Source: Sediminitomix flava
Lineage (GTDB): Bacteria; Bacteroidota; Bacteroidia; Cytophagales; Flammeovirgaceae
Direction of reading: 5' to 3'
DNA: 64,000 nt
Assembly (NCBI RefSeq): GCF_003149185.1
Contig: NZ_QGDO01000002.1
Coordinates: 124,001-188,000, forward strand
The stretch's first letter is position 1, and every line of letters begins with the position of its first letter. The notes under the pieces are model-generated. The model saw only the letters and a list, made by a program, of their open reading frames with translations. It was not told the origin of the DNA and searched no databases. A program made the position numbers and the translations under genes. Shown here in pieces: positions 1-64,000 of the stretch.

Positions 1-59
1 TAGCGAATAAATGGAGAAAGTAAGGTCAAAAAAGATTTTATATACAAGCAGTATTTTCG

Positions 60-93
60 AAAGTCCTATCTGTTTTACAGTGGGACTTTTTTT
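60..93 (+). terminator. Rho-independent terminator of a gene left of the window
   Basis: AAAGTCC (60-66) pairs with GGACTTT (83-89), with an inner CTG/CAG pairing, and is followed by a T-run on the + strand. It points rightward, so it should end a gene lying left of the window. The stop codon of the convergent histidine kinase gene touches its right edge. No long T-run exists on the - strand side. Confidence 0.7.
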
Positions 94-1477
94 ATAAACT
101 CTTCCCTTCTACAATTTTTTCATAGATAGTATAGAAAAGATTACTCGGATCGAATGGTTTCGTGATGTATCCATTCATACCATATTCATATACTTTTTTA
201 CGAACTTCCAATAATGCAGAAGCAGTCAACGCTAAGACAGGTATCTCTTTGTACTTACCATCCAATCCTCTAATTCTCTGAGTTGCTTCATAGCCATCCA
301 TTTCTGGCATCTGTAAATCCATCAGTACAATATCGTAAGGTCTCTCTTGAATTCGCTCTACCGCCTGAATACCATTCTCTGCATGAGAAACATTGCAACC
401 CCAAACTTGAAGAAATTGTGTGGCTATGTCTGTATTGAAAGGATTGTCTTCTACTAACAAAACCTCTGTTCCGTCTAAGCCCTTAAAATCTATACTTTCA
501 TTATTCTTGAGTTCTTCAACGGTCTTATTACTCTTCTTAAATCTGATCGTAAAATAGAATGTTGATCCTTCTCCTTCGATACTTTCTACATATATCTGAC
601 TTCCTTGCGCCTTCAAAATGTGCATACAGATAGCCAAACCTAGCCCAGAGCCACCATACTTTCTACTTGTACTACTATCTGCCTGTGAAAAGCTATCAAA
701 TATTTTCCCCAATTTATTCTCTGGAATTCCAATACCTGTATCTTTCACCCTGAAGTGATAAACTAAGATATTCTCTAAATCTTTTACTTTTTCAATCCCT
801 AAAGTCACCGTCCCTTTTTCAGTAAACTTGATGGCATTTCCTATCAAGTTATTAAGAACTTGTACAAGCCTTGTGGAATCACCTTTCAAAATCTCCAACT
901 CATTATCATCTACCTGTAACTCCATATTCACCCCTTTTTCATTGGCTTTTGTCAGCCAAGTATTCATCAGATTGTCAACAACCTCTGCCAAATCAAAATC
1001 AACTTCCTCTAGATCAAGCTTCCCAGCCTCAATTCTATTGTAGTCTAGGATATCATTAATAATCGCCATCAAATTTTCAGAAGAAAACTTCAGGGTTCGA
1101 AGATTTCTCATTTGCCTTTCCAATGGTTCACTCTGAATCAATAGATTCACGATACCTACAACCCCATTTAAAGGAGTTCTAATTTCATGTGACATAGCAG
1201 AAAGAAAGTCTGTTTTAGCACGCATAGCTTTTTCTGCATTGTCTTTAGCTGTCATTAACTGCTGATTGAGAATACGCATTTTACCAAGAGTACTCTCCAA
1301 TTCGTTGGTACGCTCCCTAACTTTCTTCTCAAGGTTTGTATTTGCTTCTACAAGTTCTTGGTTTAACTCATATAGCTCTAATGATTTCATTTCGATGATC
1401 TGTTCGGCTTTCTTACGCGCCAACCGCTCTCTTTTCAAGGTATTTTGTAGTGACTCATACTTTGCTTTCCAGTCCAT
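92..1477 (-). CDS. Cytosolic hybrid histidine kinase (HisKA-HATPase-REC), H-NOX partner
   Basis: Hybrid sensor kinase that should autophosphorylate a histidine and pass the phosphate to its own receiver domain. From the ATG chosen here it has 461 residues: an N-terminal coiled coil (about 5-85), a HisKA domain with the H-box SHEIRTPLNG (His about 97), a HATPase_c domain with N- and G-box signatures, and a C-terminal receiver with phospho-acceptor Asp about 387 in LMDLQMPEMDG. There is no transmembrane segment and no PAS, GAF or periplasmic sensor domain, so the input must come from a partner. The gene just upstream on the same strand encodes an H-NOX protein, a known class of kinase partner (HnoX/HnoK type). 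An in-frame TTG at 1522 would add 15 residues; the ATG at 1475-1477 is preferred because the coiled coil starts there. No separate response regulator is adjacent. Confidence 0.88.
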   Translation of the reverse strand: MDWKAKYESLQNTLKRERLARKKAEQIIEMKSLELYELNQELVEANTNLEKKVRERTNELESTLGKMRILNQQLMTAKDNAEKAMRAKTDFLSAMSHEIRTPLNGVVGIVNLLIQSEPLERQMRNLRTLKFSSENLMAIINDILDYNRIEAGKLDLEEVDFDLAEVVDNLMNTWLTKANEKGVNMELQVDDNELEILKGDSTRLVQVLNNLIGNAIKFTEKGTVTLGIEKVKDLENILVYHFRVKDTGIGIPENKLGKIFDSFSQADSSTSRKYGGSGLGLAICMHILKAQGSQIYVESIEGEGSTFYFTIRFKKSNKTVEELKNNESIDFKGLDGTEVLLVEDNPFNTDIATQFLQVWGCNVSHAENGIQAVERIQERPYDIVLMDLQMPEMDGYEATQRIRGLDGKYKEIPVLALTASALLEVRKKVYEYGMNGYITKPFDPSNLFYTIYEKIVEGKSL

Positions 1478-1545
1478 CGTGTACAGATTATTTTGGGTTA
1501 ATTTAATTGCAGTGAAAATCAATAAAGTTGACTAATATCTATGTA

Positions 1546-2082
1546 TTAGACCATCTTGATTAAAAATCGCACTCGACTTCCATCTTCAAATACTTCTGTT
1601 TTTAAATCAATTTCAGTATTAAAGAACTCAGATGCCCCAGTGATTAATCCCTCTGCCAATGCTGACATTCTTCGATCTGAAAAATAAACTAATTCAAATG
1701 TGCCATCATCAAGATAATTGGAAGTAAAAGTAGGAAGCTCCGCGTCAGGATATAGCTTTTGTACTTCTCTATGAATGTAGATTTCAATTTGGGTGAGAAA
1801 TGAAAATAGGTTTGTTTCTCCTGTAAAAAAGTGAGGATAGACTTTTGTAAAAACTTCAAACAAATGTCTTCCAAAAATACGAAGCAATTGATCGACCTCC
1901 ATGCCAACTTCTTTACTCAAATTCATCAAAAGGCTAACCATTTCGGCATGAGAATATGTACCCACTGCTGTATAAACTCCATTTGATGGTAATGCAGAGG
2001 TTTGAATAACTCTATCAGCAATATCAAAACCGAACTTTTCCTCTACCATTTCGATGAATTCTGTAAAAACAATGCCTTTCAT
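1546..2082 (-). CDS. H-NOX haem gas-sensor protein (HNOB domain)
   Basis: Stand-alone haem nitric oxide/oxygen-binding domain of 178 residues, the usual length. Seen in the sequence: the N-terminus MKGIVFTEF and VGTYSHAEM typical of the family, the haem-liganding His at about position 104 (IEIYIHREV), and the propionate-binding motif Y133-x-S135-x-R137. The position matching the distal tyrosine of O2-binding homologues is Leu142 in my alignment by memory, which favours an NO-selective sensor; this is inference. The kinase gene follows on the same strand 68 bp downstream of the stop (23 bp if its TTG start is used), so the two probably form one operon in which H-NOX controls kinase activity. 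In other bacteria such pairs control biofilm or cyclic-di-GMP output. No diguanylate cyclase or phosphodiesterase is nearby. Confidence 0.9.
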   Translation of the reverse strand: MKGIVFTEFIEMVEEKFGFDIADRVIQTSALPSNGVYTAVGTYSHAEMVSLLMNLSKEVGMEVDQLLRIFGRHLFEVFTKVYPHFFTGETNLFSFLTQIEIYIHREVQKLYPDAELPTFTSNYLDDGTFELVYFSDRRMSALAEGLITGASEFFNTEIDLKTEVFEDGSRVRFLIKMV

Positions 2083-2187
2083 TTTTTGACTTTAGATTTT
2101 GGGTGAAATGAATTAATAAGCTAAAAGATACGAAGACAGTCGAAAAGAAAATTGGAGCATTTCGATAAGTCCGTTTAGTCGATGTAA

Positions 2188-2223
2188 TAAAAAAAAGAGA
2201 AAATGAATTGCTTCAATTTCTCT
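2188..2223 (-). terminator. Terminator of the ArsM gene
   Basis: On the - strand the arms at 2212-2223 and 2196-2207 form a 12-position stem with one T-T mismatch around a GCAA tetraloop, followed by eight or more Ts. It lies about 135 bp past the arsM stop and upstream of the H-NOX gene. It therefore separates the ArsM transcript from the H-NOX operon, which must have its own promoter in about 2083-2187. Confidence 0.85.
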
Positions 2224-2358
2224 TCTCTTCTTAAAACTTATACTTGTGCTACATCAGCTTATTAACATTTAAAAGTATCTTATTTTTATTCAAAAAATCT
2301 AAGGTTACAGCTTTAAAAGTTGAAATAAGCCTTGAGTAATATTTTCATTGAAAAACAA

Positions 2359-3327
2359 CTAACAACAACCACCTCCATCATAGAAAAAAGTAGAGTCTGA
2401 AATATGAATTTCTTGATGGTTTAAATCTTTAAGTGCTTGTGCTGTTTTATCACAAACTGACAACGGTTGGTTTTGAAGTAACACATGTCCTTTTTTATCA
2501 TCGAAAAAGTCTTCATTTCCATAATAAATAGCGGTCTTACCCGTAAAAATACATGGACCATCAGAAGGCATAGGATCTTTTATCGCACAGATTTCTACAC
2601 TTTCTATGAAAATATTCTCTTGAGTATCATAATGATTTGGACTCAAAATACGGTACGGACGTTTAGCTCTTACTTCTACAGTGCCGAAACCACAATCTGT
2701 TATCATCTTAAGGTAGTCTTTCAAAGGTAAAGAACCACTCAAACAAAGAGCTCTCAAGCGTTCATCTTCCTTTAAATTCTCTGGCATTTTCTGCTCACAA
2801 ATAGGGTCTGAAAGCACCAACCTTCCGTGGGGTTTCAATACACGATACATTTCTTGAAGTGCTTTTTTCAAATCCTCTTCCTTAAAAATATTGAAAAGAC
2901 AATTTTGAGCAGCAACATCAATAGAGGCATCTTCAATGGGTAAAGCTAAAGCATCCCCTTTTCGAAGATCAACGAAATCTTTTTCAAACCAAGAGTTTTG
3001 CTTTTCTGCTTCTTCAAAGTTTTTTGCAGAAGCTTCTAGCATTTCATCAACTACATCCACTCCGATTACCCCTCCTTTTTTTCTACTGAAATATGAGAAT
3101 TGGAGTAACTCCATTCCACCACCTACACCTACATACAAAATGTTAGGTGTATTTACTAAATCTCGTGGATGGACAGTAGAACCGCAACCGTAGTTCATTT
3201 CGAGCATACGAGTCGGGATTTCTAATTCTGGTAACTTCCAGATTGGTGTTGTCGTACAGCACAATCCTATTTGCGGATTTTCAGCAGCTTCTTTATATAC
3301 GTTTTCGGTTACTTTTAAATATGTCAT
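2359..3327 (-). CDS. arsM: Arsenite methyltransferase, arsenosugar-type ArsM
   Basis: SAM-dependent methyltransferase for As(III). The Rossmann motif I is YVGVGGGMELLQF (about 65-77) with the acidic residue in GVDVVDEM. The two cysteines that bind arsenite in characterised ArsM are matched by Cys143 in QNCLFNIF and Cys195 in ALCLSGSL; Cys48 in GCGS may be the third. A C-terminal extension with GPCIFTGKTAIYYG and VCDKTAQAL, ending in GGGCC, is the form I know from ArsM proteins linked to arsenosugar synthesis. Its usual radical-SAM partner ArsS is not in this window. The gene is alone on its strand, closed by a strong terminator, and divergent (164 bp) from an EgtB-like enzyme. No ArsR, ArsC or arsenite permease is beside it. 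Arsenite as substrate is well supported; the final product is not known. Confidence 0.85.
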   Translation of the reverse strand: MTYLKVTENVYKEAAENPQIGLCCTTTPIWKLPELEIPTRMLEMNYGCGSTVHPRDLVNTPNILYVGVGGGMELLQFSYFSRKKGGVIGVDVVDEMLEASAKNFEEAEKQNSWFEKDFVDLRKGDALALPIEDASIDVAAQNCLFNIFKEEDLKKALQEMYRVLKPHGRLVLSDPICEQKMPENLKEDERLRALCLSGSLPLKDYLKMITDCGFGTVEVRAKRPYRILSPNHYDTQENIFIESVEICAIKDPMPSDGPCIFTGKTAIYYGNEDFFDDKKGHVLLQNQPLSVCDKTAQALKDLNHQEIHISDSTFFYDGGGCC

Positions 3328-3353
3328 AGCTCAAAAAAAGATTAGCTCATGAG

Positions 3354-3361
3354 CAAAGGTT
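3354..3361 (-). promoter_or_regulatory. Possible -7 box of arsM
   Basis: On the - strand this reads AACCTTTG, one mismatch from the Bacteroidota -7 consensus TAnnTTTG, about 26 bp ahead of the arsM ATG. No good -33 element was seen, so the assignment is tentative. Confidence 0.35.
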
Positions 3362-3491
3362 GAATCAATATTTTTGCTCCTTTTTTCTAAAAATACCGCT
3401 TATGATAGATTTTCACAGGTTTTTGAATTTTTTTATGAGAAACACCTCCTAATTTTCAATTAAACCTGCTATCGAATAAGAATTTAGATTC

Positions 3492-4724
3492 ATGTTAGAG
3501 ACGTTTAAGAGGATTAGAAAGCAATCAGTGGGCCTTTGTCAATCATTAAAGATTGAAGACCTTGTTATGCAACTGTCGGAAGAAGTTCGCTCACCCAAAT
3601 GGCATTTAGGACATACTACGTGGTATTTTGAAAAATATCTTTTGACAAATTATATAGAAAACTATAAACCTTATCATCCTTTATTTGAATATACTTTTAG
3701 AGATACGCCAAAAACTATATTTGCTCAAGACCAAGAAATTCAAGAAAGTGCAAGTAATCGACCTACCCTCGAAAATGTCTTACAATACAGAAAGTATGTA
3801 GAACTGCATATGAGTGGGTTAATTCTGGAATATGCAGAAGACAAGCACTTTAAGCATATTCTAAATGAAGCGATACATCATGAGTTGAAACATCAGGAGC
3901 TAATGATGACGAACTTGAAGACGATCATGGCTTCAAACCCTCTATTGCCCGAATATTCGGAAATGATTCCTACTTGGGAAAAAAGAGCTAATTACGATAT
4001 CAAGTGGATTGAAGTACCAGAAGGTGTTTATCAAATTGGACATCAAAGCGATGACTTCTCTTATGATAATGAAACAGGGGTTCATAAAACTTTTTTACAT
4101 GCTTACAGAATTCAAGACCGCCTTGTAACTAACAGAGAATATCTAGAATTTATGGCTGACGATGGTTACAAAAGGGAAGACCTTTGGTTAAAAGACGGTT
4201 GGAGTTGGGTGACAAAATACAAGGTAAAAGCACCATTATACTGGTTAAAAATGCATGACAAGTGGAAATATTACACCATGTATGGGCTCAGAAATATTGA
4301 TCTTGATCTACCAGTTACACATATCAGTTTCTACGAAGCAGAGGCATTTGCACGATGGAAAGGGCTAAGACTTCCGTCCGAATTCGAATGGGAGGTTGCT
4401 TGTCAGTTACACACTCCTTCTTGCCCAAGCAATACTAATTTTTTAGATCATAAAAGATTTATTCCAGTAGGAGAAAACGGGCACGCTCACTTTTGGGGAG
4501 ATGCTTGGGAGTGGACAAATAGTGCTTTTCTGGCTTACCCATTTAAAGAAAATAAAGAATTGACCTCAACTGAGAATCCTTCACGTCAATTGGGCAATAA
4601 AATTGTTTTAAGAGGAGGTTCTTGTCTTACACCTAAATCACACATCAGACTTACGTATAGAAACTACTCATTTCCTGAAAAACGATGGATTTTCAATGGC
4701 ATCCGATTAGCTGAATCGATGTAA
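3492..4724 (+). CDS. EgtB-like non-haem iron enzyme (DinB_2 plus FGE-sulfatase fold)
   Basis: 410 residues with the two-domain plan of ergothioneine sulfoxide synthases: an N-terminal DinB-like four-helix domain (about 1-150) and a C-terminal formylglycine-generating-enzyme-like domain (about 170-410). The iron ligands are visible as His38 in KWHLGHTTW and the HX3HXE motif His130/His134/Glu136. The C-terminus keeps VLRGGS and FNGIRLAESM. It is clearly a paralogue of EgtB at 32190-33368, but it lacks the EYNGKFMxNQ block just before VLRG that marks that EgtB, and it has an insertion around 305-330. The real EgtB sits with EgtD; this one is divergent from arsM. It may use a different amine or thiol substrate (OvoA- or SenA-like chemistry is possible), but no senB/senC-like gene is beside it. 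Oxidative C-S (or C-Se) bond formation is inferred from the family; the substrate is unknown. Confidence 0.75.
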   Translation: MLETFKRIRKQSVGLCQSLKIEDLVMQLSEEVRSPKWHLGHTTWYFEKYLLTNYIENYKPYHPLFEYTFRDTPKTIFAQDQEIQESASNRPTLENVLQYRKYVELHMSGLILEYAEDKHFKHILNEAIHHELKHQELMMTNLKTIMASNPLLPEYSEMIPTWEKRANYDIKWIEVPEGVYQIGHQSDDFSYDNETGVHKTFLHAYRIQDRLVTNREYLEFMADDGYKREDLWLKDGWSWVTKYKVKAPLYWLKMHDKWKYYTMYGLRNIDLDLPVTHISFYEAEAFARWKGLRLPSEFEWEVACQLHTPSCPSNTNFLDHKRFIPVGENGHAHFWGDAWEWTNSAFLAYPFKENKELTSTENPSRQLGNKIVLRGGSCLTPKSHIRLTYRNYSFPEKRWIFNGIRLAESM

Positions 4725-4999
4725 ACCATACTTCATATATTGTTCAAAACCACAATTAAGTAAAGATTATAACCTGTTGAGTGATATAAAACTTCATTTG
4801 ACATACCCAATTCTTGTAACACCTCATACCTTGTAATATCTTTGATTAAATTGAAAGGGTAATTATAATTACAAAAAGATCTATATTATCATTTTAAACA
4901 ATTAGCTCTCTAATTGATTTACAAACAGTGTATTTGTCTTTGCTAATTTCTATTACTTTACATATACCTATTGTACATAACCAAAAATTCTTTGACTGA
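4725..4999. other. Intergenic region without recognised elements
   Basis: AT-rich 275-bp gap between two genes on the same strand. I saw no convincing hairpin terminator, tRNA or small ORF here. A promoter for the DUF4421 gene is expected but no clear TAnnTTTG box could be assigned. Confidence 0.5.
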
Positions 5000-6064
5000 A
5001 TGAAGAATTTCACTTTCATTTTAATCACTTTTTTACTTTCTATTCAAAACTTACAAGCTCAGAAACTTGAACAGACATGGTTAGGGAACGTCATTGGAGT
5101 TAATGACACGATCAAGTGGGTGGGATACGATCCTCTGTACGTTGAAGATTACTCCCAACATTGGACTGTTCGTCTGATTAGCACCTACAAAAACAATTCT
5201 TTCGAGGTTTTAAATCGGAACACCGAAGGGGCAATGTATCGCATAAAATATAGTCCTGTTGCACCTTACAGTGTAGGTATAGGTTTAAATCACAAATGGA
5301 TTGGCTTCAATGCTAGTTTTACGCTATCCGAAGGACAGGATGGATTAAAAGATACAAGTAAACAGCTTGATTTAATTACTCGAATCTACGGTAGAAAAAT
5401 TGGAGGTGAATTCCGTATTCAATACTTCAATAAACACAAAGCAATAATATCCCCTCTCGAGAATCAACAAGACATAAACCTATCTGGAATACCATTTTTC
5501 AACAGTATTTTCGTAACAGGTAATGCCATGTATGTATTCAATCAGACTACATATTCATATATGGGAAGTATCACTCAAACCCAATGGCAGAAACAGAGTT
5601 CTGGATCGTGGTTAGTTGGTGGCTTATGGGATTACCACATCCTTTGGAATCATTCTACAACAAGCTCTGATGACCTAAAACAATTGAACCTCCGAAATAA
5701 TCATTACCTTTCAATTGGCGTAACAGGAGGATACGGACATACTTTTGTTTTTAAGAAACACTTTTATGTAGGTGGAACATTTATGGCTGGCCCTAGTGTA
5801 AGTAATGTTTTTCAGTCTGATCTAATAAATGGCGACCGAAACGATCATTTTCTTCGTCCAAGCCTCATGTCTATAGGTCGAATAGGAATAGGATATAATA
5901 GTGATATTTACTTTGCAGGCATTCAAGGTATTTATCAGAGTAATGTAATCTTTTGGGAAAATCAAGACCCTAGATATCGTTCAGGCTATCTAAGAATAGC
6001 TGTTGGACGTCGTTTTAATTGGGAAGCTAAAAGTAAAGTGCTCAAAGGAATTGGACTGCATTAA
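5000..6064 (+). CDS. DUF4421-type outer-membrane protein
   Basis: 354 residues beginning with a signal peptide that ends in LQNLQAQ. The mature part alternates aromatic and polar residues as in a beta-barrel and has the block SVGIGLNHKWIGFNASF followed by KQLDLITRIYGRK, which I recognise as the DUF4421 family of Bacteroidota. Function is unknown; an outer-membrane location is inferred from the signal peptide and strand pattern. It stands alone: the next gene downstream is convergent arginase and the gene upstream has unrelated function. No clear terminator follows. Confidence 0.7.
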   Translation: MKNFTFILITFLLSIQNLQAQKLEQTWLGNVIGVNDTIKWVGYDPLYVEDYSQHWTVRLISTYKNNSFEVLNRNTEGAMYRIKYSPVAPYSVGIGLNHKWIGFNASFTLSEGQDGLKDTSKQLDLITRIYGRKIGGEFRIQYFNKHKAIISPLENQQDINLSGIPFFNSIFVTGNAMYVFNQTTYSYMGSITQTQWQKQSSGSWLVGGLWDYHILWNHSTTSSDDLKQLNLRNNHYLSIGVTGGYGHTFVFKKHFYVGGTFMAGPSVSNVFQSDLINGDRNDHFLRPSLMSIGRIGIGYNSDIYFAGIQGIYQSNVIFWENQDPRYRSGYLRIAVGRRFNWEAKSKVLKGIGLH

Positions 6065-6300
6065 TGTGTTATCTATTTGAAACGACTGATTCAATACTAC
6101 CCAAACCCTTCTAAATAAAAAGACCTAAAGTATTAATCTATTTTGAGGGGAGTAATACTAGCTCAATCAGAGATAATATCTTTAGTCTCTCCTATTTCTA
6201 GTTTTCTAAATTCTTTGAAAAAATGAAAGAGGAGATCAAAGACCCCCCCTTTAACACAAAGAACTCTATATATTTAAACCAAAGTTTTTATTCTCATTTA

Positions 6301-7260
6301 TTATACCAACTCCGAATTATGGAGGTGATCAATTGTATTTTCTAAGATACTAAAAGCATTTTCAGCCATCGTATTCAGTCTATCCAATGTAGGATTAACT
6401 TCTACCATTTCCCAAGCACAAACTTTTGGAGACTCTACTAGGTACTGATTAATTTCTCTAGCCTCTTCAACACTCAACCCATTTGGAACAGGTGTTCCTG
6501 TACCAGCAGATATAGCCGAATCCATACTATCTACATCAAAAGAAACATAAATCAAATCACAATCTGTCAACTTTTCTAATACTTTATCGACAATTGCTCT
6601 TGTGCCTAGCTCACGTACTTCAGCTACGGTGAAATTACGAATACCGTGCTTCTTCATCAAGTGATCTTCAGGAGATTCTGTATCTCGCACTGCGATAAAT
6701 ACAATATCTTCTAAATTCATTTTAGCACCTTCTACCCCAATGTTTTTGATATGATTCCAATGGTCAATAGTCTCCTCTGAAGGCGAGTTTACTTTACATT
6801 CCAAATTATTGGTATCTGTTACCATCGACAAAGGCATACCATGCATATTTCCACTTGGTGTAGTGTAAGGAGTATGCAAGTCAGCGTGAGCATCAATCCA
6901 AATTGCTCCAATTCTTTTATTCGGATACTGTTTTTTGATACCACAAATTGTTCCAGCTGCCGTAGAATGATCTCCAGCAAGAATAACAGGAAAGTTTCCT
7001 TCTTCAAAAATTGAATTTACTCCATTTGAAACACGCTCCAACATTGTAGCGACTCCATCAATGTATTTCGCATTCGGATATTTATTTTGTTTCAGAAGCA
7101 ACTCATTTACATCTTTAATCTCAATTGAAGGTAAAGAGGCAAATAAAGACGAACCTTTTAAAATACTTGCAACTTCCAAAGCATCTACGCCCATACGAGC
7201 ACCTCTAGTTCCTGCTGCAATTTCAGAACGCACTTTTAGTAACTGGATATTCTTTTCCAT
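6301..7260 (-). CDS. rocF: Arginase/ureohydrolase family enzyme
   Basis: Manganese hydrolase that splits arginine to ornithine and urea. The Mn ligands are all visible: His98 in AGDHS, Asp123/His125/Asp127 in DAHADLH, and Asp242/Asp244 in SFDVDSMD. SAGTGTPVPNGLS (about 251-263) is typical of true arginases. Length 319 is slightly longer than the classic 300-residue enzyme. It is monocistronic. ProC, which could use the glutamate-semialdehyde made from ornithine, lies about 28 kb away, so no operon link is implied. Agmatinase or formimidoglutamase activity cannot be fully excluded, but the motif set favours arginase. Confidence 0.85.
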   Translation of the reverse strand: MEKNIQLLKVRSEIAAGTRGARMGVDALEVASILKGSSLFASLPSIEIKDVNELLLKQNKYPNAKYIDGVATMLERVSNGVNSIFEEGNFPVILAGDHSTAAGTICGIKKQYPNKRIGAIWIDAHADLHTPYTTPSGNMHGMPLSMVTDTNNLECKVNSPSEETIDHWNHIKNIGVEGAKMNLEDIVFIAVRDTESPEDHLMKKHGIRNFTVAEVRELGTRAIVDKVLEKLTDCDLIYVSFDVDSMDSAISAGTGTPVPNGLSVEEAREINQYLVESPKVCAWEMVEVNPTLDRLNTMAENAFSILENTIDHLHNSELV

Positions 7261-7301
7261 TGTGTAATTTTTTGTGTTGATGAAAATTAATAATTAGGAA
7301 T

Positions 7302-7325
7302 AATAGAGATAGTCTATACTCTATT
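7302..7325. repeat. Inverted repeat upstream of arginase
   Basis: AATAGAG (7302-7308) and CTCTATT (7319-7325) form perfect 7-bp arms around a 10-bp spacer that is itself partly symmetric, 42-65 bp ahead of the arginase ATG. It could be a regulator site or a leader hairpin. Chance occurrence in AT-rich DNA is possible. Confidence 0.35.
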
Positions 7326-7829
7326 TCAAAACTGAAAAAGACATAAAACTAGATCTGTTGATCGGGTGACCACAAAGCTATTATTCCAAGAAAGTAAAGT
7401 GTATGATGTTAAGACAAAGTCAAGAACTGACCTTGTAGGTAGAATTTTGACCTATGAGAAGGCCAATAAATGGGATGGCTTAAAATTCTTGTGTAGCAGC
7501 TCTGAAGGACTGCTTTTCACTGATAAAATAGTCATTATCTATCTGTGATTTTGTTGTTGTATGGGAACAAAGGTATAAAATACATTTTTATTATTAAATG
7601 TTTACAGTGTAAATTTGTAATCATTAAGAGATATGATAGCATTTTTTTCCCATAAAAATGTTGATATACTGGATTTGATAGGGTTTAGTGTTATCAAGCT
7701 GACAGAAAGAACATGTAAGAGAGGAAAAGAAAAATTTTTGACTTACATTAAGGCTTGAGAAACGAAAAAAAACACGATTTGCTTCACTATTTTTTAAAGT
7801 CTGTGAACAATTCGAATCAAAAAAAGTTA
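7326..7829. other. Long gap between arginase and sufB
   Basis: This is most of a 611-bp stretch (7261-7871) with no gene I can support. A 60-codon GTG-initiated frame at 7366-7548 has no recognisable family, no promoter and no homologue I know. A - strand frame at 7624-7896 would overlap the sufB start and has an implausible composition. No tRNA, riboswitch or CRISPR-like structure was recognised. It may hold an untranslated RNA, a decayed gene or simply the promoters of arginase and sufB. Confidence 0.4.
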
Positions 7830-7837
7830 TAGCTTTG
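7830..7837 (+). promoter_or_regulatory. -7 box of sufB
   Basis: TAGCTTTG is an exact match to the Bacteroidota -7 consensus TAnnTTTG, 34 bp ahead of the sufB ATG. No exact -33 TTTG was found at the right distance. Confidence 0.6.
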
Positions 7838-7871
7838 TAATTTAGAAAGATACTAAATAAAGAGACATAAA

Positions 7872-9323
7872 ATGAGTGCAGATAAAGATACAGCAATCTT
7901 AGAAGAATTTACCTCAAAAGAATATGAGCACGGTTGGTCTGTTGACTTTGAGACAGACGAAGCGCCTAAAGGACTTAATGAGGAAATTATTCGTTTTATT
8001 TCTGCTAAGAAAAATGAGCCAGAATGGATGCTTGAATGGAGATTGAAAGCATTCCGTCACTGGAAAACCCTAGAAACTCCTGAATGGGCTAACGTTGATT
8101 TTGAAGACATCAACTACCAAGACATCATCTATTATTCTGCTCCTAAGCAAAAGATAGCACCTAAGTCTTTAGACGAGGTTGATCCTGAGTTAAGAGAAAC
8201 ATTCAAGAAATTAGGTATCTCTTTAGAAGAACAAAAAAGACTAACTGGTGTAGCCGTTGATGCCGTAATTGACTCGGTTTCTGTAGCGACTACATTTAAA
8301 GATAAATTAGGAGAGCTAGGAATTGTTTTCTGTTCATTCAGCGAAGCAGTTCAAGAACACCCAGAACTAGTAAAAAAATACTTGGGTTCTGTAGTTCCTG
8401 TAGCAGATAACTTCTTCTCAGCTTTAAACTCAGCAGTATTCTCAGACGGTTCATTCTGTTACATTCCTAAAGGAGTGAAATGTCCGATGGAATTGTCTAC
8501 TTACTTCCGTATTAACGCAGCAGGTACTGGACAATTTGAGCGTACGCTTATTGTTGCCGAAGAAGAGTCTTACGTTTCTTACTTGGAAGGATGTACAGCA
8601 CCTCAAAGAGATGAAAACCAACTTCACGCAGCAGTTGTGGAAATCTACGTACACAAAGATGCTGAAGTAAAATACTCTACGGTACAAAACTGGTATCCTG
8701 GTGATGCTGAAGGAAAAGGTGGTGTATATAACTTTGTGACTAAGAGAGGTATTTGTGCTGGAGACAATGCAAAACTTTCTTGGACTCAAGTAGAAACAGG
8801 TTCTGCCGTAACTTGGAAGTACCCATCATGTATCTTAAAAGGAGATAACTCTATTGGAGAATTCTACTCAGTTGCTGTTACAAACAACATGCAGCAAGCA
8901 GATACAGGTACTAAAATGATTCACCTTGGTAAGAATACAAAGTCAAGAATTGTATCTAAAGGGGTTTCAGCTGGTAAATCTCAAAACTCATACAGAGGTC
9001 TAGTGAAAGTTTCAAAGAGAGCTGAAGGAGCTCGTAACTTCTCACAATGTGATTCTCTTCTAATGGGTGATCAATGTGGAGCACATACCTTCCCTTATAT
9101 CGAGATTGACAACAAAACAGCTCAAGTAGAGCACGAGGCTACAACTTCAAAAATTGGAGAAGACCAAATCTTCTACTGTAACCAAAGAGGTATCGATACA
9201 GAGCAAGCAGTTGCACTTATCGTAAATGGTTATTGTAAAGAAGTATTGAACAAACTTCCAATGGAGTTTGCTGTTGAAGCTCAAAAACTTCTAGCACTTA
9301 GCTTAGAAGGTTCAGTAGGATAA
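7872..9323 (+). CDS. sufB: Fe-S cluster assembly scaffold SufB
   Basis: Scaffold subunit of the SufBCD complex that builds Fe-S clusters in the cytosol. At 483 residues it has full length and the family hallmarks: [14 protein letters not shown] with Cys402 (matching the sulfur-accepting cysteine of E. coli SufB) and EHEATTSKI, followed by FYCNQRGI. An exact -7 box precedes it and a very strong terminator follows within 60 bp, so it is transcribed alone. That is unusual: sufC, sufD and sufS normally follow sufB in the same operon and none is in this window. The gene appears intact, so the other subunits are expected elsewhere in the genome. Confidence 0.95.
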
Positions 9324-9349
9324 GAAATAGTTATTCTAAAGATATATTC

Positions 9350-9384
9350 AAAGGGTTTCTCTGCTTACAGAGAAACCCTTTTTT
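9350..9384 (+). terminator. Terminator of sufB
   Basis: A perfect 14-bp stem (9350-9363 with 9368-9381) around the loop CTTA is followed by a T-run. It closes the sufB transcript before the next gene at 9407. Confidence 0.92.
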
Positions 9385-9406
9385 AGTATTCTGTTGTTTC
9401 TAAGTA

Positions 9407-9835
9407 ATGGAAGCTAACAGAAAAAACAACTCATACGACCCTACTTTCGATATGTTCATTGGCTCACACTTGAGCATGATCGGTATTTTATTTTTCTCAT
9501 TTGCCTTTATTGCTGAAACGACGGACCCATTTACTGTTGGTAGTCTTTCTATTGTAGGCGGTACTTTATTTTTTGGTGCAACTAAACTTTTACATCGTAC
9601 CTATCAAAAAGTTTGTGGCTTGGAAAGAATAGAAAAGGAAAGAATAAAAAAATATATCTTAAACCGTTTTGGAAATGATTCTTCTATTTCGATATCTGAA
9701 TCGGAGCTATTAGAAAATTATGAAGGAGATGCCTGTTTCTTCAGAGAAGTTTTAGATCAGTTGAGTCGACAAGGAAGACTTTGGGTTCATAAATCAAAGA
9801 AGAATCAACGATTTTATAGAGCATTTCAGGCTTAA
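9407..9835 (+). CDS. Small membrane protein of unknown function
   Basis: 142 residues. Two hydrophobic helices (about 17-37 and 43-60) are followed by a charged cytosolic part; its last 50 residues (SESELLENYEGDACFF, LDQLSRQGRLWVHKSKK) resemble a small winged-helix-like fold, but I cannot name a family. It begins right after the sufB terminator, so it needs its own promoter or read-through. Its stop codon lies only 2 bp from that of the convergent gene on the other strand. Likely real: the composition is normal and the hydrophobic pattern is coherent. Confidence 0.6.
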   Translation: MEANRKNNSYDPTFDMFIGSHLSMIGILFFSFAFIAETTDPFTVGSLSIVGGTLFFGATKLLHRTYQKVCGLERIEKERIKKYILNRFGNDSSISISESELLENYEGDACFFREVLDQLSRQGRLWVHKSKKNQRFYRAFQA

Positions 9836-9837
9836 AT

Positions 9838-11817
9838 CTATAATTTATACATGACTTGGAAATCGAATGAGTGTTTATTGCTTCCTTCCCTCAATTCATT
9901 TCCAGTCCCTATTTCAGTTCTATCAAAGAAATTTGTGTTGGCATACTTCAACCAGCATCGAAATTTTTTATTGAATTTATAACAAACTACTAGAGCCGTG
10001 CGAAACCCATTCCCATAATAATTCTCAAAACTATATTGATAAAGCATACTTGGCTCCCACAAATAGAAACGAACATCATAAGCTTCAGAATTATAATAAG
10101 CCAACCTAAGATCGAACTGAAATTTTCGCCATTTATATCTGACATCCTGAGCTAAAAGTACTCCATAAATATTTTCTTGCTGAGATTGCCATTTCCCTGC
10201 TAAATGAGAATTAAGAATGAGATTTTCTCTACTCTCATTCCTGTAATTTAACCTAATATATAACCTTTCCCTGAACACTAAAGAGGACACTTCCGATAAA
10301 TATTCATTGAATTCTTGATAGCTCAAACGAAATTGAAGAAGGTGATTTGTCTGCACTTCCCAATTCACTTTTAAGAAAAAGTCTGAGCCATTTTCTGTTT
10401 GTAGGTCATATTTTTTAAGCCAAGGAAATTTATAAAGATCAAAGTAAAGAAAACCCTCTAAATGCTTACGAGGCCTCCAAAATAAGGTCGTATATGTTCC
10501 TTGTTCATTCTGAATACTTGAATTTTTAGACAGACTCCCACCATAAAAGGAATGAAATGATGGAGAATAATCCCTATGTAAAACGCCCAATTGAAAGCTT
10601 CTAGAAAAACTATGAATCAAACTACCAGAAAAAGCCCATGCATTTGAAGATGAGTAAGCTACCTCAGCTTTTAAACTCATACTTTGATAATTCCCTTTTA
10701 AGTCTACGCTCCCTAAATGATTATTGATACCACTAAAATCTTTTGTATCTGAAAAATCTTTAGCAACAACTAGAGAGTCTGAAAATGATTGGTACAAATA
10801 TGTTCCTCCAAGTGTAAGCTTATCTTCAACAAACCCCTTCTCAAAATGAACCCCAAAAATCCTCTCGGTTAATTTATCTTTTTTATCAAGTTCACCTTCA
10901 GTCCTATGCAATCCATTATCTGAAATTCGGAAACCCAAATCATATTCTACAGCATCTAGCTTCCTTATAGAAACAAATGGTATGAATTCGACTCCTTTCC
11001 ATTTGAAATTACTTGTAACACCACTTAAATAATTATATTCTAAGGCACTTGTAAATGGATATATTTTCTGATCATTAGGAAAAATCGCTTGAATAGGGTC
11101 TGCGGAAGGTGATAATCTGAAACCACCTCCCATCACCAAGCCTTGACCAAATCTGAGTTGATAATTCCCAAAAGTCACATTCTTAAAAGCACCAATCCTA
11201 TCTAGTTGTACTCCCCCAGATGCAAAATCAAAACCTTTTTCACCAGCATCTTTTTCAAAAAGTAGATGTAACTTATATTTTTCAGAAACTTGGCTTCTAA
11301 ATCTCGTTTGCCACTTCCAAGGACTTCCTATGTACTTTGCATCAGTCTCGGAATTACTTTCATAACCCTTTGCCTTAGGAAAGACAATGCCTGCTCTTGC
11401 TACCACATAATGATTCCCTTGCTCCTTTACATTCACTTTCTGTAAACTTACTTTTTGTTCAAATGCTAGATAAGGTCTAATACGTCTCAACACTTGTAAA
11501 TCAAAAGATGAAAGTTGCTGAAGCTCATAAATTGAGTTATAAAATCCATACTTTTTTCGATGGTTTAGAATCTCTTCAATTTGTTCATTATCCAGAAAAA
11601 AGAGTTTTGACAATTCTTCTTTTGTTGCATAATTGATTTGAATTGGATGCTCTTTTAGGTCAGCCAATTCATTCATCAAGATTTCGACATTTAAAACACC
11701 TTCTTCATTCTCGATATTTTCACTTAAATCTTCAAATGAGTGCTCTAGACTTTGTGCTATCAGGAAACTAGGAAATAAAAATGAAATGGTTAACAGAAGT
11801 ATTCTAGTATATTTCAT
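9838..11817 (-). CDS. Helix-hairpin-helix protein with C-terminal outer-membrane barrel
   Basis: 659 residues with a signal peptide ending FLIAQ. Residues about 60-120 hold ComEA-like helix-hairpin-helix repeats (EELSKLFFLDNEQIEEILNHR and IYELQQLSSFDLQVLRRIRPYL regions). The remaining 500 residues are rich in alternating aromatic strands typical of a beta-barrel. This HHH-plus-barrel arrangement is a known but uncharacterised Bacteroidota family. The HHH part would face the periplasm and could contact DNA or protein; that is inference. The gene is coupled to its upstream partner: the partner's TAA stop is followed at once by this ATG. No terminator was seen before the convergent gene. Confidence 0.72.
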   Translation of the reverse strand: MKYTRILLLTISFLFPSFLIAQSLEHSFEDLSENIENEEGVLNVEILMNELADLKEHPIQINYATKEELSKLFFLDNEQIEEILNHRKKYGFYNSIYELQQLSSFDLQVLRRIRPYLAFEQKVSLQKVNVKEQGNHYVVARAGIVFPKAKGYESNSETDAKYIGSPWKWQTRFRSQVSEKYKLHLLFEKDAGEKGFDFASGGVQLDRIGAFKNVTFGNYQLRFGQGLVMGGGFRLSPSADPIQAIFPNDQKIYPFTSALEYNYLSGVTSNFKWKGVEFIPFVSIRKLDAVEYDLGFRISDNGLHRTEGELDKKDKLTERIFGVHFEKGFVEDKLTLGGTYLYQSFSDSLVVAKDFSDTKDFSGINNHLGSVDLKGNYQSMSLKAEVAYSSSNAWAFSGSLIHSFSRSFQLGVLHRDYSPSFHSFYGGSLSKNSSIQNEQGTYTTLFWRPRKHLEGFLYFDLYKFPWLKKYDLQTENGSDFFLKVNWEVQTNHLLQFRLSYQEFNEYLSEVSSLVFRERLYIRLNYRNESRENLILNSHLAGKWQSQQENIYGVLLAQDVRYKWRKFQFDLRLAYYNSEAYDVRFYLWEPSMLYQYSFENYYGNGFRTALVVCYKFNKKFRCWLKYANTNFFDRTEIGTGNELREGSNKHSFDFQVMYKL

Positions 11818-12648
11818 TTAGAATTTGAGTTTAGAAAAAGAAGTAGATAGGCTAAGTTGGTGGCTTGTTTTCAAAAAAGGATGAGTGATTAAAGCATAAG
11901 CAACATTTACTTTCTTCAAAAAAATACTCCAGCCAAAATGATACTTCGAAGGCTTATTAGAATAACCAGTTCTTATGATAACAGCTTCTGAAAGTTGAAA
12001 CTCTCCTCCAAAATTGAAGAACATTTGTTGGTCTGAACGGTAAGCAATCTTGGGTTGTAAAATGATATTATCAGTTGGCTTTAGTCCCAATCCAAAATGA
12101 ATTGATGAATAGAATTCACTTTGAATAAAAGAATCTAAATTTGCTTTGGGTGTATTAAAAGTGAAATTCTTAACAAGAAGTTGAGCCTCTACAAATGAAG
12201 AAAGTGGTAAGCTAACAGAGGCATCAAAACTATACGAGAGTTGATTAATCCATTCTCTAACATGAAATTGTACCAAATTAGACTGAATACCAATTGAAAC
12301 ATTTCCAAGCAGTTGAGACCACCCTATTGTAATCAGCTGTTCATTATATAAGCCATCACCAAACCTGTGAAGCCCCACACCTATCGCATTGTCCTTGAGT
12401 GGATAAATGATTGAAAGTTGAGAACTCTGAAACCCTAGTTGCTGATACAACAGAGAGGTAGAAACACCTATTTGTACTCCATTTAGCCTAGATACTTGAG
12501 ATAAATTGTGGAAAACAGCCCAAACATTTTTATTACTCAAAGCTGAAAATCCCATTCCACTACTCTCTGCACCTGCATTTATTTCATATTGTTGAGCGAA
12601 AATGTAAGAAGACCACAAAAGAAAAATAGTAAGAAAGAGTGGTCGCAT
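11818..12648 (-). CDS. PorV/PorQ-like or FadL-like outer-membrane barrel protein
   Basis: 276 residues, signal peptide ending in YIFAQ, then AGAESSGMGFSAL and NVWAVFHNLSQVSRL, the type of N-terminus seen in PorV/PorQ and related Bacteroidota barrels where an early Asn/Pro-rich turn follows a Gly-rich strand. The rest shows regular amphipathic strands and ends with a phenylalanine. It is the first gene of a two-gene operon with the HHH-barrel protein; stop and start abut as TAAATG, implying translational coupling and fixed stoichiometry. Direct evidence for type IX secretion function is lacking. Confidence 0.6.
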   Translation of the reverse strand: MRPLFLTIFLLWSSYIFAQQYEINAGAESSGMGFSALSNKNVWAVFHNLSQVSRLNGVQIGVSTSLLYQQLGFQSSQLSIIYPLKDNAIGVGLHRFGDGLYNEQLITIGWSQLLGNVSIGIQSNLVQFHVREWINQLSYSFDASVSLPLSSFVEAQLLVKNFTFNTPKANLDSFIQSEFYSSIHFGLGLKPTDNIILQPKIAYRSDQQMFFNFGGEFQLSEAVIIRTGYSNKPSKYHFGWSIFLKKVNVAYALITHPFLKTSHQLSLSTSFSKLKF

Positions 12649-12988
12649 AAAAAGGGTTAATCGGTTAAATACTCATTTATTGAATGTAGATAAACGATTG
12701 ATAAATAGCTTCAATAAATAGAATAATACTGAAAGGGGTTACATAAGATATTTATATACTTCTATTCTCTGAGATGAAGATAAAATCTACAATCTTTATG
12801 ATTTTATATTTTTCGCTTTCTAGCGACTTACTAACATGTAATATTATTCTAAGAATGTCTTTGATCCATAGAAAGATATAATGTGTTTTTTCTAATCTCT
12901 TCAGTGAATGATACTGCCATTTTTTATCTTTTCATTGTCTTAGAAAGAAACAAAATGCTATTGCTAAACCCACAACTCACTATTCTTT
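12649..12988. other. Divergent promoter region
   Basis: 340 bp between two divergent units (barrel operon leftward, CsgG-like operon rightward). It is AT-rich. A 67-codon frame at 12883-13086 overlaps the CsgG-like gene in another frame and is not convincing. No clear terminator or RNA gene was seen. Confidence 0.45.
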
Positions 12989-14746
12989 ATGAAATCGTTT
13001 CTGCTCAGTATATGGCTCATACTTTTTACACCTATCATTCTTCTTGCCCAACAACAAGAATTAAGAGTTGTTGTACAGCCTTTTAAAGGTTTAAAATCTT
13101 CAAATGCTCAAAAATATCAGCAGCTTACAGCACAGCTAACTGAAAACTTGATTAGCACCGGCAAATTTGAGGTTCTAAACCGAGATAAAGCTACTTGGGA
13201 GAAAATAGAAGAAGAAATTGCTTTACAAGAATTTGTTGATCAGACTACTCAAATAGAACTCTCAAAACTTGTAGGAGCTTCTCATTTTATAGAAACAAAC
13301 ATCACAAAAGAACAAACACAATATATTCCAGCAGAGAAAGATCAATCAAATAACATCGTTTACCCATCTTCATACAGAGCCAATGTTGGGGCTTCATTAC
13401 AAATCTTAGATATAGAAAAAGGTACTTACTTAACTTCCATTGATGCCACAGCATCTGCAAATGCGAGATCAAGAAGCGCTGCATTACAAAATGCGCTCAA
13501 TATTTTGGTAAATGATTTGAGTGTCAAATTAAGTAAGAAGTTCTTGATTACAGCTCAAATTCTTCATCATCTTGACGGTCAGAAATTAGTGATCGACAAG
13601 GGGAGTCAGTCGGGTGTGCATCAACATATGTGGTTTGATATCTATGAAGCTTCAGATGTAGAAGCCTACCCAAAAGTAAAAGCAAAAGTAAAAGTAATCA
13701 GTAGCGAAAGTCAGACCTCATTAGTAAAACTTAGAGAGGGTGTCATAAATAAAAAAGGGGATTACATTCTGAAGGAAAGTATCCATGTAGTAGAAAAAGA
13801 GCGAGGTTTTGTGGAGAAAAAATCTTTTGATAAAATCTATATGGATGCAGGGAAAGATCTGGGTATAAGAGCTGGAGACAAGTTTGTAGTTCAGAAAGAA
13901 ATTGTAAAAAAAGGACTCAACAGAGAGTTTAGTGTTCAGAAAAATATTGGCAAAATTCACATCGAAAAGGTCGGTGAAGATTATGCTGAAGGGAGAATTA
14001 TTGAAGGTATTTACAGAGTGAAAAAAGGGATGAAACTCATTCAAGCTGATTTCCCTATGCACAGATGGAACATTGGTTTTTCATATGGGATACCATTAAA
14101 TATTTCAGTAAATGCGAATCCTACTCAAGTAACAGAATACACTTTCAGTAATACTAAAAACGATAATATAGTTGTTACCAATGACTTTATTGAAGACTAT
14201 GAAGCGCTAGATGAAACCCAAGTTTCGAACTACAGGTTGTTTTTTTATTGGGAATCTCTAAAATCTAGAAATGCTTTTGGACTGGTTACAGATATGTATC
14301 AGATTGGTCAAAATAGTAGTACTGATTTTAGATCATGGTCTGTTGCACTTAGTTTAAAAAGACGTTATGGTCTCATTCCCGAATTTTTATTCTTGTATCC
14401 AAAAGCAAATGCTGGAATTGGATGGATTTCTCACAGGCTTCCCGATGATATTCTCAATGATATCACATCCAATGAGACCAACAGAATGTACAGTGTATCA
14501 TTTAGTGGAGAAGCAGGTGTTGAATGCCAAGTGAAATTTGGACATATTTCTCTATTTGCAGATGCTTCATACCGTTTTACAAGTTTCAAATCTTGGAAAT
14601 ATTCTTATTCTGAAACAATCTACTCTTCTGGTGACGATGATGAAGATAAAATTAGGACTTATAATCTTCCCGATAACTTTGTCCCTTACCCAGAAATCGA
14701 TTTATCTTCTTTCTATTTAAATCTTGGACTCATCATTAAAATTTAA
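12989..14746 (+). CDS. CsgG-like periplasmic protein with C-terminal barrel region
   Basis: 585 residues with a signal peptide ending ILLAQ. Residues about 25-190 resemble the CsgG/LpoB-type domain: VVVQPFKGL, ENLISTGKFEVLNRDK and SKLVGASHFIETNI match the fold's strand-helix pattern. The middle (about 190-350) holds two or three repeated beta modules around QSGVHQHMWFDIY and LGIRAGDKFVVQ. The last 230 residues have barrel-like strands. No lipobox is seen, unlike true CsgG lipoproteins, and no curli (csgA/B/E/F) gene is nearby. The next gene starts 5 bp after the stop. A role at the outer membrane or in envelope assembly is inferred. Confidence 0.65.
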   Translation: MKSFLLSIWLILFTPIILLAQQQELRVVVQPFKGLKSSNAQKYQQLTAQLTENLISTGKFEVLNRDKATWEKIEEEIALQEFVDQTTQIELSKLVGASHFIETNITKEQTQYIPAEKDQSNNIVYPSSYRANVGASLQILDIEKGTYLTSIDATASANARSRSAALQNALNILVNDLSVKLSKKFLITAQILHHLDGQKLVIDKGSQSGVHQHMWFDIYEASDVEAYPKVKAKVKVISSESQTSLVKLREGVINKKGDYILKESIHVVEKERGFVEKKSFDKIYMDAGKDLGIRAGDKFVVQKEIVKKGLNREFSVQKNIGKIHIEKVGEDYAEGRIIEGIYRVKKGMKLIQADFPMHRWNIGFSYGIPLNISVNANPTQVTEYTFSNTKNDNIVVTNDFIEDYEALDETQVSNYRLFFYWESLKSRNAFGLVTDMYQIGQNSSTDFRSWSVALSLKRRYGLIPEFLFLYPKANAGIGWISHRLPDDILNDITSNETNRMYSVSFSGEAGVECQVKFGHISLFADASYRFTSFKSWKYSYSETIYSSGDDDEDKIRTYNLPDNFVPYPEIDLSSFYLNLGLIIKI

Positions 14747-14751
14747 GTCTT

Positions 14752-16095
14752 ATGAAACGATTCATTGCATGCTTCTTCTTATTGAGTCTATATTTTACAT
14801 CATTTGCTCAAAGACCAAATTGGAGTTACCATCATCAGAGAGAAAAGCTGTTTCCAAAAGCAAAGTTTCTGATAGGCTTTTATCAAGTACCAATGGAAAC
14901 TTTTGAACAAGAGAAAATGCAGTCATTAGAGCAATTGGCGAAAACTGCACTTATAGAAAATGTTAGAGTAAATGTTCAAAGTGTGAGTACACTCAAAGAA
15001 AGAAGTTTTAATGATGAACTAGACACTTATTTTGGCAGTGACAGCAGAGTAAATGCTGAACTAGAATTAAGTGGCCTTCAAATTGAAAGTTATTTCAATA
15101 AGTTTGACAAAGAAGCCTATGCTCTAGCCTATGTAGAGCGTAAAAAACTTATAGACTTTTACAGCGGACTACTAAACCGAGGATTAAAAAAAGGAAGTAC
15201 AAATAATAATGAAATTCGTATGAATTTGGTTGATGGTGAAGTTGGTACAGCCTTAAAATGGTATAGTGAAAATGTAGCCATTTATATCAAAAATAAAGAA
15301 TACACTTCCATTTTAAATGGTCTTGGTGTATTTGGAGAACTCTTACCCACTTCCGAATTTGACGTCTTCGAACAAGAATTATTTAGCCTTCATTCATTCT
15401 TTTCAAAAAGGTTAAAACTGACTTCTATTCCAAAAACAAACACTCAAAATCACCTAGGTGCTCAACTTAATTATGAAGGTGAAAAGGTTGAAGGGGTAAA
15501 AATTAAATTTCAGAATCTACTAGATAGCACGAGATCGTTTCTCACAAATAATGAGGGAAATGCTGTCATTCCTAAAAAGCATGTTCCAGTTCAGAACATT
15601 TTCCAACTCCATGCAGAAATAGACATTTGGGCAGAGCTCCCTGAAAAACTCCAAAACCGTTACCACAGTAAAGCCAAATCACTATCATTCCAAAGCCTTC
15701 ATAAAGAAATTAGGGTTATTGAGGCTCAAGTCTATATCAAAAGTATCGAATATAGTTTGGGAGAAAAGCAATCACAGTCATTAATAGAAGCTCACCTTAA
15801 AGACTTACTAGCACTTAAAGGCTATGTTTTTACCGATTCTCCTCAATCTGCGGACTATGTGATTACAATTAATGCTGAAAGCGAAAAAGGACGTAGTATG
15901 TACGGACGTTATGTGAGCTATGCCGATGTGAGTGTAAGTGTAGAAGATTCAGAAAACGGATTAGAACTTTACCAAAATAAATACCCAGAAATCAGAGGAG
16001 TCGGGCGTTCATATCAGAATGCAGGCAGGTTGGCTTTAGAAAATGTACTACCTGACCTCAGTAAAGATATTTTAAAAACAATAAAAGGAGAATAG
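14752..16095 (+). CDS. LPP20-like secreted protein
   Basis: 447 residues with a signal peptide ending TSFAQ. Residues about 35-140 match the LPP20-type pattern (FLIGFYQV, then a long helix, VNVQSVSTLKERSF, and EAYALAYVERKKLIDFY). A C-terminal domain (about 330-440) contains QSADYVITINAESEKGRS and RSYQNAGRLALENVLPDL. There is no lipobox. It directly follows the CsgG-like gene (5-bp gap), a pairing also known from other genomes where CsgG-like and LPP20-like proteins occur together. Function unknown. Confidence 0.6.
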   Translation: MKRFIACFFLLSLYFTSFAQRPNWSYHHQREKLFPKAKFLIGFYQVPMETFEQEKMQSLEQLAKTALIENVRVNVQSVSTLKERSFNDELDTYFGSDSRVNAELELSGLQIESYFNKFDKEAYALAYVERKKLIDFYSGLLNRGLKKGSTNNNEIRMNLVDGEVGTALKWYSENVAIYIKNKEYTSILNGLGVFGELLPTSEFDVFEQELFSLHSFFSKRLKLTSIPKTNTQNHLGAQLNYEGEKVEGVKIKFQNLLDSTRSFLTNNEGNAVIPKKHVPVQNIFQLHAEIDIWAELPEKLQNRYHSKAKSLSFQSLHKEIRVIEAQVYIKSIEYSLGEKQSQSLIEAHLKDLLALKGYVFTDSPQSADYVITINAESEKGRSMYGRYVSYADVSVSVEDSENGLELYQNKYPEIRGVGRSYQNAGRLALENVLPDLSKDILKTIKGE

Positions 16096-16173
16096 TTTAC
16101 ATAATACTTAAATACAGGGAAACAGTTTGCCTTTAGCATTGTTAGTTAATTGTAACCCTTTTATGTAGTAGTT

Positions 16174-16470
16174 ATGTACAAAGAATCTTACCTGCCTGTA
16201 GGTTGCGACTTTTATGATGAACTTACAGCACTTTCATTCAAAAAAGAAAATTTGAAAATCTTTTTCTTCAACGAGAAAAATGAAGTGGATGAAGCAAAGG
16301 GCTTATTGACCGATATCCTCACACTTCAGAAGGAAGAATTTGCTCAAGTTGGAGATCAAAAAGTAAGGCTAGACAAAATGATCACTATTAATGGTCGTCC
16401 TGGACCTGCTTATGAAGAATATGACAGTTACGCCAATGCTTGCCTAAGTTGCCAATTAGGCTACGAATAG
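16174..16470 (+). CDS. Rof-like (Rho-binding antiterminator family) protein
   Basis: 98 residues. The start YLPVGCDFYDELTAL and the later block VGDQKVRLDKMITI match the pattern of the Rof/YaeO family (Tyr-x-Pro-x-x-Cys-x-x-Tyr-Asp near the N-terminus and Arg-Leu-Asp-x-Ile at the end of the small beta-barrel). E. coli Rof binds Rho and blocks termination. The C-terminal tail here carries two extra cysteines (ACLSCQLGYE). It lies 78 bp after the LPP20-like gene and may be read from the same promoter. A shared two-way terminator separates it from the convergent helicase gene. Assignment is from the motif pattern only. Confidence 0.6.
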   Translation: MYKESYLPVGCDFYDELTALSFKKENLKIFFFNEKNEVDEAKGLLTDILTLQKEEFAQVGDQKVRLDKMITINGRPGPAYEEYDSYANACLSCQLGYE

Positions 16471-16487
16471 AAATTCTACCCAAAGAA

Positions 16488-16519
16488 AAAGTCATCCTCA
16501 ATTTAACAAGGATGACTTT
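16488..16519. terminator. Bidirectional terminator between rof-like gene and rhlE
   Basis: Perfect 11-bp stem AAAGTCATCCT (16488-16498) with AGGATGACTTT (16509-16519). On the - strand it is followed by TTTTTC; on the + strand by a weaker TTTCTTACTTTTT. It serves both convergent genes. Confidence 0.82.
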
Positions 16520-16538
16520 CTTACTTTTTATAAACGTA

Positions 16539-17792
16539 TTACTTTTTCTTTCTTGCTTGCTTCGTCTTTGTTTTCTTACGAGCAACTTCTTCATTAACTT
16601 CAATCTCCTTAACCAAGTTTTGCCAATCAGCCTTCTTACTCTTCGTCTGGGTAATGATTGGGTCATAGTCTAAAGAATCGTCAATGAGAATTGGAATCTG
16701 TTGATTGATGAATTTTTCAATTTCTTTCAACATTTCTTTTTCGCCCGAAGAAACAAAAGACACGGCTACACCTTTCTGATTTCCTCTACCTGTACGTCCA
16801 ATTCTATGAACATAGTGCTCTGCTTTTTCTGGAAGATCATAGTTGACAACAAATTCTACACCTGATACATCAAGTCCACGTGCTGCAATATCTGTTGCTA
16901 CCAATATCTTGTTTTCTCCAGATCTAAACCTTTTAAGCGTATCTAAACGCTCTTTTTGTTCTTTATCTCCATGTAAAGATTCAGCATGAATATCTACACG
17001 TTCCATAGCCTTCACTACACGATCTGCTCTAACTTTGGTTCTTGCAAAAACGATAATTTTCGATTGCTCATTCGCACGAATTAGCTTCTCCAAATAGAAA
17101 CGTTTATCATCCATTTCAATCTCCATTTTACAATGCTCTACATTTTTAGAGATTGGATTCTTAGGAGAAATCTCGATACGCAATGCGTTTTGACTTACCA
17201 ATGTATAAGCTAACTTCTTAATCTGCTTTTCAATCGTTGCTGAGAAAAACAGCGTTTGTCTCTTTTTAGGTAAGAAGCGAATAAGACGTTGAATATCTTT
17301 GATAAAACCAGCTTCAAGCATTCGGTCAGCTTCATCAACTACTAAGATTTTACAATCATCAAGTTTCACAAAGCCTTGACTTTGTAAATCAAACAAACGA
17401 CCAGGGGTTGTTACAAGAATATCAGTCTTTTTCAGACTTTCAATTTGTTTTTGATTAGAAACACCTCCGTAAACTGCCGTAGTTCTTACTTTAAGATATT
17501 TCCCTAGACTTTTAAATACTTCAGTTGATTGTTCTGACAATTCTCTCGTGGGAGCCATTACAATGGCCTTCACGCCTTTCGCTTTTTGAAAAGCTGGTTT
17601 TGTCATCAACTGAAGAACTGGTATTGCAAAAGCTGCTGTTTTTCCAGTACCCGTTTGTGCAATCCCGAGCAAGTCTTCGCCCTTCAAGATTGCTGGAATA
17701 GCTTTATCTTGAATTTGAGTAGGCTTTCTCATACCTGCATCTTCCAACGCTCGGATGATTCTGTCGTCTAGTTTAAATCTGTTAAATCGCAT
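16539..17792 (-). CDS. rhlE: DEAD-box RNA helicase, RhlE type
   Basis: ATP-dependent RNA helicase of 417 residues. Motifs in order: Q-motif KPTQIQ (about 23-28), Walker A AQTGTGKT (45-52), PTRELSEQ, TPGRL, VVDEADRML, SAT, then in the second RecA domain VATDIAARGLD and HRIGRTGR. The C-terminal tail is short and lysine-rich (KKTKTKQARKKK), typical for RNA contact. It is monocistronic, with an exact -7 box so close to the ATG that the mRNA may be nearly leaderless. Cold-induced ribosome or mRNA remodelling is the usual role of the family. Confidence 0.93.
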   Translation of the reverse strand: MRFNRFKLDDRIIRALEDAGMRKPTQIQDKAIPAILKGEDLLGIAQTGTGKTAAFAIPVLQLMTKPAFQKAKGVKAIVMAPTRELSEQSTEVFKSLGKYLKVRTTAVYGGVSNQKQIESLKKTDILVTTPGRLFDLQSQGFVKLDDCKILVVDEADRMLEAGFIKDIQRLIRFLPKKRQTLFFSATIEKQIKKLAYTLVSQNALRIEISPKNPISKNVEHCKMEIEMDDKRFYLEKLIRANEQSKIIVFARTKVRADRVVKAMERVDIHAESLHGDKEQKERLDTLKRFRSGENKILVATDIAARGLDVSGVEFVVNYDLPEKAEHYVHRIGRTGRGNQKGVAVSFVSSGEKEMLKEIEKFINQQIPILIDDSLDYDPIITQTKSKKADWQNLVKEIEVNEEVARKKTKTKQARKKK

Positions 17793-17796
17793 ACTG

Positions 17797-17804
17797 CAAA
17801 ATTA
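17797..17804 (-). promoter_or_regulatory. -7 box of rhlE
   Basis: Reads TAATTTTG on the - strand, an exact TAnnTTTG match. It ends only 4 bp before the ATG, so the transcript would start at or next to the start codon. Confidence 0.55.
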
Positions 17805-18062
17805 GGTGTATTCTATTTAAAGAAAAAACAATGCGCCCTTTCCTATAGTTGAATTACATTTTTGACATTCTTAATGAACACTGAATAATGCCTAGAATGA
17901 ACGCTTGAAACGTAATATCCATCAAAAATGTTTATTCGACTCTTCTTTAGTTAAGATTTATTAAGAGATAATAAAATGAACTGAAACCCAGTTTTTATTG
18001 CTAAAAATCAGATGATGTGCAATTTATTCTAAAATAAATCACTTTTATATGCATCCTAGAAA

Positions 18063-18076
18063 TAAGGAATTCCTTA
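18063..18076. repeat. 14-bp perfect palindrome upstream of trkA
   Basis: TAAGGAATTCCTTA is fully self-complementary. It overlaps a TACCTTCG sequence (18075-18082) that resembles a -7 box with one mismatch. A dimeric regulator site is one possibility. Confidence 0.45.
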
Positions 18077-18093
18077 CCTTCGCTAGGTGATTC

Positions 18094-18111
18094 TAATCTC
18101 AACTGAGATTA
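18094..18111. promoter_or_regulatory. Inverted repeat in the trkA promoter
   Basis: TAATCTC (18094-18100) and GAGATTA (18105-18111) with a 4-bp spacer end 8 bp before an exact -7 box. That places the repeat over the region where the -33 element should be, a classic operator position. The regulator is unknown. Confidence 0.45.
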
Positions 18112-18119
18112 TTATACTG

Positions 18120-18127
18120 TAATTTTG
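18120..18127 (+). promoter_or_regulatory. -7 box of trkA-trkH
   Basis: TAATTTTG matches the -7 consensus exactly, about 75 bp upstream of the trkA GTG. A long T-tract follows it. Confidence 0.5.
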
Positions 18128-18201
18128 TTTTTTTTAAGAGCGAAAAGGGGCTGAAATTCTCTGTTTTTCCTTTTCCTTAAGCAACTAAAAGAACCAAGAA
18201 A

Positions 18202-19545
18202 GTGAAAGTCATTATAGCTGGCGCTGGAGATGTAGGGTTTCATCTTGCTAAATTATTAGCAAATGAAGAACATGATATTACGCTGATCGATGTAGATGAG
18301 AGTCGACTAAACTACGCAAATTCACATTTGGATGTAGCCATCACAAAAGGAGAGTCTACGTCATTTAAAGTATTAGATCAAGCAGGGGTACATAAATGCG
18401 ATATGCTGATTGCTGTCACCACAGATGAGGCAAACAACATTCTTACAGCTACAATCGGAAAAAGATTAGGAGCTAAGAAAACAATCGCGCGTATTAGAAA
18501 TAGTGAGTTTCTTCAGAAAAGAGATATTCTGGACCTTCGAAAAATGGGGGTTGATGAATTAATTTCGCCACAACTTTTGGCTACAAAAGAAATTAAGCGA
18601 CTCTTAAAAGAAGCTGCAATCACAGACACCTTCGAATTTGAAAGAGGTCTTTTATCACTAATCGGTATTACAATTGATGAAGAAGATCCACTTCACAATC
18701 GTACGCTGAACGAAACGTCTGTTCTGAATCCAGACTTAAACTTCCTAACAGTTGCGATCCTTCGAGACAATAAAACGATTATTCCGAGAGGAAGTACTCG
18801 TTTTAAAATGAAAGATCACGTTTACTATATCGCTAAACCAGAAGGAGTTGATAGAGTTTTAAAACTTACGGGTAAAAAACAGCGAAAAAAGATACGTCGA
18901 ATCATGATTTTAGGTGGTTCACAAGTAGGTTATTATGCTGCTCGCTCATTAAGTTACAAATACAACATCACCCTTATTGAAAAAGATAAAGACCGTTGTT
19001 TTGAATTAGCCGACAAGCTTCAAAATACGCTTGTTATCAATGGGGATGGTAGAGATGTAGAACTATTGGAGCAAGAAGGTATTGAAGAAATGGATGCTTT
19101 CATTGCTGTAACTGGTGATTCTGAAACAAATATCATTACAAGTTTAGTAGCCAAAACTCACGGCGTACAGAAAACCATTGCCCTTGTTGAGAACATGGAT
19201 TACATCCACCTTTCTCAAAACATTGGTGTGGATACACTAATTAATAAAAAGCTTATTGCGGCCAACTTTATCTTCAGATACATTCGTAAAGGTCAAGTAC
19301 TTTCACTTACAAGTATTCATGGTGTAGACGCCGAGGTACTTGAGTTTGTAGTACATGAAAATTCAAGAATTACTGAAGGTAAACTGAAGGAACTAGATTT
19401 CCCTAAAACAGCCATCATTGGAGGAGTGATCAGAGGTAATCAATCTCATATTCCGCTTGGAGACTTTGAGTTCAGACCTTACGACCGTGTTGTTGTTCTT
19501 GGTCGTCCTGGATGTATTCCAAAAATTGAAGCTTTTTTTAATTAA
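18202..19545 (+). CDS. trkA: Potassium uptake regulatory protein TrkA
   Basis: Cytosolic NAD(H)-binding subunit that gates the TrkH channel. The 447 residues form two RCK halves: an N-terminal Rossmann fold with GAGDVGFHLAKLL, its TrkA-C domain, then a second Rossmann fold with GGSQVGYYAARSL and a second TrkA-C domain. The start is GTG: MKVIIAGAG is the expected N-terminus and no ATG fits. trkH follows 46 bp downstream, so the two form an operon. An inverted repeat over the promoter suggests regulation. Confidence 0.95.
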   Translation: MKVIIAGAGDVGFHLAKLLANEEHDITLIDVDESRLNYANSHLDVAITKGESTSFKVLDQAGVHKCDMLIAVTTDEANNILTATIGKRLGAKKTIARIRNSEFLQKRDILDLRKMGVDELISPQLLATKEIKRLLKEAAITDTFEFERGLLSLIGITIDEEDPLHNRTLNETSVLNPDLNFLTVAILRDNKTIIPRGSTRFKMKDHVYYIAKPEGVDRVLKLTGKKQRKKIRRIMILGGSQVGYYAARSLSYKYNITLIEKDKDRCFELADKLQNTLVINGDGRDVELLEQEGIEEMDAFIAVTGDSETNIITSLVAKTHGVQKTIALVENMDYIHLSQNIGVDTLINKKLIAANFIFRYIRKGQVLSLTSIHGVDAEVLEFVVHENSRITEGKLKELDFPKTAIIGGVIRGNQSHIPLGDFEFRPYDRVVVLGRPGCIPKIEAFFN

Positions 19546-19591
19546 CATTGATAGATTCACATAACTGACACTTTTTACGTCAGTAACGGAA

Positions 19592-21103
19592 ATGGGAAAT
19601 AGAGAATTTAATCGAAAGACACCTTTATTAAACTATAAAGTAATTGCAAGTCTGATGGGAGTACTACTCATTTTGAATGGTATTTTCATGCTGATTTCAT
19701 TACTTATTTCTTGGTACTATAAAACAGAGCACTGGGATGCACTGCTTATATCAGGATTAATCGCCGTTTCTTGCGGTAGCCTTGCATTTTACTTAGGCAA
19801 AGGGCATGAACTAAGAAAGCAAGACAAAAGCAGCAAGAAAGAAGAACTTAAAAAGAAAGATGGATTCATGATTGTAACCCTTGGTTGGGTTTTAATGTCT
19901 TTCTTCGGATGCCTTCCATATGTCATCAGTGGTGAAATTCCATCACTCACAGATGCTTTCTTTGAAACAATTTCAGGCTACTCAACAACTGGAGCATCCA
20001 TTCTTACAGACATAGAAGCTGTAGACAAAGGAATCCTATTCTGGAGAAGTTTGACACAGTGGATCGGGGGTATGGGAATCATTGTACTTACAGTTGCTAT
20101 CTTACCAATTTTGGGAATTGGAGGTATGCAGCTTTTTGTAGCTGAAGCACCTGGTATCTCTCCTGACAAATTACAGCCTAGAATCAAAGAAACAGCCAAA
20201 AGACTTTGGTGGGTATATTTAGGTTTAACCATGGTAGAAATGGTTCTTCTCATGTTTGGAGGAATGGACCTTTACGATGCTTTAAACCATGCATTAACTA
20301 CTATGGCGACTGGCGGATTCTCGACTAAGAACACAAGTGCTGCAGATATGAGTCCTTACATTCAATATGTAATGATTGTGTTTATGTTCTTGGCCGGTAT
20401 GAACTTCACACTCAACTATTTTCTTTTCAAGAGAAAGTTTCGTGAAATATGGGAGAATGAAGAGTTTAAAGCATACTTAGCTCTTGTTATTTTCTCAACC
20501 GTGATTGTAGCAGGAGTTGTTTACTCGACATCATTTAACTCTAACGAAAAGATTTTCAGAGACTCTTTATTCCAAATTGTATCTATTATTACAACAACAG
20601 GATATGTTTCTGCAAACTATATGGAATGGCCTTCTTTAGCCATAATGTGGGTATTTATCCTCATGTTTATTGGTGCGATGGCTGGTTCTACTGCTGGTGG
20701 AGTAAAATTGGTAAGACATATTTTACTATTCAAAAACACAACTTTGGAGTTAAAAAGACAACTTCACCCTTCAGCGATCATTCCTGTAAGATTTAATAAT
20801 AATGCAGTAACTGAAAATATCATTTACAATGTATTAGCCTTTATCGTAGCTTATATCTTTGTATTTGGCATTGGCGTACTTATTTTATCAGGATTAGGTT
20901 TAGACTTTAATACGAGTTTAGGAGCTGTAGCTACAAGCTTAGGAAATATTGGGCCAGGTATTGGTTCTGTAGGACCTGTAGATAACTTTGCACACCTTCC
21001 TGCTGCATCTAAATGGATATTATCATTCTTGATGCTCTTAGGTCGATTAGAGCTATTTACAGTCTTGATTATATTTACTCCTAGCTTCTGGCGAAAGTAT
21101 TAA
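19592..21103 (+). CDS. trkH: Potassium channel/transporter subunit TrkH
   Basis: 503-residue polytopic membrane protein with the four membrane-pore-membrane repeats of the TrkH/KtrB family. Selectivity-filter regions are visible as GYSTTGASI, MATGGFS, TTTGYVS and LGNIGPG. The loop ITQWxGG-like segment (LTQWIGGMGIIVL) is typical of TrkH. It is the second gene after trkA and is closed by a strong two-way terminator. Role: K+ uptake, driven by proton or sodium gradient depending on species. Confidence 0.95.
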   Translation: MGNREFNRKTPLLNYKVIASLMGVLLILNGIFMLISLLISWYYKTEHWDALLISGLIAVSCGSLAFYLGKGHELRKQDKSSKKEELKKKDGFMIVTLGWVLMSFFGCLPYVISGEIPSLTDAFFETISGYSTTGASILTDIEAVDKGILFWRSLTQWIGGMGIIVLTVAILPILGIGGMQLFVAEAPGISPDKLQPRIKETAKRLWWVYLGLTMVEMVLLMFGGMDLYDALNHALTTMATGGFSTKNTSAADMSPYIQYVMIVFMFLAGMNFTLNYFLFKRKFREIWENEEFKAYLALVIFSTVIVAGVVYSTSFNSNEKIFRDSLFQIVSIITTTGYVSANYMEWPSLAIMWVFILMFIGAMAGSTAGGVKLVRHILLFKNTTLELKRQLHPSAIIPVRFNNNAVTENIIYNVLAFIVAYIFVFGIGVLILSGLGLDFNTSLGAVATSLGNIGPGIGSVGPVDNFAHLPAASKWILSFLMLLGRLELFTVLIIFTPSFWRKY

Positions 21104-21123
21104 TCATTTAAATATAACGAATG

Positions 21124-21162
21124 AAAAAATCCTGTACCGATTAGCTCGATACAGGATTTTTT
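21124..21162. terminator. Bidirectional terminator after trkH
   Basis: Perfect 13-bp stem AAAAAATCCTGTA (21124-21136) with TACAGGATTTTTT (21150-21162), giving T-runs on both strands. It serves trkH and the convergent biotinyl-domain gene. Confidence 0.92.
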
Positions 21163-21167
21163 ATTGC

Positions 21168-21668
21168 TTATTCAAAATCTATTAAAACTTGATTCTTTTC
21201 AACATTATCACCTTCGGATAATAGTATTTTTGTGACTGTGACATCAGAAGAAGCTTTGATCACATTCTCCATCTTCATCGCCTCAAGAATCAATAGCTTC
21301 TCTCCTTTCTTAACTTCTTGCCCTTCTTCTACGGCTATTTCTAATATTAAGCCAGGCATTGGAGCTTTTAGATTTTTCACCCTCTTAGATTGAGTTGAAT
21401 TTAAGCCCATTTTTTTCAGAAGCTGATCCATCTCTGTTGTGATATTCAAGGTATATTCTCTATTATTTACAAGAAGAGTTACAGAGTTCTCATTCCAGTC
21501 TGTCTTGACTACATCGACATGATAGCCTTTATTTTTATAGAGAATATGGTAAGAGTTTTCTTTAATTTTCTGAACGTCCCAATCTAAAATTTCAGAATTA
21601 ATAAGGGTTTGTCCATTTTGTGAATCAACTTCAAAAGTGTTATTATTTTGAGTTGTAATAGTTAGCAT
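21168..21668 (-). CDS. Biotinyl-domain protein (biotin carboxyl carrier)
   Basis: Biotin/lipoyl-attachment protein whose C-terminal domain carries the biotin site Lys in LEAMKMENVI. From the ATG at 21666-21668 it has 166 residues: an N-terminal beta-rich part and the carrier domain (about 95-166). Such proteins shuttle CO2 for acyl-CoA or pyruvate-type carboxylases, and partners (biotin carboxylase, carboxyltransferase) are usually adjacent; none is here. It is the last gene of the nuoD-glycosyltransferase unit, and its start overlaps the end of the glycosyltransferase gene by 26 bp. A longer reading from 21710 would increase the overlap and is less likely. Confidence 0.8.
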   Translation of the reverse strand: MLTITTQNNNTFEVDSQNGQTLINSEILDWDVQKIKENSYHILYKNKGYHVDVVKTDWNENSVTLLVNNREYTLNITTEMDQLLKKMGLNSTQSKRVKNLKAPMPGLILEIAVEEGQEVKKGEKLLILEAMKMENVIKASSDVTVTKILLSEGDNVEKNQVLIDFE

Positions 21669-22908
21669 ATGTTGAATGTTTATGTATTGGTTTCGAGTTG
21701 ACCTCAACATGAAATACCGTCTTCAAAGATTTAGCAATCTCATGAATATGTACTTCTCGTTCAAGTTGGGAAACCGCAAGCTTTCGCCCATTATCTCCCA
21801 TTTTCATCAACTCATCTATTGGTTTGTCTTGTAATGTACAAAGATTTTTTTGAAACTCTTCGATACTTTCAGGACAGGAAACCAATCCACATTCATATTT
21901 TTTTATCATTTCAGCACCTTCCCCTGCTCCATTAAACAAGATAGGTAAACCAACAGCTAAACTCTCATACATTTTAGCAGGAACAGTTCCATACACATGC
22001 GCTCTTTGACAAATGAGAGCTGCATCAAAAGATTGAAGTAGTTGAGGAATTTCTGAAAATGAAACAGTCGGGTGTAAAAATATCCCCGAATCAGGGTTTG
22101 CATCTATGTAATTCTTTATAGCCTTAGCTTCAAAGCCATCGCCATAAATATGTAATTCACAATTGAAACTTTTGAAATCCGTTCTTTGACATAGATTAAA
22201 TAAGCCGTGGGCTACTCCCAAAACCCCAGTATAGACTAACTTTAATGGTTCACCATTACTTCTAGAATAAGATAATTTCTTTTCAAACTTTGAGGTATCT
22301 ACACCAGTACGGCATAAGGTACTAGGAAGTGAAGTTGCGGCTAATATATGGTCTCGAATTTCTTCAGACTGAGCAAATAGTTTATCGCTGCTTCTGTAAA
22401 AAAATCGCTCAAACTTACTCAGAAGAGAATATGTCAAACTCTTCTTGGACAACAAGCCTAAATCGGCAATTGCTGAAGGCCAAAGATCAGAAACATTCAA
22501 ATAAACCTTTGCCCCTAAGAGTTTAGCAAAGATTAAAGCTGTAAAAGGTTGAAGTAAAGGAGGTGTCTGAATAAGAAAAACCTCAGGTTTACGCTTTAGC
22601 AAATGCGGAAATGATCCTAAAAAACTTAAGCCCAAGGAAATCATTCCGAAGAGTCGGGCAATTTTACTTGCATTTTGACCTGTAGAAAACCAATGTCGTC
22701 TTACTTTAATACCATTCACCTCTTCTTCTACAATCCATTTTCCTCTGTATTCTTTCTGGATACGATTTGTAGGGTAAAAAGGGTGTGCAGTCATGATTTC
22801 GACATCATGTCCATCCTTTTTGAGTGCCCATGCAATATCTTGGAAAAAAAAAGGTGCAGCCCCAAAATCTGGGGGATAACTATGTATAACGATATTAACT
22901 TTAGCCAA
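21643..22908 (-). CDS. GT4-family glycosyltransferase, WbuB/WcaI-like
   Basis: 421 residues with the GT-B two-domain fold: IVIHSYPPDFGAAPFF at the N-terminus, DLWPSAIADLG around the domain junction, and a C-terminal nucleotide-sugar domain (VYTGVLGVAHGL, then PAKMYESLAVGLPILF, and a Glu in GAGEGAEMI). These are hallmarks of WbuB/WcaI-like transferases that act on lipid-linked sugars in polysaccharide synthesis. It starts with TTG; no in-frame ATG exists between the nuoD stop and this codon. It lies 39 bp after nuoD and overlaps the biotinyl gene, so three unrelated functions share one unit. No other polysaccharide gene is beside it. Confidence 0.82.
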   Translation of the reverse strand: MAKVNIVIHSYPPDFGAAPFFFQDIAWALKKDGHDVEIMTAHPFYPTNRIQKEYRGKWIVEEEVNGIKVRRHWFSTGQNASKIARLFGMISLGLSFLGSFPHLLKRKPEVFLIQTPPLLQPFTALIFAKLLGAKVYLNVSDLWPSAIADLGLLSKKSLTYSLLSKFERFFYRSSDKLFAQSEEIRDHILAATSLPSTLCRTGVDTSKFEKKLSYSRSNGEPLKLVYTGVLGVAHGLFNLCQRTDFKSFNCELHIYGDGFEAKAIKNYIDANPDSGIFLHPTVSFSEIPQLLQSFDAALICQRAHVYGTVPAKMYESLAVGLPILFNGAGEGAEMIKKYECGLVSCPESIEEFQKNLCTLQDKPIDELMKMGDNGRKLAVSQLEREVHIHEIAKSLKTVFHVEVNSKPIHKHSTYANYYNSK

Positions 22909-22947
22909 CTTCTCTTTGGTTTTATTCTTCTCAACACAAGCTGATCT

Positions 22948-24165
22948 TTAACGATCAACCTCTCCCATCACGACATCAAAAGATCCCATAATTGCAATTA
23001 AGTCAGCTAGTGGAACCCCTTTAGCTATTTCTGGTAAAATAGATAAATTCACATAACTACAAGCTCTAGCTTTTACTCTCAAAGGCTGATCAGACTTTCC
23101 AGAACTTCTGAAATAAAAGCCCAATTCACCTTTAGGGTTTTCAGCCCTAGCGTAGTAATCCATTTTTACTGGTCTAATCTTTTTAGGAACTAAAGCTTGA
23201 GGATCAAAATCTTTATCTCGTTTATGCTTCTTAGTTAGAACGTCTAAACATTGAGAAATAATATGTAGAGACTCGTAACATTCTTGAAGTCTTACATCTG
23301 TTCTATCCCAACAGTCTCCAACTTGTCCCATCTTACCTTCTCCTACTGGAATATTGAATTCCAATTCTGGATAAACTGAATATGCATCTACTTTTCTAAG
23401 ATCATATTTCAAACCAGAACCTCTTAACATTGGACCAGAAAGACCATAATTTATGGCAAGATCTCTTGAAATTACGCCAATATTAGCCGTTCTCTCAATA
23501 AAGATCTTATTCTCCATCAGCAGTTCCTTGAACTCATCCAATTTTGGTTTCAGATATTGCACAAATTCACCGCACTTTTCTTCAAAACCAACAGGAAGGT
23601 CATAATATAAACCACCAATCCAGATATAATTATATAGCATTCGAGCGCCCGTAATCCATTCCAATAACCTTAGAATATGCTCACGGTCTCTCATCACCCA
23701 TAAAAATGGCGTTGTAGCTCCAATATCGATACCAAAGGTACCTATAGCTAGAAAATGAGAGGCTATACGATTCAATTCGGCTACCAATACTCTGATATAC
23801 TCCACTCTAGGAGGTATCTTATCATCAATACCCAACATCTTTTCAACTCCCATTGCATATGCGTGCTCTGAATTCATTGCAGCAGCATAGTCCATACGGT
23901 CTACGAAAGGAATGACTTTAGGAAATCCCACAGACTCTGCATGTTTTTCAAAACAGCGGTGTAAGTATCCCAAATGAGGAACAACTTCTTTGATATACTC
24001 TCCATCAGAAAGTACTTCCAAACGAAGAACCCCATGCGTAGACGGGTGATGCGGCCCAATATTAAGCAGCATTTCACCATCCTTTAAGTCACTCTCTTTG
24101 TAAAATGTAGGAGCAGAATTCGTTAGATGATTTTGGTCGTATTGGTATTGAATAGTTTTGCTCAT
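22948..24165 (-). CDS. nuoD: NADH-quinone oxidoreductase subunit D
   Basis: Peripheral-arm 49-kDa-type subunit of complex I that forms part of the quinone site. 405 residues with NIGPHHPSTHGVLRLEV near the N-terminus (the quinone-site His is in this loop), PHLGYLHRCFEKHAE, DRMDYAAAMNSEHAY and a C-terminus SFDVVMGEVDR ending in the usual Asp-Arg. It is complete. Other nuo genes, which normally flank nuoD (nuoC, nuoE), are absent from the window; a glycosyltransferase gene follows instead. An exact -7 box precedes it. Confidence 0.95.
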   Translation of the reverse strand: MSKTIQYQYDQNHLTNSAPTFYKESDLKDGEMLLNIGPHHPSTHGVLRLEVLSDGEYIKEVVPHLGYLHRCFEKHAESVGFPKVIPFVDRMDYAAAMNSEHAYAMGVEKMLGIDDKIPPRVEYIRVLVAELNRIASHFLAIGTFGIDIGATTPFLWVMRDREHILRLLEWITGARMLYNYIWIGGLYYDLPVGFEEKCGEFVQYLKPKLDEFKELLMENKIFIERTANIGVISRDLAINYGLSGPMLRGSGLKYDLRKVDAYSVYPELEFNIPVGEGKMGQVGDCWDRTDVRLQECYESLHIISQCLDVLTKKHKRDKDFDPQALVPKKIRPVKMDYYARAENPKGELGFYFRSSGKSDQPLRVKARACSYVNLSILPEIAKGVPLADLIAIMGSFDVVMGEVDR

Positions 24166-24183
24166 GCTATAAATATTATTCTA

Positions 24184-24191
24184 CAAAGATA
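24184..24191 (-). promoter_or_regulatory. -7 box of the nuoD unit
   Basis: Reads TATCTTTG on the - strand, an exact match to TAnnTTTG, 18 bp before the nuoD ATG. Confidence 0.6.
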
Positions 24192-24428
24192 TAAAATGAT
24201 TTTTTTATTACATTCTTGGCAATAGATACTAATTGAATTTAGAGTGATTTGTTTACGAATTCTAAAGCTTTTCGTCTGATAGCGGCTTTTTATACCTCAA
24301 ATCATTTTTTGAAAGTTACTACTTTTTAAGTACTTTAGATTTATTAACACTTAAATTAATCCTAATTGGAACTTTATAAAATAAGTCACTTTAGGCACTA
24401 TCTTATCTCATAACTTATACTCATACTC

Positions 24429-25718
24429 TTGACTTCTGATTTCTTTACAAATACTTTTTCATACCTGTCCACAGGAATTATGATTGCGATTTTGTCGTAC
24501 TATTTTTTTAAACTATTTAATTGGGTTAACTTGAAAAAGCCCAATCATCAGAGTCTACATGTCTTTGTCATACTATCTTATTGTATTCTAATGAGTGGTT
24601 TAGTACAAGCATGTAAGAGTTCATTGGAAATCCCTAAAATTGAAACCGCTGTTTTCCTCGGGAATAAAGCCAATACATATTCTAAAAACCCTCATGTTTC
24701 CTATAATATGACGCAAAAAGGGAACAAATACCGAATTGCCTACAAGTTTGCTGATCACAATGAACAAATTCAGACATTTAATACTCAATTAAATATTAAT
24801 TCGGTTCAGAAAGCAATCAATGATTTTGGACTTCCTAAACAGTTATTCAGACCTCAGTATGTTACCGCGGGATTTCAGTCAACAGATAATGAAATAAAAG
24901 GCTTAACCGCTTGGGAATATTCTGCAAAAAATAAGGTTCGTCCAAATATTAATAAGTTAGTAAAAGCGTACAGAGACTTTGCCAAGCCTATTGCAGCCTT
25001 TACAGCTAAGACTTTAGGAACAAATGCCACAAAAAGAGAAATAGTAGATTTTGTCTTAAAATTCTGCCAAGATATTCCTTTCGGAGTCCCTCCTAGTTAT
25101 AATCAAAATTTGCATATTGGAGGATTACTAACTCCTCCTCACTTATTGGTTAATGGATACGGAGATTGTGACTCGAAAGTAGTTCTTTTCACTTCTATAT
25201 TATCTTTTTTTGATGAAATAAATACTGTACTTCTCTACATGCCAAATCATCTTGGCGTTGCCATAAAACTTCCCGTCATTGAAAATGATGAGTTTATTAA
25301 AATTGGAGATGAAGAATTTGTGATAGCAGAACCTACAGGCCCCATCAGGCTACCTTTGGGTAAAAAAGGGAAAGAACATGGTCCGATTAAGGAAATCGTA
25401 TCAATTTCAATTGGTAAAGAGCTACAAAGAAAAACTTCTGTAGAACACTCAGAGCATTTCATTCACACAGGAAGCATTACTTTTTGGACAGATATTAAAG
25501 ATGAGGGAGAAATAGAGGTTTTTCTAAACAATACTCAAATAGGGAAGCTTGATATTTCTTTTGATCAAAAGCCTGAATGCAGAAATATCAACGCTTTAGT
25601 AGTAGACAAAGAAATTGGATATTATCAACTCGAAGCTAAAAGCAAAAAAGGCTCTATTTGGTCAGGTACAATCACTGTAAAATCTAATACCTGTAAGTTA
25701 GTTAGAATCGGTCATTAG
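24429..25718 (+). CDS. Membrane-anchored transglutaminase-like protein
   Basis: Up to 429 residues. Two hydrophobic helices lie near the N-terminus (about 11-30 and 43-61). The large remaining part contains a transglutaminase-like core: NGYGDCDSK with candidate nucleophile Cys247, MPNHLGVAI with His274, and VIAEPTG with Glu301, in the right order and spacing for a Cys-His-acid triad. Substrate is unknown; papain-like cleavage or amide exchange are both possible. The first start is TTG; an ATG at 24480 would remove 17 residues but keep both helices mostly intact, so the start is uncertain. Its TAG stop directly abuts the stop of the convergent lipoprotein gene. Confidence 0.6.
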   Translation: MTSDFFTNTFSYLSTGIMIAILSYYFFKLFNWVNLKKPNHQSLHVFVILSYCILMSGLVQACKSSLEIPKIETAVFLGNKANTYSKNPHVSYNMTQKGNKYRIAYKFADHNEQIQTFNTQLNINSVQKAINDFGLPKQLFRPQYVTAGFQSTDNEIKGLTAWEYSAKNKVRPNINKLVKAYRDFAKPIAAFTAKTLGTNATKREIVDFVLKFCQDIPFGVPPSYNQNLHIGGLLTPPHLLVNGYGDCDSKVVLFTSILSFFDEINTVLLYMPNHLGVAIKLPVIENDEFIKIGDEEFVIAEPTGPIRLPLGKKGKEHGPIKEIVSISIGKELQRKTSVEHSEHFIHTGSITFWTDIKDEGEIEVFLNNTQIGKLDISFDQKPECRNINALVVDKEIGYYQLEAKSKKGSIWSGTITVKSNTCKLVRIGH

Positions 25719-26258
25719 TTACTGTATCTTTTCTTTTTCAAGAATATCACGGACAATAGCCAAATGATGATTTGTATGAATTTCTATAAATCGTTTGGCT
25801 TGATCTCTATTCAGAAGATTAAAAACAGGATGCTCAAAATAAGAATTGGGAGGTAATTCATCTATTTTTTCTACAAAGACTTTCGCTGAATCAAACTGCG
25901 TGAACAAATCTTCCTTATTTATCTCACTCGGAGGCAAAACAGCTTGAGGAGATTTTGCCTTCCCTCTTGGGATTTTCCCTGTCATAAAAACAAAACTACG
26001 CATCAAATTGAAATTAGACTTATAGTTTTCTGGATGAGAAAGCTCTAATGCTCTATAAATCTTATTGACAACTTTCAATGTGTGATCTAGATGCCACGCT
26101 ACATTAACCTCAGAAACTTCCGTATTAATAGTATCCATTAAAGGGATGTATTCATAGATTTCTCCTAATTGCTTTTCTAAATAATTTTCTGACATCTGAT
26201 TTGAGTTTGAGCAAGAAGACAAGATTAGACAAATAGATATAACAATTATTCTTAGCAT
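25719..26258 (-). CDS. Putative lipoprotein with DUF1569/DinB-like fold
   Basis: 179 residues from the ATG at 26256-26258 (a TTG one codon earlier is unlikely). The N-terminus is a lipoprotein signal ending LILSSC, followed by SNSN. The mature part shows the DinB/DUF1569 pattern of spaced histidines: AWHLDHTLKVV, FEHPVFNLL and IHTNHHLAIVRDIL, suggestive of a three-His metal site. Most DinB-like proteins are cytosolic, so an exported one is slightly unusual. Genes on the two strands end back to back with no intervening base. Confidence 0.6.
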   Translation of the reverse strand: MLRIIVISICLILSSCSNSNQMSENYLEKQLGEIYEYIPLMDTINTEVSEVNVAWHLDHTLKVVNKIYRALELSHPENYKSNFNLMRSFVFMTGKIPRGKAKSPQAVLPPSEINKEDLFTQFDSAKVFVEKIDELPPNSYFEHPVFNLLNRDQAKRFIEIHTNHHLAIVRDILEKEKIQ

Positions 26259-26388
26259 CAATAAAATTATGTTGAAGTAGTCTAATCTATAAAAGAGTGC
26301 TTTGAAAAGAAAATCTTTTTAGGGCAGTTTTTAGATGAAAAAAAGAATCACTTAATAGGTATATACGGTAAGTTTAAAATATAATTTT

Positions 26389-26409
26389 ATAGAGTTATTG
26401 AAACTCTAT
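26389..26409. repeat. Small hairpin/inverted repeat upstream of ribD
   Basis: ATAGAGTT (26389-26396) and AACTCTAT (26402-26409) form a perfect 8-bp stem around ATTGA. It has no T-run and does not resemble an FMN riboswitch. It may be an operator or a leader hairpin 65 bp ahead of ribD. Confidence 0.35.
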
Positions 26410-26473
26410 TAAGACCATGTCTTCGTTTTTTTGTTACTTGCTTTACATTTCACTATTTACATTTTAAAACTGT

Positions 26474-27502
26474 ATGCAAACAAAAGAATCTTTTATGAAC
26501 AGGGCGTTAGAACTAGCGCTTCTAGGTTTTGGCAAAGTAAGTCCTAACCCAATAGTTGGATGTGTTATTGTTAAAGATGGAAAAATCATAGGAGAAGGTT
26601 ACCACAAAGTATACGGTGGTCCTCATGCAGAAGTAAATGCGGTAAACAGTGTAATCAACAAAGAAGACATCAAAGGATCTGATGTTTACGTCACCTTAGA
26701 ACCTTGTAGCCACTACGGTAAAACACCTCCCTGTGCAGATTTATTAGTTAAACACCTTCCTAAAAAAGTTATTGTCTGTAACCTTGACCCCAATCCTTTA
26801 GTAGCTGGAAGGGGAATGAAAAAGTTAGAAGACGCAGGGATAGAGACAGAAGTAGGTGTTCTTGAAGATAAAGGTCTAGAAATTAATCGCCGCTTTTTTA
26901 CATTCATGCAAGAAAAGCGACCTTATATTATTCTAAAATGGGCACAAACAGCTGATGGCTATGTGGCTAGAAAAAACTTTGATTCTAAGTGGATCAGTAA
27001 TTCTTTTTCTAGAAAAATGGTGCACAAATGGCGTGCAGAAGAAGACAGTATAATGGTCGGGAGAAATACAGCTCAATACGACAACCCTAGTCTTAATGTA
27101 CGAGACTGGCAAGGTAAAGACCCTGTTCGGGTAGTAATAGACTCAGAGCTGAAACTGAGCAAAGACCTTAACTTATTCGATCAAACAATACCTACCCTAT
27201 GTTATAACTTAAAGCAAGATCTAGAAGATGGCCTTGTTACTTATATAAAAGTTGAGAAAGAAAATTACTTGTCAGCTATTTTTACTGATTTATTTGAGCG
27301 AAAGCTTCAATCCATCATTATTGAAGGTGGAAGTTATCTACTACAGAAATGTATAGATGAAAATTTCTGGGATGAAGCTCGAGTGTTTATGGCAAAGACA
27401 ACTTTTGGAGATGGTATAAAAGCTCCAAGCTTAAAAAACGCTAAATTCATTTCAGAAAATGAACTACAAGGAGACAAACTACAAGTTCTTAGAAATATTT
27501 AA
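26474..27502 (+). CDS. ribD: Bifunctional riboflavin biosynthesis deaminase/reductase RibD
   Basis: Carries out two early steps of riboflavin synthesis: pyrimidine deamination and side-chain reduction. Residues 1-145 form the cytidine-deaminase-like domain with zinc ligands His51 (PHAEVNA, Glu53 catalytic), Cys78 and Cys87 in EPCSHYGKTPPC. Residues about 148-342 form the RibD-C reductase domain (LKWAQTADGYVA, VGRNTAQYDNPSLNVR, IIEGGSYLL). The length of 342 is slightly short but complete. No other rib gene and no FMN riboswitch are seen. The dcd gene follows after 60 bp. Confidence 0.93.
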   Translation: MQTKESFMNRALELALLGFGKVSPNPIVGCVIVKDGKIIGEGYHKVYGGPHAEVNAVNSVINKEDIKGSDVYVTLEPCSHYGKTPPCADLLVKHLPKKVIVCNLDPNPLVAGRGMKKLEDAGIETEVGVLEDKGLEINRRFFTFMQEKRPYIILKWAQTADGYVARKNFDSKWISNSFSRKMVHKWRAEEDSIMVGRNTAQYDNPSLNVRDWQGKDPVRVVIDSELKLSKDLNLFDQTIPTLCYNLKQDLEDGLVTYIKVEKENYLSAIFTDLFERKLQSIIIEGGSYLLQKCIDENFWDEARVFMAKTTFGDGIKAPSLKNAKFISENELQGDKLQVLRNI

Positions 27503-27562
27503 ATAAATTCTATTAAGTTTGTCAACCTATTTAATACTACTTTAAAAAAGAAAACTGTTATT

Positions 27563-28093
27563 ATGATTTTATCCGATTCTCAAATATTGGAAGAAATCAA
27601 GAAGGGAAACATACTCATTGAACCTTTCGATGAGAATTGTTTAGGCACTAATTCCTATGATGTTCATCTGGGAAGATACTTGGCCGTATATGAAAATGAA
27701 GTTTTGGATGCACGTAGTCATAATCAAATCAAGACTTTTGAGATTCCTGATGAAGGCTTCGTAATGCAACCTAACAAATTGTACCTTGGTGTAACTAAGG
27801 AGTATACGGAAACACTTTATCATGTCCCTGTTTTAGAGGGAAAATCAAGTGTAGGCAGACTTGGAATAAATGCGAGTGCAGGTAAAGGAGATGTTGGCTA
27901 TTGTAACACTTGGACATTAGAAATCTCTGTATCACAGCCTGTTCGTATCTACAAAGGAATGCCAATCGGTCAAATGATTTACTTCAATGTAGAAGGAGAA
28001 ATCAGAAACTATTACCATCTAAAAGAAAATGCAAAATATAGTTCACCGAGTGTAAAACCAGTTGAATCTATGCTTTGGAAAAATAAATTTTAG
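27563..28093 (+). CDS. dcd: dCTP deaminase (Dcd/dUTPase superfamily)
   Basis: 176 residues with the trimeric dUTPase-like fold. LEGKSSVGRLGI (91-102) is the nucleotide-binding loop and Glu120 in TWTLEISV matches the catalytic glutamate of Dcd; NSYDVHLG near residue 30 is also typical. It supplies dUTP for thymidylate synthesis. It probably shares a transcript with ribD and is closed by a strong terminator. A bifunctional dCTP deaminase/dUTPase is possible. Confidence 0.85.
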   Translation: MILSDSQILEEIKKGNILIEPFDENCLGTNSYDVHLGRYLAVYENEVLDARSHNQIKTFEIPDEGFVMQPNKLYLGVTKEYTETLYHVPVLEGKSSVGRLGINASAGKGDVGYCNTWTLEISVSQPVRIYKGMPIGQMIYFNVEGEIRNYYHLKENAKYSSPSVKPVESMLWKNKF

Positions 28094-28120
28094 AAAAAGA
28101 ATTTATCTACATTCATATTG

Positions 28121-28161
28121 AATCCGAACTGAACATTAACTTCATCAGTTCGGATTTTTTT
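28121..28161 (+). terminator. Terminator after dcd
   Basis: Perfect 12-bp stem AATCCGAACTGA (28121-28132) with TCAGTTCGGATT (28145-28156), then seven Ts. Confidence 0.92.
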
Positions 28162-28313
28162 ATGCTTTTGTATTTAAGGAATGAAGGTATTGTTCAAATC
28201 AAACTAAGTTAAATCTTTACAAACCCATTCCCATAGGTTTACTTTAAGTCATCAAAATTGTGTCTCATTCTTCAGTAAAGGATGTAAATCTACAAACATC
28301 TTGTTTTAAAGGT

Positions 28314-29321
28314 ATGAGCGAAAAGAAAGAGGTTTTAGAACTCCCTATAGGTTTATTTAGCGAACACAGGGACATTTATGAAAAAACATTTCAGACGAAA
28401 ATTGATAAACATCGAAACTTCCTAAAGTTTGAATTTGGGTCTGGGAAGGGAATTATATACGAACTCAATCTATCTGAAGGAATAGATGTTGTTATTTATT
28501 CTTTCAATAAAAAAGAGGAACTTCCTTTCAAACTCAATCATGGCAGTACCAATGACAAAGTAAAATTCAATGTTTTCCTCCCCAAAGAAAATAACGAAGG
28601 ATACTTTCACCATGGAATAGAATTCTCATCAGGTATTTCTTTATGGATTGGCCATAATGACTTCACCTCTGGCATTGCTCCTAAAGGTAAATCTTCATGG
28701 CTGACATTTTTTGTATCTAATACCATAATGGAATCTTATGATTTCCCTCTTTCATTAAAAAAATGGATAAACCACAATAAAAAAGAAGAATACTTAATGC
28801 TCGTTGAATCTCTTCCTCTAGAAATTGAACTACTCACCAAAAAAATTCAAGCCCAGCTCCAAGAAGACGACAAGTGGCTTGAACTGGAAATGAAAGGTCT
28901 AGCCTTACAAGTTTTATCCCTCACAATAAAATCATTCTATGCTAGAATTATTAAAAATTCAGATGTTAAATACCAACTTATTAATACTAACGATTACAAA
29001 GCTTTGCTGAAAGCTAAACAGCTCATAGATCAAAGTGAAAACCATTTTCCATTAGTCTATAATTTAGCGAAGGCGGTTAACTTAAGCTTACGAAAACTTC
29101 AACGACAGTTTAAACAAGTATTTGGGATGACTGTGACTGACTATATTCAGAAAAAAAGAATGGAAAATGCAATCGAAATGCTATCCAATGGGAAAAGCTC
29201 AATCACAGACATTGCTATGAAACTAGGTTTTGCGAGTGTTGGACATTTTTCATCTACTTTTAAAAAATATTTCCAACTCACCCCCAGAGCGTACCAACAA
29301 AAATTAAGACTTGATAAGTAA
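28314..29321 (+). CDS. AraC-family transcriptional regulator
   Basis: 335 residues from the ATG at 28314 (a GTG at 28260 would add 18). The N-terminal 230 residues are a ligand or dimerisation region without clear signature. The C-terminal 100 residues form the double HTH: YNLAKAVNLSLRKLQRQFKQ and SITDIAMKLGFASVGHFSST, followed by TPRAYQ. It is upstream of a sulfatase gene on the same strand (172-bp gap), so it is a likely local regulator of that gene or of sulfated-glycan use; this is inference. Confidence 0.85.
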   Translation: MSEKKEVLELPIGLFSEHRDIYEKTFQTKIDKHRNFLKFEFGSGKGIIYELNLSEGIDVVIYSFNKKEELPFKLNHGSTNDKVKFNVFLPKENNEGYFHHGIEFSSGISLWIGHNDFTSGIAPKGKSSWLTFFVSNTIMESYDFPLSLKKWINHNKKEEYLMLVESLPLEIELLTKKIQAQLQEDDKWLELEMKGLALQVLSLTIKSFYARIIKNSDVKYQLINTNDYKALLKAKQLIDQSENHFPLVYNLAKAVNLSLRKLQRQFKQVFGMTVTDYIQKKRMENAIEMLSNGKSSITDIAMKLGFASVGHFSSTFKKYFQLTPRAYQQKLRLDK

Positions 29322-29493
29322 AGAATCTTTACTTGTCGTGAATATTGAACTTTTTGACGTTTTTATTTAGCTATTTAAAAATTCAAGTCACCACCTTTGT
29401 AGAGTAGACATACACTTACCATTATGACGTACAACTCACATAGCTAGACTATAGGAGTTGTAACCTAATTTATTAACACTATATCAAGTAAAA

Positions 29494-31077
29494 ATGAAAA
29501 CAATTGACCTTTTAAAAGGACTTGGTCTTGGCTCTACGCTCCTCGGAGCTGCCGTACCTTCTATCGCAGAAGATGCCCTAAAACCTAATGTAAAACAGGA
29601 TGAAAAACCTAACATTCTAGTTATTATGGGAGATGATATTGGATGGTTCAATATCAGCGCATACAATGACGGAATGATGGGCTATAAAACACCAAATATC
29701 GATAAAATAGCCAATGAAGGAATTCGTTTTACAGATGCTTATGCTCAACAATCCTCTACCGCTGGTCGTTCTGCCTTCATTACAGGACAAATGCCTTTCC
29801 GTACAGGTTTATTGAAAGTAGGATTGCCTGGTGCTGAACTAGGAATACAAAAAGAAGACCCTACTTTGGCTGAATTATTAAAACCACTAGGTTATACTTC
29901 AGGACAGTTTGGTAAAAACCACTTAGGAGATAAAGACGAATTCTTACCAACTAACCACGGATTTGATGAATTCTATGGAAACCTTTATCACTTGAATGCT
30001 GAAGAAGAGCCAGAGCACCCAGACTATCCTTCTGATCCAGCATTTAGAGAACAATTTGGTCCGAGAGGAGTCATTCATTCTACAGCCGATGGCCCAATCC
30101 GTGATACAGGACCATTGACCAAAAAGCGTATGGAAACTATTGATGAAGAAGTTTTAGATCATGCTAAAGACTTTATCAACAAGGCCGTAAAAGAAGAAAA
30201 ACCATTCTTTACTTGGGTAAATACATCAAGAATGCACGTTTGGACGCACTTGAAAAAAGAATCTCAAGGAGTAACAGGACAAGGAGTTTATGCAGATGGT
30301 ATGGTTGAACATGACAACCATGTTGGTGAATTGCTTCAATTACTTAAAGAATTAGGCATTGAAGAAAATACAATTGTAGTATACGCAACAGACAATGGTG
30401 CACAAGTTTGTTCATGGCCTGACGGAGGTACTATTCCATTTAGAGGAGAGAAAAATACAACTTGGGAAGGTGCTTTCCGTGTTCCGATGATGGTAAAATG
30501 GCCTGCAAAAATTAAAGGTGGACAAATTTCAAACGACATCATTTCACTAGAAGACTGGGTTCCTACACTAATGGCCGCTGCTGGTGATACAAACATCAAA
30601 GGAAAATTATTGAAAGGCCATCAAGCTGGAGATATGAACTACAAAGTTCATTTAGATGGATATAACTTCTTACCATATTTTGAAGGAAAAGAAGAAGAAG
30701 GTCCACGAAACGAATTCTACTACTTCTCTGATGATGGTTCTTTATCTGCTATCCGTACAGGTGACTGGAAAGCCATTTTCTCAGCACAAGAATCAAAAGG
30801 ATTAGATGTTTGGGCTCGTCCATTCACTACTTTCAGAGCACCATACTTAGTTAATTTGCGTCAAGATCCATTTGAAAGAGCAATGGAAGAAGGCATGTCT
30901 TACAATAAGTGGATGTATGAGCATGTATTTATGTTTGCTCCTTCTCAAAAGAATGTTCAGAAGTTATTGATGACATTCCAAGAGTACCCTCCAAGACAGC
31001 GTCCTGGTTCTTTCACTATTGATGATGTTTTCAAAAGTATCCCAACAGTAAAGGAGAGAGAAGTACTTAAAAAATAG
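29494..31077 (+). CDS. Exported arylsulfatase with serine-type active site
   Basis: Sulfate ester hydrolase of the alkaline-phosphatase superfamily, 527 residues, with an N-terminal export signal (about 1-26). Metal-binding Asp47/Asp48 lie in MGDDIGW, the active-site signature is S88-T-A-G-R92, and later ATDNGA and GEKNTTWEGAFRVP supply further metal and sulfate contacts. Close relatives I know carry Cys at the position of Ser88. A serine must be converted to formylglycine by an anaerobic-type maturase (anSME), which is not in the window. An AraC-type gene precedes it. No glycan transporter pair (SusC/SusD) is nearby, so its substrate is unclear. Confidence 0.88.
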   Translation: MKTIDLLKGLGLGSTLLGAAVPSIAEDALKPNVKQDEKPNILVIMGDDIGWFNISAYNDGMMGYKTPNIDKIANEGIRFTDAYAQQSSTAGRSAFITGQMPFRTGLLKVGLPGAELGIQKEDPTLAELLKPLGYTSGQFGKNHLGDKDEFLPTNHGFDEFYGNLYHLNAEEEPEHPDYPSDPAFREQFGPRGVIHSTADGPIRDTGPLTKKRMETIDEEVLDHAKDFINKAVKEEKPFFTWVNTSRMHVWTHLKKESQGVTGQGVYADGMVEHDNHVGELLQLLKELGIEENTIVVYATDNGAQVCSWPDGGTIPFRGEKNTTWEGAFRVPMMVKWPAKIKGGQISNDIISLEDWVPTLMAAAGDTNIKGKLLKGHQAGDMNYKVHLDGYNFLPYFEGKEEEGPRNEFYYFSDDGSLSAIRTGDWKAIFSAQESKGLDVWARPFTTFRAPYLVNLRQDPFERAMEEGMSYNKWMYEHVFMFAPSQKNVQKLLMTFQEYPPRQRPGSFTIDDVFKSIPTVKEREVLKK

Positions 31078-31111
31078 TCCATTTAGTATTGTTTCATTTG
31101 AGGTTAATTTC

Positions 31112-31142
31112 CCTCCTAAATCTTAGGATTTGGGAGGTTTTT
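31112..31142 (+). terminator. Terminator of the sulfatase gene
   Basis: An 11-bp stem (31112-31122 with 31127-31137, one T-G wobble) around TTAG, then five Ts. Confidence 0.88.
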
Positions 31143-31201
31143 ATCTCCAAATTGACATATCTAAAAACTATTAACAATTCAATCCTAATTGCCCCAAAAC
31201 A

Positions 31202-31230
31202 AAAAGACTACTCATATTGAGTAGTCTTTT
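31202..31230. terminator. Bidirectional terminator, mainly for egtD
   Basis: Perfect 13-bp stem AAAAGACTACTCA (31202-31214) with TGAGTAGTCTTTT (31218-31230) around TAT. The T-run is longer on the - strand, where egtD ends 25 bp earlier. Confidence 0.88.
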
Positions 31231-31254
31231 GCAGTATTTACTATGAAATAAATA

Positions 31255-32229
31255 CTAGCTTCTTTTCCATAAGCTATCTACAAAATAACCTTTTGAATCA
31301 AAAAAATGTTCAACAACTTCAAAACCTGTTTGAGCTGCTAATTTCTCGATCTGTTCTAGGTCGTATTTTTTGGATAACTCTGTATAGATTAACTCATTTT
31401 TCTCAAAGCTGATATGTTGTTGTAAATTTCTAAAGAAGATATCTTGCTTCTCAATACTTACCAAATAACTTTTGACTTCTCCCGAAATTGGATCGTAGTG
31501 ACTATAAAAGTCAAATTTTGATTGATCTATTTCCGCCCCTAATTCTTCTTGCATACGATCTAAAAGATTCATGTTAAATGCCCTAGTTATTCCTTTTGGG
31601 TCATCATAAGCAAGCTTAATCGTTTGTGGATTTTTCTTGAGGTCAAAACCTGTTAGCAACTTATCTCCTTTCTTTAGATTGCTAGCAAATAACTTTAACA
31701 AGTCTATCACTTCACTATCCTTATAATTACCAATATTACTACCCAAGAATAATAATAAAGTAGGCGTACCTGTCTGTGAAAGTTTATGCAGTTCTTTGTA
31801 ATAGTCTCCTATTAGAGAATCAAACTTAAGTTTTGGAAGACTCTTTTTTAGTTTTGCTTCCAAAGTTTGAATTGCTCCGCTTGAAATATCTATCGGGCTA
31901 AAGTTGAATGAAAGATCCTGTGTTAAAAAATGACGCAAAAGCTCTGTTGTTTTAAGACCATCCCCTGCCCCTAGCTCTACAACTCGATAAGTTTGATCAA
32001 ATTGACAAGCTTCAAAAATTGTATTCCCTTTATTTTGAAGAATTTCAAACTCACAGTTGGTAAGGTAATATTCAGGCATATCCATAATTTCTCTAAAAAT
32101 TTGACTGCCTTTGTCATTATAGAAAAATTTGGATGAAATAGACTTAGGACTTTGAGAAAACCCTTCTAAAACTTCTTTTCCGAATTCGCTTAAATTGATC
32201 TCGCTAATCTTATTCCTGTAAATTGCCAT
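31255..32229 (-). CDS. egtD: L-histidine N-alpha-methyltransferase EgtD
   Basis: Makes hercynine (trimethyl-histidine), the first intermediate of ergothioneine. 324 residues with the family block MPEYYLTNCEFEIL (about 51-64), SAM site VVELGAGDGLKT (83-94), and FLGSNIGNYK, whose Asn contacts histidine in characterised EgtD. The gene start overlaps the 3' end of egtB by 40 bp, so both are translated from one message. No egtA, egtC or egtE is adjacent; in two-gene systems cysteine is often the sulfur donor and the lyase is elsewhere. Confidence 0.94.
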   Translation of the reverse strand: MAIYRNKISEINLSEFGKEVLEGFSQSPKSISSKFFYNDKGSQIFREIMDMPEYYLTNCEFEILQNKGNTIFEACQFDQTYRVVELGAGDGLKTTELLRHFLTQDLSFNFSPIDISSGAIQTLEAKLKKSLPKLKFDSLIGDYYKELHKLSQTGTPTLLLFLGSNIGNYKDSEVIDLLKLFASNLKKGDKLLTGFDLKKNPQTIKLAYDDPKGITRAFNMNLLDRMQEELGAEIDQSKFDFYSHYDPISGEVKSYLVSIEKQDIFFRNLQQHISFEKNELIYTELSKKYDLEQIEKLAAQTGFEVVEHFFDSKGYFVDSLWKRS

Positions 32230-33368
32230 TGGTAATGTGGGTGAAAAAAGTTTCTATATGTTTTTCTACTATGGTTAGGAGAAGTAGCAACTGAAGCGCC
32301 CCTAAGTACCATTTGATTTATCATGAATTTCCCATTGTATTCGCCTATTGCGCCTTCAGCTTTAGCAAATTTAGGATAAGGTAAGTAAGCACTGTTAGTC
32401 CATTCCCAACGAGTACCCCAGTTAAATTGGTCAGAAGCCGCTTCCCATTCAAACTCTGTTGGAAGTCTCATGCCTTTCCATTCTGCAAAAGCAGCAGCTT
32501 CATAATAACTCACATGAGATAAGGTAGCATCCAAATCCAATTCTTTCATACCTGCTAGCGTGTAAGTAAACCACTTCCCTTCTATCTTCTTCCAATACAA
32601 AGGAGCATCTACCTCACTTTCCTTGCGCCACGCCCATCCTTCATCCAACCACAAATCAAATCGTTCATAACCATCATCTTCTATAAACTGAACGTATTCA
32701 CGATTCGTCACCAACCAATCAGTTATTTCATAAGAATGAAGAAAAACTTTATGCCTTCCTAACTCATTATCATAACAAAATCCGTCACCTTCAAATCCGA
32801 TATCATAAATTCCTTCATCGAGCTTCAACCATTGCTTTTTAGCCTCTAAAGGCTTGTTGATTTTTGTATTCGGATAGACTTCTGGTTTTAAAGGATTGAG
32901 ACTAAGTGTATATTTTGTATCTGTGATAAAAAGCTCTTGGTGTTGTTGTTCATGATTTAAACCAAGCTCTAAAAGCGTTTCTAATTCGTTTATATTTTCG
33001 GGGTTAGATTGGAATAACTCGGTTATTTTCTGGTCAACGTATTTTCTGTATTCAAAGACTTCTTTTACGCTTGGGCGAGTCAACACACCTCTATTAGCTC
33101 TCTCGACTCTATCGCCAACAAGGTTGTAGTAACTATTGAATAAAAAAGAGAATTTAGGGTGAAAAACTTTATAACCCCCCAAATGCTTCTTCAAAATAAA
33201 CTCCTCAAAAAACCATGTTGTATGTCCTAAATGCCATTTTGGAGGACTAACAAAAACAGCTGGTTGAGGAATGTAATCTTCGGTATGGAGTGGTTCACAA
33301 AGCGACTCAGTATAATTTCGAATTTCTAGATACCGTACAAGTGTATCGTGAGTAGTAAAAAGTTCCAA
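32190..33368 (-). CDS. egtB: Hercynine oxygenase/sulfoxide synthase EgtB
   Basis: Non-haem iron enzyme joining hercynine and a thiol with O2 to form the sulfoxide precursor of ergothioneine. 392 residues: DinB-like domain with His46 (PKWHLGHTTW) and HX3HXE at His139/His143/Glu145, then the FGE-like domain with EYNGKFMINQMVLRG, SRKTYRNFF and QFTGIRLARS. This C-terminal signature is the standard EgtB one and differs from the paralogue at 3492-4724. The start appears to be TTG (no upstream in-frame ATG). It is the first gene of the egtB-egtD unit. Confidence 0.93.
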   Translation of the reverse strand: MELFTTHDTLVRYLEIRNYTESLCEPLHTEDYIPQPAVFVSPPKWHLGHTTWFFEEFILKKHLGGYKVFHPKFSFLFNSYYNLVGDRVERANRGVLTRPSVKEVFEYRKYVDQKITELFQSNPENINELETLLELGLNHEQQHQELFITDTKYTLSLNPLKPEVYPNTKINKPLEAKKQWLKLDEGIYDIGFEGDGFCYDNELGRHKVFLHSYEITDWLVTNREYVQFIEDDGYERFDLWLDEGWAWRKESEVDAPLYWKKIEGKWFTYTLAGMKELDLDATLSHVSYYEAAAFAEWKGMRLPTEFEWEAASDQFNWGTRWEWTNSAYLPYPKFAKAEGAIGEYNGKFMINQMVLRGASVATSPNHSRKTYRNFFHPHYQWQFTGIRLARSI

Positions 33369-33513
33369 GGTTAAGGTAACTATGATAAATTAAACATAAA
33401 CGTTCTTTTGAGTTACGAGAATATTGGAGAAAAAACAAGAAAAAACACGATATATAGCCTTCTTAATCATTTGTTAAGACAGAGGTGAACTAGACTTTTC
33501 ATCCGATTATTAC

Positions 33514-34017
33514 TTAATGTCTATGAATCCACATATGACTTTCACTATCATAAGTTATAACTTCACCATAACTATCTACATAGTCTAGATTGAAGTGATT
33601 TCCCAGTCTTGTGTAAAGGTATTTTCCTCTGATTAGAATACCTCCTAAAGCCGTACTAGGAACTTCCTCTAAGCAATACTTTAACTTATGTGGATATTCT
33701 CCTTTTTCATGATGAAAAGTTTCAATGTGCTGAATGATATCCTCAGCTCTTTCGTGCGTTAATTCCCCTTCATAATCTAAAATAAAAACAGCACAACCAA
33801 TCGCTAAAAAACTTGAAAAGGAATAGGCAAAACAATGCAGCATTCGCTCAAACTTCTTTACCAACTTCATCAATACTCCAGCTCCAAAAGAGGCAATTGC
33901 GATAATTAATGCGATAGAAAAGGTAATGGTAGGTGATGCAAAGACAGTTTCTAATTCAAGAAGTAAATCAATTTGGAAACATAAGCTAGCAACACCAATG
34001 AGTAATGCTTTTTTCAT
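33514..34017 (-). CDS. Small membrane protein with pilin-like C-terminal domain
   Basis: 167 residues. Three hydrophobic stretches (about 4-25, 29-51, 63-82) are followed by an 80-residue soluble part. That part, DIIQHIETFHHEKGEYPHKL, then a short proline segment and a Tyr-rich strand ending ITYDSESHMWIHRH, resembles the C-terminal half of type II secretion pseudopilins, where a helix precedes the motif G-x-Y-P. The pilin N-terminal helix is replaced by membrane segments. The family is not one I can name. It sits alone between egtB and tRNA-Gly. Confidence 0.55.
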   Translation of the reverse strand: MKKALLIGVASLCFQIDLLLELETVFASPTITFSIALIIAIASFGAGVLMKLVKKFERMLHCFAYSFSSFLAIGCAVFILDYEGELTHERAEDIIQHIETFHHEKGEYPHKLKYCLEEVPSTALGGILIRGKYLYTRLGNHFNLDYVDSYGEVITYDSESHMWIHRH

Positions 34018-34135
34018 AAGAACAATGATAGTATTAGGTTATTTTTATTCGTTAGTTCTACAAATTTAAGGCTTTAGAGAGGCTAAATGTTTCTCTTTTT
34101 GGAGAGGATAATGTTGTGTGTAAGTTTTTGGGTAT

Positions 34136-34170
34136 AAAAAAAGCGATTTTCTCTTTTCAGAAAACCGCTT
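34136..34170 (-). terminator. Terminator of tRNA-Gly
   Basis: On the - strand a 12-bp stem with one G-U pair (34159-34170 with 34141-34152) around GAAAAG is followed by a T-run (34136-34142). It starts 10 bp after the tRNA 3' end. Confidence 0.88.
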
Positions 34171-34179
34171 TAACTCTTG

Positions 34180-34252
34180 AGCGAGAAACGAGACTCGAAC
34201 TCGCGACCCCAACCTTGGCAAGGTTGTGCTCTACCAACTGAGCTATTCTCGC
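34180..34252 (-). tRNA. tRNA-Gly (anticodon GCC)
   Basis: A complete 73-nt cloverleaf on the - strand. The acceptor stem GCGAGAA/TTCTCGC pairs fully, the D arm is GCTC...GAGC, the anticodon loop is TTGCCAA giving GCC, and the T arm is GCGAG-TTCGAGT-CTCGT. The discriminator base is U. CCA is not encoded. A -7 promoter box lies just upstream and a strong terminator just downstream, so it is a single-gene unit. Confidence 0.97.
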
Positions 34253-34263
34253 ATTTTGTGATA

Positions 34264-34271
34264 CAAAAGTA
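34264..34271 (-). promoter_or_regulatory. -7 box of tRNA-Gly
   Basis: Reads TACTTTTG on the - strand, an exact TAnnTTTG match, ending 11 bp before the first tRNA base. That leaves a 5' leader of only a few bases. Confidence 0.7.
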
Positions 34272-34446
34272 GATGTCCGATTTGAAAAAAGCTAATTCAT
34301 AAATAGACAAAATACTTAATAAAAATTAATACTATTTTTTGACTAATTTAAAGACATGATATAAAATCGTATCAATTAGGAGATAAATGTCATTGATCTT
34401 CTTAATCTAAAATTGAAATTTTGGGAAAAATTCAGACTAACTAACT

Positions 34447-35259
34447 ATGGAAATATCAAACATTGCAATTATTGGTGGAGGGAATTTAGGGAAATCGATA
34501 GCTAATGGACTACTAAACAGTGAGTTTCTTTCTGCAGAGAACCTTTATGTGACTCGTAGAAAGCTTGAAAAACTAAATGACCTAAAAGAAAGAGGCGTTA
34601 ATACGACAAATGATAATGTTTTTGCTGCTCAACAAGCTAATCTCATTATTTTGGCAATCAAGCCCTTTCAAATTAAAGACGTATTGACGGAGCTTAATAC
34701 TGTTCTTGACCCCAAAAAGCATGTTTTGGTATCTGTAGTTACAGGAGCAAGTCTTGAAGACATGCAGTCTGTAGTTGGAAAAGAGATTGGTTTATTCAGA
34801 GCAATGCCCAATACGGCGATTGCCATTAGTGAATCTATGACTTGTATCTCTACCAACAATACGAGTCCTGAGGAACAAGCCACTGTAGTAGATTTGTTCT
34901 CTCAATTAGGTAAAGCGGTTATCATTGATGATTCGCTTATGGCAGCCGCTACGGTTTTAGGAGCTTGTGGTATCGCTTATGCCATGCGATTTATCAGAGC
35001 TGCTTCACAAGGAGGTATAGAAATTGGTTTTGGAGCTGAAATCTCTCAATTGATTGCCTCTCAAACAGTAAAAGGTGCCGCATCATTATTATTGGAATCT
35101 GGACTACACCCAGAACAAGAGATTGATAAAGTAACTACGCCACAGGGTTGTACCATAGCAGGCTTAAATGAAATGGAACACCAAGGCTTTAGTTCATCTC
35201 TGATCAAAGGAGTGAAGACCTCTTTCAATAAAATTAGTGATATTGAAGAAGATGTTTAA
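34447..35259 (+). CDS. proC: Pyrroline-5-carboxylate reductase ProC
   Basis: Final step of proline synthesis, NAD(P)H-dependent. 270 residues with the Rossmann signature IAIIGGGNLGKSIANGLL at the N-terminus, FRAMPNTAIAI in the middle (contacting cofactor and substrate) and the C-terminal dimer domain with TPQGCTIAGLNEME, the ProC signature. It is the only proline gene here. The 192 bp after it hold the pfkA leader; no canonical terminator separates the two. Confidence 0.94.
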   Translation: MEISNIAIIGGGNLGKSIANGLLNSEFLSAENLYVTRRKLEKLNDLKERGVNTTNDNVFAAQQANLIILAIKPFQIKDVLTELNTVLDPKKHVLVSVVTGASLEDMQSVVGKEIGLFRAMPNTAIAISESMTCISTNNTSPEEQATVVDLFSQLGKAVIIDDSLMAAATVLGACGIAYAMRFIRAASQGGIEIGFGAEISQLIASQTVKGAASLLLESGLHPEQEIDKVTTPQGCTIAGLNEMEHQGFSSSLIKGVKTSFNKISDIEEDV

Positions 35260-35315
35260 TTTGTTAATATTGGAATTAGTTTAGTTTACTTTTATTTGTA
35301 ATTAATTAATTCTTG

Positions 35316-35404
35316 AGCCTTTTAAGCTGAAGGCTAATTATTTAACTTCACGCTGTATTTTAACAGTTCACACCTTAATTTATCTGAAGGATGTGAAGTT
35401 AAAT
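35316..35404 (+). promoter_or_regulatory. Structured leader upstream of pfkA
   Basis: This stretch folds extensively. A hairpin AGCCTT (35316-35321)/AAGGCT (35330-35335) is followed by a closing stem TTTAACTTCAC (35341-35351)/GTGAAGTTAAA (35393-35403). That stem encloses two small hairpins, CTGT/ACAG (35353-35366) and CCTT/AAGG (35373-35390), forming a three-way junction. A second TTCAC (35367-35371) can pair with the same GTGAA (35393-35397) and extend into CCTT/AAGG, so two folds exclude each other. The leader ends 48 bp before a TTG start. It matches no riboswitch class I recognise. Confidence 0.5.
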
Positions 35405-35451
35405 TTAACGTCAGATATTGGTTTGTGTGTAATATATAAATTCTTGTAACC

Positions 35452-36423
35452 TTGAAAAAGATTGCTGTATTTACTTCAGGTGGTGATGCACCTGGTATGA
35501 ACGCATGTGTTAGAGCTGCGGTAAGAAGTGCTATTTATAATGGTGTTGAGGTTGTGGGTATCATTAGAGGATACAAAGGGATGATCGAAGGAGATTTTCA
35601 ACCTCTATCTTCTCACTCAGTAAGTAACATTATTCAGAAAGGTGGTACTATTTTGAAATCTGCGCGTTGCGAAGAATTCAAAACGAAAGAAGGAAGAGCG
35701 AAAGCTTATGACCAATTAGTAAAAAATGGAATCGAGGGATTGATTGCTATTGGTGGAGATGGTTCTTTCACTGGTGCTGATCTATTCTTGAAAGATTTCG
35801 ACATTCCTACAATTGGATGTCCTGGTACGATTGACAATGACCTTTACGGTACTGATTATACGATTGGATTCGATACAGCTGTAAACACAGCCTTAGATGC
35901 TATCGATAAAATTAGAGATACGGCTGACTCTCACGACCGTGTATTCATGATTGAAGTTATGGGACGTAACTCAGGTTACATCGCTGTTCAATCTGGTATT
36001 GGTGGTGGAGCTGAGCTCGTAATGATCCCTGAATACCAAACTACTTCAGAGGAAGTAATCCATGCTTTATCGAAAGGTAAAGAAAATAAGAAAGCTTCAT
36101 CTATCGTAGTTGTGGCTGAAGGTAAAGTAGCTGGACGTGTTCATGATATCGCTAAAGATGTGAAAGAAGCACTTCCTCACTTCGATATTCGTGTGTCTAC
36201 GCTTGGTCACATCCAAAGAGGTGGCAAGCCATCTGCACTAGACCGTATTTTGGCTTCTCGTATGGGTGTTGCTGCTGCAGAAGCACTATTGAACGGACGT
36301 AAGAATGAAATGGTTGGTATCATCGATGATAAAATCGTATTTACTCCATTCTCTGATGCAATTTCTAAGAGCAAGCCATTGAATGATGACCTTGTGAAAA
36401 TGGTAAACGTTCTTTCTATCTAA
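35452..36423 (+). CDS. pfkA: ATP-dependent 6-phosphofructokinase
   Basis: Commits fructose-6-phosphate to glycolysis. 323 residues, start TTG giving MKKIAVFTSGGDAPGMN, which is the exact expected N-terminus. Other signatures are IGGDGSFTGA (ATP/Mg), GTIDND (catalytic Asp) and VMGRNSGYIA. Glycine in the GGDGS context argues for ATP rather than pyrophosphate as donor. The rare start codon, together with the foldable leader, suggests control at translation. A 13-bp-stem terminator follows. Confidence 0.95.
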   Translation: MKKIAVFTSGGDAPGMNACVRAAVRSAIYNGVEVVGIIRGYKGMIEGDFQPLSSHSVSNIIQKGGTILKSARCEEFKTKEGRAKAYDQLVKNGIEGLIAIGGDGSFTGADLFLKDFDIPTIGCPGTIDNDLYGTDYTIGFDTAVNTALDAIDKIRDTADSHDRVFMIEVMGRNSGYIAVQSGIGGGAELVMIPEYQTTSEEVIHALSKGKENKKASSIVVVAEGKVAGRVHDIAKDVKEALPHFDIRVSTLGHIQRGGKPSALDRILASRMGVAAAEALLNGRKNEMVGIIDDKIVFTPFSDAISKSKPLNDDLVKMVNVLSI

Positions 36424-36446
36424 GAATTAAATTCGATCGGAAATAT

Positions 36447-36482
36447 AAAAAGGAAATGAGCTGTCAGTTCATTTCCTTTTTT
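36447..36482. terminator. Bidirectional terminator between pfkA and arsA
   Basis: Perfect 13-bp stem AAAAAGGAAATGA (36447-36459) with TCATTTCCTTTTT (36469-36481); the loop contains CTG/CAG. T-runs on both strands fit the two convergent genes. Confidence 0.9.
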
Positions 36483-36502
36483 ATTTTAAGATAATCGAGT
36501 TT

Positions 36503-38224
36503 TTACTTAGCTATAAGCATAGGCTGCCAATCATTAGTGAAAACGTGATCAGAAATTCCTTCTTGAATCATTAGAATTTTTTCATTTTCACTTTCTGCTC
36601 TTGCCAATAAGACCTTTTCTGAAGTATCTAAATTCAATAAACTCTTATTGATAATACATGCATAAGGTGTAATAGCTGCTCTTTTTAAATCTTTCGTTAA
36701 CTGTATTGCTTCTTGAACTGGAGTGTTTTCAGCCAAAGTAACTACGACTACTTTTGTATAGTTTTTGTCTTGAAGACGCATAAAAGGAGTCGTGATTTTA
36801 TCCGTATTACCTGTCCTACTCTTTTTCACCATCTGATGATAATCACGCGTCTGCTCCATCAGAAGTAAAGTATGACCTGTCGGAGCTGTATCAAGTATTA
36901 CTACTTTTCTTCTAGCTTCTCTGATCAGAGCGCTAAAAGCATTAAATACAGCCACTTCTTCTGTACAAGGAGACCTTAAATCTTCTTCAAGCAAAGCCAA
37001 TTGATCTTCAGATAGCCCTCGTCCTTTTATTTTCAGCTCTTTTTGAATATGTCTTTCAACTTCTTCTTTCGGATTCACCGATGATACTTCAAGATTCTCA
37101 TATTGACGATCTAACATCAAATGAATATGTGAAGCAGGATCAGTAGTAGAAAGATGAACTTTAATACCTTTTTCGGCCAAAGAAGTAGCTAATTCAACTG
37201 CCATACTTGTTTTTCCGACACCACCTTTACCCATCATCATGACCAATCCATGATCTTGAGAAGCTAATTCTTCCACAAGTTCTGTAACCTTAGGCATTTC
37301 GTTTTTATCATGTTCTTGGATATGGTCAGTCATACTAACCTGATGGTATAAAAAGGCCTCAATCTGAGGAACACCAACAATATCATAGGCCAAAAGTGGT
37401 GTTTGTTCAGAAGATAGTGTCTTCAAATGCGAAGGCATATCATCTAACTGCTGAGCTACAACATCATGGTATTGAACAGCTAGAGAATCCATTTTATTTT
37501 CAGACTCAAAAACACCATTCACTATCAGATATTGATTTTCTATCCCTCTTTCAGCTAAAGCTATACTTGTCTTTTCAGCCTCAAAGTTTGCGGCTCTATC
37601 TGGTCTAGTCACTAAAACTAGAGTGGTTAAGTCGCTATTTTTTAAAGTTGAAATACTTTGCTTGTACCATTGTTGGTTCACTTTCAAGCCTGAGGTTGGC
37701 CCAGCACAAGTATTTGTATCAGGATTGTCTGTGATAAAATTATCCCAAGCAGCTGGTAATTCCAGCAATCGTAAGGTATGCCCTGTTGGAGCTGTATCAA
37801 AGATAATGTGATCGTAAGTTTTACTCATTTCAGGGTCTGCCAAAAATTGAGTAAAACGGTCAAATGAAGCTATTTCTGTAGTACAAGTTCCTGAGAGTTT
37901 TTCCCTCATACGTCTAAGTTGTGCTTCAGATATTTTATCTTCAAAAGGCTTTAAAATATGCTCTCGATAATTTTCAGAAGCTAACTCTGGGTCAATATTT
38001 ACAGCCGATAGGTTAGGTACTTGAGAAATTTCAACAATATGGCCATCTATTTTTTGTTGAAAAACTTGCCCTAAGTTACTCGCGGGGTCAGTGCTAATAA
38101 GAAGAGTCTTTTTTCCTTCTCTTGCTAATTTCAAAGCAGTAGCACACGACAAAGATGTCTTACCAACACCACCTTTACCTGTAAAAAAATAAAACTTCGT
38201 AGGATGATTTAGAAATTCAAGCAT
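36503..38224 (-). CDS. arsA: ArsA-type arsenite/tail-anchored-protein ATPase, duplicated
   Basis: 573-residue cytosolic ATPase made of two homologous halves, each with a deviant Walker A GKGGVGKT (16-23 and 332-339) and a DTAPTGHTL switch. The three cysteines that bind As(III) in E. coli ArsA are all matched: Cys114 (SGTCTTE), Cys173 (NTCAGP) and Cys420 (RSPCTEE). This supports an arsenite-stimulated pump ATPase rather than a Get3-like chaperone. However, no ArsB/Acr3 permease, ArsD or ArsR lies beside it, so the membrane partner must be elsewhere or the role differs. A -7 box TAAGTTTG is present about 40 bp upstream. Confidence 0.88.
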   Translation of the reverse strand: MLEFLNHPTKFYFFTGKGGVGKTSLSCATALKLAREGKKTLLISTDPASNLGQVFQQKIDGHIVEISQVPNLSAVNIDPELASENYREHILKPFEDKISEAQLRRMREKLSGTCTTEIASFDRFTQFLADPEMSKTYDHIIFDTAPTGHTLRLLELPAAWDNFITDNPDTNTCAGPTSGLKVNQQWYKQSISTLKNSDLTTLVLVTRPDRAANFEAEKTSIALAERGIENQYLIVNGVFESENKMDSLAVQYHDVVAQQLDDMPSHLKTLSSEQTPLLAYDIVGVPQIEAFLYHQVSMTDHIQEHDKNEMPKVTELVEELASQDHGLVMMMGKGGVGKTSMAVELATSLAEKGIKVHLSTTDPASHIHLMLDRQYENLEVSSVNPKEEVERHIQKELKIKGRGLSEDQLALLEEDLRSPCTEEVAVFNAFSALIREARRKVVILDTAPTGHTLLLMEQTRDYHQMVKKSRTGNTDKITTPFMRLQDKNYTKVVVVTLAENTPVQEAIQLTKDLKRAAITPYACIINKSLLNLDTSEKVLLARAESENEKILMIQEGISDHVFTNDWQPMLIAK

Positions 38225-38262
38225 ATAAATAAAAGCCTTGTTTGTTATACCGTTTAAACAAC

Positions 38263-38270
38263 CAAACTTA
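38263..38270 (-). promoter_or_regulatory. -7 box of arsA
   Basis: Reads TAAGTTTG on the - strand, an exact TAnnTTTG match, 38 bp before the arsA ATG. Between them lies a loose inverted repeat TTGTTT/AAACAA that could be an operator. Confidence 0.5.
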
Positions 38271-38490
38271 GGATTATTTGTTGAGTCTATTAGGGAAAAC
38301 TAACAGATTTTTTGAGTAAAGTAGGATTAAAAATAACTACCCGATTTAGAGTTCTATTTTTAAATCAAATAAACCTAAAAACTCAAGCATTAAAACCTTA
38401 GTAGAAAGGTAATTTTTTACCTTCAAGACCAATACCAAAACTCGAAAATCGATTACCTAATTCTTTGTTTTTACTTTAACCCAACTGACA

Positions 38491-38868
38491 ATGATCGACA
38501 CTTGGCATACCCTTATCTCATCTCAAAAAGTGGTAGGTATTTCTGAATTACTCTCTGAAAATGTCATGCTCCACTCTCCTGTAGCTTACAGACCTATACA
38601 AGGCAAACATAAAGTAATGATGTACCTTACAGCGTCATTCTACACCTTTATCAATGACAGTTTCAAATATGTTCGCGAAGTAAGAAATGGCAATACTGCC
38701 TTTCTTGAATTTGAAGTAGTTATTGATGGTACTTTTGTAAATGGAATAGATGTGATTGAATGGAATGAGGAAGGAAAAATAACTGACTTTAAAGTAATGG
38801 TAAGGCCACTCAGAGGTGTTCAGACCATTCATGATAAAATGAACATGATGCTTGAAAGTACGATATAA
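38491..38868 (+). CDS. SnoaL/NTF2-like protein
   Basis: 125 residues with the cone-shaped NTF2-like pattern: an N-terminal helix (WHTLISSQKVVGISELL), SENVMLHSP, then curved strands ending VIEWNEEGKITDFKVMVRPL. Such proteins may be small-molecule isomerases or binding proteins; no catalytic set is clear. It is a single gene divergent from arsA (266-bp gap). Its stop touches the terminator of the convergent LruC gene. Confidence 0.72.
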   Translation: MIDTWHTLISSQKVVGISELLSENVMLHSPVAYRPIQGKHKVMMYLTASFYTFINDSFKYVREVRNGNTAFLEFEVVIDGTFVNGIDVIEWNEEGKITDFKVMVRPLRGVQTIHDKMNMMLESTI

Positions 38869-38903
38869 AAAAAGAAACGCATCCACAAAAAAGATGCGTT
38901 TCT
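38867..38903 (-). terminator. Terminator of the LruC lipoprotein gene
   Basis: On the - strand an 11-bp perfect stem AGAAACGCATC/GATGCGTTTCT is followed by seven Ts (38867-38873). It lies 17 bp past the LruC stop. Confidence 0.88.
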
Positions 38904-38919
38904 ACAAATATAGATTCTA

Positions 38920-40899
38920 CTAATCACACAAGTTCTCTTCATTTCGATATCCTTGATTGTCTTTATACCAATCAGGGGTATCTATACCGCTAGATTCAGC
39001 CCAATTTTTAAATCGGTGATAACTGTTTGTTATATCTCGATTTTCTCTTGGCGGTTTAAAGCTATGAATAATATCAATAGCCCAAGGGTGATTATTTGCC
39101 GTTTTATAATATCGTGAGGCATTCTCATCTGAGTCATCATCATCTGTGCCAAAGAAGCTATTATCAGCTAAAGCAGTCGGCAGTTTATCTGCAAGATGGA
39201 CCTCTTTAGAACGGTCGGCATTGATAAACATAAATGGATTCATATTAGCAATGGTAAGCGGTGTCCCATCTATTGGTTCTGTGAAGATAATTCTAATATC
39301 AATCTCCTCTCCTTCCTGATTACAATTGTCTTGTGTAGCATGGCTATAAGCATCCTCAAAAACAATTACAACGGTTCGGCTTCCTTGACCATCTTCCATA
39401 CCCTTATCATTCAAGGTAGTTAGACTTCTTGTTCTTCTTGAGCCTGTCACAGATTCTACTAAACTTGCATCTACAGGTATCTCAACTCCAAAACCATTAT
39501 GAAGATCGCCCACTAATGATTTCACTCTAAATTTACCCCAAAGCTCTTTTACTTGGTTTTGTGCATTTGCAACAAGCGTATATCTATAATTCACCACCAA
39601 ATCATTGAAATCATAATCTCCTTTCTTAGGCCATAAATCTTCAAAACCATACGAACCCCATCCCAATTTACTTGGCCCATAAATATCTGTTGCTCTATCT
39701 GGGTCATTCGGATAATCATCATTAACATCCAAAACGCCATCTCCATCTGAATCCGTTTGATCTAACTCATCTTCAGTACATGGCAATGAACCTAGATCAT
39801 TGATTTTATGATTGTAAGTTTTTCTAACTGTCCAAGCCCCATCAGCTTTATCCATCTCAATTAATTGAGAATTGCTATCGTTTGTCCCCATGTACAATCG
39901 ATCATTACGGTCTATAGCCATCGATGTTGGTTGGAAAGGAAGATTTTCTGCACTAATACGGGTTGTATAAGCTTTTCCTTCACTATCATTCAATTCATCA
40001 ATTCGATAAAGCCCAGAGAAACAACACATATAAATTGTTCCATCTAATGAAATCGCAACATCACCACCACTTACAGGGTCTTGCAAACCGACAATATCGT
40101 ATGAACTTACAACTTCATTATTTATGGGATTGATTAAATGCATTTTTTGGTTGTGGGCGATATACAGAAGCCCATTGGTATTATTGAATTCCATTCTCGG
40201 ATATTGCTTCCCGAATGGGTTTCCTTGATGAATTTCTTGGAAAGTACCTGCATCAATATCATAGGTACGAAGCGTTGTATTTGTATTATAATACACCAAT
40301 CGGTTTGCACGATCTACAGCACAAGCTATTGAACCTCCACCTACTAAATCAGGCAACATTGAAGAATCATAGGTGTCATCACCACTCGCAATCGTAAAAA
40401 ATTCACCATTACCGTTTACGCCATAAAGTACCTCAGAGCAACCTGCTGTAGCAGCTCTAGCATTTGAGTTTGTTCTTATTCTTACGTTGTTTGGAATTTC
40501 ATCTGCCTCAAATACGTGTTCTACTCTTCGATTTAATACATCGAGAGTTTGCCCTCTCACAATACCCATTTGATTTCTTTCTACATAAATTTCAGTAGTA
40601 GACGTTGGCAAAGTCATGTTTATATCCAAAACACCATTTACAGCGGTACCGCCACCAATCTCTATCATCTGACGTGCTTCATCGAGGATATAGATAGTAT
40701 AACTTGCACTAATTGTTGGATTTTCTTCTGTGAAATAAAGCTGAACTCCTGAAGCTGTTTCAAAATTAAAGTTTGAATCCACTCTTAAATCTTCAAAAGA
40801 AGTTCCTTCATCTTGAAGGTCTGGATTATAGTCTAGTTGTGGTTCACAGGCCACAATGCCACCTGCTAGCGCAAGTAGAAATATATAGTTTTTTCTCAT
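38920..40899 (-). CDS. LruC-domain surface lipoprotein with calcium-binding repeat
   Basis: 659 residues. A lipoprotein signal ends GGIVAC (Cys18). Residues about 140-370 look like a beta-propeller-type repeat region (RLVYYNTNTTLRTYDI, GLLYIAHNQKMHLI, RLYMGTNDSNSQLIEMD). An acidic calcium-binding stretch DSDGDGVLDVNDDYPNDPD follows near 385-403. The LruC domain starts around 410 with SYGFEDLWPKKGDYDFNDLV and runs to the C-terminus. LruC proteins are anchored surface proteins common in Bacteroidota, of unknown function. The gene is monocistronic with its own terminator. Confidence 0.82.
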   Translation of the reverse strand: MRKNYIFLLALAGGIVACEPQLDYNPDLQDEGTSFEDLRVDSNFNFETASGVQLYFTEENPTISASYTIYILDEARQMIEIGGGTAVNGVLDINMTLPTSTTEIYVERNQMGIVRGQTLDVLNRRVEHVFEADEIPNNVRIRTNSNARAATAGCSEVLYGVNGNGEFFTIASGDDTYDSSMLPDLVGGGSIACAVDRANRLVYYNTNTTLRTYDIDAGTFQEIHQGNPFGKQYPRMEFNNTNGLLYIAHNQKMHLINPINNEVVSSYDIVGLQDPVSGGDVAISLDGTIYMCCFSGLYRIDELNDSEGKAYTTRISAENLPFQPTSMAIDRNDRLYMGTNDSNSQLIEMDKADGAWTVRKTYNHKINDLGSLPCTEDELDQTDSDGDGVLDVNDDYPNDPDRATDIYGPSKLGWGSYGFEDLWPKKGDYDFNDLVVNYRYTLVANAQNQVKELWGKFRVKSLVGDLHNGFGVEIPVDASLVESVTGSRRTRSLTTLNDKGMEDGQGSRTVVIVFEDAYSHATQDNCNQEGEEIDIRIIFTEPIDGTPLTIANMNPFMFINADRSKEVHLADKLPTALADNSFFGTDDDDSDENASRYYKTANNHPWAIDIIHSFKPPRENRDITNSYHRFKNWAESSGIDTPDWYKDNQGYRNEENLCD

Positions 40900-41110
40900 T
40901 GTAGGTTTTAGGTTTACATCATGCTTGGCAGCTTGATGTATTTCTGTTCTTGATTTGTAACTAAAGTAGATAGTAGTTCAGAATACTCTCCAATATTCTT
41001 ACACTATGCTAATTCTAAAACCTTCAACCTAATACCTAATTTATGAGTTCAGTGTAAAACTTTCACATTCGAAAGTTCTTCCGTTTGAAATGAATTTTCT
41101 TATTAAAATG

Positions 41111-41143
41111 AAAAAAGCCCAATTCAATACCTGAATTGGGCTT
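41111..41143 (-). terminator. Terminator of rimO
   Basis: Perfect 12-bp stem AAGCCCAATTCA (41115-41126) with TGAATTGGGCTT (41132-41143); a T-run follows on the - strand. Confidence 0.9.
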
Positions 41144-41162
41144 ATATATTTCTCAATAAGAA

Positions 41163-42479
41163 TTACTTCACTAATTCACCGTAAAGGTCAAACTCAGAAG
41201 CATCAACGATTTCTACCTCAGCAAAATCACCGATTCTGATAAAAGTGTCATCATTCACTTCTACCAAAACTTCATTATCAACTTCTGGAGAATCAGCTTC
41301 TGTTCTTCCTACAAAATATCCTCCTTCTATTTTATCGAAAAGGACTTTGTAACGATTACCAACTTTACTTTCATTGATTTCACGAGAAATTTCTTCTTGA
41401 ACATCCATGATTTCATTGGCACGAGCTTGTTTTTCTTCGCCTGTCAACTTATCCTCATAAGTAAATGAATGTGTTCCATCTTCATGAGAATAAGGGAAAA
41501 CACCCAAACGATCGAAACGCATCTTACGAACAAACTCGATTGTTTCTTGATGATCTTCCTCTGTTTCACCTGGGTGACCAGCAATCAATGTTGTACGAAG
41601 TGTGATATTTGGCACTTTCTCACGAATAGCCGCAACCAACTCTTCTGTTTTCTCTCTGGTGATACCTCTTCTCATCAGTTTTAACACATTGTTAGAACCT
41701 GTTTGAAGTGGAATATCCAAATAGTTACATACATTGTCTCGCTCGTTCATCACATCCAAGACATCCATCGGGAAACCTGAAGGATAAGCATAATGCAATC
41801 TGATCCATTCCAAACCTTCAATATCTGAAAGGGCACGCATCAAATCTGCTAGTTTACGCTCTTTGTAAATATCTAGACCGTAGTATGTCAAGTCTTGTGC
41901 AATCAGAAGAATTTCTTTCGTTCCTTTAACCACTAAGCTCTTTGTTTCAGAAACCAATTCTTCGATTGGCTTAGAAATGTGCTTACCTCTCATGATAGGA
42001 ATTGCACAGAAAGAACATGGTCTATCACAGCCTTCTGCAATCTTCAAATATGCATAATGGTGATCTGTAGCCAAAAGACGTTCTCCTAAAAGTTCTTTTT
42101 TATAATCTGCATTTAGGGCACGAAGAAGATTAGGAACATCTCTTGTACCAAAGAAAGCATCAACTTCAGGAATCTCATTTACCAAATCAGCTTTATAGCG
42201 TTCTGACAAACAACCTGAAACATAAAGTTTATCTACTAAACCTTCTCTTTTCGCATCGGCATAACGAAGAATTGTATCAATTGACTCTTGTTTTGCGGCA
42301 TCAATAAAACCACAAGTATTAATCAATACAATTCCAGAATCATCATCGGTAGATTCGTGCTCTACTTCAATGTTGTTTCCTTTCAACTGTGTCATGATTA
42401 CTTCAGAGTCTACTAAGTTTTTAGAACAACCTAAAGTAATGATATTGACTTTATTCTTTTTAAGTGTCTTGGTTTTCAA
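41163..42479 (-). CDS. rimO: Ribosomal protein S12 methylthiotransferase RimO
   Basis: Radical-SAM enzyme that adds a methylthio group to an aspartate of ribosomal protein S12. 438 residues: N-terminal MTTase domain with cluster cysteines Cys18 (TLGCSKNLVDSE), Cys56 and Cys90, the radical-SAM motif Cys151-x3-Cys155-x2-Cys158, and a C-terminal TRAM domain (about 370-438). LGCSKNxVDSE is diagnostic for RimO over MiaB. The start is TTG; no in-frame ATG precedes the conserved N-terminus. It is a single-gene unit with promoter and terminator. Confidence 0.95.
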   Translation of the reverse strand: MKTKTLKKNKVNIITLGCSKNLVDSEVIMTQLKGNNIEVEHESTDDDSGIVLINTCGFIDAAKQESIDTILRYADAKREGLVDKLYVSGCLSERYKADLVNEIPEVDAFFGTRDVPNLLRALNADYKKELLGERLLATDHHYAYLKIAEGCDRPCSFCAIPIMRGKHISKPIEELVSETKSLVVKGTKEILLIAQDLTYYGLDIYKERKLADLMRALSDIEGLEWIRLHYAYPSGFPMDVLDVMNERDNVCNYLDIPLQTGSNNVLKLMRRGITREKTEELVAAIREKVPNITLRTTLIAGHPGETEEDHQETIEFVRKMRFDRLGVFPYSHEDGTHSFTYEDKLTGEEKQARANEIMDVQEEISREINESKVGNRYKVLFDKIEGGYFVGRTEADSPEVDNEVLVEVNDDTFIRIGDFAEVEIVDASEFDLYGELVK

Positions 42480-42506
42480 GGCTAACCTATTTTAAATTTC
42501 GGAGTG

Positions 42507-42514
42507 CAAAATTA
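42507..42514 (-). promoter_or_regulatory. -7 box of rimO
   Basis: Reads TAATTTTG on the - strand, an exact TAnnTTTG match, 27 bp before the TTG start. Confidence 0.55.
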
Positions 42515-42723
42515 AGGATTCCAATTTGCTTTTGGAAACTTTACCGCTTTTGAAACAATAATCTGTGTATTCTCGCAGATTCACTTGCCATACATTAACA
42601 AAAAACACGAAGATTGACTATCTTTTATGAGTCTTTGGATATAAAACTTTTTTTTCTGAAAATCGTTTTGTAATCAATCACAAAAGAAGAAAAAAGACTT
42701 AGCTATTTAAGAAGTTAGAAACC

Positions 42724-43404
42724 ATGGAAGAATTGAAAAAAACAGCCTTGGTGATTGGTGCTACGGGTTTGGTTGGAAAAAATCTTGTTCAACTATTATT
42801 GCATGACGCAGCATATGATAAAGTAATAGTTTTTGCAAGAAGGTCTACTAACATTGGACATTCTAAGCTGCAAGAGCACATTGTAGATTTTGACCATATT
42901 GAGAGTTGGAAAGAATTACTAAAAGGTGATGTACTTTTTTCGGCAATGGGGACTACAATCAAAAAAGCAGGAAGCAAAGACGTGCAGTACAAAATAGATT
43001 ACACTTATCAGTATGATGTAGCAAAAGCGGCATCAGAACAAGGAGTCAATCAATATGTATTGGTCTCATCTTCTGGCGCTAATGCTAAATCTCCAATTTT
43101 TTATGCTCGCATGAAAGGTGAATTAGATGAAGCGGTAATCAAACTCAATTTTGAAAAGGTAGCGATCATCCGACCATCAGTCTTGGTAGGTGAACGTGAA
43201 GAAAGAAGATTTGGAGAAATGATTGGAATTAAATTGGGGAAAGTTCTTTCTGCCATTCTTCCTCCAATAGCCAAATACAAACCAATCAGAGGCGAAACCG
43301 TTGCTCAAGCCATGATCAATAGCTTAAAAGTACCTACAGATAAAAAATTATTGGTTTATGAATTAGATAGTGTTTTTACACTCGCTAAGATTCATTCAGT
43401 CTAA
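42724..43404 (+). CDS. NAD(P)-binding short-chain protein, TIP30-like
   Basis: 226 residues of atypical short-chain dehydrogenase fold: cofactor loop VIGATGLVGKNLVQLL at the N-terminus, FSAMGTTIKKAGS, VLVSSSGANAKSPIFYARMKGELD (the Tyr-x3-Lys pair is Y-A-R-M-K) and IIRPSVLVGERE. These match HTATIP2/TIP30-like NAD(P)H-binding proteins. The bacterial role is unknown; redox sensing or isomerase-type activity are options. Single gene with terminator. Confidence 0.78.
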   Translation: MEELKKTALVIGATGLVGKNLVQLLLHDAAYDKVIVFARRSTNIGHSKLQEHIVDFDHIESWKELLKGDVLFSAMGTTIKKAGSKDVQYKIDYTYQYDVAKAASEQGVNQYVLVSSSGANAKSPIFYARMKGELDEAVIKLNFEKVAIIRPSVLVGEREERRFGEMIGIKLGKVLSAILPPIAKYKPIRGETVAQAMINSLKVPTDKKLLVYELDSVFTLAKIHSV

Positions 43405-43427
43405 ATCATACACGTTAAAAAACACCT

Positions 43428-43459
43428 AAGTCACTCAAGTCCAAATGAGTGACTTTTTT
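43428..43459 (+). terminator. Terminator after the TIP30-like gene
   Basis: Perfect 10-bp stem AAGTCACTCA (43428-43437) with TGAGTGACTT (43446-43455), followed by Ts. Confidence 0.88.
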
Positions 43460-43558
43460 ATGCCTCTTTACTAAAGTATACCAATAAATTCAGTTCAGAA
43501 TCATAAATTTCCACCTCTCCTAGTTCTTGTATTAATCAATGTTAAATAATACAATTTC

Positions 43559-43588
43559 TGATAATCGGAATCTCTCGATTGATTATCA
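43559..43588. repeat. Inverted repeat upstream of hpt
   Basis: TGATAATC (43559-43566) and GATTATCA (43581-43588) form perfect 8-bp arms around 14 bp that also contain ATCG/CGAT. It lies about 105 bp upstream of the hpt -7 box; a regulator site is possible. Confidence 0.35.
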
Positions 43589-43694
43589 AATAGATAACAT
43601 TTTCTATAAAGTGGCTTTACAAATTTTCACAATTGAAAATGAGAAAAAGACGATGTTTTAATGTTAAGAGATAGTGACCGAAAGGCAATTTTGT

Positions 43695-43702
43695 TACTTT
43701 TG
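43695..43702 (+). promoter_or_regulatory. -7 box of hpt
   Basis: TACTTTTG is an exact TAnnTTTG match 46 bp ahead of the ATG at 43749. Because it lies inside the longer reading frame from 43674, it supports the later start for Hpt. Confidence 0.55.
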
Positions 43703-43748
43703 CAAGTCCAAAACAGAAAAATCATTTTATACGAATTATAGAGAGACC

Positions 43749-44276
43749 ATGAGAGTTTGGGATAAGGAATTTGTTCCGTATATCAGTAAAGAAAAACTTC
43801 ATAACCGTGTCCAAGAAATGGGAAAACAGCTTACTGCTGATTATGAAGGAGAAAAGCCTGTTTTCATCAGTATCCTTAACGGTGCATTTATGTTTACTTC
43901 AGACTTGTTGAAGGAAACTAAATTGGAGTGTGAAGTTACTTTCGCTAAAATGTCTTCTTACGAAGGAACTGAAAGTACAGGGACAGTTCGTACTCTGATC
44001 GGTGTTGATAATAATATCAAAGGAAAGCACGTAATCATTGTAGAAGACATTGTTGATACGGGTCGTACAATGAAGAAAATGATTGAAGATATTGAGGCTT
44101 TAGAGCCTGCTTCTATCAAAGTAGTAACTTTGCTTTCTAAACCTGATGCAAGAGTTGTAGAAGTACCAGTTGACTATGTTGGTTTCGAAATCGACAACCT
44201 ATTTGTAGTAGGCTATGGCTTAGACTACGACGAATTAGGAAGAAACATCGACGAGATTTTAATCGTTAAAGAATAA
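43749..44276 (+). CDS. hpt: Hypoxanthine phosphoribosyltransferase
   Basis: Purine salvage enzyme converting hypoxanthine (and often guanine) plus PRPP to the nucleotide. 175 residues from the chosen ATG, the family's normal length. PRPP loop VIIVEDIVDTGRTMK, substrate-side LNGAFMFTSDL and the C-terminal VGYGLDYDELGRN are all typical. The frame opens upstream at 43674, but the extra 25 residues are cysteine-rich, unlike the family, and cover the promoter. A terminator follows. Confidence 0.93.
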   Translation: MRVWDKEFVPYISKEKLHNRVQEMGKQLTADYEGEKPVFISILNGAFMFTSDLLKETKLECEVTFAKMSSYEGTESTGTVRTLIGVDNNIKGKHVIIVEDIVDTGRTMKKMIEDIEALEPASIKVVTLLSKPDARVVEVPVDYVGFEIDNLFVVGYGLDYDELGRNIDEILIVKE

Positions 44277-44285
44277 AGCAAGTCA

Positions 44286-44309
44286 GAGAAAGAAGTATGT
44301 TTCTTTCTC
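44286..44309. repeat. Small hairpin after hpt
   Basis: GAGAAAGAA (44286-44294) pairs with TTCTTTCTC (44301-44309) around GTATGT. It is not followed by a T-run and precedes the real terminator, so it may only stabilise the mRNA 3' end. Confidence 0.35.
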
Positions 44310-44325
44310 AAAAAATTATATCTTG

Positions 44326-44370
44326 AATAAGCTCCAATGGTTATCTTGCTATTGGAGCTTATTGCTTTTT
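44326..44370 (+). terminator. Terminator of hpt
   Basis: Perfect 13-bp stem AATAAGCTCCAAT (44326-44338) with ATTGGAGCTTATT (44351-44363), followed by GC and five Ts. Confidence 0.85.
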
Positions 44371-44402
44371 AGACTATTGTATAACATATAACGTTGAAGA
44401 CC

Positions 44403-45068
44403 ATGGCTTTAAATTTAGGAAGGTTAAAAGAACTGGTCGCACAAGGTGAAGGGGAACATATCGAGTTCAAGAATAAAGCAGCAGACCCTGTCAAAATCAT
44501 GAAAGAGGTTGTTGCTTTTGCTAATAAATCGGGTGGATACTTGATCGTGGGCGTCACAGATGACGGAGGAATAAAAGGTGTAAAAGATGCTATGGAAGAG
44601 ATGTTTGTTTTAGAGCAAACAATTGCATCTTATTGCAAACCCGTTGTCAATTACGATGCTTTTACCGTAAATATAAATGCCCACAAACAGGTAGTGGTTT
44701 TCAAAATTCATGAAAATGAACGAAAGCCCGTTTTCTTGCTATACAACAAAAATAAGAAGATCGGCAAAGCATATATCAGAGTTGAAGACCGAAGTGTACA
44801 AATGAGTCCTGAGCTAAGGTCCATCATGAAAGCAAGATGGCGAGGCGACGAAGGCTTATTTTCCTTTGGCGAGAAAGAACGTAAACTTATGCAGTTTATG
44901 GAAAACAACCCGAAAACCACCGTTGAAGAGTTTAGCAAGTCAGAAAATATCCCTCTAAAAGAAGCTGCAATGCTTTTTGTACAACTGACTATTTCAAATG
45001 TACTTGAAGTGATACCTGGTGAAATGAGTGATTACTTCATGTTGGTAGAAAAAGATGATGAAGTATAA
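44403..45068 (+). CDS. AlbA_2/Schlafen-like DNA-binding-domain protein
   Basis: 221 residues from the ATG at 44403 (a TTG three codons earlier also opens the frame). The N-terminal 110 residues carry the AlbA_2 signature: EGEHIEFKNK, VVAFANKSGGYLIVGVTDDG, and KVYIRVEDRS-like KAYIRVEDRSVQMSPE. A C-terminal winged-helix-like segment follows (MQFMENNPKTTVEEFSKSENIPLKEAAMLFV). Such proteins are usually ATP-binding or nucleic-acid-binding regulators. It lies between the hpt terminator and the XRE gene. Confidence 0.75.
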   Translation: MALNLGRLKELVAQGEGEHIEFKNKAADPVKIMKEVVAFANKSGGYLIVGVTDDGGIKGVKDAMEEMFVLEQTIASYCKPVVNYDAFTVNINAHKQVVVFKIHENERKPVFLLYNKNKKIGKAYIRVEDRSVQMSPELRSIMKARWRGDEGLFSFGEKERKLMQFMENNPKTTVEEFSKSENIPLKEAAMLFVQLTISNVLEVIPGEMSDYFMLVEKDDEV

Positions 45069-45233
45069 GGAAGCAAGACATGTTTCCTTTTTTTAATACT
45101 TCTACACACATTTATCTCAATCATCTAAGGACTTACAGCTGTGCTTTTTAGTACAATTCTGCTAAATTGCAGGACTATTGGAAAAAGGCGATTTTCATAT
45201 CCCTTTATGAGTGATTGAATTGAAAAGAAGCAT

Positions 45234-46022
45234 ATGTTTTTTAATCAGAATATCCGTTACTTACGCAAACTTCACCAATTAACCCAAGCTGAATTGGCGA
45301 AAGAAATTGGCTTAAGTAGAAAAAATATAAGTGCCTACGAAGACCGCTCTCAACCTAAGTTGAATGTTCTTCTAAAAATAGCACAACATTTTAATGTCTC
45401 TGTAGATCATCTTCTTACTCGAAACTTGGGTGAAGAAGCCATCAAAGCGAGTTCTGTCGTTGAAGAAAATGAAAAATTCACTTCTGGAACAAATCTCAGA
45501 GTCCTAAGTATCACCGTAGATCATGACAATAACGAAAACATTGAGCTAGTTCCTCAGAAAGCTTCTGCTGGTTACGCAAGTGGTTTTGCTGATCCAGAAT
45601 TTTTGAAAGAACTGCCAAAATTTCAATTACCATTCCTTTCTGCCAATAAAACCTATCGTGCTTTTGAAGTAAAAGGGGATTCCATGTTACCGCTTCTACC
45701 CGGAAGTATTGTGATTGGAGAATTGGTTTTGGATTGGAATGAGCTTCGTGAAGGTGAAATCTGTGTAGTCATCGCAAAATCAGAAGGCGTCGTTTTGAAA
45801 AAAGTATACGACAAGCTGAAAGAGCGTAACAGCTTCCTATTGAAATCAAATAACCCTCAATATCCTCACTTTGAACTTCCTATTGATGAAATTCAAGAAG
45901 TTTGGAGATATTCTGCGCACATCGCTTCTAGTTTCCCTGAAGATGTGATGGATAGAGATGATTTGAATCAGACCATTGAGCGTTTGAAAGATGAAATCTA
46001 CGAACTGAATCATCAGAAATAA
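45234..46022 (+). CDS. XRE-HTH repressor with S24 (LexA-like) autoprotease domain
   Basis: 262 residues: N-terminal cro/cI-type HTH (LTQAELAKEIGLSRKNISAYE, about 16-36), a linker, then an S24 peptidase domain with nucleophile Ser150 (KGDSMLPLLPG) and base Lys189 (GVVLKKVY). An Ala112-Gly113 bond in KASAGYASGF is a good candidate cleavage site. A short coiled coil ends the protein (LNQTIERLKDEIYELNHQ). Architecture suggests a stress-inducible repressor, as in cI/LexA-type regulators. No prophage genes are nearby. pepT follows after 45 bp. Confidence 0.85.
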   Translation: MFFNQNIRYLRKLHQLTQAELAKEIGLSRKNISAYEDRSQPKLNVLLKIAQHFNVSVDHLLTRNLGEEAIKASSVVEENEKFTSGTNLRVLSITVDHDNNENIELVPQKASAGYASGFADPEFLKELPKFQLPFLSANKTYRAFEVKGDSMLPLLPGSIVIGELVLDWNELREGEICVVIAKSEGVVLKKVYDKLKERNSFLLKSNNPQYPHFELPIDEIQEVWRYSAHIASSFPEDVMDRDDLNQTIERLKDEIYELNHQK

Positions 46023-46067
46023 TCAACGAAAACAAGCTTGAGAGGCTAGAAATATAAACATTGAGCA

Positions 46068-47300
46068 ATGAGTAAACTGAAAGAAAGATTTATAAAATAC
46101 GTTCAGTATGATACTGAATCTGTACCTGGAGTTGAGCAAATTCCAAGTACAGCTAAACAATTTAACCTAGCAAAAGACCTTGCTGAAGAGTTGAAAGAAA
46201 TTGGAATGACAGATGTTTCAATTGATGACAACTGTTACGTTATGGCTACGCTTCCCGCCAATGTAGAAGAGAAAGTACCAACTATCGGCTTTGTCGCTCA
46301 CGTTGATACATCTCCAGATCTTACAGGTAAAGATGTAAAGCCACAAGTTTGGGAAAACTACGATGGTAAGGATATTGTCTTGAACAAAGAACAAAACATT
46401 GTCCTTTCAGTAGAAGATTCTCCTTTATTGAAGAATTATGTAGGTCAAACGATCATCACTACTGATGGAACTACCCTCCTTGGTGCAGATGATAAAGCAG
46501 GTGTTGCAGAAATTGTAACAGCAATGGATTACTTGATTCAGCATCCTGAAATTAAACACGGAGATATCAAAGTTTGCTTCACTCCTGACGAAGAAGTAGG
46601 TAGAGGTGCAGACTTATTTGATGTTGAAAAGTTTGGTGCTGATTGGGCTTATACTCTTGATGGAGGCCCACTTGGGGAATTCGAATATGAAAACTTCAAT
46701 GCGGCTTATGCAGAGCTAACTTTCATTGGTCATAATGTACACCCAGGTACAGCTAAAGACACAATGATCAACTCCATGATGACCGCGGCTCGTTTTATCA
46801 ATGCTTTGCCGGCCAATGAAGTACCAGAACATACTGAAAAATACGAAGGTTTCTTCCACTTACTTCAAATGGAAGGTGGTGTAGAGAAGACTACTCTAAA
46901 ATATATCATTCGTGATCACGATCGTCAATTGTTCGAAGACCGCAAAACATTGATGAAAGAAATCGTGAAAGAAATGAATGCATCTTTTGCTGAACCAATG
47001 ATTGAATTGGTGATCAAAGATCAGTACTACAACATGAAAGAAAAAGTAGTACCGAATATGCAGATTGTAGAATTGGCTTTACAAGCTTACGACGAGCTTG
47101 GAGTGCCAAAAGATGTAAAAGCTATTCGTGGAGGAACTGACGGCGCAAGACTTTCATACATGGGATTACCTTGTCCGAATATCTTTGCTGGAGGTCATAA
47201 TATGCACTCTCGCTACGAATTCGTTCCTTTAGAAACAATGGAGAAATCTGTGGAGGTTATCTGTAGAATTGTAGCATTGAACTACGAAAGATTTAAATAA
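46068..47300 (+). CDS. pepT: Peptidase T (tripeptide aminopeptidase)
   Basis: Cytosolic dizinc M20 peptidase removing N-terminal residues from tripeptides. 410 residues with zinc ligands in FVAHVDTSPD, LGADDKAG, CFTPDEEVGRGAD, TLDGGPLGE and the C-terminal AGGHNMHSRYEFV. Length and order match PepT exactly. It may be co-transcribed with the upstream S24 repressor gene (45-bp gap, no hairpin between). A terminator follows. Confidence 0.95.
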   Translation: MSKLKERFIKYVQYDTESVPGVEQIPSTAKQFNLAKDLAEELKEIGMTDVSIDDNCYVMATLPANVEEKVPTIGFVAHVDTSPDLTGKDVKPQVWENYDGKDIVLNKEQNIVLSVEDSPLLKNYVGQTIITTDGTTLLGADDKAGVAEIVTAMDYLIQHPEIKHGDIKVCFTPDEEVGRGADLFDVEKFGADWAYTLDGGPLGEFEYENFNAAYAELTFIGHNVHPGTAKDTMINSMMTAARFINALPANEVPEHTEKYEGFFHLLQMEGGVEKTTLKYIIRDHDRQLFEDRKTLMKEIVKEMNASFAEPMIELVIKDQYYNMKEKVVPNMQIVELALQAYDELGVPKDVKAIRGGTDGARLSYMGLPCPNIFAGGHNMHSRYEFVPLETMEKSVEVICRIVALNYERFK

Positions 47301-47328
47301 GAAGTGCTAAACTTCTAAAAATAAATGA

Positions 47329-47359
47329 GCCCTTAACAATTGATGTTAAGGGCATTTTT
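47329..47359 (+). terminator. Terminator of pepT
   Basis: Perfect 10-bp stem GCCCTTAACA (47329-47338) with TGTTAAGGGC (47344-47353), then ATTTTT. Confidence 0.88.
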
Positions 47360-47383
47360 GTATCACATTGTACTATACAAGCG

Positions 47384-48226
47384 TTATTTAGTACTAAATG
47401 TAATTTGATAGTTATCTTTAACAGCCTCTAAAATTGTATTCAACTTCAGTGTCTTTCCTCTTTTATAAAAGACATTCAGTTTTTTAGACTGCATATTACC
47501 TTCTTCAATTTCCCCTGACTTGATAGCACTCACAGCCAAGTTGTAATATTGTAAAGCTGATAATTCCTTTATATCTACTTTTTCAGCAAGCCCTTCGCCT
47601 TCTAAAGGAAGTGGAGCTGAAATTGTACGTATCCCTCTTGTACTATTCGCATTCAAATGCTTAGACATTCTTCTTTCAACTTGACTTTTCTTATAAATGA
47701 ATCCATTTACAGGATCTGTCGTTTCTAGGAAGAGCTTTTTCCCTTCTTTGGTCTGGACCGTGATAAAAGCATGAACGTCACTAGAATAAAGTTGATATTC
47801 AATACCGTTTCTCTCAAAGATATGGGCAAACAATAATGAACCTGACAAACAACCGAACTCTTTCGTTTCAAACATATCAGCGAAAAGACTTTCTCGATTG
47901 TAATGTACCAAATGAGTTCTATGCAATTGGTTGAACAATTTTCTGATTGCTCTAAACTCACCTTTTTTAGATTTCCAAGTAGCAAATTCATCACTGATTG
48001 AGTCAATCTCATTTTCAATCACTTTGATTCTGCTACCTCTAATAGAAGTACTTGGAGCTAAACCTAAATAAAGAATATTCTCGCCTGTATTGATCTGCTC
48101 AGGGTGATTTAAAACAAAATGTTCAAGAGGTGAATTTGTAGCTGTACGTGGGAATACTTCTTGAGCATTTGTGCTTAATGCCATGTTTAAAACGATGAAG
48201 ATCAATATGGATACGAGAGTTTTCAA
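47384..48226 (-). CDS. Secreted transglutaminase-like cysteine protein
   Basis: 280 residues with a signal peptide ending STNAQ; the start is TTG (MKTLVSILIF). A transglutaminase-like core is visible: GCLSGSLLFAHIF with Cys126, SSDVHAFITV with His152, and LETTDPVNG with Glu168/Asp171. It is the second TGase-like protein of the window, unrelated in sequence outside the triad to the one at 24429-25718. It is probably periplasmic. Substrate unknown. No operon partner. Confidence 0.68.
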   Translation of the reverse strand: MKTLVSILIFIVLNMALSTNAQEVFPRTATNSPLEHFVLNHPEQINTGENILYLGLAPSTSIRGSRIKVIENEIDSISDEFATWKSKKGEFRAIRKLFNQLHRTHLVHYNRESLFADMFETKEFGCLSGSLLFAHIFERNGIEYQLYSSDVHAFITVQTKEGKKLFLETTDPVNGFIYKKSQVERRMSKHLNANSTRGIRTISAPLPLEGEGLAEKVDIKELSALQYYNLAVSAIKSGEIEEGNMQSKKLNVFYKRGKTLKLNTILEAVKDNYQITFSTK

Positions 48227-48444
48227 TAGGCTACTTAATGTTTAGTTCAATTGTTATTTTGATGTAACACAAATGTAACATTAAATTAACATTAAGCAAA
48301 ATGAAAAAGTGTTTGTTGTACTTTTTTACATCAGAATCATTAATTATGATTGATAAAAGTCAGATTTCATTGCACTTTACTAAGTAATATTTAGTTTACA
48401 TTAAATTCACATTTATAATGAACCAAGTTATAAATGGACTATTT

Positions 48445-48476
48445 TTTGATTTTAATTTGTATTAATGATATGTTTG
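48445..48476 (+). promoter_or_regulatory. Promoter of the methyltransferase gene (-33 and -7)
   Basis: TTTG (48445-48448) and TATGTTTG (48469-48476) are separated by 20 bp, the Bacteroidota spacing. Both elements match. The start codon lies 31 bp further on. This is the most complete promoter seen in the window. Confidence 0.68.
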
Positions 48477-48507
48477 CGAAATTTTATTTAATCCAAAATG
48501 AAGGGAG

Positions 48508-49260
48508 ATGGGAAATGAAATGAAGGCAAATTTGAATGGTTTGTTACCAGAAAAAGACCCTATGGGCTTTGCAATCAAAGATTATTTTGAGAAAAAAGAT
48601 AAATCCATTGAGGTGACAGTCCTTTCAGACTTCAGTGATCCTGATGTAATTCCATGTGAGTTGTTATTTCGTTCAAAAGCCAAAATGCCTAAAGCAGAAC
48701 AAGTTGCCTTAGAACATTGTAAAGGAGAGGTTTTAGACATTGGAGCTGGTGCCGGTTCTCATGCACTCGAATTACAAAAAATGGGTTTAGAGGTAACTGC
48801 AATGGATATTTCAGGCCCAGCACTAGAAGTAGCCAAGAAGAGAGGAGTAAAGAAAACCCTACACCAAAACATATTCACTTACGAAGCAAAAAAATACGAC
48901 ACGCTTCTTCTCATGATGAATGGTATTGGCTTAGTTGAAAACCTTGAAGGCCTAGAGTCATTTTTGAAGCATTGTAAAAAAATATTGAAAGAAGATGGTC
49001 AGATTATCTTTGACTCATCAGATATTCTTTACCTCTATCAAGATGATGACGGATCATTTGTGGTTGACTTAGCTGGAGATTACTACGGCCAGCTTAAATA
49101 TAAAATGAAATACAAAGATATTGAGGGAGATGAATTTGGTTGGCTTTATGTCAGTTATCCTGTTTTGGAAGAATATACCGAAAGACTAGGATATAATCTT
49201 GAAGCCCTTTATGTTGGCGAACATGATGAATTTACAGTAAGACTGACCCTAAAAAAGTAG
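48508..49260 (+). CDS. Class I SAM-dependent methyltransferase
   Basis: 250 residues. Motif I is VLDIGAGAGSHALELQ, followed by an acidic loop VTAMDISGPALEVAK and motif IV-like YDTLLLMMNGIGL. The C-terminal part has no substrate signature I recognise. An in-frame ATG four codons later (48520) is an alternative start. A full -33/-7 promoter precedes it and a long-armed terminator follows, so it stands alone. The methyl acceptor is unknown. Confidence 0.8.
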   Translation: MGNEMKANLNGLLPEKDPMGFAIKDYFEKKDKSIEVTVLSDFSDPDVIPCELLFRSKAKMPKAEQVALEHCKGEVLDIGAGAGSHALELQKMGLEVTAMDISGPALEVAKKRGVKKTLHQNIFTYEAKKYDTLLLMMNGIGLVENLEGLESFLKHCKKILKEDGQIIFDSSDILYLYQDDDGSFVVDLAGDYYGQLKYKMKYKDIEGDEFGWLYVSYPVLEEYTERLGYNLEALYVGEHDEFTVRLTLKK

Positions 49261-49288
49261 AGTCAATCATCTAAAAATATCTTCTTTG

Positions 49289-49348
49289 AAATCTGGGTGG
49301 GAATTGTGCTGAAAGAATCAACGCATTATTTCGCCCAGATTTTTTTTA
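49289..49348 (+). terminator. Terminator after the methyltransferase gene
   Basis: AAATCTGGG (49289-49297) pairs with CCCAGATTT (49334-49342) across a long loop of 36 bases, with two further closing pairs possible, then a T-run. The long loop makes it weaker than others here. Confidence 0.6.
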
Positions 49349-49368
49349 ACCATTAAATCAGAAAACCT

Positions 49369-51063
49369 ATGCTAGAACTAACAAGAGCGCAAGAATCGCG
49401 AGCGGCAATTGAAAGACTATATGTCGTGATGAGACACCTCTTCAATAGAGGATACTATAAACCCGGAGGAGCTTCAGGACAAGCCATAAAAAATGATTTA
49501 TTGGTTTTGTCTCCTGAAATATATGGCTCAATGAAAGATCAGACCAAAGTAGAACTTGATGGCTTGGTTTATGTGATCGATAGATTACCAAAAGGCATAG
49601 AAGAGTGTCGATTTATTAAACTCGTTTCTGAAGAAGGCTATGAAAAATCCACATTCAATAAAATTATTCCATCAGCAAGAAGACGTAATTGCTATCGAGT
49701 TGATCGAGAAAATATGCTTATTGAAGTCACTAGAGGACGCAGTGAAATCTATGACGTCCTTACCCACCTTACTTTTTTATATCTAGAAGCTGATAAAATT
49801 GTCAGAAATGCTCAAGATTCTAAGAAAAGATTGTTGAGAGAATGGCAAAAACTTGAAGAGATTGTTACTGGAAAAGAGAAAATAACAACTCAAAATGAGG
49901 AGATAGCATTCACCTATTTAAGTACAATTCTTGGTCGTACTTTTGATGAAACCAAAAGAGCTCACGCTAGACTTGTCGCAAATGATGATAAAAATAATGG
50001 GCTTTTCCACATTGTATATTGGTTAGGAAAAGTAGCTCTAAACGAGTTTCAGAATGAGGAAGATCGTGAAATTACATTCTCACCAACCCTAAGAGCTAGA
50101 ATTGGACATCATATTTATGGAGAACAATGGGCAAATAAGATTAAAGGTCTACTTCATGAACATAACTTATTAGAGCGACCAATCCATATTGTAAGTGCAA
50201 ATTTACATTCTGTGATGAATAGCCTTTATGCTTATGCAGCACTTAAAGAGCACTTTGGAGATAATAAAGATTTAATTGAGATAGTTTCTGAGCTAAGTAA
50301 AACTCAATCGGCAAAACTTCGAAAAGAGATCGAGAATTATGCACTCCAATACGGAATGTACGTAGTTGACGATGATAATGGAACACATATTACGGCTCAA
50401 ATATTTGATCTTGAAAAAGTAAATGTAGACTTATTACCCGAAGGAATTACGGCTAATAAAACAAGCCTCAAAAAACTGAAACCTGTCATCATTCTGATGG
50501 ATTACGCCTTTGGTGAGCAAGCCTTCGAGACTATGGATGAACTCTTAAAACCTTTTGAGGATAGCAAAAAACTCAAAATGAATGTAGAGTCGATCTCAAT
50601 CATGGGGAAAGCAGGTATACTTCATGGTGGTAAAGGAGATCTTATGATTCCGACTGCTCATATTTTTGAAGGAACTGCTGATAACTATCCTTTTGAAAAT
50701 GATCTCACGAAAGATGATTTCAAAGATGTAAGTGATTTACAAGCTTTTGAAGGGCCAATGATTACGGTGCTAGGAACCTCACTTCAGAACAAAGACATTT
50801 TAGCTTTTCTTAGAAATTCATCTTGGGGAGCTATTGGTCTAGAAATGGAAGGTGCTCATTACCAAAAAGCGATACAAGCCGCATCAAAAATTAGGAAAAA
50901 TATAAAACCAGATGTGACGCTAAGGTATGCCTATTATGCTTCTGATAATCCTCTTCAGACAGGACATACATTAGCTTCAGGAAGCTTAGGTATGACAGGT
51001 GTAAAACCAACTTATGCAATCACTCTGAAGATTTTGGAGAAAATTTTAACCTCGAAAGCATAA
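49369..51063 (+). CDS. Bacteroidota-specific protein with nucleoside-phosphorylase-like C-terminus
   Basis: 564 residues, no signal peptide. I believe this is a DUF6909-type protein, a family of unknown function. The N-terminal 330 residues are mostly helical and basic. From about 370 the pattern follows the nucleoside phosphorylase/nucleosidase fold: PVIILMDYAFGEQAF, ISIMGKAGILHGGKGDLMIP, and GLEMEGAHYQ with Glu492-Met493-Glu494, the hallmark of ribose 2'-OH binding in MTA/SAH nucleosidase and PNP-like enzymes. An N-glycosidic bond-splitting activity is therefore a reasonable guess, but no family link is proven. A strong terminator follows. It is monocistronic. Confidence 0.65.
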   Translation: MLELTRAQESRAAIERLYVVMRHLFNRGYYKPGGASGQAIKNDLLVLSPEIYGSMKDQTKVELDGLVYVIDRLPKGIEECRFIKLVSEEGYEKSTFNKIIPSARRRNCYRVDRENMLIEVTRGRSEIYDVLTHLTFLYLEADKIVRNAQDSKKRLLREWQKLEEIVTGKEKITTQNEEIAFTYLSTILGRTFDETKRAHARLVANDDKNNGLFHIVYWLGKVALNEFQNEEDREITFSPTLRARIGHHIYGEQWANKIKGLLHEHNLLERPIHIVSANLHSVMNSLYAYAALKEHFGDNKDLIEIVSELSKTQSAKLRKEIENYALQYGMYVVDDDNGTHITAQIFDLEKVNVDLLPEGITANKTSLKKLKPVIILMDYAFGEQAFETMDELLKPFEDSKKLKMNVESISIMGKAGILHGGKGDLMIPTAHIFEGTADNYPFENDLTKDDFKDVSDLQAFEGPMITVLGTSLQNKDILAFLRNSSWGAIGLEMEGAHYQKAIQAASKIRKNIKPDVTLRYAYYASDNPLQTGHTLASGSLGMTGVKPTYAITLKILEKILTSKA

Positions 51064-51084
51064 AAAATTATACTAATAATGATT

Positions 51085-51123
51085 TAAGGGTAAGGAAAAG
51101 CGATTTCCTTACCCTTATTTTTT
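51085..51123 (+). terminator. Terminator of the DUF6909-like gene
   Basis: Perfect 14-bp stem (51085-51098 with 51104-51117) around a 5-base loop, then six Ts. Confidence 0.92.
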
Positions 51124-51214
51124 CACAGAAAACATATCCAATTCTTTATACTAAAAAGTTCATAATTAATACAATGGTAACATCTAAGATTATCATATTA
51201 TACACTTTAAGTCA

Positions 51215-51222
51215 TACTTTTG
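51215..51222 (+). promoter_or_regulatory. -7 box of the Na/Pi symporter gene
   Basis: TACTTTTG is an exact TAnnTTTG match, 50 bp ahead of the start codon. No clear -33 element. Confidence 0.5.
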
Positions 51223-51272
51223 CCTCACAATAAATTTTTTAAACTTTGAGTTCCATCTAATGCTTTAATAGA

Positions 51273-52445
51273 ATGGTAAATAACAGAGCAGTTCAATTTA
51301 TTGGAAGACTGTTTAAAGTGCTTGTAGTATTATTTGTCTTTTTAGTTGCCCTAGAACTGATGAGCAAAGGTTTTAAACTTTTGGGAGGTGATACGGCCAA
51401 AGACATTTTTAGTGTAACTGACAATCCATTTATTGGATTACTTATTGGAATGTTGTCTACTGCTATTATTCAAAGTAGCTCAACTTCTACTTCTATGATT
51501 GTTGCTATTGTAGCTTCTGGTTCACTCACGCTTCATCAAGCGGTTCCTATGATTATGGGAGCCAATATTGGTACGAGCGTTACGAGTACCATTGTTGCTC
51601 TTGGTCACATGGGTGACAAAAAAGAATTTAGGAATGCAATCAGTGCAGCCACCGTACATGATTTCTTTAATCTGATTGTAGTTACAATTCTTTTTCCACT
51701 CCAAATCACAACACACTTCTTATCTAATCTTGGAGGTTCTTTAGCAGATTTCTTCTATGATATAGGTCTTAGTGGTTCTGGAGAAGTATTTAATATTCTT
51801 TCTGTCACTGTAAAACCAGCAGCAGGTTTTCTCGGAGGACTCATCGAGTATAACCACTTTCTAATGATTGGTCTTGGTGTCGTGATCTTGTTCATTTCTT
51901 TAAGAGTTTTCACCACTTTGCTAAAGTCATTCTTTGTGGGTACATCTCAAGAGAAAATGGAACAAATCGTCTTTGGAAGCCCTATAAAATCATTAACATG
52001 GGGAACTCTCATTACTGCTGGAGTTCAATCTAGTTCTGTAACTACAGCTCTTGCTGTACCTTTAGTTGCAGCAGGAAAAGTCAATTTGAAACAAGTATTT
52101 CCATTTTTGATGGGGGCAAATATTGGAACAACGGTTACAGCATTGCTTGCTGCTCTTTCACAAAACGAAGCAGCACTTGCCATAGCATGTTGTCACTTAT
52201 TATTCAATTGCCTTGGGGTTGGTATTCTATTCCCTATTCAATTCATTAGAAACATACCTATTTTCTTGGCAGAACGTCTTGGTAAATTATCTGAAAAATA
52301 TCGTTTTATAGGCTTAGTCTATATTTTGGTCGTCTTTTTCTTGATTCCTTTCTCATTGATTTATGCTACATCAGAAGAGTTTGGAACTTATGATGTTTCT
52401 AGAAATACACAAGAAGAGACGCTTGCCAAAAGAGAACAGATATAA
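51273..52445 (+). CDS. Na+/phosphate symporter family protein
   Basis: 390-residue polytopic membrane protein of the NptA/PNaS type. The duplicated family signature is present twice: QSSSTSTSMIVAI with GANIGTSVTSTIVAL in the first half and QSSSVTTALAVPL with GANIGTTVTALLAAL in the second. The PhoU-like C-terminal domain of longer relatives is absent. Role: sodium-driven phosphate or organic anion transport. Single gene with promoter and terminator. Confidence 0.88.
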   Translation: MVNNRAVQFIGRLFKVLVVLFVFLVALELMSKGFKLLGGDTAKDIFSVTDNPFIGLLIGMLSTAIIQSSSTSTSMIVAIVASGSLTLHQAVPMIMGANIGTSVTSTIVALGHMGDKKEFRNAISAATVHDFFNLIVVTILFPLQITTHFLSNLGGSLADFFYDIGLSGSGEVFNILSVTVKPAAGFLGGLIEYNHFLMIGLGVVILFISLRVFTTLLKSFFVGTSQEKMEQIVFGSPIKSLTWGTLITAGVQSSSVTTALAVPLVAAGKVNLKQVFPFLMGANIGTTVTALLAALSQNEAALAIACCHLLFNCLGVGILFPIQFIRNIPIFLAERLGKLSEKYRFIGLVYILVVFFLIPFSLIYATSEEFGTYDVSRNTQEETLAKREQI

Positions 52446-52466
52446 GATTTACAATCTTCTTAAATG

Positions 52467-52505
52467 AAAAAGCCATGTTATCAGAAGTGATAGCATGGCT
52501 TTTTT
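52467..52505 (+). terminator. Terminator of the Na/Pi symporter gene
   Basis: A 17-bp stem with one G-T wobble (52467-52483 with 52488-52504) around GAAG, then a T-run. Confidence 0.92.
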
Positions 52506-52578
52506 GCTAATAACACTAAACCAAGAATTACTTTTCACTATTTTATCCAACAATCTCGTAAAATAGAAGGTTGGTATA

Positions 52579-53565
52579 ATGACAAATTGTGAAAATATGA
52601 CTTTAGATGTAATCATAATAGGTGGAGGACCTATCGGGATGGCTGCCGGTATTGAAGCTCAAAAGAAAGGACTAAACTATCTAATTATTGAAAAAGGATG
52701 TTTAGTTAACTCTTTATTCAATTACCCTGCGAATATGACCTTCTTTTCCACTTCCGAAAAATTGGAGATTGGAGGTGTTCCTTTTATCTCACATAACCCA
52801 AGACCAACAAGAAGAGAGGCGTTAGAATACTATAGAAGAGTTCAAACAAAATGGAATCTTAATATCCATTTATTTGAAGAGGTAAACGAAGTACAGAAAC
52901 TTGGCCCAGAACAGTTTGAGGTTAAGACCAATAAAGTGGAATACTTTAGTAAAAATATAATTGTAGCTACAGGTTTCTATGGTTTACCAAACTTAATGAA
53001 CATAGAAGGGGAAGATCTTCCAAAGGTAAAACACTATTATGATGATCCGCATCTATATTCTTTTCAGAAGATTGTAGTTGTCGGAGCTGCCAATTCAGCA
53101 ATTGATGCAGCTTTAGAAACTTACAGAAAAGGAGCCGAAGTCACTTTAGTCATCAGGGAAGAAGAAATAAGTCAGCGTGTAAAATATTGGGTAAGACCCG
53201 ATATCATAAATCGTATAAAAGAAGGAAGTATAAAAGCTTACTTCAATTCTAGTTTAAATTCTATTTCAGAACAAAACGTCATCATTGAAACACCTGAAGG
53301 TTCTTTTGAGATAGAGAATGATTTCGTTTTAGCAATGACAGGCTATAAACCCGATTTTAGCCTTTTAGAAAAAATGGGTATCATTTTAGCAGAGGATGAG
53401 TTGATGACTCCTAGTTACAATGAAGATACTCATGAAACTAATGTAGAAGGTATATATTTAGCTGGGGTTATTTGTGGAGGTATGCAAACCAACACATGGT
53501 TTATTGAGAATTCACGTGTTCATGCTGAAATAATAATAGAAGAAATTAGCAGAAAAGTACAATAG
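52579..53565 (+). CDS. ypdA: YpdA-family FAD-dependent thiol-disulfide reductase
   Basis: 328 residues resembling thioredoxin reductase, with the FAD motif VIIIGGGPIGMAAGIEA (11-27), an NAD(P) motif VVVGAANSAIDAAL and C-terminal GIYLAGVICGG. The CxxC active pair of thioredoxin reductase is missing. This matches YpdA, which reduces bacillithiol disulfide. Bacillithiol synthesis genes (bshA-C) are not in this window. An outer-membrane barrel gene follows after 50 bp and may be co-transcribed. Confidence 0.85.
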   Translation: MTNCENMTLDVIIIGGGPIGMAAGIEAQKKGLNYLIIEKGCLVNSLFNYPANMTFFSTSEKLEIGGVPFISHNPRPTRREALEYYRRVQTKWNLNIHLFEEVNEVQKLGPEQFEVKTNKVEYFSKNIIVATGFYGLPNLMNIEGEDLPKVKHYYDDPHLYSFQKIVVVGAANSAIDAALETYRKGAEVTLVIREEEISQRVKYWVRPDIINRIKEGSIKAYFNSSLNSISEQNVIIETPEGSFEIENDFVLAMTGYKPDFSLLEKMGIILAEDELMTPSYNEDTHETNVEGIYLAGVICGGMQTNTWFIENSRVHAEIIIEEISRKVQ

Positions 53566-53615
53566 TTAATTATTTTGGATATTATTTCAGTGTAAATAGA
53601 TTAATACTAAAACTA

Positions 53616-54263
53616 ATGAAACTAATATCCAATCCACATAAAATGCTGAAAGCCTTTTTAGGTCTACAGTTCGTAGTCGCCATTCTTCTTTTATCTCCTT
53701 CCATTTCAAATGCCCAAGGAATTATGGTGGGTGCCAGAGGAAATATCAGTATGACAGGTATGAGTGCACCTAAAGCAGGCTTCAAATTTTCACAAGGCGT
53801 AGGCTTTACTGGTGGTGTACTTTTAAATGTTGCCTCTAGTGACTTATTTTCCATACAACCAGAATGGAATTATTCATTCTCTAGCATGGAAGCAAAAGGT
53901 ACAAAGCTAAAATTATCCTATTCGCAGATTCCTATCCTATTTAAACTTTCAAAAGGTTCTAATCTAAGATGGTTTGTAAATGGAGGCCCTGCTATCAATC
54001 TTTTAATGGAGGCAAAAGAGGAAGGAAGCATCGCAATTTCTGATGGCAGTTTAGCACCTCAAGAAAACCTCAATAGAAGCGTTAAAAACACTTTAGATGC
54101 CTACAATGTATCTCTACTATTTGGTGGTGGTGTCATTGTGAAGAACATCTTGGTTGAACTTCGCTATAATCTAGGGTTAAGTGATATCGCACCAAACGAT
54201 AGTAATTATATTTATCGTACAAGAGGTCTAGAATTATCTATTGGGTACGTTCTTTTTCTCTAA
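53616..54263 (+). CDS. PorT-like small outer-membrane beta-barrel protein
   Basis: 215 residues with a signal peptide ending SISNAQ (an ATG at codon 10 is an alternative start). The mature part has eight or so amphipathic strands (GIMVGARGNISMTG, LFSIQPEWNYSF, LSYSQIPILFKL, LRWFVNGGPAINLL) and ends in LSIGYVLFL, a typical barrel terminus. This is the OMP_b-brl_2/PorT-like fold. Function unknown; a role in surface assembly cannot be shown. Confidence 0.72.
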   Translation: MKLISNPHKMLKAFLGLQFVVAILLLSPSISNAQGIMVGARGNISMTGMSAPKAGFKFSQGVGFTGGVLLNVASSDLFSIQPEWNYSFSSMEAKGTKLKLSYSQIPILFKLSKGSNLRWFVNGGPAINLLMEAKEEGSIAISDGSLAPQENLNRSVKNTLDAYNVSLLFGGGVIVKNILVELRYNLGLSDIAPNDSNYIYRTRGLELSIGYVLFL

Positions 54264-54290
54264 ATGTACTTTCACTCTCATTCCTTACAA

Positions 54291-54324
54291 ATTGAATAAT
54301 TCCCCTATAACGGAATTATTCAAT
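54291..54324 (+). terminator. Terminator after the PorT-like gene
   Basis: Stem AATTGAATAATTCC/GGAATTATTCAATT (about 13-14 bp) around CCTATAAC. The T-run is short (TTTCTCC), so termination may be partial. Confidence 0.65.
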
Positions 54325-54438
54325 TTCTCCTCAGATTTTTATTTATATAACAAGCTTGGGTTAGTCTCTTCCAATAAAAATCCCGACCTTTGCGGTTAGC
54401 TTAGAATCTATTTCTGACTATCAAATTATATAACATAT

Positions 54439-56919
54439 ATGTATCAGAGAATTGTCAAAGTACTTTGGGTAATTTTTGGTATAGGTTTGCTCTGTCTTGT
54501 TTTATGGCCATTTGCCATCAAAAACAACTGGGGAAATCTGGTAGGAAAAATGCCTGACCCAAAGGTATTGGAGAATCCTAAAAATGACTTAGCATCCGAA
54601 CTGTATTCAGCCGACGGAGTTTTATTGGGAAAATATTTTCGTTATAACCGTACAAAGGTACCTTATGACTCACTTTCCACTAATTTGATTGATGCACTGA
54701 TCTCATCTGAAGATATCCGATACTTTGATCATAGTGGTATCGATATGATCGGTACATTTGCAGCCCCTTATTATTTGCTTAAAGGAAATAAGCGTGGATC
54801 AAGTACGATTACACAACAGCTTGCTAAAATTCTTTTTAGAACGCGTAGAGATGAAGGTCTGCAAGGACTTTTAAACAGTGGCTACGGTTTTTTGCCAACC
54901 GTAATCAATAAGTTCAAAGAATGGGTTCTAGCCTATGAACTGGAAAAAGCTTATACCAAAGAAGAGATCATCGAAATGTATATGAATACGTTCGAATTTG
55001 GTAGTAATGCCTTTGGTATTGATGTAGCAAGTAAAACTTTCTTTGATACGACTCCGAGCCAACTTACGGTTTCTCAATCAGCAATGCTTGTTGCTATGCT
55101 CAGAAACCCTACAAAATATAGCCCTGTTTATCACCCAGAAAAAGCGAAAGAAGCTAGAAATGTGGTGCTAAATCAGATGGCTAAATACAAAGAAATTGAT
55201 AAAGTAGAGGCTGATTCATTGAAAAGTGCAGACTTAGGACTGCAATACAATGTAGAAAATCACGTAAAAGGTCTTGCGCCATACTTTAGAGCCGAAATCA
55301 GAAAAGTACTGCTTGACTTCTGTCGTCAGCAAAACTTAGATTTGTTCTCCGATGGTCTAAAAATTTATACGACGATTGATTCAAGAATGCAGAAATATGC
55401 TGAAGAAGCCGTAAATCAGCATATGAAGCATCAGAACAAACTGTTCAAAGATCACTGGAAAAGACCTAGCCATATCAAAGCCAATGATTACAACTGGGGG
55501 CCTTGGATTGATAGAGAAGGGAAACAAATTGAAGGTTTTCTAAAGTATGAAATGAAGAAAACACAGGCTTACAGAAACATGCGTAGAAAATACGATGGTG
55601 ATTCTGTAAAAATGTGGAATGAACTTACTAAGAAAAGAGAAATGACTGTCTTTTCATGGACTGCTGATGGAAATGAAACAGACACCCTGTTCAGTTCTTG
55701 GGATTCACTCAATTACTATAAGCAGATGCTTCATATGGGTATGATGAGTATGGAACCTGGAACTGGTAAAATTAAAGCTTGGGTAGGTGGTGTTGATTTC
55801 AAATACTTCAAATACGACCAAGTAAAACAAGGTTACAGACAACCAGGTTCGACCTTTAAACCTTTGTTGTACTCTGCAGCCATGGACATCAACCTTCAGA
55901 GATACAATCCTTGTACAAAAGTTTTGGATGTTCCTGTAACATTTGAACCAAGTGAAACAGGTAGTGGAGAAAGCTGGACACCTAAAAATGCGGGTCCTTA
56001 TTCTGGAGAAGAAATGACTCTTCGTCAAGCAATGGCTCGATCAGTGAATACAGCTGCGGCTAAATTGGTAAAAGAATTAACACCACAAAGGCTAGTTTCT
56101 TACGCTAGAGATAAATTCGGATTCAAATACATGAGAGATAAGCACTTTAACTTCATGTTGAGTAAATCTGAAAGAGCTGATGGTGTTTCTGGATATAATA
56201 AAAAGCCAATCAATGCTGTCCCTGCACTATGTTTGGGTACTGAAGATGTTTCTATCTATGAACTAACAGCTGCTTACGGTACTTTCTTCAATAAAGGAGT
56301 TTGGACTGAACCGCTTTTCATTACGAGAATAGAAGATAAACATGGACGTGTAATTGCCGAGTTTACTCCTCAAAAGATTGAAGCTCTTTCGGAAGAAAAA
56401 GCGTACTTGATGACTTATATGCTAAGAGGATCTAACGAAGAATCAGGTGGTACAACACTTGGTTTGCACCGTTACAACTTCAAAAAGGATAAAGAAACTG
56501 GTCAGGTATATCAAGTAGGAGGAAAAACAGGTACCACCTCAAACTTCTCGGATGCTTGGTTTGTTGGAGCTACAAGTGACTTTATGACTGGTGTATGGAG
56601 TGGTGGAGAAAACAGAAGTATTCACTTCAGATCAATCACTTATGGTCAAGGTGCTAGACAAGCTATGCCTGCTGCAGCAATCTTTATGGACAAAGTTTAT
56701 GCTGATTCAGCTTTATGCTCAGACTTAAATTATACAAGAGCAGACTTTGCAAAACCTTCAAGACCTTTAAGCGTACGTTTAGATTGTATTGATGAATTGA
56801 TTGTTGCTCCAGATTCTGCTTTAGTAGAAAATGATTCTCTAGTGCAAGAAGTAGATTCTCAAAAGCAAGAGTACTTTATTCCATCTGATGTAGATGATGA
56901 AGATGAAGATATCTTGTAA
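54439..56919 (+). CDS. Penicillin-binding protein 1A-type transglycosylase/transpeptidase
   Basis: Bifunctional peptidoglycan synthase of 826 residues. One N-terminal membrane helix (about 8-28) anchors it in the inner membrane. The GT51 domain (about 60-250) has EDIRYFDHSGID and GSSTITQQLAK. The transpeptidase domain has SxxK at Ser471-Lys474 (GSTFKP), SxN at Ser535-Asn537 and KTG at 696-698. The C-terminus is acidic (SDVDDEDEDIL). A GACCTTTG sequence near 54389, one mismatch from the -7 consensus, may be its promoter. It polymerises and crosslinks the cell wall. Confidence 0.94.
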   Translation: MYQRIVKVLWVIFGIGLLCLVLWPFAIKNNWGNLVGKMPDPKVLENPKNDLASELYSADGVLLGKYFRYNRTKVPYDSLSTNLIDALISSEDIRYFDHSGIDMIGTFAAPYYLLKGNKRGSSTITQQLAKILFRTRRDEGLQGLLNSGYGFLPTVINKFKEWVLAYELEKAYTKEEIIEMYMNTFEFGSNAFGIDVASKTFFDTTPSQLTVSQSAMLVAMLRNPTKYSPVYHPEKAKEARNVVLNQMAKYKEIDKVEADSLKSADLGLQYNVENHVKGLAPYFRAEIRKVLLDFCRQQNLDLFSDGLKIYTTIDSRMQKYAEEAVNQHMKHQNKLFKDHWKRPSHIKANDYNWGPWIDREGKQIEGFLKYEMKKTQAYRNMRRKYDGDSVKMWNELTKKREMTVFSWTADGNETDTLFSSWDSLNYYKQMLHMGMMSMEPGTGKIKAWVGGVDFKYFKYDQVKQGYRQPGSTFKPLLYSAAMDINLQRYNPCTKVLDVPVTFEPSETGSGESWTPKNAGPYSGEEMTLRQAMARSVNTAAAKLVKELTPQRLVSYARDKFGFKYMRDKHFNFMLSKSERADGVSGYNKKPINAVPALCLGTEDVSIYELTAAYGTFFNKGVWTEPLFITRIEDKHGRVIAEFTPQKIEALSEEKAYLMTYMLRGSNEESGGTTLGLHRYNFKKDKETGQVYQVGGKTGTTSNFSDAWFVGATSDFMTGVWSGGENRSIHFRSITYGQGARQAMPAAAIFMDKVYADSALCSDLNYTRADFAKPSRPLSVRLDCIDELIVAPDSALVENDSLVQEVDSQKQEYFIPSDVDDEDEDIL

Positions 56920-56941
56920 TTGAATATAGATTTTCAACATT

Positions 56942-56981
56942 AAAAAATCCTCATACACGTTGTTGTATGAGGATTTCTTTT
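56942..56981. terminator. Bidirectional terminator after PBP1A
   Basis: Perfect 13-bp stem AAATCCTCATACA (56945-56957) with TGTATGAGGATTT (56964-56976). T-runs on both sides serve the PBP gene and the convergent small gene. Confidence 0.9.
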
Positions 56982-56986
56982 TACAA

Positions 56987-57238
56987 TTAAATTTCTTTAG
57001 GCAATCGAATCGCTTTGATATAAGGAGTCAATTCTTTGAAAGTAACTTCATGTACTTCATCTGGTTCTTCAGAGTTATGATCATAAATTACTTCTACGAA
57101 AATCTGTCTCATATAATAGAGCGCTTTTTTGTTAGTTTTGCATACGATCTCTATTAATTTCTCACCGTAGCTTGATACACATAGATATTTACTTTCTATG
57201 GGCTGTTTGTTGAAGTACTCAATAGATGATACGAACAT
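56987..57238 (-). CDS. Small protein of unknown family (paralogue A)
   Basis: 83 residues, cytosolic, no signal or membrane segment. I do not recognise the family. It shares a pattern with the next gene upstream: an N-terminal strand, a YG pair (SSYGEKLIEIV), a core strand FVEVIYDH matching YIEVTYRN, and a C-terminal LTPYIKAIRLP matching VSFPLKAL. The ATG, length and terminator just after the stop support a real gene. The two genes are separated by 46 bp and may be one transcript. Confidence 0.55.
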   Translation of the reverse strand: MFVSSIEYFNKQPIESKYLCVSSYGEKLIEIVCKTNKKALYYMRQIFVEVIYDHNSEEPDEVHEVTFKELTPYIKAIRLPKEI

Positions 57239-57284
57239 AATAGTTAAGGAAAATAAAGGAGTCTTAAATGGTTTAAGCGGACCC

Positions 57285-57542
57285 TCAACTTTTGTTTGAT
57301 CGCATACTCAGAGCTTTAAGTGGAAAACTTACATTCTCCAAATAGCGTAGCAGTTGTTGGTCTTCTTTTACTTCTAATACACTTTCGATTTTTAGCATAT
57401 TACGATATGTAACCTCTATATACGAATTGTTCAATGAAAAAAGAACTTTTCTTCGATCTCCGTACTTAGTTTCTGCCAAAAAATAACCATAATCTAAAAG
57501 TAATTCAATTCTAAAATCAAGGGGTATATTATTAAAGCTCAT
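57285..57542 (-). CDS. Small protein of unknown family (paralogue B)
   Basis: 85 residues, cytosolic, no recognised family. Shared features with its downstream neighbour are YFLAETKYGDRRKV against YLCVSSYGEKLIEI, YIEVTY against FVEVIY, and similar C-terminal ends. The pair looks like an old tandem duplication. It lies in a 880-bp region between PBP1A and NhaC that otherwise holds only the NhaC promoter region. No toxin-antitoxin signature was seen. Confidence 0.55.
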   Translation of the reverse strand: MSFNNIPLDFRIELLLDYGYFLAETKYGDRRKVLFSLNNSYIEVTYRNMLKIESVLEVKEDQQLLRYLENVSFPLKALSMRSNKS

Positions 57543-57799
57543 AGAGAAGTTGTTTGTTAAATGATTTTTTAGCTGAGTTAGTTTTTTTAGTACAGTAGTA
57601 CCTTTTCTTTCATCTCTATAAAGTAAATCTATACCCTTTTAATTCGAGAATAGATTCACTTTCATCCTATCTTCCTATAAAGTCTTTAAAAATCCATTAT
57701 ACAGAACTACCCGTTTATATTCCACTTTTGTTTTTGTACTTTCTTTATCTTAAATTTTAATTCTTTATGAAATTACGACTTGCGATCTAACTAAAAACG

Positions 57800-59290
57800 A
57801 TGAACACATTTAACAAACCAGAAACTAAAAGGAAACCAACAATATGGGAAGCACTCATTCCGATTGTTTTCCTAATTGGAATGCTCATTCTCAATGTACT
57901 TACTTTTGGAGATGCAGGAATGGATGGTTCCATTCAGATTATCCTGATTTTTTCAACCGCAATTGCCTCTATAATTTTATTAAGAAGAGGGTATTCATGG
58001 GAAGAATTACAAAGTGGAATTGTCAAAAGCACTATGTCTGCTTATCCTTCTATCCTCATTCTTTTACTAATCGGGGCCTTAGCTGGTTCTTGGATGGTGA
58101 GTGGTATAGTTCCTGCCATGATTTATTATGGCCTTAAAGTATTGAACCCTACCATTTTCCTTGTTGCAAGTTGCTTGATTTGTGCATTGGTATCTGTTGT
58201 ATCAGGAAGCTCATGGTCTACTGTTGCCACTGTCGGAATTGCTCTTTTAGGTATCGGAAAAGCATTGGGTTTTAGTGAAGGATTGATAGCTGGAGCAATC
58301 ATTTCTGGAGCTTATTTCGGAGACAAAATCTCTCCACTATCAGATACAACGAATTTAGCACCTGCTGTATCGGGCACTGATCTTTTTACACATATCCGAT
58401 ACATGATCTACACAACAGTGCCTACATTTATCATAACCTTAATAATTTTCTTGGTACTTGGCTTAAATGGAAATGGAGATATTGATCCTACAGCTCAAGT
58501 AAGTGGCGTTCTTTCTGCCATAGAAAATAAATTTAACCTTACTCCTGCCCTATTTCTAGTTCCTGTAATTGTATTTATACTAATTCTGAAAAAAATGCCT
58601 GCAGCTCCTGTGCTTTTGATCGGCTCTTTACTAGGGATTGTTTGGGCTTTTATTTTTCAAGGAGATAGCCTTTTAGAAGTTGCCGGTGAAAATGTAGACC
58701 ACGCTTATTTCAGAGGTGGAATGCAAGCCTTATTCGGAGATATTTCATTGGTTACAGAAAGTGACATGGTCAATGATCTTCTCTCTGCTGGTGGTATGGC
58801 AGGTATGCTAAACACCGTTTGGCTAATCTTGATGGCTATGGCATTTGGTGGGGTAATGGATGCAGGAGGCTTACTTAAAAAACTTACAGATAGTCTTCTT
58901 ACGCTTGTAAGTTCAGAGACTTCATTAGTAGGAAGCACTGCTTTTAGTTGTATTTTTCTAAATGTTACAACCTCAGATCAGTATATGTCTATTGTGGTAC
59001 CAGGAAAGATGTATGCTGATGCCTTCAAAGAAAAAGGTTTAGCACCAGAAAACTTGAGTAGAACCTTAGAAGACACGGGTACTGTAACTTCAGTTCTTGT
59101 ACCTTGGAATACATGTGGAGCAACACAAGCAGGAGTTTTAGGAGTACCTACACTAGAATATTTCTATTATTGCTTCTTTAATATGATGAGTCCTATTATG
59201 ACAATGCTTTTCATAACTTTCAAAATAAAGATCAAAAGGCTAAAAGAAGAACGTACTACAGAACCTGTTTCAGAAGTTGTTGAAGCCTAA
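57800..59290 (+). CDS. nhaC: Na+/H+ antiporter NhaC family
   Basis: 496-residue polytopic inner-membrane protein. NhaC-type signatures include VVSGSSWSTVATVGIALLGIG, GAIISGAYFGDKISPLSDTT (the ISGAYFGDKxSPLSDTTN block is diagnostic), and LNVTTSDQYMSIVVPGKM. It exports Na+ in exchange for H+, or acts in organic-anion-linked exchange as in malate/lactate antiporters of the same family. Single gene with terminator. A marine habitat would fit. Confidence 0.92.
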   Translation: MNTFNKPETKRKPTIWEALIPIVFLIGMLILNVLTFGDAGMDGSIQIILIFSTAIASIILLRRGYSWEELQSGIVKSTMSAYPSILILLLIGALAGSWMVSGIVPAMIYYGLKVLNPTIFLVASCLICALVSVVSGSSWSTVATVGIALLGIGKALGFSEGLIAGAIISGAYFGDKISPLSDTTNLAPAVSGTDLFTHIRYMIYTTVPTFIITLIIFLVLGLNGNGDIDPTAQVSGVLSAIENKFNLTPALFLVPVIVFILILKKMPAAPVLLIGSLLGIVWAFIFQGDSLLEVAGENVDHAYFRGGMQALFGDISLVTESDMVNDLLSAGGMAGMLNTVWLILMAMAFGGVMDAGGLLKKLTDSLLTLVSSETSLVGSTAFSCIFLNVTTSDQYMSIVVPGKMYADAFKEKGLAPENLSRTLEDTGTVTSVLVPWNTCGATQAGVLGVPTLEYFYYCFFNMMSPIMTMLFITFKIKIKRLKEERTTEPVSEVVEA

Positions 59291-59327
59291 TTATTTGCTA
59301 GTAACTTTCTAAATTCTAGGATATATT

Positions 59328-59370
59328 ACGGTTGGATTTTTAAAGCTTTCTTTATACTCCAACCGTTTTT
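59328..59370 (+). terminator. Terminator of nhaC
   Basis: ACGGTTGGA (59328-59336) pairs with TCCAACCGT (59358-59366) across a 21-base loop, followed by Ts. Confidence 0.8.
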
Positions 59371-59387
59371 CTTTTACATAATAGGCT

Positions 59388-59921
59388 ATGCAAGTACAAA
59401 CCATTTTTGAAACGGAGCGACTTTTTCTCAGACCTGCAAACGAAGAGGATGCAACTTTTTACCTTGAACTGATGAATTCACCAAAGTACATTGAATTTAT
59501 TGGTGATCGTAATGTAAGGTCTGTTTCAGATGCTATTGATTATATCAGAGAAAAAATCTATCCGCAGTATGAACGATTGGGGTACTCCGCTTATACGGTA
59601 ATCAGAAAATCGGATGGTAAAAAAATAGGTACTTGCGGATTGTATGACCGAATCGGGATTGAAGGAATAGATATTGGTTTTGGATTTTTACCCCAATTCG
59701 AAAAGCAAGGTTATGCTTTCGAAGCTGCCTCTAAACTAAAGGAAGTGGCTTTTGAAGCATTTGGAATTACTACAATAAGTGGAATTACTACAAAAGAGAA
59801 TTTTGCCTCTCAAAAGTTATTAGAAAGGTTAGGGCTAAAGCAAATAGGTACTCAAATTCTTCCAACCGAAACTGAAGAACTACTTTTATATAGCCTTAAA
59901 AGAGAACTCAGATCAAACTGA
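59388..59921 (+). CDS. GNAT-family N-acetyltransferase, RimJ/RimL type
   Basis: 177 residues. TERLFLRPANEEDATFY is the typical opening, IGTCGLYDR and IDIGFGFLPQFEKQGYAFEA form the acetyl-CoA core, and TKENFASQKLLERLGL is the characteristic last helix. The substrate (ribosomal protein N-terminus, amino acid or antibiotic) cannot be told. It follows the nhaC terminator and precedes the NTF2-like gene. Confidence 0.85.
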   Translation: MQVQTIFETERLFLRPANEEDATFYLELMNSPKYIEFIGDRNVRSVSDAIDYIREKIYPQYERLGYSAYTVIRKSDGKKIGTCGLYDRIGIEGIDIGFGFLPQFEKQGYAFEAASKLKEVAFEAFGITTISGITTKENFASQKLLERLGLKQIGTQILPTETEELLLYSLKRELRSN

Positions 59922-59980
59922 AATTCACTTTTTATCATAAATATTTAATTGTCAACAGACTAAACTATATCGTGTCAAAT

Positions 59981-60862
59981 ATGAAAAAATTCATAGCAAT
60001 AATCACACTATTACTCTCCACTTCTTTCTTTGTCTCAGCACAAGATATCGACAAACAAGAAATCAAAGCAACAATACAAAAGCTTTTTGATGGGATGAGA
60101 GCAAGTGATAAAACGGCTGTTGAAAATGTTTTTGCACCAAATGCTCAATTATTCACAATAGTTGGTGGAGAAGGTGAAACCAATGTAAGAAAAGGAAAGC
60201 TTGAAGATTTTTTAAATGCAATCGCAGCCCCTCACGAGCTAGTTTTTGATGAAAGAATCTGGTCTTACAAAATAGAAACCGATGGGATGTTGGCTACAGC
60301 ATGGACAGAATATACATTCTTTCTTGGAGAGCACATGAGTCATTGTGGTGTAAATGCATTCCAACTATACAAAGCAGATGAAGAATGGCTTATTCTGCAG
60401 ATTACAGACACAAGAAAAAAATACGATTGTAAAACTGAGCCTACTAACAATTCGCAACTAACCAAAGAACTTGATCTTCTATTGGACAATTGGCATAAAG
60501 CTGCTGCGAAAGCTGATGCTGATGCATATTTTGGAAAAATTGCTGAGTCTGGAATTTACCTAGGAACAGATAAAACTGAGCGTTGGACAAAAGAAAAATT
60601 TTGGAGCTTTGCAAAACCCTACTTTGACAAAGGAAAAGCATGGGACTTTAAAGCGACAAAAAGAGATATTGTCTTTGGTGAAAACAATAAATATGCTTGG
60701 TTTGATGAACTTCTGGATACATGGATGGGAACTTGTAGAGGTTCAGGAGTTTTGAAGTTTGAAAACGGAGAATGGCTCATCGAACAATACAATCTTACGG
60801 TCACTGTACCGAATGACAAAATTCAAGATGTGATAAAAGCCATTGGAGAAAATACCAAATAA
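59981..60862 (+). CDS. Exported protein with two NTF2/SnoaL-like domains
   Basis: 293 residues from the ATG at 59981; the GTG at 59972 would put three residues ahead of a good signal peptide (MKKFIAIITLLLSTSFFVSAQ region) and is unlikely. Two NTF2-like domains follow: about 22-145 (TIQKLFDGMRASD, VFAPNAQLFTIV, TAWTEYTFFLGEH) and about 155-285 (LLDNWHKAAAKADADAYFG, WTKEKFWSFAKPYFDKG, LLDTWMGTCRGSGVL). No catalytic residues are obvious. Likely periplasmic ligand-binding or enzyme of unknown substrate. Confidence 0.78.
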   Translation: MKKFIAIITLLLSTSFFVSAQDIDKQEIKATIQKLFDGMRASDKTAVENVFAPNAQLFTIVGGEGETNVRKGKLEDFLNAIAAPHELVFDERIWSYKIETDGMLATAWTEYTFFLGEHMSHCGVNAFQLYKADEEWLILQITDTRKKYDCKTEPTNNSQLTKELDLLLDNWHKAAAKADADAYFGKIAESGIYLGTDKTERWTKEKFWSFAKPYFDKGKAWDFKATKRDIVFGENNKYAWFDELLDTWMGTCRGSGVLKFENGEWLIEQYNLTVTVPNDKIQDVIKAIGENTK

Positions 60863-60895
60863 GCTGAGAACAACAGTTCTACTTTTTAAAACTAG

Positions 60896-60937
60896 CTGTC
60901 AATTTCCTTAGACTATTTAAGGGAATTGACAGTTTTT
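60896..60937 (+). terminator. Terminator after the double NTF2-like gene
   Basis: A 15-bp stem with one T-G wobble (60896-60910 with 60918-60932), followed by five Ts. Confidence 0.92.
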
Positions 60938-61116
60938 ATTTCTGAGATATCCATCTTTCCATCCTCTAAAAACGATACTTTAACTTCATATTAAGTCGCT
61001 TTAAGACTTTTCTCTTTAGCAGATTGTATGATTTCAATAGTTTTACTTCAGCTCTTTATTAAGAGTGAATCAAATCAGCTAATTTACTAAACCAAGAAAA
61101 GTTACTTACAAGTGGC

Positions 61117-63480
61117 ATGAAGATCTATCTGACCCTTACCACCATCCTTTTATCTTTATTATTCTCTGCAAATTTGAATGCTCAAACAGAGCTCCCACAA
61201 AAAAGAAAATCTGTTGGTGTGGTATTCAGTGGTGGAGGCGCAAAAGGCATTGCCCTTGTTGGAGTACTAAAAGTGCTAGAAGAGAATGGAATCCCTATCG
61301 ACTACATCACAGGAACCTCAATGGGTGCTATCATTGGAGGATTTTATGCCGCAGGCTATAACGCCCATGAATTAGACAGTATAATTCGTTCTGAAGATTT
61401 TCAAATTTGGACAAGTGGCGACCTTCCTTTACAAGAACGAAATTTATTTTGGAGCAAACCTCCATCTCCTGGTTGGGTGGATTTACAAGTTTCATTAGAT
61501 TCATCTCTTCAAACCACTTTCCAACGTAGTTTTCTAAGTGATGCTTCTCTAAATTTTGCTTTATCATCATTCTTATTTGAAGCAAGTGACAAATCGAATT
61601 ACAACTTTGATAGTCTGCCCATCCCATTCCGATGTGTTGCATCAAATGTTTTTTCCAAAAAACAGGTCATCCTAAAAGAAGGAGATTTAGCACAGTCTAT
61701 ACGAGCATCAATGGCTGTCCCTTTGGTTTATAGACCTGTGAAAATCGATAATCGATATTTATTTGATGGATTAGTCTACAATAACTTTCCAGTAAGTGTG
61801 ATGATTGATGAATTCAACCCTGATGTGATTATTGGCGTGAACCTAGGTACAGAAGAAGGTTTTGAAGGCTATCCCGAAGGACAAGATGAAGAATTAATCA
61901 AGAACAGTATGAATGTCATTACCTTCTTGATGTCAGATAAGTCCAAACCCACCAAATATCTCAAAGAGAAAGATATTTACATTCCGCTTCCTGTAGATGA
62001 TTATTTTCAGCTAGATTTTTCCCCTGTAGATTCACTTATCAAAATAGGGACAGAACAGACCGAGAGCTACATTGATGAAATTCTAGAAAAAGTAGGTCCA
62101 CTTCCCGAAGACCGATCACGTTATCGAGAGTCTTTAGTAGATTATGACCATGATAAGGAAATCGTACAAAAAGTTGTCACAGACTTAAGAATGACAAAAA
62201 GACAACAACGTTTTGTTCGAAGAATCATTAAAGATAAAAATGAAGACCTGATTTCTCTTCAACAAACAAATGACAGATATAATAAACTGATTTCAACAAC
62301 ATACTTTAAGGACATAAATCCATATTTCATAACGGATATAAGTACAGGACTACCAAAATTTTATTTAGACTTTAATCCCGAAAGCAAACTGAACTTAAAC
62401 CTTGGTGGTAATGTGGCTACTTTTGCCAATAGTCAGGTTTACTTTGATATCAATATGGATTTCCTAAGCCAAAACCTCTATAATCTAGGTCTTAACCTTT
62501 TTGCAGGCATTTTCTACAAATCGAGTAAGTTTGAAGGCTCTGCTCTTTTTCCCGATAAAAAGAGTCTAAAACTCACACTTGATTTCACCCATATCGAAAG
62601 AGATTACACCCGAACCGATAACTTATTAACAAGTAATATTAGCCAAAGCACGTTGGTTGAAAGAAGTGAAAACTTTATAAATGCTAGCATAGACAAAGAA
62701 TTAGAAAAAAGAGATATTCTTTATTTTAGAGTTAGTAGCTACAATGCCAAGAATACATTTTTCAGAGATAATACACAGCCTTCTGAAAACTTTGCTTTAG
62801 ATATCAGTGGAAATGTAAGATACAATGCCGGCTTATTTGCAGTCGGCTATCTATATGATAAACTCAACGACCCCAACTACCCTACAAATGGTGCTAAATA
62901 TTTAGCAGAAGGTAAACTGATCATTGGTCACGAAGATTCAAAAGTCACTGATGATAGCGTACAAATAGACACTGATGCTAGTAGGAATTGGTTTCAAGTA
63001 AAAGGTCGAGCAGAAAAGTATTATGAAAAGGTAAAATGGGGATGGGGATTTTCAGCAGAAGCGCTATTCTCTACAGTACCCGAATTTGGTACTTACTCTG
63101 CGACACTTTTACACACACCTGTTTACTACCCCTTGAAAAACAGCTTCTTCAACTTTTCTAAAGCATTTAGAGCTTCCTCGTATTTAGCAGGATCACTTAC
63201 TCTTTATTACAAATTATCAAAGACGACCCAATTAAGAGCATCTGTCCATTCTTTTACAGGTTGGGGAAGAGTGGAAGAAGATGGAGAATTCAGTGAAATT
63301 CCAATTATAGAATACAACAACAATAACTCCGATACTGCTATAGACTTTTCTTTTGTTGCACAAACCCCTGTGGGACCTTTGTCACTGAGTACAAACTACT
63401 CAAGTGACCCTCAGATGGAATGGTCTTTCTACATTAATTTTGGATACCTGCTCTACAACCCTAATCGTTTTGAAGATTAA
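61117..63480 (+). CDS. Patatin-like phospholipase with C-terminal outer-membrane barrel
   Basis: 787 residues: signal peptide ending NLNAQ, patatin domain (about 32-320), a linker/POTRA-like part (about 340-410), and a C-terminal barrel of the bacterial-surface-antigen type. The oxyanion loop is GGGAKG (39-44), the nucleophile Ser68 is in GTSMG, and the partner Asp217 is in FDGLV, so the Ser-Asp dyad is complete. This layout matches PlpD-like (type Vd) autotransporters, though in many Bacteroidota the enzyme is thought to stay in the periplasm. Substrate: membrane or host lipids, unproven. Confidence 0.88.
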   Translation: MKIYLTLTTILLSLLFSANLNAQTELPQKRKSVGVVFSGGGAKGIALVGVLKVLEENGIPIDYITGTSMGAIIGGFYAAGYNAHELDSIIRSEDFQIWTSGDLPLQERNLFWSKPPSPGWVDLQVSLDSSLQTTFQRSFLSDASLNFALSSFLFEASDKSNYNFDSLPIPFRCVASNVFSKKQVILKEGDLAQSIRASMAVPLVYRPVKIDNRYLFDGLVYNNFPVSVMIDEFNPDVIIGVNLGTEEGFEGYPEGQDEELIKNSMNVITFLMSDKSKPTKYLKEKDIYIPLPVDDYFQLDFSPVDSLIKIGTEQTESYIDEILEKVGPLPEDRSRYRESLVDYDHDKEIVQKVVTDLRMTKRQQRFVRRIIKDKNEDLISLQQTNDRYNKLISTTYFKDINPYFITDISTGLPKFYLDFNPESKLNLNLGGNVATFANSQVYFDINMDFLSQNLYNLGLNLFAGIFYKSSKFEGSALFPDKKSLKLTLDFTHIERDYTRTDNLLTSNISQSTLVERSENFINASIDKELEKRDILYFRVSSYNAKNTFFRDNTQPSENFALDISGNVRYNAGLFAVGYLYDKLNDPNYPTNGAKYLAEGKLIIGHEDSKVTDDSVQIDTDASRNWFQVKGRAEKYYEKVKWGWGFSAEALFSTVPEFGTYSATLLHTPVYYPLKNSFFNFSKAFRASSYLAGSLTLYYKLSKTTQLRASVHSFTGWGRVEEDGEFSEIPIIEYNNNNSDTAIDFSFVAQTPVGPLSLSTNYSSDPQMEWSFYINFGYLLYNPNRFED

Positions 63481-63561
63481 AATATGAAACCTGAATTCAT
63501 CATTAAGCGTTAAACCATATTGTAATTCTTATTCAAAGAAAATCAAAATACGAAACAAAAG

Positions 63562-63918
63562 ATGATTGCAAAATATTTAGCCTCAGGTTTAGCCGTTTAT
63601 GCTGGAGCATGGCTTATGGACTATTTTAACTGGGGTGTATCAATTGATAACTACTGGACGGCTCTAATCGCTGCCATTATTATAGGCTTCCTTAATGCCA
63701 TTGTAAAACCAATCTTAACAATACTTACCATCCCTGTCACAATCTTGACATTTGGTCTGTTTCTAATTTTCATCAACACCTTGATGTTTTATTGGACAGG
63801 CTCATTGGTAGATGGTTTTGATGTTCAAAGTATGTGGGCTGCACTTGGGTTTAGTATTTTCTACAGCATTGCCCAAGGTTTTATCTTTGATGCTTTCGGA
63901 ATTAAAGAAAACAACTAA
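63562..63918 (+). CDS. Phage_holin_4_2-type (YvlD-like) membrane protein
   Basis: 118 residues with four hydrophobic helices (about 5-22, 32-53, 57-80, 90-110). FLNAIVKPILTILTIPVTILTFGLF-like block (about 44-68) with NxxxKPxL is the hallmark of this small family, common in bacteria outside phages. Despite the name there are no phage genes nearby, so lysis is unlikely. A terminator follows. Confidence 0.85.
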   Translation: MIAKYLASGLAVYAGAWLMDYFNWGVSIDNYWTALIAAIIIGFLNAIVKPILTILTIPVTILTFGLFLIFINTLMFYWTGSLVDGFDVQSMWAALGFSIFYSIAQGFIFDAFGIKENN

Positions 63919-63933
63919 TAAAACATTTAGTCT

Positions 63934-63973
63934 AATCCTCTATTTAAGTTAAATCTTTCCTAGAGGATTTTTT
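63934..63973 (+). terminator. Terminator of the holin-like gene
   Basis: Perfect 9-bp stem AATCCTCTA (63934-63942) with TAGAGGATT (63961-63969) across an 18-base loop, followed by six Ts. Confidence 0.82.
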
Positions 63974-64000
63974 ATGTCCGTATCAATCATCTTCTGTTCA

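Follow-up and report, generated by a model that had tools for sequence, protein, structure and literature searches.

An EgtB-fold protein with a putatively altered active site, encoded beside an arsenite methyltransferase in Sediminitomix flava

In the genome of Sediminitomix flava, a gene for an arsenosugar-type arsenite methyltransferase (ArsM) and a gene of the EgtB family (EgtB2) face away from each other, which raises the question of whether the two proteins serve one undescribed small pathway and, if they do not, what EgtB2 may do. We analyzed these genes in a window of 64,000 nucleotides (positions 124,001 to 188,000 of contig NZ_QGDO01000002.1) that also encodes a canonical ergothioneine pair, EgtD and EgtB1 (Table 1). 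The original prediction, made from the sequence of this window, had placed ArsM and EgtB2 around one promoter region, far from the true egtB-egtD pair, and had proposed that EgtB2 acts on an arsenic-, selenium- or histidine-derived compound made in the same cell state.

Table 1. Positions of the features discussed, numbered from the first letter of the window
Feature	Position	Strand	Description
ArsM, arsenosugar-type arsenite methyltransferase	2359-3327	-	322 aa; NF038099 576 bits, cut-off 400
Divergent intergenic region, ArsM/EgtB2	3328-3491		164 bp, read directly
EgtB2, EgtB-fold protein	3492-4724	+	410 aa; TIGR03440 415 bits; Pfam FGE-sulfatase domain
EgtB2 residues 69-88	3696-3755	+	RDTP...ExxES, against NSYY...RxxRG in other EgtBs; 8 of 9 conserved columns changed
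EgtB2 residues 361-367	4572-4592	+	ENPSRQL, against EYNGKFM in other EgtBs (alignment)
EgtD, histidine N-methyltransferase of the canonical ergothioneine pair	31255-32229	-	TIGR03438 and Pfam Methyltransf_33
EgtB1, canonical EgtB	32190-33368	-	TIGR03440 526 bits; overlaps egtD by 40 bp

The coordinates of the open reading frames (ORFs) bear out the divergent orientation exactly, with 164 bp between the two start codons. The canonical pair is present as well, at a distance of ~26.5 kb (from the end of EgtD to EgtB2) and not the 28 kb first given. The best NCBIfam match of its EgtD is TIGR03438, at 265.5 bits slightly under the cut-off of 290.9, and the Pfam model Methyltransf_33 is matched with 308 bits (cut-off, 23). 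Mechanical calling of ORFs of at least 100 aa gave 48 neighboring ORF pairs in the window, of which 10 are divergent, 6 of these with a gap of 300 bp or less; 164 bp is the smallest gap among the ten. A divergent arrangement by itself is not unusual in this window. In addition, the GC3 and codon usage of EgtB2 fall within the values of ten other genes in the window and give no sign of a foreign origin.

Scanning positions 3200-3600 for sigma-70-type promoters returned no site. A second scan, with a -33/-7 consensus that we take to be of the Bacteroidota type, returned one match with one mismatch (3342-3376, + strand), against 0.38 expected per 360 bp and strand, and neither scan found a significant site in the region between the two genes. 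ArsM and EgtB2 may have a promoter region in common within these 164 bp. Within the 5' portion of ArsM (3227-3262), a terminator scan picked out two + strand stems, against 0.3 in shuffled sequences.

Residues and predicted fold of EgtB2

EgtB2 passes the EgtB equivalog model TIGR03440, whose cut-off is 360 bits. We compared it with 144 other EgtBs at the 102 alignment columns that are at least 95% conserved, after removing ORFs no longer than 330 aa, frames that are broken, and sequences whose last 250 residues duplicate another. EgtB2 departs at 27 of these 102 columns and EgtB1 at none; the median sequence departs at 1 and the highest count among the others is 6. Since EYNGKFM was one of the two patterns in the scan that supplied 80 of the relatives, the count was repeated without these pattern-selected loci, upon which EgtB2 departed at 27 of 100 columns and the other 77 sequences at 3 at most. 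The departures stand next to each other more often than when they are shuffled among the conserved columns (16 against a mean of 6.9, p ~1e-4). Four segments, delimited with the departures already in view, contain 23 of the 27 (23 of the 34 columns there), distributed over residues 69-88 (8/9), 127-141 (3/9), 346-370 (10/13), and 392-400 (2/3). Outside the four segments, 4 of the 68 columns are changed, two of them from Phe to Tyr.

Three histidines (H41, H130, and H134), present in all 157 other sequences, are kept in EgtB2; by the CthEgtB numbering (H62, H153, and H157), we take these to be the iron ligands. Eleven residues that are likewise present in 157 of 157 others are changed, namely Y72, Y73, R85, Q133, D141, Y362, N363, K365, F366, F392, and F393. 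At residues 72-73, which align with Tyr93-Tyr94 of CthEgtB and are Tyr-Tyr in 157/157 others, EgtB2 has Thr-Pro. The arginines of the RxxRG motif are replaced by Glu, which reverses the charge, HEQQHQE has become HELKHQE, so that the Gln before the last iron His is a Lys, and EYNGKFM has become ENPSRQL. Arg103, Arg106, and Gln156 of CthEgtB presumably contact the sulfur donor and the acceptor.

PMC10903977 describes Tyr93 and Tyr94 of CthEgtB as essential tyrosines of the active site, equivalent to Tyr377 in MthEgtB. According to the title of PDB entry 8ux5, three substitutions turn OvsA into a hercynine binder. The corresponding positions, assigned from this title and our alignment, are the Tyr of EYNGKF and the Asn-Phe of RNFF, at which EgtB2 has N362, N391, and Y392; only one of the three is identical to the residues of the other EgtBs (Y, N, and F), and EgtB2 thus lacks the hercynine-contact set. 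Judged by the cited residues, the PDB titles, and background on these enzymes, the changed segments appear to line the active site.

An AF2 model of EgtB2 was built from an alignment of 27 sequences, with EgtB1 modeled from the same 27 as a control. The EgtB2 model, with a mean pLDDT of 86, predicts that the EgtB fold is kept. It superposes on CthEgtB (8qf6) with Z 51.7 and an rmsd of 1.8 over 385 residues, and residues 1-410 align with 22-433 of that entry. The scores were Z 42.6 for MthEgtB, Z 37-40 for OvsA, SenA, EgtB-IV, and OvoA, and Z ~19-21 over 203-222 residues for other FGE-fold structures (ToxD, CalU17, and FGE). Only at residues 73-88 and 355-365, both within replaced regions, does the pLDDT of EgtB2 drop below 50. 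Per ten residues, the first of these loops reached 44-48 in EgtB2 against 77-80 in EgtB1, and the second 51-58 against 59-67, being weak in both. In these models, then, the drop particular to EgtB2 is limited to the first loop, which says nothing on function.

Among known systems, the type II EgtB of Chloracidobacterium thermophilum (6qki, 6qkj, 6o6l, and 8qf6) resembles EgtB2 in its full-length fold, as predicted, in the three histidines, and in 39-42% of residues; it differs in having the features that are replaced in EgtB2, namely Tyr93/Tyr94, the arginines of RxxRG, the Gln that precedes the final iron His, and the loop EYNGKFM. EgtB1 of the same genome is a homologue with 43% identity that, unlike EgtB2, has all 102 conserved columns and the overlap with egtD and lacks ~26 residues that EgtB2 has before the WEWT stretch. 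SenA, OvsA, OvoA, and EgtB-IV (8k5i, 8u41, 8khq, and 8vih) share the fold at only 22-25% identity. We tried EgtB2 as a SenA and as an OvoA and rejected both, as it scored 275 bits with the SenA model NF041186 (cut-off, 420) and 120 bits with the OvoA model TIGR04344 (cut-off, 400). Nor do we file it as an EgtB, despite the model score, because its catalytic tyrosines are replaced and only one of the three hercynine-contact residues is kept.

Relatives and descent of EgtB2

At E ≤0.001, EgtB1 is the only other protein of this genome that EgtB2 matches. The samples of the family (18 genomes), the order (148 and 390), and the phylum (395) gave EgtB2 no full-length match other than itself with more than 46% identity. 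The limit applies to full-length matches, and pieces of other proteins that are short and conserved exceed it; the genus is represented by this one genome, and all samples were drawn from larger groups. A single-protein scan of genome contigs listed 9 pattern matches, none of them a relative. A profile scan of genome contigs with the patterns EYNGKFM and KWHL[GA]HTT, of which the best 80 of 587 matches were kept and which a distant orthologue could escape, gave a best identity of 45% among the matches listed. On plasmids, the best match reached 41%.

Among 145 sequences, EgtB2 is the most isolated one, and all 143 EgtBs compared with the two proteins were nearer to EgtB1. The end branch of EgtB2 measures 3.74, where the median is 0.86, in a tree of 85 rows thinned at 68% identity, and 2.42 against 0.63 in one of 45 chosen rows. 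Approximately unbiased (AU) tests on the 45 rows rejected none of the three placements, with EgtB1 (p 0.172), with the long forms of the family (0.699), or with the short forms (0.812), and the placement is unsure because of the long branch. An EgtD gene stands beside the long-form EgtB, or one ORF away, at 22 of 28 order loci, and near it at 5 of 5 further loci of the family, so adjacency to EgtD is usual for an EgtB, not strictly defining. EgtB2 has no EgtD close by, the nearest in the window being the one beside EgtB1. We rejected EgtB2 as an orthologue of the order's long-form EgtBs on two counts, the 143 comparisons in favor of EgtB1 and the EgtD found near 22 of the 28 long forms. As judged from the split of the matches, this genome alone among the 18 of the family has both a long-form and a short-form EgtB.

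As a test of conserved synteny, relatives of H-NOX were sought in the remaining 17 genomes of the family, with one close (49%, in genome G534) and ten weak matches (21-29%). The 19 kb around the H-NOX gene of G534 contain the kinase, and ArsM, EgtB2, DUF4421, arginase, and SufB are all absent there.

ArsM and the question of a joint pathway

Going by its sequence, ArsM is a typical member of NF038099 and is filed as such. It is 69-78% identical to 33 homologues, departs from them at none of 145 conserved columns, and has 12 cysteines, of which 9 are invariant across the set. These homologues come from 12 of 148 genomes in the order sample and 26 of 395 in the phylum sample with an ArsM over the cut-off; four genomes, this one included, are common to both lists, leaving 33 others. 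Judging by the relatives that it yielded, the phylum sample is of Bacteroidota. The stretches around the 33 genes mostly extend 5-7 kb to each side, and two end at contig ends. None of the 33 contains an EgtB1-like or EgtB2-like sequence. An ArsS gene was present in 22 of them, an AhpD-like gene also in 22, and a TIGR04282-like gene in 20, the last found with a query (from genome G049) that itself scores 117.6 bits, under the model cut-off of 134. With 22/33 against 0/33 in the sampled neighborhoods, we conclude that this type of ArsM goes with ArsS and not with EgtB.

The locus resembles the arsenosugar cluster (ArsM, ArsS, AhpD-like, and TIGR04282-like genes) in that its ArsM is a full NF038099 member and the genome has an ArsS, which scores 456 bits, over the cut-off, on another contig. 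It differs in that none of the three partners was found in the 14 kb around this ArsM; the clustering is not universal elsewhere either, as the count for ArsS shows.

For the co-occurrence survey, adjacency in this genome only had been named beforehand as the outcome that speaks against a joint pathway. Within the samples, this is what we found, given the 33 neighborhoods that lack an EgtB and the lack of an EgtB2 orthologue in the samples and the limited scans. The proposed link to selenium fared no better: the score of EgtB2 is far under the SenA cut-off, and the best match in this genome to TIGR04348, which we take to be SenB, has 32.9 bits against a cut-off of 300. What holds of the original prediction is that the second EgtB looks distinct from an ordinary one with the same substrate, with the catalytic Tyr and ligand-contact residues replaced and the iron histidines kept; the arsenic or selenium pathway attached to it is not supported.

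One could still suppose that ArsM and EgtB2 work in a joint, undescribed pathway, with a methylated arsenical or an arsenic-thiol compound as the substrate of EgtB2. In favor of this, the back-to-back genes with 164 bp of upstream region in common, the probable departure of EgtB2 from ordinary EgtB chemistry, and an ArsS that does not adjoin this ArsM might be cited. With ArsM itself unchanged, divergent neighbors common in the window, no EgtB around ArsM in any of the 33 other genomes, and no EgtB2 orthologue found in the samples searched, we consider such a pathway most improbable. In the literature searched, EgtB and ArsM were not found together in any paper. Collectively, the pairing looks accidental, a functional tie between the two proteins is very unlikely, and the ArsM neighbor gives no clue to the substrate of EgtB2.

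Candidate functions of EgtB2

On balance, EgtB2 is somewhat more likely than not an iron protein with the EgtB fold that no longer yields the ergothioneine intermediate; on our best reading, it has a new substrate or none. ArsM and EgtB2 would then be two independent genes side by side. ArsM would make methylated arsenicals by the ordinary route, with ArsS encoded elsewhere, as its family and the gene content suggest. EgtB2 would be a fast-diverging EgtB paralogue outside ergothioneine synthesis, a task that the EgtB1-EgtD pair would cover. It would still bind Fe(II) and O2 and would probably be unable to join hercynine to a cysteine donor. Its likeliest chemistry would be a simpler O2-dependent reaction that oxidizes a single small substrate, for example the oxygenation of a thiol.

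The suggestion of thiol oxidation comes from an analogy with MthEgtB, in which, according to PMC10903977, the replacement Y377F much reduces the sulfoxide synthase activity while a cysteine dioxygenase side activity stays. By this analogy, EgtB2 would oxidize a small substrate, perhaps a thiol. The same paper reports one OvoA that keeps its sulfoxide synthase activity after the active-site Tyr was changed to Phe, and the lost tyrosines of EgtB2 are therefore not proof of lost activity. More tentatively, EgtB2 could be a working non-haem iron enzyme, built on the scaffold of the sulfoxide synthases, in which the O2-activating acid-base group and the sites for the sulfur donor and the histidine derivative have all been exchanged, with a reaction not described for EgtB, OvoA, SenA, or OvsA, possibly the oxidation of a non-histidine substrate. 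The altered protein may, in short, do something new.

A serious rival, which we nevertheless judge to be rather unlikely, is that EgtB2 is a displaced egtB in decay: EgtB1-EgtD would have taken over its task, and the older copy would be drifting with its frame still open. A singleton on a very long branch with no EgtD beside it agrees with this, as do the one loop modeled worse than in EgtB1 and the combination of long and short forms found only here among the 18 family genomes. As no orthologue by which selection could be measured was found in the samples and scans, decay stays in contention. However, the frame of 410 codons is intact, and EgtB2 keeps the three iron histidines and 64 of the 68 conserved columns outside the four segments (themselves drawn post hoc), whereas unselected drift would be expected to strike the fold core as well. 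On its descent from either form, moreover, the AU tests rejected none of the three placements. The pattern of changes fits a changed or lost substrate in a still-folding protein better than unselected decay.

We find it improbable that EgtB2 is still a sulfoxide synthase of the ergothioneine type, with another solution for the catalytic Tyr or with another sulfur donor or histidine derivative. It does pass the TIGR03440 cut-off and keeps N391 and an aromatic residue at position 392 of the acceptor site, and PMC10903977 offers two precedents, the Tyr93-Tyr94 of CthEgtB in place of Tyr377 of MthEgtB and the OvoA that tolerates the loss of its Tyr. In EgtB2, however, the replacements take in the catalytic pair, the RxxRG arginines, the Gln adjacent to an iron ligand, and the EYNGKFM loop together, and the genome has a complete EgtB1-EgtD pair.

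To our knowledge, all characterized members of this scaffold (EgtB, OvoA, SenA, and OvsA) join sulfur or selenium to the imidazole of histidine. A natural member with the iron histidines and with exchanged catalytic and ligand residues would test the scaffold's range of chemistry and which residues decide between the formation of a C-S bond and plain thiol oxidation. Since the EgtB equivalog model labels EgtB2 as EgtB, automatic annotation would credit this genome with a second ergothioneine enzyme, probably wrongly.

Genes flanking the ArsM-EgtB2 pair

Downstream of the arsenosugar-type methyltransferase gene (ArsM), and on the same strand, lies a gene pair encoding an NO-sensing type H-NOX protein and a hybrid sensor histidine kinase, which is separated from the ArsM stop by 276 bp. 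The same pair was seen again in one relative (G534, from among the 17 other genomes of the family), and neither ArsM nor EgtB was found near it in the 19 kb fetched there (locus L267). On the other side, a DUF4421 gene follows that of the divergent EgtB paralogue (EgtB2) after 275 bp and shares its strand; around the ArsM genes of 33 other genomes, no DUF4421 gene was detected. In addition, the 5' part of ArsM contains two terminator-like stems on the plus strand, the mean for shuffled sequence being 0.3.

Features of the window and of two loci outside it (window positions unless a locus is given)
Feature	Position	Strand	Remarks
H-NOX (HNOB) and hybrid sensor histidine kinase	92-2082	-	
Terminator-like stems in ArsM	3227-3262	+	
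DUF4421 protein	5000-6064	+	Function unknown
Apparent AraC-type regulator, then sulfatase-like protein	28260-31077	+	
EgtB1	32190-33368	-	Short form
ArsA, arsenical pump-driving ATPase	36503-38224	-	Full two-domain; 698 bits (cut-off, 650)
Second, generic arsenite methyltransferase-like protein	L103 5685-6467, contig C2		PRK11873 model; 215 bits, below cut-off of 263
ArsS	L134 8442-9476, contig C1		Clear TIGR04167 member

Other arsenic genes of the genome

The genome encodes further arsenic-related proteins, among them an ArsA whose adjoining listed ORFs, as judged by eye, do not resemble other arsenic genes. The generic methyltransferase-like gene is located ~230 kb outside the window. ArsS is solitary: none of the genes for ArsM, the AhpD-like protein, and the TIGR04282-like protein could be detected in the 18 kb fetched around it.

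The canonical EgtB and a nearby regulator

The AraC-type assignment of the regulator was made from the translated ORF only, and the sulfatase-like protein scored best against models of arylsulfatase and choline-sulfatase, although these scores fell far short of the cut-offs. The canonical EgtB1 is a short form, lacking the ~26 residues before WEWT that are present in both EgtB2 and the long-form EgtBs. Judging by how the matches split, this genome is the only one among 18 of the family in which long and short EgtB forms occur together.
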